A DNA stretch of 64,000 nucleotides from positions 308,001 to 372,000 of the forward strand of contig JAWNZC010000472.1 in NCBI GenBank assembly GCA_035771165.1, read 5' to 3'. Positions 1 through 64,000 of this stretch are shown piece after piece (positions within the stretch are counted from its first letter, which is position 1; each line of letters begins with the position of its first letter). Origin of the DNA: Paragorgia papillata (lineage: Eukaryota > Cnidaria > Anthozoa > Scleralcyonacea > Coralliidae). A program made the position numbers and the translations under genes. The notes beneath the pieces are model-generated. The model was not told the DNA's origin, did no database searches, and saw only the letters and a list, made by a program, of their open reading frames with translations.

Positions 1-349
1 TTCTCATGTGCACGGGTAGTTTGCCCTCTCGTCCTTCTGTTGTTAAGTCCACCAGCGTTTGTCTTGCTAATGTCCTCGGTGTATTTCTGACTCGCACAAC
101 CACCGATCAAACCTTGCCTCAATATCAGAGCCTCCTTCTGATAAGATATCACTCACAGTTATTTCTTCTGATATAAAACGGCTCTGAGTAATAAAGAGTT
201 CTTCGTCACTTTCCGCCATCACGCCTTCTTTGCTTGAACTCAAACGACTTTTCACTGTATTATAATTTCAAAAATATGCATAAAACAATTATGAATCTTT
301 AATGTCGAAAACCGACGGAAAACAAAAGAATAGGGTGTGGCAAGTATAT

Positions 350-455
350 AAATAAGTTAAAGCCCTCGGGAATCGGTTTTTATTTAACTGTAAAGACCTC
401 GGGCTTCGCCCTCGGTCTTCACAGTTAAATAAAAACCTCTCCCTCGTGCTTTAAC
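350..455. repeat. Foldback hairpin element
   Basis: Two arms of about 27 bases (roughly 376-402 and 409-435) are reverse complements around a loop reading 'ttc', with the shared words 'tttaactgtaaagacc' and 'ggtcttcacagttaaa'. The outer part (ttaaag...ctttaa) also pairs weakly. It looks like a short non-autonomous inverted-repeat element. No target duplication was identified. Confidence 0.6.
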
Positions 456-1403
456 CTATATGTAAACATCCGTGGCGCTAATTTACAAAAGCAGTCATTT
501 GACTTTCAGGACTAAAATATAGAGCAATAATTGCAAGGAAATGAAAGCAATTTGAAAAACGTGTTAAAAACTGCCATCAAGAGTAAAGGCTCTTTTCCAC
601 TCATTGCAGAAACTAGTTCGCAGCTTGCTGCGAGCAGAGGCGCCGGAAGCAACTTGGGGCAGCGGGGGCAGAATTTGAAAAAAGGGCACTTTCACCTTAC
701 TTGGCAAACAAGCAAAAGGAAATTTTTGATTTAGTGGAAGAAGCTGTCTAGCTGTCTTAATTAATTTAATATCTGTTGCTGGAAGATGCACACAGACTGA
801 CAGACTTACAGTAAACGTTTGTCAATAACAATTTTTAATAATTAATAAATAATCATTTTAAATCACATATTCACATGCATAATGCATCGAACTCACTTCG
901 TCAATCGTCGATCACGACGACCAGCGACGATTAGTTCGGGTTCCTTCCTCCTAATTACGCACCTCGCTCGTAAAATTTAAATGTTTTTGCTTTCCGAATT
1001 TGTGCAGTATAAATTTTAACTTAGAGTGATAAAATAAATTCAAAAGCAAGTATAAGATATTGTATTTAGCAAAGGGCACGCAGCTGCCCTCGTGTGCCCC
1101 CATAAGCAAAGGGCAGCTGGCTGCGAGTACTTGTATCTCATTAAAAAGAAGTCGCAACCGAGAAAACAAGCACTGCTGCATGCGAGTTGTTTTTAATTAG
1201 ATACAAACACTCGGAGCTGGTGTTTGCGATGACTGGAAAAGAGCCTTATGGCTTTCAGTCGTCCTTGCAACATAGATGAGCGAATGCGAGTTTTCACTAG
1301 TCAGCAATCGCAGAAGTGATTGGAATTGCAACAGCAATCGCATACACTTGACAAAGTGTTGGATATGCATCGACCAGGCGGTAATCGGGATGCGAGAGAA
1401 TTT

Positions 1404-1861
1404 TTAGAGCCTCAACAAAAAATGGTACATCTGATCTTTGTTCCATGCTGCTTCGTTGGCACAAGTGGCTTCGTCTGTTTCGTCATCATGATCTGAATCA
1501 AGAACCATCGACATCGTGAACATCTTCCTTGCTTTCTTTGCCAAAAATGGAACGATTGGGGATTTGAACATTTGGAATGACGGTGCAAAAGTGAACAGTT
1601 CTTCAGCGCAGCGGGATGGGTTGATGCGATACGTCGTGCAGAAACTGCTTATGTTGGCTTCCAAGTCGAAGTTGTCAGCTTGTCAGAACGACGGAATTCG
1701 GAAAGGTGTTGCACGGGTGCGAGGTGTTGTGTTACTGTGAACTGTGATTTTTTCCACAGGCAGTGCCGTATAGATCTGCGATCTCGATAAAAACAGTGGA
1801 TTGTCTCCAAGCTGGCAAGCTTCTCCACAATCTCAAACTCTTGTTTCTCTCTTTGGCTCAT
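1404..1861 (-). pseudogene. Possible decayed transposase fragment
   Basis: Two overlapping minus-strand frames are open here. The downstream one contains a stretch resembling the helical region of BED/hAT-like transposases (words such as ISSFCTTYRINPSRCAEEL). The frames are interrupted, no start or terminal repeat is visible, and the resemblance is from memory only. It may be a chance open frame. Confidence 0.2.
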
Positions 1862-2824
1862 CGGATTCTGACAAAATTCTGACTAACGCTCTTTTGTGTC
1901 CTTTGCGGCAATTTTGGCGCCCCTTTAAGTTTTGGCGCCCCCTAAAAAATCTTCACTGGGGGGGGCATGGCCCCCCGGCCCCCCCTGCCAGCACGCCACT
2001 GGTTAGATGAAGAAAAAATTCAAATTTTGACTGATGAGTATTGAGAAGAGTTTACGGCGTCGATTGACGGCATTAATTGTATATATAGGAGTCTCATCCT
2101 TGTTTAAGCCATTCACTTGACAATCAGACTTACGTTGCAAGTTTTTGATCTCATATCAGAAACTTTCAATGCTTTGGCAATGTGATCTCGTCTCCAGATC
2201 TCGCGACACTCGTTGCGACACAAATCGGTGACAGAAATCGTGGCGTGGTGTTACCGACACTTAAAACAATCAATATGATCAATCATACCATTTTTGGTAA
2301 AACGTTAGGAAAGAACTATTGTGTTGATCATTCATTCGGCAACATTCCAAACAGACCACTAACTGCGAGTCCTCTTGTCTTTGAATTATTACTCTTCATT
2401 TTCTTTGCTAGCACTAACGTTCTAATACTTCTTGTGTCTTATCTTGGTTTTCTTTCTCAATGTTTCGATGACACAATTCATTCAGTGCACAATATTTTAT
2501 CTAGATGTCCTCTTTTGTCGATAACATTCCAGTCACACCAAGGGTTAGAGCTGTTCGTCATAATAATTAACTAATTCAGTCAGTGATTGGATAACGCAGT
2601 TTTAGCCACAAAGCCCACTTGCAAAACGAAACTGGTGAAGCAACAGTGACGTGTCATTGCTGCTGTTTGTGAATCTCTTCATCTTCGTTACACTTTCCAT
2701 CTGGATTATCTATTTCATTAAACTTCTTTAATACTTATCAAAAGTACAGAATGTTTCCCTAGTTCTATTCTTCACGACGTTTTACAGTTCTACTCGATCA
2801 TTTGAAGAACATTTTGAATGAACA

Positions 2825-4453
2825 ATGGCTTCCGCCGAAGGAGGTTATGAAGATGAACGTTTTCAAACTGCTGTTCCTGATAATCTTCATTGTGCTATTT
2901 GTTTGAACGTACTCAAACAACCCAAGCAGTGTGCAAGAAACGAGCATTTCTTTTGCCAGCCGTGCATAACACGTCATCTGCGACATTCTCCCACATGTCC
3001 GTCTTGTATCGAACCATTGACAATAGAAACGTTACGACCTGCAAGATTTGTTAAAGAACTCATATCGCAACTGAATATTCGTTGTGAGAATGTTGGCAGG
3101 GGATGTCTGGAGATAGTGAAGGTTGAAATGCTTGAAGCTCATATCCGAAATTGTGAGTTCAGTCCAGTACATTGTTCCAACGATGGCTGTGAGGTGATCC
3201 TCAACCGAGTGGATCAAGCTGATCACGAGATCAACGATTGTGATCATCGACAAGGGAAATGTGAAGTCTGTGGCAAGCAGGTTGCGTATGGAAAACGACA
3301 ACTGCATTGCTACGTGACGAGGAACGAGGTTGATGAGATGAAGAGAGGTTTAAAGTTTTTAAAAGAAAACAAAGATGAAATATCCAGCATGAAGGAGGTA
3401 GTTACGAATCTAAGCCGACAACTAACGCGTCACATGACTGACGTGAAGGCCAGCATGGATGATATGAATAGACGAATGAATAATTTGGAGTGTGTGGTCA
3501 ATGAACATACAAAGAAATTGCAAAGTATTAAACAAGAACCGCAAATTGACATTCGTCCCTCTTGTTCAGGTGCAACCTCTTTGGAAGAAAATTTGAATTT
3601 CAAGAGCGATGTGATCATTGCTGGGGGGTATGATTTGAATTCAGTTGAAGTGTTCAGCTGGACAACAAGACAGTGGACTCTCCTCCCAGCAATGACGTCA
3701 GAACGTTGTTTTTCATCGTCGTTTGTCCATCGTGGTCACATGTATGTCTGTGGAGGATATGAGAGTGACGGTATGGAAGTACTTCAGTTGGGGCAAGATG
3801 GTGCACGTTGGAGGAACTTTCCTGCCAAGCTTCCACACAAGATCTATGGACATACATGTGTCGTTTATGAAGATAGTTTATTTATTTTTGGAGGTGTCAG
3901 TGATGGTAAGGTAACTAATGATATTTATATAATATCATTAGTAGCTCCTTATTCTTCCCAGGTGGTTGGTCATATGCCAGAACCAAGAATAGACCATGGT
4001 GCACAATGTTTTGGTGACAAAGTTTTTATAGTTGGAGGAACAACAACAGGTAATTCAAGTGATTCTCTCAGCACAGTGTTAGTGTATGATATTACTAAGA
4101 ACAATTGTCGAACTCTGGCTCCATTGCCTTTTGCTGTCTGTAGCATGGCAACTGTTGCCTGGAAAGACAACATCATTATGATAGGGGGAGAAGATAAGAA
4201 TGATAATCTATTAAATACAGTAGTAAAATATAATGTAATTAATGAGAAATGTGAAATGTTGCCTTCAATGAAACATAAGAGAAGTGATTGTAGTGCAGTG
4301 GTAACTGGCAATGTTATAGTGGTCATGGGAGGGAGGCCTGGAGAAGTAGGAAGATCTGTGGAATGCTTTAATTTTGATCTTCACAAGTGGGAAGAACTTC
4401 CCCAAATGAATGAAAAGAGATGTGGAGCTACTGCTGTGGTGAAATGTATTTAG
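2825..4453 (+). CDS. RING / TRAF-type zinc finger / Kelch-repeat protein, copy A (putative E3 ligase)
   Basis: Single-exon frame of 542 aa. The N-terminus has a RING-like zinc site (C23, C26, C36, H41, C44, C47, C58, C61), then a TRAF-type zinc-finger region (about 85-165, many C/H pairs), a coiled coil (about 165-235, heptad-like MKRGL...MNRRM...LECVV), and Kelch repeats to the end (about 260-542, repeated GG doublets such as IIAGGY, YVCGGY, FIFGGV, IMIGGE, VVMGGR). The front half resembles NRDP1/RNF41-like ligases. The inferred role is substrate-binding ubiquitin ligation, with the Kelch propeller as the likely substrate arm. The start ATG follows aac and precedes GCTTCC, as in the sister gene. 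The absence of introns suggests a retrocopy or ancient intronless family. A near-identical paralog lies 2 kb downstream. Confidence 0.88.
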   Translation: MASAEGGYEDERFQTAVPDNLHCAICLNVLKQPKQCARNEHFFCQPCITRHLRHSPTCPSCIEPLTIETLRPARFVKELISQLNIRCENVGRGCLEIVKVEMLEAHIRNCEFSPVHCSNDGCEVILNRVDQADHEINDCDHRQGKCEVCGKQVAYGKRQLHCYVTRNEVDEMKRGLKFLKENKDEISSMKEVVTNLSRQLTRHMTDVKASMDDMNRRMNNLECVVNEHTKKLQSIKQEPQIDIRPSCSGATSLEENLNFKSDVIIAGGYDLNSVEVFSWTTRQWTLLPAMTSERCFSSSFVHRGHMYVCGGYESDGMEVLQLGQDGARWRNFPAKLPHKIYGHTCVVYEDSLFIFGGVSDGKVTNDIYIISLVAPYSSQVVGHMPEPRIDHGAQCFGDKVFIVGGTTTGNSSDSLSTVLVYDITKNNCRTLAPLPFAVCSMATVAWKDNIIMIGGEDKNDNLLNTVVKYNVINEKCEMLPSMKHKRSDCSAVVTGNVIVVMGGRPGEVGRSVECFNFDLHKWEELPQMNEKRCGATAVVKCI

Positions 4454-5420
4454 TACAGCTATAGAATTATGAATTGATGTTCATCCAAAGATTGTGATGA
4501 AAAGTTGAACCTAGATGATGTTGATCATGTGAATTGAACATTTTAAACTTTAGATTTTTTCCAACTTGTTAATTTTGTTATTGTAATATGGAGAACTTGA
4601 TTTAAGAAAAGTATTTCAGTGTGTTTGCATGTTAGAGCACTGTCGTAACTCATAACCAGGGATGTATCTTGGAAAGATTTTTTACTGAGGTAAAGTGGAG
4701 AAACTTGTAGTTTTCATTACATTCTTCTGACTTTCTTGCACAGCTAGTTATGTTGTTTTTAACTTCAATACTTCAACAATGAAAAGATATTTGTTTTTTT
4801 ACAACTACCTGGCTTTCCTACTTGCCTCAGTGCTAGATACATCCCTGGTTGTAACCCATTCCTGCCTGAGCTGGCCAAAAACAGCTCTTAAATTGTTACT
4901 CTGTATACTCAGATATATATTAATCATATTGTTTTACTGTCTTATATGTGAGATAATTTTACAATATCCAACACCAGACAATTTTTCTTGTCACAAAGCC
5001 TCAAACATCCTAAGCACTAATGAGCTAACAAGTGATTTAACCCATTCCTGCCTGAGCTGGCCAAAAGAAGACCCTTCATTATTTTACTCTGTCCAAGGTC
5101 AGATTATTCTACTGTGTCTGATACCAGAAATTTATTTTCTTTAAAAGGCAGCAATGGGTTAAACTAAGCTACATGTACTTAATTAATTTGGGACTCTATT
5201 AAAATTAAGGAGATTTTATCCCTGTGGTTAGTACCAGCTGCTGTATTTGCTCAATGTCATTTTTACTTTTTTCTGTATGTGTATATATATACTTGTATGG
5301 TGAAACTTATAAAATATAATAAAAAAATATAATGTACTTAAGCTATATGTAAGTAAGTTTTTTGATTATATTGTAACTCACCAAATTTGATTTGAACAAT
5401 AATTTGCAAATAAAAAATAT
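4454..5420. repeat. Duplicated 3' flank of copy A, with TTAACCCATT element
   Basis: This stretch aligns nearly base for base with 8080-9030 after copy B, so the duplication covers the gene and about 0.95 kb of 3' flank. It holds two units of a dispersed element with ends like 'aacccattcctgcctgagctgg' reversed and repeated (near 4855 and 5040, closing 'gcaatgggttaa' near 5150). An AATAAA-like context near 5320 and 5410 could serve for polyadenylation. Confidence 0.7.
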
Positions 5421-6477
5421 GTATCCATGTTTTGGTGTAGATTAGATTTTTTGAACTCTGAAAAATGGTATTTTATTTAAAAGTGCCACCAGATGCGGGG
5501 TACTATTCGGTGTATAGTAAAAAAAAATGAATTAGAAAACGGAAAATCATTTCCATGTGACGTAAGCTCCCTCACCAAAATGGCGACTCCGACGGTACAT
5601 ACTTTGCGATCTCAAATCAGTTCAAATAAAGAAATATTAACGTTTATCAGACTAACATGGATGAAGTAAGCAAGAATTGCATTTCTACCAAAGTTGATCG
5701 TTTTCAAAATCTGCTAAAATATGCGAGAATTGTCTTTAGTGTGCGCAAAGGATTGTGGTTAAATGAACAAGTCGTCATCTTCTTACATGAAGTACAAAGC
5801 TCAGCGAAAAACGGTCGTGAGGAAGATAGATATGGCAAGGAATGTGCTTTGCCTTCGGATTTCTTCCATTTCTTCTGAAAAGGGTTTTTTTTCGAGTACA
5901 AGGATGAAAAGCAAGCGAGAATCTTGAAAGAGGTATGACTATATTTGCTTGTAAATAAAGGTAAACAGTTTCGTATTTGTGTAGAACAGTCTGGAGATGA
6001 CCTTTGTTAAGAAATTTTTATTACGCATTCATTCTTCTTTGTGTGTTTCTTTTAGAAGTAAACCTCGTATGTTCTTAGAAAAATTCTTATAAAAACACTG
6101 CCTCCCCCCACAGGCTCTTCTTATAATTTTTAGAAAAATATTTGTTTACAAAGTTAAGTTTTTGTGTTGAGAAAAGCTCGATCGGGTAGATTTTGAATGC
6201 GCATTCCTTCAATAGTTTTCGTTCTATGATCCAATGAAATGTCAGCCCTGATTTCTGTAACTGGGGGTTCACAGGGCGTTCACAATCACAGTTCACTCCT
6301 GAGAGAGAAAGTGAAACTTTGGTCTTTGCTTTGTAATACTGTTGTCTAGAGAGATTTTAATTACCGTTTTAAACTAGAAATATCACTTGAGAACATGATG
6401 TAACTGTTTTGATATCATTGGAAAGAATTATACGGTAAGACATGTAGAAAATTATAGTTGAATTCTGCTCAACAAAT
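5421..6477. other. Upstream region of Kelch copy B
   Basis: No coding exon is recognisable. The stretch contains only short open frames of no known family. The promoter and 5' untranslated part of copy B presumably lie in its last few hundred bases. It does not align with the upstream flank of copy A by eye, so the 5' limit of the duplication seems to be close to the start codon. Confidence 0.4.
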
Positions 6478-8079
6478 ATGGCTTCCGCTCCGGCTTCCGT
6501 CGAAGAAGGATTTGACGATGAACGTTTTCAAACTGCTGTTCCTCAGAATCTCCACTGCGTCATTTGTTTAAATGTGTTCAGAAAGCCAATGCAATGTGTC
6601 AGGAATGAACATTCGTTTTGTGAACCTTGTATAACACGTCACCTGCAAACTACGCCGAGATGTCCAACGTGTATCGAACCATTAACATTAGCAACATTAC
6701 GACCTTCGAGACTGGTCACTGATCTCTTATCACAGTTGATGATTCGTTGTGAAAATTTTCACAGAGGATGTCCCGAAAGTGTAAAGATGGAAATGCTTGA
6801 AGCTCATGTTCAAAACTGTGAGTTCAGTCCAGTACATTGTTCCAACGATGGCTGTGAGGTGATCATCAACCGAAAAGATCAAGCCAATCACGAGATCAAC
6901 GATTGTGATCATCGACAAGGGAAATGTGAAGTCTGTGGCAAGCAGGTTGCGTATGGAAAACGACAACTGCATTGCTATGTGACGAGGAACGAGGTTGATA
7001 ATCTTACACGTGAAGTTATTAATCTTAGCCAACAACTAACGCGTCACATGACTGTACTGACTGATATGAAAGCCAGCATGGATAACATGAATAGACGGGT
7101 GAATAACTTGGAGCGTGTGGTCAACGAAAACGTGGAAAAAGAACAAGGTATTAATCAAGAACCACAAGTTCACGCTCATCCCTCTGGTTCAGGTGCAACC
7201 TCTTCGGAAGAAAATTCGAATTTCCAGAGCAATGTGATCATTGCTGGGGGTGGCCCTGGTGTGAAGCCAGTTGAAGTGTTCAGCTGGACAACAAGACAGT
7301 GGACTCTCCTCCCAGCAATGACGTCAGTACGTTGGTTTTCATCGTCGTTTGTCCATCGTGGTCACATGTATGTCTGTGGAGGAGTGGAGAGAGTCAGTAT
7401 GGAAGTACTTCAGTTGGGGCAAGATGGTGCACGTTGGAGGAACTTTCCTGTCAAGCTTCCACACAAGATCTATGGACATACATGTGTCATTTATGAAGAT
7501 AGTTTATTTATTTTTGGAGGTTACAGTGGTGGTAAGGTAACTACTGATATTTATAAAATATCATTAGTAGCTCCTTATTCTTCCCAGGTGGTTGGTCATA
7601 TGCCAGAACCAAGAGTATACCATGGTGCACAATGTTTTGGTGACAAAGTTTTCATTGTTGGAGGAACAACAACAGGTAATTCAAGTGGTACTCTCAACAC
7701 AGTGTTAGTGTATGATATTACTAAGAACCATTGTCGAACTCTGGCTCCATTGCCTTTTGCTGTCTGTTACATGGCAACTGTTGCCTGGAAAGACAACATC
7801 ATTATGATAGGAGGACAAGATAAGAATGATAATAAATTAAATAAAGTAGTGAAATATAATGTAACTAATGAGAAAAGTGAAATGTTGCCTTCAATGAAAC
7901 ATAAGAGAAGTAAGTGTTGTGCAGTGGTAACTGGCAATGTTATAGTTGTCATGGGAGGGTGGTCTAGAGAAGTAGAAAGATCTGTGGAATGCTTTAATTT
8001 TGATCTTTACAAGTGGGATGAACTTCCCCAAATGAATGAAGAGAGACGGGGAGCTACTGCTGTGGTGAAATGTATTTAG
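6478..8079 (+). CDS. RING / TRAF-type zinc finger / Kelch-repeat protein, copy B
   Basis: Single-exon frame of 533 aa, sister of the gene at 2825-4453 with the same order: RING-like site (CVIC...C...NEHSFC..C...C..C, about 26-65), TRAF-type zinc finger (about 90-170), short coiled coil (about 172-225) and Kelch repeats (about 255-533). The coiled coil is shorter than in copy A: a segment around FLKENKDEISS is missing. The TRAF finger and Kelch parts are nearly identical in DNA to copy A, whereas the RING-coding part carries many silent and replacement differences. This points to later gene conversion or a mosaic duplication. Likely a ubiquitin ligase or adaptor; substrates unknown. Confidence 0.88.
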   Translation: MASAPASVEEGFDDERFQTAVPQNLHCVICLNVFRKPMQCVRNEHSFCEPCITRHLQTTPRCPTCIEPLTLATLRPSRLVTDLLSQLMIRCENFHRGCPESVKMEMLEAHVQNCEFSPVHCSNDGCEVIINRKDQANHEINDCDHRQGKCEVCGKQVAYGKRQLHCYVTRNEVDNLTREVINLSQQLTRHMTVLTDMKASMDNMNRRVNNLERVVNENVEKEQGINQEPQVHAHPSGSGATSSEENSNFQSNVIIAGGGPGVKPVEVFSWTTRQWTLLPAMTSVRWFSSSFVHRGHMYVCGGVERVSMEVLQLGQDGARWRNFPVKLPHKIYGHTCVIYEDSLFIFGGYSGGKVTTDIYKISLVAPYSSQVVGHMPEPRVYHGAQCFGDKVFIVGGTTTGNSSGTLNTVLVYDITKNHCRTLAPLPFAVCYMATVAWKDNIIMIGGQDKNDNKLNKVVKYNVTNEKSEMLPSMKHKRSKCCAVVTGNVIVVMGGWSREVERSVECFNFDLYKWDELPQMNEERRGATAVVKCI

Positions 8080-9030
8080 TACAGCTATAGAATTATGAAC
8101 TGATGTTCATCCAAAGATTGTGATGAAAAGTTGAACCTGGATGACGTTGATCGTGTCAATTGAACATTTTAAACTTTAGATTTTTTTCAAATTTTGTTTG
8201 ATAACATTGTAATATGGAGAACTTGATTTAAGAAAAGTATTTCAGTGTGTTTGCATGTTAGAGCACTGTCGTAACCAGGGATGTATCTAGGAAAGATTTT
8301 TTACTGAGGTAAAGTGGAGAAACTTGTAGTTTTCATTGCGTTCTTCTGACTTTCTTGCACAGCTAGTTATGTTGTTTTTAACTTCAATACTTCAACAATG
8401 AAAGGATATTTGTTTTTTTATACAACAGCCTTGCTCTCCTACTTGCCTCAGTGCTAGATACATCCCTGGTTGTAACCCATTCCTGCCTGAGCTGGCCAAA
8501 AACAGTTCTTAAATTGTTACTCTGTATACTCAGATATATATTAATCATATTGTTTTACTGTCTTATATGTGAGATAATTTTACAATATCCATTACCAGAC
8601 AATTTTTCTTGTCATTATGCTCAAACGTCCTTAGCAGGAATGAGTTAAGAAGTGATTAACCCATTCCTGCCTGAGCTGGCCAAAAACAGACCCTTCATTA
8701 TTTTACTCTGTCCAAGGTCAGATTATTCTACTGTGTCTAATGCCAGAAATTTATTTTCTTTAAAAGGCAGCAATGGGTTAAACTAAGCTAGATGTACCTA
8801 ATTAATTTGGGACTCTATTAAAATTAAGGATATTTTATCCCTGTGGTTAGTACCAGCCTCGGTATTTGCTCAATGTTACTTTTTCATTTTTCCATTTGTG
8901 TATATATAATATTTGTATGGTGAAACTTATAAAATAAAATAAACAATAGTTGTACTTTAAGCTATATGTAAATATTTCTTTATTATACTGCAACTCACCA
9001 AAATTGATCTGAACAATTTGCAAATAAAAA
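8080..9030. repeat. Duplicated 3' flank of copy B
   Basis: Counterpart of 4454-5420, with the same run of untranslated sequence and the same paired 'cccattcctgcctgagctggcc' units (near 8477 and 8660, closing near 8772). Differences are scattered single bases and small indels. Confidence 0.7.
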
Positions 9031-9130
9031 ATATGTATCCAATACTAGTGTTTTGAGATTAAATTTTTTTAACTTTGAGTAATATTATTTTATGTTTTTA
9101 ACTTTGAAAAATGTTATTTTATTCTTATTA

Positions 9131-9786
9131 TATAAAATAGAGTGTTTTATTTTCCACCACTAATAAAAGTGATAATCTCACATGTGCGATTATTTATGTA
9201 TGGTAATCGCACATGTGACGATTATCGCTGAATCAGCATTATAGTTTAATGCAATTTTTGCAAGGCAATAGGGCAATTTTTTTATATAATAAACAGAACA
9301 ATACATGGATGCTTGGAAATATGAAATTTATTTCTCGTGTTGACCAGGATATGTCACTCGTTCGCTTCGCTCACTTGTGAGATATCCTGGTCAACACTCG
9401 AAATAAATTTCATATTTCCGCACATCCATGTATTATTCTCTATTTAACCACTGAGTTACTGGAACTCATATGATTTGAACATCAGTTGAGTTTGATATAT
9501 ACTGTAGAGAATAATACATGGATGTGCGGAAATATGAAATTTATTTAGAGTGTTGACCAGGATATCTCACGAGTGAACGAGTGAGATATCCTGTTCAACA
9601 TGAGAAATAAATTTCATATTTCCAAGCATCCATGTATTGTTCTGTTTATTATATAAAAAAATTGTCCTATTGCCTTGCAAAAATTGCATTAAACTATAAT
9701 GCTGATTCAGCGATAATCGTCACATGTGCGAGAGATTATCACTTTTATAAGGGGCGGAAAAATCAATAAAACACTCTATTTTATAT
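9131..9786. mobile_element. Large nested palindromic foldback element
   Basis: The outer arms (about 9131-9310 and 9625-9786) are reverse complements beginning 'taaaatagagtgtttta' and ending in its complement. Inside sit two further hairpins (about 9310-9430 and 9505-9640) with 'gttgaccaggatat' and its complement, which also pair with each other. No coding frame is present. The termini are flanked by TATA. Read as a non-autonomous foldback element of about 650 bp. Confidence 0.7.
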
Positions 9787-9836
9787 AGTAAATGACATTA
9801 TACAACTATGTGCAAGTATGATGATATATTTTTTGC

Positions 9837-9876
9837 CCATTCTTGCCTGGGCTGGCTAAAAACAGCTCCTTTATTT

Positions 9877-9911
<35 letters not shown>

Positions 9912-9956
9912 TGATGGGAGAACCCTCGGACATCCTAGGCAGCAATGGGTTAAGGT
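9837..9956 (-). mobile_element. Short TTAACCCATT-type dispersed element
   Basis: The unit ends in 'ttaacccattgctgcctagg' when read on the minus strand, and its other end reads 'cccattcttgcctgggct' on the plus strand. The same unit recurs in the Kelch 3' flanks and near 19.26, 32.6, 61.3 and 62.1-62.35 kb. It is non-coding and about 120 bp long. Confidence 0.5.
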
Positions 9957-10019
9957 AATGCGACAGCGTGTTGTTAAAGAGAAGAGATGAATATGCTAGC
10001 TGGGATAAGAGAATTGAGT

Positions 10020-10290
10020 GAAAATGTTCTTCAAGCTATTTTACTTAGAAAAATTTCTAAGTTTCCAAGTGGGAACCCACAACCTTCTGCTTGCTGCAGA
10101 TGAGACACTCTAACCATTGAGCTACTTCGGTTGAACTGAAGAGACATGCAGATATGCTAGATCGGATGGTCGGATATAAGAATTGAGTGTAAAATAAAAT
10201 GTCCCGTTTGAGCTGTTAAAAATTTCTAAGTTCCTATTAAGCGGGAAACCCACAGCCTTTTGATCGCCGGTGAGACGATTGAGGACGAAA
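10020..10290 (-). mobile_element. tRNA-derived SINE-like copies
   Basis: On the minus strand, 'gtagctcaatggttagagtg' resembles a tRNA A box, and 'ggttgtgggttcccac' a B box, in the span 10060-10135. A second partial copy with the B-box part lies at about 10210-10290. Both are followed by 'aaacttagaaattttt'. They look like SINE heads rather than functional tRNA genes. Confidence 0.5.
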
Positions 10291-10409
10291 GACATCAATG
10301 GCATGATGCGACGTTTACGCGTCAATTTAAACTGACTAATCTACACTCGAATTTTCCTTCACCCAAAATCCTTAGAACATGCTATGTAATCGAGTGAAAT
10401 GCCCAGTAT

Positions 10410-10510
10410 TACTTATAATAAACCCAATTCTCTCCTGGCATTATCACCTTATTATATATACAGAACTCGCGATCAAGCTCTCGGCAACGCCCTCCGTGGC
10501 TCAGTATCAG
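10410..10510 (+). mobile_element. SINE head fragment, related to 21.1 kb
   Basis: The segment 'ccaattctctcctggcatta' through 'caacgccctccgtggctcag' recurs almost unchanged at 21075-21163 in DEPDC5 intron 1. Here it breaks off after the A box and runs into G/C-rich 'ccgggggagcataccccctg' repeat sequence. Confidence 0.5.
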
Positions 10511-10909
10511 AAATCAAAAATTTTCCGGGGGAGCATACCCCCTGACCCCCTAGAGGTGTCAACCCCCTCTTTAAAAAAATCCTGGATCCGCCCCTGCTTA
10601 TATAAGTCGAATTTACATTTCAAACAAACTAAAATATCTCGAAAACGAAGCAAGGAAACGAAAAATTACAAAAGATGTTACTCCATCATTTTAAGCGTTC
10701 TTTCAAATAAGACAACTCTGTCATAGGCACTTTATATACTGAGAAGAGTATTAATTAAAGACAAATATTACTTGATGATGCTGGTCCCCACTGCGTAGCA
10801 GCTGGTAATCCAACACTTTCTAGTCAGATAGCAAACCTTCTGAGTTCTGACGGCTTTAATGATTGAATTTCAATCTTTGTATCGAACCTGTCTTGTCCTG
10901 TTGTTTAAA

Positions 10910-12631
10910 ATGTCAAGAGATATGACCAAACTGATGTTACTAGTAACTTGTCTTCTTTGCGCTTTTATCTTCTGCGGAAGTTCGAATGAACTCTACGCCT
11001 GCACAAACTCCGTGTTTTGTCAAGGGGAAATCCTACACGCCGTTCAGATGGCAAAGATATTCGACGACGCAAAAACCTTTGTCGACATGCGAATGAAATA
11101 CAACGAACAAGTAATCCGCAAGAATTTCCAAACGCTTGGCGCAAAACCGAGCAAGGCGCAACTCAAGAGGTTTGTGGAGGACAACTTTAATCCAGTCGGC
11201 AATGATTTGGAACAGTTCAGTCCTGATGATTGGGTCGAACGACCAAGGAATCTGAAACGCATTAAAAACAAGAAACTTCAATCGTGGGCATTCGCCTTGA
11301 ATAAACTTTGGAAAGCGCTTGGAAGGAAGATCACGGAGAAAGCACGCCAAAACAGCCGACGATCTTCGTTGATTGTGGTCGAAAATCCGTTTATAGTTCC
11401 AGGGGGGAGATTTCGCGAGTATTATTACTGGGATTCTTATTGGATACTAAACGGAGTACTCGTCTGCGGCATGAACGACACCGCAAAAGGAATGATCATG
11501 AACTACATCGAACTGGTGAGACGCTTTGGATTTGTACCAAACGGTGGTAGAGTTTATTATTTGAACCGAAGTCAACCACCGTTTCTCATTCAAATGGTTC
11601 ATCTGTATTTCACTTACACCAACGACATTGAATTTCTTCGTAAAAACTTGCCAGTTCTCGAAAGGGAATACCAATTTTGGGAAAGCTATCGAAGTGTAAG
11701 CTTGAATATTTCTGGGATTCCGCGCACGTTTGCTGTGTACAAAGCAAACATGACCACGCCCCGACCGGAGTCTTATTGGCACGATTATGAGACTGGGAAC
11801 GAAATAAAGGACGCCACCGAAAAGTCGCGTTTCTATCAGGCAGTCGCTTCCGCAGCGGAAAGTGGGTGGGATTTTTCGAGTCGGTGGTTCAATAAATCGG
11901 GCCCTGGTGCAGGTCGTTTTAGGTCAATCCATACACCCGATATTATCCCCGTGGACCTAAATTGCATTTTGTACAAAAATGAGTTAAGTCTTGCCAAGTT
12001 CTTCGAATTAACTGGTGACCAATCGAAAGCCAAGGAATATCAGAAATTAGCCAATAGGAGGAAACTTGACATCGAGGCTGTATTATGGGACGAATCCTTA
12101 GGGTCATGGGTTGACTATGACATCACATCGAACAAGCGAACTTTGGACTTCTACGCTTCAAGTGTTGTCGCGCTTTGGTCAGGAATCGCGCGTGGGAATT
12201 CCTCGCGCGAGGAACACGTCTTCGACAACATGAAGAATGCGAAAGTGTTAGATTTTCCCGGGGGGTTACCGACATCAATGATGGAGTCCGGGGAGCAATG
12301 GGACTACCCGAATGCTTGGCCTCCGCTACAGCACATGTTCATCGTTGGCTTGAGTCAGTCTCGGTCCACTTTCCTTCAGAACGAGGCTAAAAAGTTCGCG
12401 CAGTCCTGGGTACAAAACAACTGGAAGGGATACGCCAGGACCAATCACATGTTCGAGAAATATAATGTGACGTCAGAAGGGAATACGGGACGAGGAGGAG
12501 AGTACAAACCACAGGTTGGATTCGGGTGGACCAATGGGGTCATCCTGGACTTACTTCTACGCTATCCTGACGATCTTAAAGTTGAAAACGGGGCTCCACA
12601 ATCTTGGGTGTCGCTGTCTGTTGTTTTATAG
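10910..12631 (+). CDS. Trehalase (GH37), secreted or membrane-associated
   Basis: Single-exon gene for alpha,alpha-trehalase, which splits trehalose into two glucoses. I chose the start at 10910 (573 aa) because MSRDMTK followed by a hydrophobic run LMLLVTCLLCAFIFCG makes a normal signal peptide. An in-frame ATG at 10859 would add 17 residues. Both family signatures are present: PGGRFREYYYWDSY (about residues 164-177) and QWDYPNAWPP (about 463-472). The catalytic acid and base seen in bacterial GH37 enzymes match D321 in GWDFSSRW and E516 in FEKYNV, and the glycine-rich GNTGRGGEY loop follows. Length is normal for animal trehalases. The lack of introns contrasts with the multi-exon neighbours. 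No C-terminal hydrophobic GPI-type tail is obvious. Confidence 0.95.
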   Translation: MSRDMTKLMLLVTCLLCAFIFCGSSNELYACTNSVFCQGEILHAVQMAKIFDDAKTFVDMRMKYNEQVIRKNFQTLGAKPSKAQLKRFVEDNFNPVGNDLEQFSPDDWVERPRNLKRIKNKKLQSWAFALNKLWKALGRKITEKARQNSRRSSLIVVENPFIVPGGRFREYYYWDSYWILNGVLVCGMNDTAKGMIMNYIELVRRFGFVPNGGRVYYLNRSQPPFLIQMVHLYFTYTNDIEFLRKNLPVLEREYQFWESYRSVSLNISGIPRTFAVYKANMTTPRPESYWHDYETGNEIKDATEKSRFYQAVASAAESGWDFSSRWFNKSGPGAGRFRSIHTPDIIPVDLNCILYKNELSLAKFFELTGDQSKAKEYQKLANRRKLDIEAVLWDESLGSWVDYDITSNKRTLDFYASSVVALWSGIARGNSSREEHVFDNMKNAKVLDFPGGLPTSMMESGEQWDYPNAWPPLQHMFIVGLSQSRSTFLQNEAKKFAQSWVQNNWKGYARTNHMFEKYNVTSEGNTGRGGEYKPQVGFGWTNGVILDLLLRYPDDLKVENGAPQSWVSLSVVL

Positions 12632-12735
12632 CCAATTCTGGTAGTTTTTTATATGTTCATTATAGAACTGGCATAATTTATGCAACAAAATTTAGTTTAA
12701 AAAGTAGTTTAAGCAGTTAGGATTCACTGCTGGGG

Positions 12736-12810
12736 GAAAACAAACAAACAAATAAAGCAAACAAACAAACAAACAAACAAACAAACAAACAAACAAACAA
12801 ACAAACAAAA
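12736..12810. repeat. (CAAA)n microsatellite
   Basis: About 70 bases of caaa units lie just after the trehalase stop codon. Confidence 0.9.
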
Positions 12811-13029
12811 CAAGAGATAAACGGGTTTTATTTGATCAATGACAACGAAAGAAGGAACAAATTTTCTCATAGTCGAATTTAAGTCACATTTTATCGACGT
12901 TTTACATCACTGAATTTATTTGGATAATTGTCACATTAAAATGGTTTCAGGTTCAAAATATGATTGATGTTCAAAAGCTTCTAGTTTGTGGAATTAAAAT
13001 AACTAATAAAGTGCAGGTTAGTTGATTTT

Positions 13030-16000
13030 CTATCGCGGTATTTCGTCATCGTCGTCTTCATTGCTTTCTTCGTCAGGAGCGCACTAGAATAAAATATCAT
13101 AATTATAAAATGATAATTTATATTAACCGTGCTAGAATAGGGACTAGAGTAAAATGGTTTAAACCTAAGGCTATTATTAGTATATGTTTGAAAGTTGCTT
13201 GTCCAGGTTAGTGTAGTCTTGAGAAAGACTGTAAGTGGTAGTGACTGACATTGTAAAAGTAAATAGTTTGAGTCTAGGCGTATTAGTACATGTTTACATG
13301 TGAAAGTTGCTTGTCCCGGTTAGTGTAGTCTTGAAAAAGACTGTAAGTGGTGGTGACTGACATTATAAAAGTAAATGGTTTGAACCTAGAAGTATTAGTA
13401 CGTACATGTTTGTAAAAGTTGCTCATCTAGGTTTATAGTGTAGTCTTGTGAAAGACTGTTAGTGGTGGTGGTTGGTAGTGATTGGCGTTTCGACGGCCTC
13501 AGTGGCGGTCATCCTCAGAATTAAGTAAAATGTTTCTCTCAGTTATGTATCTGGTTCATCTAAAATATTTAAAGGGGATTGGCATTAAAAATTAAGTTTG
13601 TCTAATTTGAAAGAACTCATAAAATTGTAATAGAAGATCCTTTACAACTTTTTCGTATCTTTCTGCGTTTTCAAGATATTTCAATTTGTTGGATATGTAA
13701 ATGAGATGGTCTCTGACGTGGAGTGGGGTAAAATATTTTCATACAGAGCAAAATCACTTACATATCTAACATAAAATGTTTAGCGTCGCAAGGAGTTTTT
13801 ATGTGCACAGTTTCAAATGATTTGATTTCGCTGAACAAACTTAGAGATATAACTGGTTTTGCTACATGTGAAAATATTTTACCCCACACCTGACGTCAGA
13901 GACCATCTCATTTACATATCAAACAAATTGAAATATCTTGAAAACGAAGAGAGATACGAAAAAGTTGTAAAGGATGTTCTATTACAATTTTATGAGTTCT
14001 TTCAAATTTGACAAACTTAATTTTTAGTACTATTGCCCTTTAAAACATGAGCAGTGTTTTATCAGATTAAAGACACGAGACGATAGCCAAGTGTTTTAGA
14101 TCTGATGAAACAGCTTGAAAAACGACCCATTTGGTAAATTCATTGGCGTAGTATTTTTAAAAAAATAACGTTGTCTAAGCCGAGAAAATCAAAGCTAAAT
14201 ATATAAATTATATGTAAATCAAGAGAATATTTTTATGAGATATAAAACCACGGACATGGCACTGATTTCCTTTGGGCTTTCTTCATGAATTATTAATGAT
14301 TTTTGAAAAGTTGAATACACTTTAAACTGAAGTATTTCGTACCAAATATTCGACAAAGCAAACTTGTCCATCTTCATTAATGATCATGTACTGCAGTGAC
14401 AAGAAACCTCGGTTGTCCATACGAATGGAAGTCTTGCTGGAAAGATTTAAAGCTTTTGTCGACGGCTTTAAAAGAGTTATCTTGTACCTATAGACAGAAG
14501 TAGAAACCACAAATTATTTTGATAAAGTGGTTCACTTGAAAAGTGAAGTCAGGATTTTCATATCATTCACTTCGGATTCAGTGAGTCCCCTGCTGTGTGT
14601 TACCTTTTGACAGGGAACAGTTTGTAGGGGAACTGAAAGCGACTTAATTAATATAGCTGACTTCATTTTCTGCCCCGGAGTTAGCGTTCCATATGTACTA
14701 TTTTAATATTAATTTAATATTAGTCCCACATTTTCTATTCTAAGTGACGTAGCATAAATGGCCTTACTGGTCATCATTTGTCATTCAACAAATGTTGTTG
14801 GGCAACGAATGTTTGCATCTTCATCTTGTATGAGGACGCTACCAGCGTACCTCACTCAAGATAGTTGAATGCGAAGTGTCTGTACACTTGCTACAGAACT
14901 GATATGATAAGTGTCTGTAAATGTGATACAGAACTGATGTTTTTTTTAAACAGTTCTGTATCACATTTACAGACACTGATATCAGTTCTGTACCGGGGTA
15001 AACAGACATTAATTAAACCTTAATTTCTTTTGAATTTTCCTCATGAATTATTAATGAGTTTTAGAAATAATATTATAATATGAAACATTAAATTTGTATT
15101 TCTACCTGTTTGTTTGCGTTTTCTCACATTCGAATGATTCCACCATGTCTGAATCCTTCGGGTAGTCGACCTAAATGAGGAATGTGTACCGAACTAGAAT
15201 ATAAATTCAAAATATGTAAAAACTGAAATGCCGAAACCTACAATAATCACTTATTTAAATATATTTCCAATGTTTCGTTTTCCCATACTACTACATACAC
15301 GCAGCAAAATAATATTATCATTTATAGACCTGGAGCGAGGGGAATTCGATGAAATATTACCCCGAGGTATGATATATCATCCCAAGGGGTAATATTTCAT
15401 CGAATTCCCCGAGCGAAAGGTCTATAAATTATATATTATATCGAAACAATTAATCTTTCCAAAAAAAGCTTAAATAATGTTAATAAAGTTAGCTTAGCTT
15501 AACTTTTGTCCGCTTTTCATTGTCTGTTTCCATTCTTTTGTCGTCTCAAGGCTTCTGGATGCATTGTTTGTTGTTTTCTTTGTATTCCCTGAATCCTTAT
15601 TTTCTTGTAACCTAACAATCTTCTTGTCAACATCTGAGTGTTCAGGCGAAACGTTTTCTTATCTCGCCAAACTCCGCCATTCAGGCGTCGTACACGAACT
15701 CGAATACCCCGCGTATTCGAAGTTATACCCCGCTATGGAGGTTAATTATACGATAAATTAACTGGTCACGTGGTACAAATCAAGCTCTCTGACTGGACAA
15801 TTCACAGTTGAGATATAATATTTTAAGTAGTATACACTAATGGCTTAATACCATAACGTATCGTTGCAGAACACTAATTTGGAGCGTCTAATAAAAAAAT
15901 TCTGGTCTTTAGCGGGGTCATTAGAAAGTTTCAGCTGTTTTGATAACGAAATACTGACGTTTCGAGCGAAGCCCTTCAGAGTTAGCCCAAAGTTTCTTGT

Positions 16001-19000
16001 AGTGTACTTACATGAGCACTGCCAGCGTGACCAAATGTAGAAAGTCTAAAAAATGGACTATCAGGCGACATCAAGATTTCTAAGACTTCGCTGGTCATAT
16101 CCAGTTCACTAAAAGCTTCTTTCAGACACTCAGACTGTCGTCAAACATATTTTTGAAAAACAAAGTACAAGTTAATTCTTTGAAAGTTTTCATGGCGATA
16201 ATGTAATATAAATAACGTGGAAACACCACGTAAAATATTTCTTTGCTAAGCTTTCGGCCTGTTGACTCAGGCCTTCATCAGAGCAATAACACCAGAGCAA
16301 TGAGTCAAGACACCAGAGCAATGAATAACACCAGAGCAATGAGTCATGACACCAGAGCAATGAGTCATTGCTCTGGTGTCTTGACTCATTGCTCTGGTGT
16401 TATTGCTCTGATGAAGGCCTGAGTCAACAGGCCGAAAGCTTAGCAAAGAAATATTTTACGTGGTGTTTCCACCGAAACTTATTTATAAAGTACAAGTTAT
16501 AAACATAAAATTAATTTTGGTGAACCATGATTTTTAGGTATGGTTGATATAATAGAACTGATTCTCATTGTTATTTTAATTGGAATTATTACGAAAAGAC
16601 AAAGCATTTCTCAATTTTTTTACGCTCGATTTATAAGAGGACATTTGCTTTTTTAAGGACATTTGCTTTTTTAAGCTTAGGCGGTGTTATTAGTATTTGA
16701 TTTTTAGTTGAGATTATCTTAAGGAAACAACGTTAAGTATAGAAAAATAAAAGTAGTGTCCTGCATAGGCAGTGTTGAAACAACAATCGAAATATAGTAA
16801 CTTAGGTTAGATATACTGCCGAAACAGAGAACGTAGGAGTCTAACGTTTCGAGCGAAGGCCCTTCGTCAGAGAGAAACGTGAAGGGCCTTCGCTCGAAAC
16901 GTTGGACTCCTACGTTCTCTGTTTCGGCAGTATATCTAATCTTACTATAGCTGTGTCTACTGCTTACTGTTTTGAATTACTGTCGATGTTTATTTCGCAC
17001 CTTCATTATTATTTTGTTAACCACATTAGCACTTGTGAAATTAAAATCCAATGCTTCATCTGGTTCTTCTGTTTGTATGCTGCAATCTGTTAATACTCCT
17101 CCTTCTTCTAATCTTTAAGAAACAAATTATTTGTATGATTATATACATAATCAGGTATGTAATTGATCAGTTGGTTGATTGATTAATCATCTTGAATAAC
17201 CCCAGATTAGAATATAGCTTAACTTTTGATTCATTGTTATCATTATCACCATTATTATCACCACCACTGTCATTAACATCATCATCAATGATGATAATGA
17301 TCATCGTCAACATCATCATCATCATCAACATCAACATCATTATCATCATCAACATCAACATCATTACCATCATTATCATCAACACTATCATTAACATCAT
17401 CATCATCAACAACATGAATCATCGTCATCATTATAACCATCATTATCATTATCAACATCATCATCATTATCATCAACATCATCCTTATCATCGTCATCAA
17501 CATCATCATTATCATCATCAACATTATCATCATCAATGACAATCATCAACAACATCATCATCTGATTATCATCATCATTATCACAACTGTCATCAACATC
17601 ATTGTCATCTTCACCACCATCATCTCATCATCATCATCAACATTACTATTATCATCATCATTATCGTCATTATCAATGAACATCATCAATGGTCATCATC
17701 ATTATTGATCAACATCATATAATTAATCACCATCAACATCATCACCAATGTGATTATCACTATAATCATCAATGATCATCATTGATCATCATCAACATCA
17801 TAATCGTCATCAATAACTAAGACATACATGAGCACAAGGGGTGAACCATAACCAGTATAACACATCTTCAAAGCTGTTGTAACCGTGCTGTCTTTAGATG
17901 ATCCAAAAATATTGAGACAACCCTGTGAAAAAAAAACAAAGTCTTGCCATAAGCATGATTAAAAACAAAATATTTGAAACAAAATAAATAGAGGCAGGGC
18001 TGAGCCAGAATCTCAATTTCTGAACACCACCACCCTCATTTTTAACCACTGAAGATGTGGGAGAGTTGCTCAACATACTCTGAGTGACAGTGCTGTTTTG
18101 CCACCCTAGTATCAAGAAGGGTAACATATTTATCTAAATTAAATAAAACAAAAATCCTACCATGAGAGCATTGAGATTAATTCTAAATGTTGTGCTGTCT
18201 TCTTTAAATGTAAATTCTTGAAATATACCAGATTGAATAAAAGCATTAGCTTGAATGCACTTTGCATTCTCAACAGTCACCTTCAAACCATTTGAACTGA
18301 AAAAGCATGTGGCAGTCTGGAAAAGGAATTATTTATTGTATTAGTAGAAAGGTTCTTAGTGTAGAGCATGGGTTAGAAATCAAGGATTAGGAACATGCAA
18401 TTATCCCTGCAACAGGGTTGAGTTGAGACACAATTTTTTGAGTCCAAGTCCATGGCCAGTGGTGTGGTCAAGGGGGTCTCTAAGACCATTCTTGTGAAAA
18501 GTTTAAATCCGTGGGGAAACTTGGGGGGGAGGCAGTTGTTTTAAGGCCAAGTAGACTAGTAATATGTTGTTAATAAATAAATCTAAAGATATTCTGACAT
18601 GTATCATTCTTTATACAATAATTTGAATAGTACGTGCGTTTTTATTGGTTGATAGCCATGATCTATAAAAGGACAGATGCACAGATTACATCACTGATGT
18701 GGTCGATTTCTCTAAACCAATCACGGATCTCACTGCAACATCACGAGCCAATGACGTTGCTTGATTTGTATAGATCATGGATCACATCAGATGAAGTGAT
18801 TTATCTTTTTCAATGCCCCGGAAATTCGCTGGGAAAATTTAATAAGTCCGTTAAAACAGAATTTTTTCTATTTTTGTATTGTATAAAACAAATAGATTCC
18901 ATTTTTTTGTTGTCTGTTCAGTTATAGATGCACAGAAGACATCACAACGTGGTAAGAACATCAGTGACCCACTCGACTGCGTCTCGTGGGCCACTTTTTT

Positions 19001-19739
19001 GTTCTTACCACGTTGTGATGTCATATGTGCATCTATAACTGAACAGACAACGGCAAAATGGAATCTATTTGTTAAATGTTCTGGTTTGATAACAACAAAA
19101 TTATGTAATTCATGGCTTTCAGATTACTCTTAAATACTTGCCTCAAAATGCAGGAAATAATGTTTCAGAGACCCTAGAAATCCAAAATTTTCAGGGGGAT
19201 CCCAAGACCCTGCCTACACCACTGTCCATGCCCCAGGCATTTAGTTCATATTTTCCACATTCCTGCCTGAGCCAGCCCAAAACAGTCCCTCTATTGTTTT
19301 ACTGCCTAACAAGTTTCACATGTCAATTTGAAGCACCCCCCCTGCCAAGGACCAAGGGTGGTGCATCCATGCATGTAATAGACTTCCCCCATGAGTGACT
19401 AACCACTGTCTGGCAAAAAAAATCATTTATTTTTTCCAGCCTTTGTTTACATTTTAATGGGTATTGAGGTGAGTCCCATTAACTATAAATCAGAAAGCAG
19501 CACTTGGAGTTAGGATAGTAATTAATAGTATGAACCTAGTTTTTTGAACCTGGAGTTACAGACCTGAGAAATATAAACCTAAAAAATCTTGAAATATAAA
19601 CCTAAAAAAATTTAAGTATATATACCTCTTTAAAATGCACTCCCTTCAAAATATTGGATAAATTTCTTGCATTATCAAGTTTGGCAACAAGAATGTACTC
19701 GTTGTCTTCACTTCCTTCTTGCTGAGTGAGACGAGACAT
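13030..19739 (-). CDS. RAD1: RAD1 checkpoint clamp subunit (9-1-1 complex)
   Basis: Eight coding exons on the minus strand, rebuilt from splice sites and family conservation: 19739-19626, 18316-18161, 17922-17828, 17112-17001, 16134-16012, 15170-15106, 14487-14343, 13083-13030. The phases join cleanly and give 287 aa, against about 282 in vertebrates. RAD1 forms the RAD9-RAD1-HUS1 ring that is loaded at damaged DNA to activate ATR signalling in the nucleus. Diagnostic words are VAKLDNARNLSNILK, KVTVENAKCIQANAFIQ, LEEGGVLTDC, EAFSELDMTSEVL and MDNRGFLSLQYM. The C-terminus is acidic (DEESNEDDDD). The introns are full of foldback elements and a 0.6 kb CAT-rich repeat. The gene is divergent from DEPDC5 with 0.8 kb between the start codons. 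Confidence 0.95.
13140..13475. repeat. Tandem repeat, three units of about 120 bp
   Basis: Three diverged units share 'gtaaatagtttgagtctagg', 'gttgcttgtcc', 'gttagtgtagtcttg' and 'agactgtaagtggt'. Each unit contains a small agtctt...aagact stem. The array directly abuts the hammerhead-like motif at 13481-13525. Confidence 0.75.
13481..13525 (-). ncRNA. Hammerhead-ribozyme-like motif (degenerate)
   Basis: Minus-strand order: ATT, CTGAGGA, T, stem II (GAC-C-GCC, loop ACTGA, GGC-C-GTC), GAAA, CGCC, AAT. ATT and AAT pair as stem I, and stem II pairs with one C-C mismatch. The cleavage triplet reads GCC instead of GUC, so this copy is probably inactive. It is followed in the direction of transcription by the 120-bp tandem repeats. 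Confidence 0.4.
13568..14044. mobile_element. Inverted-repeat element in RAD1 intron 7
   Basis: Arms of about 170 bp start 'tttaaaggg' and contain 'gaactcataaaattgtaata' and 'gagatggtctctgacgt' with their complements at the far end (about 13885-14044). It is bounded by TTTAAA on both sides, so a TTAA or TA target is possible. Length 477 bp, no coding frame. Confidence 0.75.
14715..14890. repeat. Dispersed repeat 'tattagtcccacatttt', copy 1
   Basis: This segment shares 'attagtcccacatttt' and, further on, 'gctaccagcgtacctcactc' with 60885-61080. The two copies differ in the middle. It lies in RAD1 intron 6. Confidence 0.5.
14905..14985. repeat. Short hairpin in RAD1 intron 6
   Basis: 'tgtctgtaaatgtgatacag' is followed by its reverse complement after a T-rich loop. 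Confidence 0.7.
15322..15428. repeat. Near-perfect hairpin in RAD1 intron 5
   Basis: Arms of about 43 bases around 'aggtatgatatatcatcc' carry 'ggggaattcgatgaaatatt' and its complement. Confidence 0.8.
15935..15990 (-). ncRNA. Degenerate hammerhead-like copy
   Basis: The minus strand reads ACT, then CTGA followed directly by AGGGC, TTC, GCTC, GAAA, CGTC, AGT. This is the same core and flank (GTATTTCGTTATCAAA) as the copy at 44.8 kb, but three bases of the CUGANGA box are missing. It is therefore a dead single-arm remnant. It sits 22 bases beyond RAD1 exon 5. Confidence 0.45.
16241..16290 (-). ncRNA. Hammerhead ribozyme-like motif, intact (minus copy)
   Basis: Minus-strand order: TTGCT (stem I), CTGATGA, extra A, GGCCTG (stem II), loop AGTCAA, CAGGCC, GAAA, GCTT (minimal stem III with UH), AGCAA (stem I). 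Stem I has 5 pairs and stem II 6 pairs, with the predicted cut after GCUU. All conserved core bases are present except for the inserted A after CUGAUGA. Confidence 0.6.
16399..16448 (+). ncRNA. Hammerhead ribozyme-like motif, intact (plus copy)
   Basis: Exact reverse-complement twin of 16241-16290, with the same CTGATGA, stem II GGCCTG/CAGGCC, GAAA and stem I TTGCT/AGCAA. Either strand of transcription across this palindrome would therefore contain the motif in sense orientation. Confidence 0.6.
16750..16945. mobile_element. Foldback element with hammerhead-like core (16.8 kb)
   Basis: It begins with the family signature 'aaaagtagtgtcctgcatag' and contains a palindrome (16813-16937) with arms 'actgccgaaacagagaacgt' and complement. 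The core 'cgtttcgagcgaagg' is repeated in inverted form. The far end reads 'cagtatatctaatcttacta', like the copy at 32.5 kb. Confidence 0.65.
16835..16879 (-). ncRNA. Hammerhead-like motif
   Basis: Minus-strand order: TCT, CTGACGA, extra A, GGGC, loop CTTC, GCTC, GAAA, CGTT, AGA. Stem I has 3 pairs (TCT/AGA). Stem II has 4 pairs, one of them G-U. Stem III is the minimal ACGU. The opposite arm (plus strand, about 16879-16912) has lost part of the CUGANGA box. Confidence 0.5.
17226..17800. repeat. CAT/ATC-rich imperfect microsatellite
   Basis: Almost 600 bases of 'catcatcaacatcat'-type trinucleotides lie in RAD1 intron 3, open in several frames on both strands (His/Ile/Asn and Asp/Met runs). 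The open frames are artefacts of the repeat. Confidence 0.9.
18887..19073. mobile_element. Foldback element in RAD1 intron 1
   Basis: Arms of about 75 bases begin 'aacaaatagattccat' and contain 'cacaacgtggtaagaac'. Their complements run to 19073. The spacer is about 30 bases, with no coding frame. Confidence 0.75.
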
Positions 19740-20561
19740 ATTAATGACCAAGCAGAAAGCCCTCACATGTTATTATATTTTAAATCAAATTTGCTGCATT
19801 GGAGTGAAATTTTCCAAGGACAAAATCACAAAATATTTGCTTGTTAATTTCCCGCCATTTTATTTATGACCACCCCCCATGGTGAATTTGGTTGCTAAAC
19901 GGATCACTCAAAAGGACCATCCCCAGTCTTTTCGCGGTTTTTCCCAAATATGTCCTGTTTTTCCAAATTTTTAATTTTTTGGGATCAGTGGGGGCGAATC
20001 ACTCCCAAAAATCTCGTACACCTTTAACACTTTGAAACCTGAAGACGAGTCTTTAGTATTTTATTCCCGCTAGAGGTCCAGGCCTCAAACTGTTAAAAAT
20101 ACGCAAAAATCTCTTAAATCTAAATAAAATGTGCAAATTTTTAAAAAAATCCTAAAAATTCCACGGGATTTTGAAAATCCTAAAAATTTCATACGCTTTT
20201 TCAAAAGTGATTCGCCTCTCGAAACTTGTCGTCAAGCTTCAGCTTCATTTTAGCAATCTTCTAGATAATATGAGATAATCATCTAAGTCTAACGAAAACC
20301 CTAACCCTAGTCAGAATTCCGAAATCTGGTTTACCACCTATACTAGCTTTTGGAAAAGACTATTTTAGAAAAGCTGCGGGATCGGAGGCTTTACTAGTAG
20401 CGTCCTTTTGAGACATCTCTTTTAGTGACGACTTATCGGAAAGAAATCGGGACTTCCTCGCACTACGGTCGGAAAGAAAAAGACGGAGATTATTCCAGCG
20501 CAAAGATTCATCTTTTTGAGTTGGATTTTTACATAGAAGTTTTCCCAAAAATGTCCACAAA
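19740..20561. promoter_or_regulatory. Presumed bidirectional promoter, RAD1 / DEPDC5
   Basis: The 822 bases between the two start codons carry no exon that I can recognise. They include a diverged 'ttaacactttga...' dispersed unit near 20026-20100. Head-to-head arrangement suggests shared 5' control; no specific factor site is claimed. Confidence 0.4.
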
Positions 20562-48391
<27,830 letters not shown>

Positions 48392-48437
48392 GAAGGCCTG
48401 GGGACGATAATTGAAAGATCATAAGCATACACTGACC

Positions 48438-48646
48438 TAGCCTGGTACCCTGGCCCAATCAAAGAATATGGGCCAGGTAACCACTAAAGACTTCTGCTTT
48501 CCTATTGGTTAAAATTTCGCGTGTTTTTATTGGTTATGAGTAAAACTGCAATCGTCATAAGTGGATTTAACCCTGATGACGCGAGAATGAGATTAGTGGT
48601 TACCTGGCCCATATTTCTTTTGAAATTGGGCCAGGGTACCAGGCTA
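48438..48646. mobile_element. 209-bp MITE with 9-bp target duplication
   Basis: Ends TAGCCTGGTACCCTGGCCC and complement, flanked by ACACTGACC on both sides (48429-48437 and 48647-48655). Each end contains an inner palindrome CCTGGCCC...GGGCCAGG, the same design as the 6.8 kb transposon ends. It sits 46 bases after the DEPDC5 stop codon, so it may be in the 3' untranslated region. Confidence 0.9.
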
Positions 48647-48655
48647 ACACTGACC

Positions 48656-49340
48656 TTACACTGACCTATTTATAACTGGACTGTGGGTGTTCCCTATATG
48701 ACTGGCAAAGGCAATTAACCCCATAGTAGTAACCGCTGACCATTCTCTGATAACTTTGATGAATTAATTTTTAACTGGATTGATAGTCTGCGGGCGCGGC
48801 TGAGCCCACAGTCAAATAAACATTTTTTATCAGAATATGGTCAGCGGTCGCTGCCATGAAAGAATGGGGTTATTGGTTCATTCTCAGATACCACTACCAG
48901 ACGATTTGAGAGAAAGCACCCATATTTCCACCATCTTTTTGAGGTCACTCTTTGGACGGGATGACCTCGTGATAATTTCGTGGAAAATCTCGGGAGTGCA
49001 ATGTGGCGGTTTAATGTGACGTCACTAACGGTACTAAAATGCTGCCATGCGCAATACAATATTTTTCCGACACGGAGGGCGTTGCCGACTAGACCACATT
49101 AGCGATAAACTCGCTGACGGACAAACGAACAAATGGAGAATATAAATAACGAATTAATAAAATTTAATCATTTATTAATAAAATTAAATGTCCAACACCA
49201 ATTATTGATTCCGAACGAACGAACGAATTAATTAATAATAATATTAACGAACGAGCGAGAGCGAACGAACTCATGCACGCACGCACGCACGAATGATGCG
49301 CAATATCACGCGGAGGTTTTACGAGGACTGGGAACTACTG
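48656..49340. other. Intergenic, DEPDC5 to NIPSNAP
   Basis: No gene is seen. The left 210 bases carry fragments of the MITE family at 45.8-46.3 kb. Around 49135-49290 the sequence is simple (ttaataa, gaacgaacga, gcacgcacg). The NIPSNAP promoter presumably lies between these and 49352. Confidence 0.5.
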
Positions 49341-49351
49341 TGTTTCCAATC

Positions 49352-52300
49352 ATGGCGACTCGGATAGGTCGTGTACTTTTTTCTGCCAAGAATAAAACAA
49401 ATATTTTGTCTTGTCGAGTAACCTTTACTCCTTTATTCAATGGACTAGCTACTCGAGGATTTGCAAGTGATTCAGGGGGAAGTAATAGGGGATTTTGGGA
49501 TTCAATTATGGGCAGTGGAGTGGACTCGAGAAGTGGTGCTCATTCCACTATATTGTCACAGGATCAAACTCTTTACGAGTTTCAATGTAAGTTTTGCGTT
49601 CTATTTCACTCCTGGTTAAAAATATTGCGCTTTTGGTTAATTTACTTAAACAGTTAGTTTTGGTGTTTTTCCGCATGTGTAATTTGCTTTGTTAATATGT
49701 TGTATTAATACTGTATGTATGTATGTATATATATATATATATATATATGTAGGGCCTTGCACACAGCTTACTATATAATGTCTTACATCTAACTCAACCT
49801 ACATTCAAACAGTGGCTCAGTAGTTGAGTGTCATTGGTGATCCGAAAGTTGTCAGTTCAAATTCTGGTTTTGAGTATTAAAAATAGCTTGAATGACAATT
49901 TTACACAAATATACATGTACAGCACATCTCTTGTCTTATGACATGATTTCTCAGTTTATACATAGTCTACAGTAGTGTCAAAAATGTTGATAGTATGTTG
50001 TTGTTTTTTATTAATTGTGTAGTTCATCATTTGAAGCCGGATCGAATGAAAGACTACACTGAATTAGTGTAAGATAGTCACTCACTATTACTAAAATAAT
50101 GTCTGTATTTTAGTCTGTAAAAGTGCTGTATTTCTGGGTATGTCCAGGGGTGTATGGGAAGGGGGGTTTGGGGGTCCTGGGTGGTCCATGGACCCCCCCA
50201 GTTGATGTTCCTGTCGCACCCATTCGGTGCATTTTTTGGTCAATTCAGTTGGGTCATTTTGAATATTTTTGCTTTTAAAATATTAAATGTATACAGTATA
50301 ACTCAAGAAAGTTGAAGAATCCATAAATATACTTGAATGATACACTTTGCTGGCTGTCTTTTAGAGTTAAGAGTTTGGGGTCAGGCCAGTGGGTGAAGTG
50401 TCATTCGTGGTCTGGGGATGACTCGTCAAATGTGGTGGACTCCCCAGGTCTTCCCAAACCAATATGCCCCTAGAGGCCTCTGTTCAAGAGTGAAGGCTAG
50501 GGCACTTAATTCATTACACTTTGGGCTAGTTAAGAGAAAAATTGATTGCCTGAGTTGTGATTTACCAGTATGTTTTGAAATAATGGTTATAGGTCTTCTG
50601 AACTACCAAGAATAAGTAAAGATAGTGAATTTCCTGCAACACTTCTTGGTAGTTGGACAACATTATATGGACCTTTGGATAGTGCTGGTAGGTGAGGGTA
50701 AGAATGCCAAACTTTACAAAACGATTGCGTTGTTGACTGTTTGTAATACAGGTAGTGGTAGCAGTCGTGGGATGGACATCTGCAGGTTAGAGAACTGGGA
50801 GCTAACCCCCATTGAGCCTAAGGCTGCTTCAGAATGGAAAAACCGTTCAGTAATTAAACTGAAATTAAACTGAGCTTCAATCAAATCTAAATTTCCCCAT
50901 TATGCTGTCGAGCCTTTCCAACATTTCCAAACAGTTTGAGCTCAGCTCTGGGAAGTCCACTCTAGGAAGGTACCAGTGTACTTGAGAATCAGTGAGTTCT
51001 CTATATAACTAGAGTGATATCTTTGTGGTGGACAATGTGCCAGGCATGTAGACCTGAAGTATGTATAGTTCCAGTCTTCTACGCAGTCTGGTCAAGTCTG
51101 ATTTGGTCAAAAGACCGTGTAGAAGACTGGAACTATACCTACTTCAGGCCTACATGTCCACCATGTTTGACTTCAATCTTTGCCCGGTCAATGAACAGCA
51201 GATATCACTCCAGTTATATACAATTATAGAGCTCACTGACTTGGACCTAGAGTATATCATATGTGATGTACATTTTCTCTACAGATGTCTTTTTCAAGTA
51301 TACTTTGTTTTTGTGTGTTTTAAAGTTTATTTCATCACATTTGCAGTTCATTTATGGGTTTACAAAACTGGCTATGAAGATGTTAGTAAAGCTAAACATT
51401 ATCTCCAGACAAATGAGGTAAAGATACTGTAAAGTGTAAATGTATAACTATTGCTTACATGGTACTATGTACAGTATACCTGTATGGGGACCGTCCATTT
51501 AGTGTGTATTCACCAAGGGGAGGGTCCCTAAATACATGTACATACAAGAGTATATATATATATTCCTTTTTTTAGAAATTTGTAGCATTTGCAAATGAAA
51601 GAGCATCAATGCTTCACAAGCGTCACAATCAACTTCTTCTTGGGTTTAGCTTCTGGGATGAACCCAAACTACGGGACTCCAAAAACTTGTATGAACTAAG
51701 AACGTATTACCTCAAGGTAAATGTTGGACCAGTGAGTTCATAGAAAATGAAAAGAATTTGTAGTTAATTTGACTTTCTCTTTCTTGTCAGCCAGGAACTC
51801 TGATCGAGTGGGGCAACAACTGGTAAGATTATGTTACTGTAACATCAGATCTTTCTGAAGAGAAGGGAAGAGAAGGCATGAGAAGGGAAAAGAAGAGAAA
51901 AGAAGGAAAGAGAAGAGCAGGAAATTAGCCCACGATAAGCTTTGTTTGGTTTTAAATATCACTGTCCAACATTTCAAACTATGAAAAAATTAGTTACCAT
52001 AAGCTGCACAGAAACACGGCCTTCTTTTTTATAGGATAAATGCCATTAAATATCGTCAAAAAATAAACGAAGATGTTGGAGGATTTTTCACTCAGATTGG
52101 AGAATTATACGTTGTTCATCACCTTTGGGGTATGTTTTATAATACCTGGAAAATAATTATGCCCATGCTCAATTGTTTTATTGTTTAAATCTATTTTTTG
52201 TTATTTTGCATTTGTTTGTTGCTTGTAAAATAGCCTACAGCAACTTAACTGTAAGAAAGCAAACCAGAGAAGCTGCATGGGATAGTCCAAATTGGTCAGA

Positions 52301-52588
52301 TTGTGTGGCCAACACAGGTAAGAATAATATATATCAAATAAACTTAAATAATTGACTTATATATTTTAATTTTTGACTGATTATTGCAATAACTTGTTAC
52401 AATACAAACTTGTGAAGAATTTGTTGCAGGGTTGTCTTGACAAGTCAGAGCAAGCTGTGTAACACCACAATGTAGTAATAGTAATGACCATTCAACCTGA
52501 AGATGTTCTTTTTAATTTTTTAGTTCCCCTAATAAGGAAAATGGATTCCAGAATAATGATGCCTTTCAACTTTTCTCCACTCACCTGA
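49352..52588 (+). CDS. NIPSNAP: NIPSNAP family protein (mitochondrial)
   Basis: Nine coding exons: 49352-49586, 50023-50068, 50593-50687, 51347-51417, 51576-51716, 51791-51822, 52035-52129, 52234-52317, 52524-52588. All phases join and give 287 aa, matching NIPSNAP1/2 length. NIPSNAPs are mitochondrial proteins that recruit autophagy machinery when mitochondria are damaged; the biochemical activity is unsettled. The N-terminus is rich in R/K/S with no acidic residue in the first 35, as expected for a mitochondrial targeting sequence. Conserved words are [73 protein letters not shown] and [12 protein letters not shown]. Intron 3 holds a MITE and intron 1 a SINE-like repeat. Confidence 0.95.
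49795..49900 (+). mobile_element. tRNA-derived SINE-like repeat in NIPSNAP intron 1
   Basis: 'cagtggctcagtagttgagt' resembles an A box and 'gttgtcagttcaaattctgg' a diverged B box. Confidence 0.45.
50985..51240. mobile_element. MITE copy in NIPSNAP intron 3
   Basis: Inverted termini 'cagtgagttctctatataac' and complement, with inner 'gtagacctgaagtatgtata' and complement. Homologous to 45955-46190. Confidence 0.75.
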
Positions 52589-53210
52589 AAAAAATTATTA
52601 CCAGTGTGGCAGCAAACTGATTTTGCCTATGAAAACATCAAGAAATACAGTCTGTGGTATAGTCTGTAGACCAGTCTGAGGTGTGACTAGTTGTGCTACT
52701 GACCTATCTACTCAAAAAGCCCATTCTTCAATATTGTCTTCAATGGTGATCAAAATTATTCCCTTATAGATGTCAGAAATGACACCCAAAAAAAAAAAAG
52801 AAACATGTGTACAATACATTGTAAATTAGTGAGAGATTGGATCTTAAAACTCCAATAAATCAATGAAACTGGTTAAATCGAAATTGGATTATTGTAGTCA
52901 GTGTGGTGGTTTTCTCAGTATTATGGGTTGATTGGAAAATCTATTGAGTTTAAAATATGGAGCCTATTTGAGTAAGTGGTATTCATATATTTCTGGAGGC
53001 ATTGGTATAATTTTCTCCTTTACAAAAGTTGTAAAAGTTCAAAATAGGATTTTTATAAAAATATGTTTTCTCAATGCAATACAAGACATGTTTTCGTCAC
53101 GATTCTACACTCGAAGAAAATATTACAAAATTACATCCGTTTTATATGTACAAAAAGTATATGTATTGAATATTTACAAAATGAGATATGGTAGTATTAA
53201 TTAACCATTA

Positions 53211-53650
53211 TAGTCTGGTATACAGTGTTATGAAAACTGCTCCCATAGGATTTTCATGCTAAAGTTGATTTTTTCCTTTTTTTTGTTGACTAGATGTCAA
53301 ACTATCAGAAAATGATGGGGTTCAAATTTTCGACCTTTTGATATACATGGGGGTTGAGAGCTCAAAAAATTTGAACTGCATTTTCTGATAGTTTGATGCC
53401 TAGTCAACTCAAAAAAACTGAAGAAAGAAACGAAAATCTACTTTAGCATGCAAATCCTACAAAAGCTGTTTTCATGACACTTCATACCACACTATTTGGG
53501 CTAGGGGATCAAGGTCAGGAAAAGTCTTCGAGTCACTCCTATTAGCCAAATCTCTGACCGCTCAACCCCCCCCCCCCCCCTGTGTATTAAAAGTTTTTTT
53601 CAACTTTAGCACGAAAATCCTATGGGATTGCACCTTATACCACACTATTA
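53211..53650. mobile_element. Foldback element, two right ends
   Basis: The left arm 'tagtctggtatacagtg' with 'aggattttcatgctaaag' pairs with the right arm ending near 53492. A further right-end copy ('ttagcacgaaaatcctatgg' to 'taccacacta') ends near 53648. The inner hairpin is 'gactagatgtcaaactatca' and complement. Confidence 0.65.
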
Positions 53651-54019
53651 CTGTAGAGGGTATTTTCAGTTGACTCACAGGACTAGGTCAGAGTCTGAAT
53701 ACTATCAGGACAGTATCTCCAACCTTATTAATAATTTTTGAGGAATACCAGTACACAATTCTAAGGAAATTAGTACCATGTTGGTGGTTTGAATATTGGA
53801 GAAAGAAATTACATAGATTACTGTGAACTTTCATTTCACCTCAATTTTCTCATAAAATATATAATTTATACAATATATTTGTTTGAAATTGCTATATCAC
53901 CAGGATGTCCAAACACCTTCAAATTTCTTCAAAACCTTGACTTAGCATTGGTTTTCAACAACTTGGTGTTTGGATAATCTGATAAAATACATCTCATGTA
54001 TATATATGGTATAAATTAT

Positions 54020-54622
54020 AGACCATGTTACAAGAGGCAATTTTTCTTGCAATGGTAATATTTTTGCTGAAAAAGTAGGATTTCCAATGTATTGTGTATA
54101 CAGTCAAGTTGTAGGGAGAGCTGGAATGGAATTACCTAATATTAGTTCATGATCACCTTGGTTTTCTCTGATGTACTGCGGTTGTTTATTTATAATAATT
54201 ACTCCCAACCACGCATAAATCAAGTTAATGCCCCAGGCTAATATATACTAGCCTGGGGCAATTAACTTGATTTATGCGTGGTTGGGAAAATAAGGGTTAA
54301 CTTACCAATGGTCACAAATGTGATAAAGGATTTATCATCACAAGTAACTGAAGTGTTTTTTAGACAAACTCTGTGATAATGAACTCAGTATCTCAGTTTT
54401 CTTAGGCAACCTCAGTGATCTTGAACTAAGTAGGTTACATGTAGTTACCTCAACTTCGGTAACTATGTAAGTTATTTACCTCGGCAATTCAAGCCTCAGT
54501 AAATAACTGACGTAGTTTACCTCGGGGGTTTGGTAACTATTTTTACTTATACTTACAGTAGGAGTTAGTTACACAAGGCAATTAATGTAAATAATTTGGG
54601 GGGAAAATTGCCTCCTGTAACA
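54020..54622. mobile_element. Composite inverted-repeat element with a near-perfect hairpin
   Basis: Outer ends 'tgttacaagaggcaattttt' and complement 'aaaattgcctcctgtaaca'. Inside, 54207-54288 forms a hairpin with arms of about 38 bases ('cccaaccacgcataaatcaa' and complement). A third palindromic block around 54420-54540 uses 'agttacctc' and 'gaggtaa' words. Confidence 0.7.
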
Positions 54623-54667
54623 GCACCATTTAATAGTTCTGTATTACATTGTCTTCTATTGGAGTTT

Positions 54668-57600
54668 TCATTTCTTTGGCAAAATGATTTGATAACTAAA
54701 ATAATTATGATCATGCATTGCTAACTTATTGACATGTGTTTCTTTGCTTTCATCATTGTCAGGGTTGTCACATTTTGTAGAAATTGACACATCTGGGATG
54801 TGTTGGAGCAGTTTCTGGGTGTCATTCAATACAATATCATTGGTGTGTTTATTTTGATATGTTTTATCAGATTTTGCATCACTCAAACTAAAGACATTGG
54901 AAATGATACACAAACCTGGCTCATTTGCACTTGCTGCAGCAGCATCTTCCCCACTTTCAAATGTCTCTGCAAGCAAAGTATCTGAAATTTTTGGCACTTG
55001 ACCAACTACTGTTTCTGTAGAACTCTTAGGGGATGTAGGTTCAATTCGCTGGTTGGAACCACTTGATTCAGGAACAGTTTTGACAGTGGCAGCTTCTTTA
55101 TAGGTTTGGACAGTGGGTGGAAGTTTTGAAGGAACTGGTTTCTTGTTGAACATCTTATTCGAGGTAATGCTTCCCACACTTTTCAAAGTAACATTGATGC
55201 TTGACGAAGTGGGTATTCGAGACAGAGTTCGTTGTTCTTGACCAACTGATGCTTGTTTGTCTTCTGTTTCTGCCACATCAAGTAGAACAATTGTGTTGTT
55301 CTTATCCTCCAGGTTTCCATTGCATTCACCAACTTCTACAACAGCTCCGACATCTTCCACAGGAGGCACCCTGTTCACAATTGGTGACTGTAAGGTGAAT
55401 TTCCCAGCAGATGTCCACTGGGTTGGTTTACTGATTGCCGTCACTGATCCTTGCTTGGTCAAATCCCCCAGGTTACTTGCCTGGCCTAGTTTTATAATGT
55501 GACCAGGTAGGCAGCTTACAGTGGTGACTTGTCTTGGCTTTTTCAAAGCCAGAATTCGACTCACCATATCCATACCAGCTGCTGTACGTGGTATCTTCAG
55601 GGTTATTCCTCTACCAGGAATATTTAAGGTTGCACTGGTGGTAGGTTGATCTGATTGATTTGGATTGTTCAAAGCCATAGGCACTGACTGGCTTGATACT
55701 GATACACTTGTTGGTTGATTGGTGATTTTAAAGGGTGTGGTTTGACTTGGATTATTTGCACCAACAGCTTGACTTGTTGTGTAATTGGGTGTCACTTGAA
55801 ATGGCTCTGATGTGAGTTGATGTGGCTTGCTTACTGTTGTAGGAACACTTGTGGTTTGATTAAATCTGCTTTCTGCAGCTTCACTCAGTTTCTTCACGTT
55901 TGACAAGCCAATTGTAATTGGCCTTGTGTTGCTTGTGGCCATTACTCGAGTAGTATTGAAAGGAATTTTCACACTTGTAGCTTGACTTTTCTCACCTGTG
56001 ACTTCATCTTGACTTGGCTTGTTGACAGGTTTAACCAATCTGGTATAGCTTGTCTTGGTCATAGCCACATTTGGACTCACTTGAATCTCTTCTTGACCAC
56101 TTCTGGCAACTTTCGGTGATTTGGGATTGGTTTCTGAGAAACGCTCTTGTACTACATTGTGACGATACTTTTTATACAAATTCATAAGCTTCCTTTGGCC
56201 ATCTGAAGGGGTCTTTTTCACCACACTTTGGTCAAAGTCCTTTCCAGACAGCTCTTTCCATCGTTTCTTCAACTTTGCATTCTTCACTTCCAAGGTCTTC
56301 TTCATGGCAGTAAGGAGAATATCCTCGGAATTGAGTGATGGGATGAGCTTGATTGCATGTTCCAAGATCCATTGCTTGCTCGCTCTTTCATTGTCCGGTG
56401 TGGCCTGCGAGGTATTAACAACGCGTCGTAGTTCAGCAAATGATTCATGCAATTGTCCCCGTCGTTTCTTTTCACTTGTTCGATGATGCTCACTCTTGCT
56501 TTTTGGTCGCTTTGCATACTCTTTTAAAGGCTTGGATTTTGACTCGGTTGCACTCAGATCCCTTGGAGGACGGGAAGTGACAGCAATAGCTCGATGGGGG
56601 AACCTTTGTGCAAAGTTTTGATGCATTTTAATGTCAGAAGCAGTGGTCTGAATGCAGGTATCAATGAGGCCCTCCCTCGCAGAACTGGGAGACACAATGA
56701 TATCACCAGGGGGGTGGAGCTTGCATGTTGTTACACATGATACATTATAACTTGGAAACATAGACCCCCACAGAGGACTAACCTTTTTCGCTTCAACGAT
56801 TCGACAGGGATTAGCACAACACATTTTACATTTCTTCCTCCTCTTCAATTTCCCTTTGCTGTCATGGCCATGTGTTGGTTGTTTGACCGTAAAAGGATCC
56901 ACATCATCTCGCTTTTCTTCAGGATTTTGAATACTGTTTTTAATAAACTGTGCTGAAGATGAATCATTGTCAATGGTACACACGTCAAGATAAGTATTCT
57001 CTTCTGAGTCAGATATGATTATTGTTGAACCATCCGAGTCACTAGAAGAGTAGATAGTCCCACCCTGAATGGGATTGTCAATTTGCATATGAGGAAACCG
57101 TTTTCTTTTCTTTTTGGGCAACGAAGCTCCATTCTTTGATACAGTTGTGGTGTGAGTTGTGCTTTTAACATAACGACCATCCAAAACTGGGGGATTTAGT
57201 CGTTTGAGGCGATCTAACCCAGACTTACTCAATGGGCTTGCAACCTTTCCAGAATACCTTGGAGGAATTTTCCCAGAATGCCTTGGAGGAATTTTCCAAG
57301 AATGCTTTCGACCAATATTCCCAGAATTCTTTGCGGAAAAATTTCCAGGATGTGTTGTGAAATTCTTCCCAGCAGGCTTAGCGGGACCACTATTACTAGT
57401 TCCCATACCCCCGCGGTTGGGTGTCTTCCCGAATTCTGTCAGAGTTGGGTTTGCGATATTTTTCTTTGGCTTTTTGGCTGTGGTCGGCAATATCGGCGCC
57501 GGGCTGGTTGATTTTCGTTTTATTGGTCCATCCAATGGGCTAACTTGCTCGGTCATTTCTTGTTCGAAATTGTCGAAGTCCTCGAGCGTGAACGCAGACA

Positions 57601-58096
57601 CGAAGACAAAATTTTGTATTTTATCGAACACTACACGTTTGTCGTTTTTTCTCAATCTCTTCTTATGGCGCCACAAAATGGACTTTTTCTTGCTCCGGGT
57701 AGCTCCTTTCACGACTTTTGAACGGGCTTTCGGTTTAGCACGAGACGCGGCGGGAACGGCGCCATTGTTTGCCTTCATATTAACACCAGCAGCAGTCTTC
57801 TTCAGCGAGGCATTTCGAGGATTCGAGCGACGTTGCTGAGCCGTCTGTTTCACGTAATGATCCATTTCGTCTGCCCTCTCGAAGGCCACAAACTTAAATC
57901 CATCGAGTTCGTCGATTTCTGGCTTAGCCATGGACGCTTCGAGCCCAACAAGACGAGACATATCCTTCGAATGCTCTACCGCGTGGTCGACAGTCACCGA
58001 ACTAGCAGAGCACCGCGGGCGACGAGTACCGGCATTCCATACGAACCCCAAATCACGCTTTATTAATCTCACAACCAATTGCGGACTGCTGAGCAT
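54668..58096 (-). CDS. Large Myc-type bHLH protein, intronless
   Basis: Open frame of up to 1142 aa. The true start may be an internal Met (residue 46 MSRLV or 56 MAKPEID), because the first 45 residues look unlike the rest. At about 530-595 there is one bHLH: basic part SEHHRTSEKKRRGQLHESF, then a loop and helix 2 (WILEHAIKLIP). The basic part has H, E and R spaced as in CACGTG-binding group B factors (Myc/Max/MGA class). The remainder is low in hydrophobics and rich in S/T/P/K, so probably disordered. A Cys cluster (CKMCCANPC) lies near 425, and imperfect PPRHSGKIPPRYSGK repeats near 270-295. It is likely a nuclear regulator. I cannot assign it to a named family. It is head-to-head with FKBP6. 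Confidence 0.8.
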   Translation of the reverse strand: MLSSPQLVVRLIKRDLGFVWNAGTRRPRCSASSVTVDHAVEHSKDMSRLVGLEASMAKPEIDELDGFKFVAFERADEMDHYVKQTAQQRRSNPRNASLKKTAAGVNMKANNGAVPAASRAKPKARSKVVKGATRSKKKSILWRHKKRLRKNDKRVVFDKIQNFVFVSAFTLEDFDNFEQEMTEQVSPLDGPIKRKSTSPAPILPTTAKKPKKNIANPTLTEFGKTPNRGGMGTSNSGPAKPAGKNFTTHPGNFSAKNSGNIGRKHSWKIPPRHSGKIPPRYSGKVASPLSKSGLDRLKRLNPPVLDGRYVKSTTHTTTVSKNGASLPKKKRKRFPHMQIDNPIQGGTIYSSSDSDGSTIIISDSEENTYLDVCTIDNDSSSAQFIKNSIQNPEEKRDDVDPFTVKQPTHGHDSKGKLKRRKKCKMCCANPCRIVEAKKVSPLWGSMFPSYNVSCVTTCKLHPPGDIIVSPSSAREGLIDTCIQTTASDIKMHQNFAQRFPHRAIAVTSRPPRDLSATESKSKPLKEYAKRPKSKSEHHRTSEKKRRGQLHESFAELRRVVNTSQATPDNERASKQWILEHAIKLIPSLNSEDILLTAMKKTLEVKNAKLKKRWKELSGKDFDQSVVKKTPSDGQRKLMNLYKKYRHNVVQERFSETNPKSPKVARSGQEEIQVSPNVAMTKTSYTRLVKPVNKPSQDEVTGEKSQATSVKIPFNTTRVMATSNTRPITIGLSNVKKLSEAAESRFNQTTSVPTTVSKPHQLTSEPFQVTPNYTTSQAVGANNPSQTTPFKITNQPTSVSVSSQSVPMALNNPNQSDQPTTSATLNIPGRGITLKIPRTAAGMDMVSRILALKKPRQVTTVSCLPGHIIKLGQASNLGDLTKQGSVTAISKPTQWTSAGKFTLQSPIVNRVPPVEDVGAVVEVGECNGNLEDKNNTIVLLDVAETEDKQASVGQEQRTLSRIPTSSSINVTLKSVGSITSNKMFNKKPVPSKLPPTVQTYKEAATVKTVPESSGSNQRIEPTSPKSSTETVVGQVPKISDTLLAETFESGEDAAAASANEPGLCIISNVFSLSDAKSDKTYQNKHTNDIVLNDTQKLLQHIPDVSISTKCDNPDNDESKETHVNKLAMHDHNYFSYQIILPKK

Positions 58097-58708
58097 AAAG
58101 AAGAATTGTTTCTATTCCCAATAGAATAATCTGCTAACTCCCAAACCACTTTCCTAAACTTTCACCTTTCCGCCATGCCGGTTCGACTAAAATTTCGCCT
58201 TGAAAACATGTGATGGCGACACGTGGTCGGGAACTTTTAACCCGGGAATAATTTTTTTCTGTACCGCGAAATAGGCGATTAAAATGGCGGGGGGAAATAT
58301 AAGGCAACTAAAAGTTGCTCAAAATAGTTACGTAACCAACTATTTAACAATAATTTCAAGTTAAATTATACATTTTAAAAACAAATTTGTGAGGCAAACC
58401 GGGTTTCGCCAAAAATAACGCTACCGCTAATTTTCCGTGATTTAGAAAAATCGAGTGATTGGAAAACTGGGTACCATACTAGCGCCCAATCTCCTGGAGA
58501 GAACTCTGTTTTGGTTTTATATTATATTGATCGCACAATATTAATTCGCACGTGCTGTATTTTAGCTGTGTTTGCACCTCGGTTTGCACATATTTGTACG
58601 AAGTTTTTGTGGAATCGATTAACAAGGCAGATATTTCGTTGAGAATCCCACACAATTGGTAGACGAGCGGCGAAGTAAAGCTACTAAATTCGCAGTATTT
58701 AATAAAAT
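58097..58708. promoter_or_regulatory. Presumed bidirectional promoter, bHLH gene / FKBP6
   Basis: The 612 bases between the two start codons are without repeats or coding frames of note, unlike most non-coding sequence in this window. That is consistent with a shared promoter. Confidence 0.4.
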
Positions 58709-60068
58709 ATGGAAGCAGTCGAATCGCTTGAGGAAGGGAGGTGTTTCGAAGCGAGTTTAGCTGTAAGTTTTTCGTTGCTTTGTAAAAACCTGAGAACTGA
58801 TTACTGGACATGTCTTTTAAAACCGTTTTGTTATATTTTTGAAGACTTCAACAAAGCCCGTTGTCACTTTAACTGACGGATTTGAAGTGAATGAACTTCA
58901 AGATGGCGTTAGCTTCCAAGTAAAGGAGAAGTATCTTGATAATGATGATGGTGAATATTGTCTTTTACTACCATTTGCGATCAACCGTTAGGCGTGAGAG
59001 TTAAAAGGCGTTTGTTTACGTTTCAAACGTGCATGTTTAACTGGAAAATTTTAGGTTTCAACAATACCCCAATCAATCAACCTGTCAAAAAATGGCATGT
59101 GATTCATCAAGCTATTGTTAAAACGTCAAAATTTTCCAGTTAAACGTGCACGTTTGAAACGTAAACAAACGCGTTTGAACTCTCACGCCTAATGGTTGAT
59201 CGCAAATGGTAGTAATAATATGTTTATATATTATTGGGGTGGGAGGGTGGGGGGGGGGATGAGAAGGGGGTGGGGGTTGAGAAGGGGGTGGGGGTTTATG
59301 ATAGGGGGGATTGTATGAGGGTAAAAGGGCTGGTGTTTTTTCAAAAAAGTAGGTTAATAATTAGTGTCACAAAGAATTTTGTTACGTCCAAAAATGTTGG
59401 AAATGGCATTTCAGGTACTTAAAATTTTAACACTCCCCTCCCCCCCCCCCCCCTATCCCATCCCCCACACACCTGCACCCCTTGTGTGAGATTTAGGTTC
59501 AGGCATTAGGTATGTTTCGGGTGAGGTTCTATTCTTTTCCATACATCAAGAGGACACATCTTCAGAAGAGTGTGCCTTGTTGCGTGTTGAGATTGTTACA
59601 TCATTGTTATACTTACGTATTGTTTACAAATACAAATATATCATTATATTTCTAACCTTACTATACAAGGTTTGCTTGGTCCCACAGTCACTTTATATAT
59701 TTATACCAAATGGTACACTGGGTGAAAGATTACAAGTTTTCATAATCATGGTCTTTTGACATTAATTTTATCCTTCAATTTAGAAAATGGCAATCAATGT
59801 TTCTTTGACACTGAAGAGCTTTTTCAACAATTAAATTATGAATGTATTGATGGTAAAACTGATTCTGATTCTGACACCAATGATAGTGATGAGGTATGTA
59901 AGAGTTACGAGGATGGAGGCTTTATGCCAGATACATACCCCGAGGGGCTACTAGGCCCCAAGGGAATGTATCTGGCATAAAGCCGACATCCGAGGTATAT
60001 AACTTACTTATTTAATAGTTGAAGAGGTTTTCTAAATACATCAATTACCAAATGTGGCTATGCATCGT

Positions 60069-60100
<32 letters not shown>

Positions 60101-63100
60101 GATTTATTACGGCATTCCAACTAGTGGCTCTTCATCCGCAAAAATTACATATATTAACAATTAAGTATAAGTAATACAAATTAATTATAACTTAAATATA
60201 TACGATATGCTTACAGATAAAAGATAAAATTTTGAGATTATATACTATTAAAATTACAAAGAAGAATAAAATATATATATAAGTATTATGTTAGATTATG
60301 TCTTTCTTTCGCTGAACTAATTAAATGAGTTTTTAAAAGTCTGGAAAACTGTACGTGATTTATACAGTTCCTAATGTCTTTTGAAAGACGATTAAAAGTT
60401 TTGGCACAAGCATATTGAAAAGAGCCATCTATTTTTGGTACTACCAGTTGAATTCCATCAGATGATGATCTAAATGTTCTTGATGGAATATAACGTTCCA
60501 ATGAAAGATAAGATGGCCATTTTGAACTATGCAGGGCTTTGTGGGCTAATTTCAGCAAATGGTATTCACGACGTTCTATTAAGGGTAGCCAGCCAAGTTT
60601 TAGTAAATCAATCTCTTTGGTGTGTGTAAAGGCTGACAATTTTTTATGGTAACTATCTTTATTTGAAATGCAATCGCCATTTATATATCTAAACGTCTTT
60701 CAGTGTAAATCATTACAAGCGCTTTATGCAAAAGTAAGCCAGATTGTTTTGTTTTAAATAACAATTGGATATGACTGGTTCAATGATTACCATTGATCTA
60801 ATGTAAATTAATGCAACAAACTATTATTAGATAGTTGTCTATAAAAACAACAACAGTGTAGACATGTGCATTGATTTAGTATTAGTCCCACATTTTATGT
60901 TCTAGGCAAACTGTAATAAATTCTTGAGATAACAGACCAGTTATGCAATGAAAGTTTGCCTCTCATGTAGGGCGCTGCCGCTACAAGCGGCTTCAGCGTA
61001 ACCTACTTCGAGATAGGCAAACACTTGTCTCTACTTCTCGATTGGGGGTGCTACCAGTGTACTCTACTCGAGATGGTTTAGGCAAGATCCTGTTGCATTG
61101 AGCAATGATATTGCTTATTTGCAAATTCACGGGATGTATCTGTATAATTATACTGGTAAGAGGCCGTATATATCTGTATATATATATACCTCTTACCAGG
61201 TATTTATCATAGATACATCCCTACAAAAAACAAAGGAAACCGACTCAACTATTAAATAAAAATCATTATAAACATTATACAATCAGATAATTTAAGTATT
61301 ACTGCCAGGATGTCTGAGGGTATTACTTCTTTATTGGAAAGACAAAGGGGCAGTTTTGGGGTTCTCAGACAAGAATGGGTTAACACTTTGAGGCCTGGAC
61401 CGCTCCCTGTGCAGAATAAAATCATCTGGCGTTAGCTAGAATAAAATACTAAAGACTCATCTTCAGGCTTCAAAGTGTTAATGAGATAGGTTTTAACACG
61501 TTGAGGCCTGGACCTCTCCCTGTGCTGAATAAAATCATCTGGCATTAGCCAGAATAAAATACTAAAGACTCATCTTCAGGCTTCAAAGTGTTAATCTAGT
61601 TTTATGCAGGATATTTACAGTTGAATTCACATTTATCATGTTATGTTGCAAACTTTGTTTGGAATTTTTTTCAAAGTGAGATATGGAGCAGCATTCTTGG
61701 TCTATTTCAAATCTTGTTTATCAGTTTTATAACTTAATTTAACAACAATTTTATCTAGCATAAAATATTTAAACTATTTTTTAGAGCCCATTTACGATCA
61801 TGAAACGTAAAATGACAGCCATAACTGGTGATGGAGGTGTATACAAGTCTGTGGTGAAGAAAGGCACAGGTCAGCTTGTCACCCCTGGAGCAATATGTCG
61901 AGGTTTGTTTTTGTCTTATGTTTAAGGTGTTGTGCATGTATAAATAACCTTGCTTTATAGTTAGTTCTTGTATAATATTTTTAAGATTTTTGACTGTAAC
62001 AGTGTTATTTTGCTGAGCTCTTTTTGGCTTGTCTACCATTGCTGGCTTTGGGTGCCCACAAACGTGATGCATGCACAACACCTGGCAACTTACTAATTAT
62101 TTTACAGAAATTCAAAGGTCTATATTGACAGACAATTTTACTCATCAAAGGGAGAACCCTCAGACATCCTATGCAGCAATGGGTTTACTTGTAATAACCT
62201 TCATGACTAATTAACATCATTATTATTATAATGTTATAAACCCATTGCTGCATGCCTAGGATGTCTGAGGGTTCTCCCTTTGATGAGTACAAAAATTGTC
62301 TGGCATTAGAGTAAAATAACAAAGGGGCCAAAACTGGCAAGTTCAAGCAAGAATCAGGGTTTAAATCAACACTGTTCATTATTTTTATTTTGTTTCATAG
62401 TGCATTATAATGGCTATATGGAATACCGTGATGAACCATTTGATTCCACACGACTTCGAAATAGCCAGACTCAACTAAAACTTGGCAATAGTAAGTTAAA
62501 AAGCTGATACAGTATAAACTAATTTTGATCAGATGCAGAATGTAACAGGTGGAGATGTATAGGGTAATTTCATGACTCAGGTTTAGGTAACACGTCTTTT
62601 GTTTACAACAGGTTCTATCCGTGGATTAGATGTAGCGTTGGCCACCATGAGAAAAGGGGAGGTTTCAAAATATATTTTTTCTCCTGACTATGCTTTCAAA
62701 GCTATGGGATGTCCACCTCGCATTCCTGAAAATGCTTCAGGTACGGGTCCAACTTTACAACATTGTGGAGTAGATTACATGAAACCGGGATAACTTCATG
62801 GTCCAAGCTCGATAGGGTAACTTAAGGGCTAGAATTATTCCAACCTCCATGTAAAGGGGGGGGGGCAGGGGCAGCGTGGCCCACCGAGACACCGGGAAAT
62901 TTCCCAGTGGGCCCCGATGATCTGTATACCTTGTGGGCCCCAACAATTTGTGACTGGTGGGCCCAAATATTTCGGTAGATGCTTAGCTGGTTGGCCAATA
63001 ATTTTTAACCACTGCAGCATAAGCTAAGGTCTTAGAGAAACGAACAATTCATTTCATAAAACCTTTAGTATTTCGAAATTTTTTCCAATTCAACGTTGCC

Positions 63101-63629
63101 TATGCAGCACATTTATTTCATAGTATTTTATAATATTAATCTGTGTATTGAAAACAACAAGACTGCATGGATGCAACTATTGTACACGTTAGATTATAAA
63201 TATTGTATCGTTGTTTTTCTGTTTTTAAACTTTTAAAATTTTGCTAGAAGGTGTTGTCAGAACTTCATTTCAGACACCCAAATTTCAAAAATTTTCCGGG
63301 GGAGCATGCCTGAAAGTGGGCCCTAGAATGTCATTTCCCAGCCCCTATTTCAGAGCCACGCCACCACTGGGGGGGGGGGGTACAGGTTGATCTTTGACAT
63401 AATTACGCATGCCTTCTCTAGTTCTCTGAGCTTGGCTGAAGCATTGACACAAATCTAGCGGTTATCTCAAGTGTGTGGTTCAGGCCTGCTTTAAAATACA
63501 GTAGGGTGCTACAGATTTAGTAGTCAACCATGTATTCATCTTATTTGTTTAATTTTAGTTATGTTTGAGATTGAGCTTGTTAGTTTTGTTGACCAGACTG
63601 CATCTGATGAGTTTTCAGAGTTTTCATCG
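58709..63629 (+). CDS. FKBP6: FKBP6-like inactive peptidyl-prolyl isomerase (partial, 5' part)
   Basis: Seven coding exons in the window: 58709-58762, 58845-58950, 59784-59893, 61785-61902, 62401-62490, 62612-62740, 63559-63629. They join in phase and give about 225 aa covering the N-terminus and the FKBP domain. The C-terminal TPR repeats expected for FKBP6 must lie beyond the edge. FKBP6 is an Hsp90 co-chaperone needed for meiosis and piRNA-based transposon silencing in animals. Matching words are DGGVYKSVVKKGTG, VHYNGYMEYRDEPFDST, MRKGEVSKYIFSPDYAF, CPPRIPENA and MFEIELVSF. The Trp of active FKBPs (GWD) is replaced by Leu (GLD), and the 80s-loop His is absent. An acidic run (DSDSDTNDSDE) precedes the domain. 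Confidence 0.93.
58958..59217. mobile_element. Foldback element in FKBP6 intron 2
   Basis: Arms of about 85 bases begin 'ttactaccatttgcgatcaa' and contain 'gtttgtttacgtttcaaacg'. Complements run to 59213. It starts only a few bases after the exon 2 splice donor. Confidence 0.8.
59905..60005. repeat. Hairpin directly after FKBP6 exon 3
   Basis: Arms 'ggctttatgccagatacata' and complement sit around 'cgaggggctactaggcccc'. The stem begins about 12 bases inside the intron. Confidence 0.75.
60068..60670 (-). mobile_element. 5'-truncated non-LTR retrotransposon (LINE) 3' end
   Basis: The minus-strand frame at 60286-60639 (117 aa) contains LKLGWLPLIERREYHLLKLA, HKALHSSKWPSYLSLE and FNRLSKDIRN, typical of the C-terminal end of cnidarian LINE reverse transcriptases. 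Downstream on the minus strand it runs AT-rich to a (TTA)n tail (plus strand aataataat at 60070-60098). In FKBP6 intron 3. Confidence 0.75.
60885..61085. repeat. Dispersed repeat 'tattagtcccacatttt', copy 2
   Basis: Shares both its start and the 'gctaccagtgtactctactc' segment with 14715-14890. Confidence 0.5.
61310..61600. mobile_element. TTAACCC- and TTAACAC-type element cluster
   Basis: One unit at about 61310-61383 ('gccaggatgtctgagg' to 'caagaatgggttaa') is followed by two tandem copies of a related element at 61381-61482 and 61495-61597 ('ttaacactttgaggcctgga' to its complement). The same unit occurs near 20026-20100. Confidence 0.6.
62105..62360. mobile_element. Inverted pair of TTAACCCATT elements in FKBP6 intron 4
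   Basis: 'cagacaattttactcatcaa' to 'gcagcaatgggttt' is followed by the same sequence in reverse complement, 'aacccattgctgcatgccta' to 'ggcattagagtaaaata', around a 50-base spacer. Confidence 0.65.
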
Positions 63630-63789
63630 GTAGGTACTGTTTCTACTTGGCTGCAAACTTTCAAGTAAAATTACGTGAAAATGAGACCCCGTTTCAGTAC
63701 CGTCGAGAGGGGGGGGGGGGGGGAGGCCCAGGCCCAGAAGGGGCCCGCTAAAAATTCAGTCTGTGAAGATATGTTATGCCCGTTTACTC

Positions 63790-64000
63790 AATACAATACT
63801 GGACGAATTCCGAATTAGCACGGTTCCACCTGTTTACACGGAAGACAAATTCGGAACTGTTCTAGAATTAGCACGGTTCCACTTGTTTACACGGAAGACA
63901 AATTCGGAACTGTTCTAGAATTAGCACGGTTCCGCCTATTTGCACGGCGAAATAGGACGAATTCAACACCGGTCTCGAATTCGTCCTATTTCGCCGTGTA
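63790..64000. repeat. About 60-bp tandem repeat and terminal palindrome
   Basis: Units 'gaattagcacggttcca' plus 'acacggaagacaaattcgg' repeat two and a half times from about 63810. The last 75 bases form a hairpin with 'cacggcgaaataggacgaat' and its complement. The element runs off the window. Confidence 0.7.

Follow-up and report, generated by a model that had tools for sequence, protein, structure and literature searches.

Minimal type I hammerheads were reportedly described in Penelope-like elements (PLEs) by Cervera and de la Pena in 2014 and by Lunse et al. in 2017. According to one review, the double hammerheads of PLEs need a palindromic stem III loop together with a tandem arrangement (PMC6466107). 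For the PLE PAc of Anolis carolinensis (Poseidon/Penelope clade), the available part of the published account describes a protein that cuts and extends both DNA strands in vitro, two start sites for reverse transcription that bound the tail and show no difference between strands in vitro, and a protein-assisted hammerhead whose cutting is not required for insertion in vitro (PMC11167929). In Adineta, the pLTRs of Penelope elements are described as inverted, one of the two bearing a tail of 31 bp, and the target site duplication (TSD) as 9 bp long (PMC3846280).

The repeat found in Paragorgia papillata resembles these systems in many respects. It appears to share with PAc a protein of the reverse transcriptase and GIY-YIG type, a hammerhead adjoining the insertion end, an optional tail of 30-40 bp and two reverse-transcription start sites bounding this tail, but its copies are inverted whereas PAc loci are described as tandem, its two ends show different start sites (61/62 pairs of arms) whereas the PAc strands did not differ in vitro, and its hammerhead has a bulged A, a putative further difference (PMC11167929). 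With the Penelope families of Adineta vaga it shares inverted pLTRs, a tail on one of them, a short TSD and palindromes at the junction; it differs in that its arms usually have unequal inner ends, and ribozymes go unmentioned in the portion of the Adineta text consulted (word count 0) (PMC3846280). Compared through reviews, minimal type I PLE hammerheads similarly have almost no stem III, this stem being palindromic and suited to dimers, and lie at a PLE end; the bulged A after CTGANGA may set the present motif apart (PMC7761336, PMC6466107). As far as the available account of metazoan non-LTR retrozymes goes, these also carry type I hammerheads in abundant small repeats, but as short tandem units rather than at an inverted PLE end (PMC7229834).

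A palindromic insertion in a RAD1 intron

The window is the whole 64,000-nucleotide stretch of P. papillata DNA that was analysed. Matches to RAD1 (PF02144) on its minus strand, at about 18161-18322, 16003-16137 and 14382-14510 with one further stretch besides, flank the insertion on both sides, in agreement with the sequence-only reading of this DNA, which had placed the element inside a RAD1 intron. The intron in question precedes the match ending at 16137, from which the insertion is separated by about 35 nt. The same RAD1 region contains a long degenerate ATC-rich trinucleotide tract (about 17224-17815), and RAD1 is adjoined by a trehalase domain (PF01204, E 4.6e-161) encoded in a single frame on the plus strand (11054-12565).

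As delimited by its arm ends and flank repeat, the entire insertion (16172-16487) consists of two inverted terminal arms that point outwards, with filler between them. A 13-bp repeat, AAAGTACAAGTTA, read as the TSD, is common to both flanks; the last 3 bases of its left copy (16162-16174) fit the end of the tail too, and the right copy lies at 16487-16499. The tail, of about 35 bp, is found on the left arm only (16172-16206, minus strand), the right arm being tailless. At the core of the insertion is a perfect palindrome whose arms (16217-16324 and 16365-16472) are 108 nt each, 100% complementary and 40 nt apart. The filler (16291-16396) is made of short repeats, is itself largely palindromic and has no match to the PLE arm of the related copy L009. 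Just inside the outer end of the left arm there is a stem-loop GTGGTGTTTCCAC (16217-16229, minus strand), recognisable from its sequence and repeated in the right arm (16460-16472, plus strand), which is possibly, by analogy, the counterpart of the one reported close to where reverse transcription begins in the Anolis PLE (PMC11167929). Read in the sense direction and outwards, a typical arm of the family comprises TTGTTGTCATTGCT, the core, stem II, GAAAGCTT, AGCAAAGAAATATTTT, the stem-loop ACGTGGTGTTTCCAC and AAAACTTATTTATA, followed by either the flank or the 35-bp tail.

Each palindrome arm bears one hammerhead-like motif, the two lying on opposite strands with their sense strands directed outwards; in both, the core is complete and stems I and II are present. 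Direct reading of the plus copy (16403-16446) gives TTGCT (16403-16407), CTGATGA (16408-16414), an extra A (16415), stem II as GGCCTG (16416-16421), loop AGTCAA (16422-16427) and CAGGCC (16428-16433), then GAAA (16434-16437), GCTT (16438-16441) and AGCAA (16442-16446), with a predicted cut between 16441 and 16442. The minus copy (16243-16286) mirrors it, with CTGATGA to GAAA at 16252-16281 and a predicted cut between 16248 and 16247. The palindrome, its two complete motifs and the letter order and stem lengths previously given for them are all confirmed. Two further inverted repeats occur nearby. One, at 16804-16942, has 62-nt arms that are 97% complementary and a related core, CTGACGA-A-GGGC..GCTC-GAAACGTTAGA, again with an extra A, and is probably another PLE family; decayed copies of this second motif are found at 32462-32516, 44802-44855 and 15954-15974. 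The other, at 15316-15433, has 59-nt arms that are 85% complementary, with no spacer.

The affiliation of the insertion is best seen in its relatives. A search of the genome DNA with the element gave 103 matches, from 40 scored of 1542 candidates. In L009 both arms continue into long open frames. For the larger of these ORFs, 899 of 1196 candidates qualify as relatives (E<=0.001). PF00078 (reverse transcriptase), PF26215 and PF01541 (GIY-YIG) are found in many of the 120 listed, which include proteins of sea urchins, sea stars, insects, Anolis and lamprey. No Pfam family scores with the L009 ORF itself, nor did comparison with the PDB give a clear result for it, and the window copy has no ORF. 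The ends are arranged in the inverted order of PLE-type pLTRs in 72/131 loci, and a PLE-type 30-40 bp tail on one end is present together with a short TSD. With these ORF relatives, inverted ends, tail and target duplication, the family is best read as a PLE and the window insertion as a truncated copy of it, not a retrozyme.

Two other kinds of element were considered. That the repeat might be a hammerhead-bearing retrozyme or satellite with no relation to the protein genes of PLEs is suggested by the type I hammerheads known from short abundant repeats of cnidarians and molluscs, according to the available part of the relevant study (PMC7229834), but is very improbable. The arms of L009 join PLE-type ORFs, the arms are inverted, and neighbouring motifs are mostly back to back (7/8 near pairs in the first 100 of 1200 rows of the genome search described below); tandem repeats of about 150-450 bp, as in retrozymes, are not what these rows contain, only 1/8 near pairs being direct. 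On these grounds a retrozyme was rejected, and of the earlier suggestion of a PLE or retrozyme footprint only the PLE half is upheld, by the ORFs of L009, the inverted ends and the tail. A MITE, i.e. a non-autonomous DNA transposon with inverted ends, could account for the inverted ends and the flank repeat, but the arms are of unequal length, the tail is one-sided and PLE-type ORFs lie inside, leaving it with a negligible probability, and it too was rejected.

The hammerhead-like motif and its putative activity

Several lines of evidence bear on whether the motif is a hammerhead ribozyme. Both the CUGANGA and GAAA core of the type I class and stems I and II are present, as is a UH cleavage site (GCUU), while stem II does not directly follow CUGANGA, one A being inserted, and stem III could form only in a dimer, through AGCU. 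A descriptor requiring the core, GAAA, UH and at least 4 pairs in each of stems I and II had 26 distinct matches in the 338 kb made up of the window and the fetched loci, whereas three first-order Markov control sets together yielded 1; the count is not a genome rate because the loci were selected for this repeat. All 26 have exactly one extra nucleotide after CTGANGA, and one of them (L132) looks like chance. The descriptor is satisfied by just one decayed copy from the second motif family, that at 44.8 kb; its folding is no better than that of shuffles (z = 0.11) and is not that of a hammerhead. In the 50-nt stretch around the window motif, stems I and II do form on folding (z = -2.82), and only 1/200 shuffles folds as well. 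The original description, of a type I motif that resembles a hammerhead and has a tiny stem III, is supported.

The Rfam search that had been proposed as part of its refutation, run here without a known PLE hammerhead as positive control, was on the other hand negative, with no hammerhead score in the region or in the window. Positions 15000-18000 had 52 matches at E up to 10, none to a hammerhead family; 16385-16465 (81 nt) had 2 matches, neither of them a hammerhead; and at gathering level the whole window had 0 hammerhead matches. Matches to microRNA families (down to E 1.4e-7) fall on the palindromes and below gathering scores, and were rejected, because any long hairpin can score there.

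The extra A had been regarded as odd, an impression that the genome as a whole (617.9 Mb, 473 contigs) overturns. The pattern CTGANGA-A-GG-N(6-36)-CC-GAAA has 621+579 = 1200 matches against 26 for the reversed pattern, while the same GG..CC form lacking the A has 38 against 38 in the control, and of two such A-less matches whose letters were examined, one belongs to the family of the window element with an A -> G change. The extra A is therefore a family trait, a consistent variant feature, and the rule for the GG..CC class. Within the first 100 of the 1200 rows, 65 have the length of the window family and 21 are of 22-26 nt; 8 neighbour pairs lie within 2 kb, 7 of them back to back and 1 direct. 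A second pattern with canonical spacing, CTGANGA-GT-N(6-36)-AC-GAAA, has 512+500 = 1012 matches against 90 in the control, and its first 100 rows contain 25 neighbour pairs within 5 kb, of which 21 are back to back, 3 direct and 1 facing. At one GT..AC locus, three direct copies about 2.4 kb apart lie beside an inverted one, which resembles the tandem-plus-inverted layout of PLEs. Judging from this arrangement only, the GT..AC motifs would also belong to PLEs, and these layouts imply that at least two hammerhead architectures, with different closing pairs of stem II, occur in PLE-like arrangement.

The motif is of a known kind, namely a PLE end with a minimal type I hammerhead, whose self-cleavage is putative. 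The ribozyme of this PLE would have a stem I of 5 bp, one bulged A, a stem II of 6 bp and a stem III reduced to self-complementary AGCU. In the RNA of the PLE, cleavage would follow GCUU and would probably require a dimer or assistance from the element's protein. Action as a dimer is plausible given the self-complementarity of AGCU, and dimers in cis should be rare outside tandem copies, since neighbours are mostly inverted.

If cut RNA were the usual template for insertion, arms would start at AGCAA (position 1066 of the mapping reference). This is where 7/149 unique arm ends are found (one doubtful), with 8 at 1063, 3 of which are misaligned palindromes, and other positions from 1000 up reach 5 clean arm ends. 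A stricter search of the whole genome for arms starting exactly at the cut, limited to that position, had 4 matches, including two similar ones from a single contig, and 76 distinct arms run through the predicted site. There is at most a weak enrichment of arm starts at the cut: most inserted cDNAs do not start there, and the end points contain no clean cleavage footprint.

All this leaves some room for the idea that the insertion is indeed a PLE while its resemblance to a hammerhead is non-functional, a conserved terminal hairpin that is either a look-alike or a decayed ribozyme. The extra A that separates the core from stem II, the shortness of stem III in cis, the missing Rfam score, the lack of a clean pile-up of inner ends at the cut and the arms that pass the site uncut would all fit such a hairpin. 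Nevertheless, the core letters are all present, and the 76 distinct arms have substitutions at 10/828 sites in core plus GAAA against 86/3416 in the flanks (12/756 in stem I, 27/897 in stem II, 11/450 in loop II, 5/304 in stem III and 2/76 at the extra A). Moreover, core and GAAA are common to the two architectures, whose closing pairs differ and whose counts far exceed their controls, and the hammerhead of the Anolis PLE is reported, in the available part of that study, to cut in vitro with protein (PMC11167929). Stem II is no more conserved than the flanks, and with copies differing by 1-3% per site there are too few substitutions for covariation in stems. On balance a non-functional hairpin is unlikely, though well short of negligible.

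For the RAD1 copy, folding predicts a single long hairpin over positions 16161-16500 (-222 kcal/mol, plus strand), in which the ribozyme should be buried. The RAD1 pre-mRNA would contain the antisense arm first, then the sense ribozyme and tail. The proposal that the palindrome could place two ribozymes on one transcript was rejected, each strand having one sense and one antisense copy. Because these pair together, the hammerhead of the RAD1 copy is most likely a passive relic.

Tail asymmetry and the mode of insertion

The exact tailed end occurs 149 times in the genome (103 of these places being listed), against 0 for its reversed control. A first survey covered 68 loci, with 46 inverted pairs and 22 loci without a pair. 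Wherever both ends were readable (41 pairs), one arm was tailed and the other tailless (41/41); the 5 other pairs, including the window copy, whose tail was identified separately, have a truncated or split end. The full survey covered 131 loci (L009-L138 and the window). Inverted outward pairs are present in 72, of which 62 are distinct by junction, and in 61/62 one arm reaches the tail end while the other ends within 1105-1118 of the mapping reference. The exception, L039, has a tailless arm and a tail 13 nt short, and insertions with two full tails number 0/62. The seeding of the loci affects how these counts are read: 24/62 pairs come from loci seeded with the ribozyme region and blind to the tail, 23/24 of which have one tailed and one tailless arm, while 38/62 (38/38 with one of each) come from loci seeded with the tail, where double-tailless insertions could not show up. 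L026/L041 and L048/L055 share flank repeats and look like copies, so that at most 60 pairs are independent. No pair was found in 59/131 loci, and partners can lie outside, because 63/131 loci are only about 310 nt. Flank repeats measure at least 12 bp in 36/62 pairs and at least 9 bp in 46/62, some being cut short because small loci carry short flanks, whereas random placements in the loci of the first survey had a repeat of at least 12 bp in 8/920 and of at least 9 bp in 15/920. The presence of one tailed and one tailless arm per insertion is a well-supported regularity of the insertion of this PLE. A separate cluster, L116-L124 (contig C314, 2.00-2.61 Mb), comprises nine tailed copies with the same 3' flank ATTAATTACACT within 0.6 Mb, eight of the nine with an identical mapped inner end, and is probably one insertion multiplied by local duplication.

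The palindromic form was most likely left behind by the way in which PLEs insert. The sense strand of the right arm is plus and that of the left arm minus; the 3' side of the RNA is therefore turned towards the flank at either end, which is what priming on element RNA by both freed 3' DNA ends would produce. The element protein would make a staggered double cut at the target, and each freed 3' DNA end would prime reverse transcription of element RNA, one cDNA starting at the far end of the tail and the other at a point some 35 nt inside it. Synthesis of both cDNAs would then proceed back across the hammerhead and end prematurely, after which the two would be joined in the middle. Inner ends differ by >5 nt in 44/51 simple pairs, where the join mostly contains a short overlap or a short filler, and there is no significant bias as to which arm is longer (Wilcoxon p = 0.15). 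The asymmetry of the tail and the unequal inner ends favour two coupled target-primed reverse transcriptions.

A single priming followed by self-priming, in which one cDNA folds back and is copied, is the reading given for the Penelope palindromes of Adineta in the part of that report available (PMC3846280). It finds some encouragement in the window copy, whose arms are identical over 108 nt, filler included, and whose inner ends, like those of 6 other simple pairs, are equal within 5 nt (7/51); equal inner ends and a palindromic filler make a self-priming step possible for this copy. For the family as a whole it is improbable, since a fold-back copy would not have the unequal inner ends of 44/51 simple pairs, nor outer ends at two fixed and different positions in 61/62. 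The reading that we consider very probable is that of a PLE insertion by two coupled primings, with a minimal type I hammerhead that is most likely a relic in the RAD1 copy.

Significance for PLE biology

Since PLE hammerheads and inverted pLTRs are already in print, the motif amounts to a further family, in which the bulged A is consistent, and the find is mostly ordinary. The young insertion set, however, makes it testable why exactly one arm is tailed and whether the arms come from two primings. In the parts of the literature searched, no published count of tailed and tailless arms per insertion was found. The insertions also suggest that most inserted templates had not been cut by the ribozyme, in agreement with the in vitro findings on the Anolis PLE in the available part of that study (PMC11167929). 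We lean towards an obligate division of the two reverse-transcription start sites, one DNA end of each insertion using the tail site and the opposite end the inner site. If true, this division points to one asymmetric complex rather than two independent primings. The complex might be a dimer bound to a single RNA; alternatively, the tail site might be taken up by the first cDNA, so that the second must start inside.
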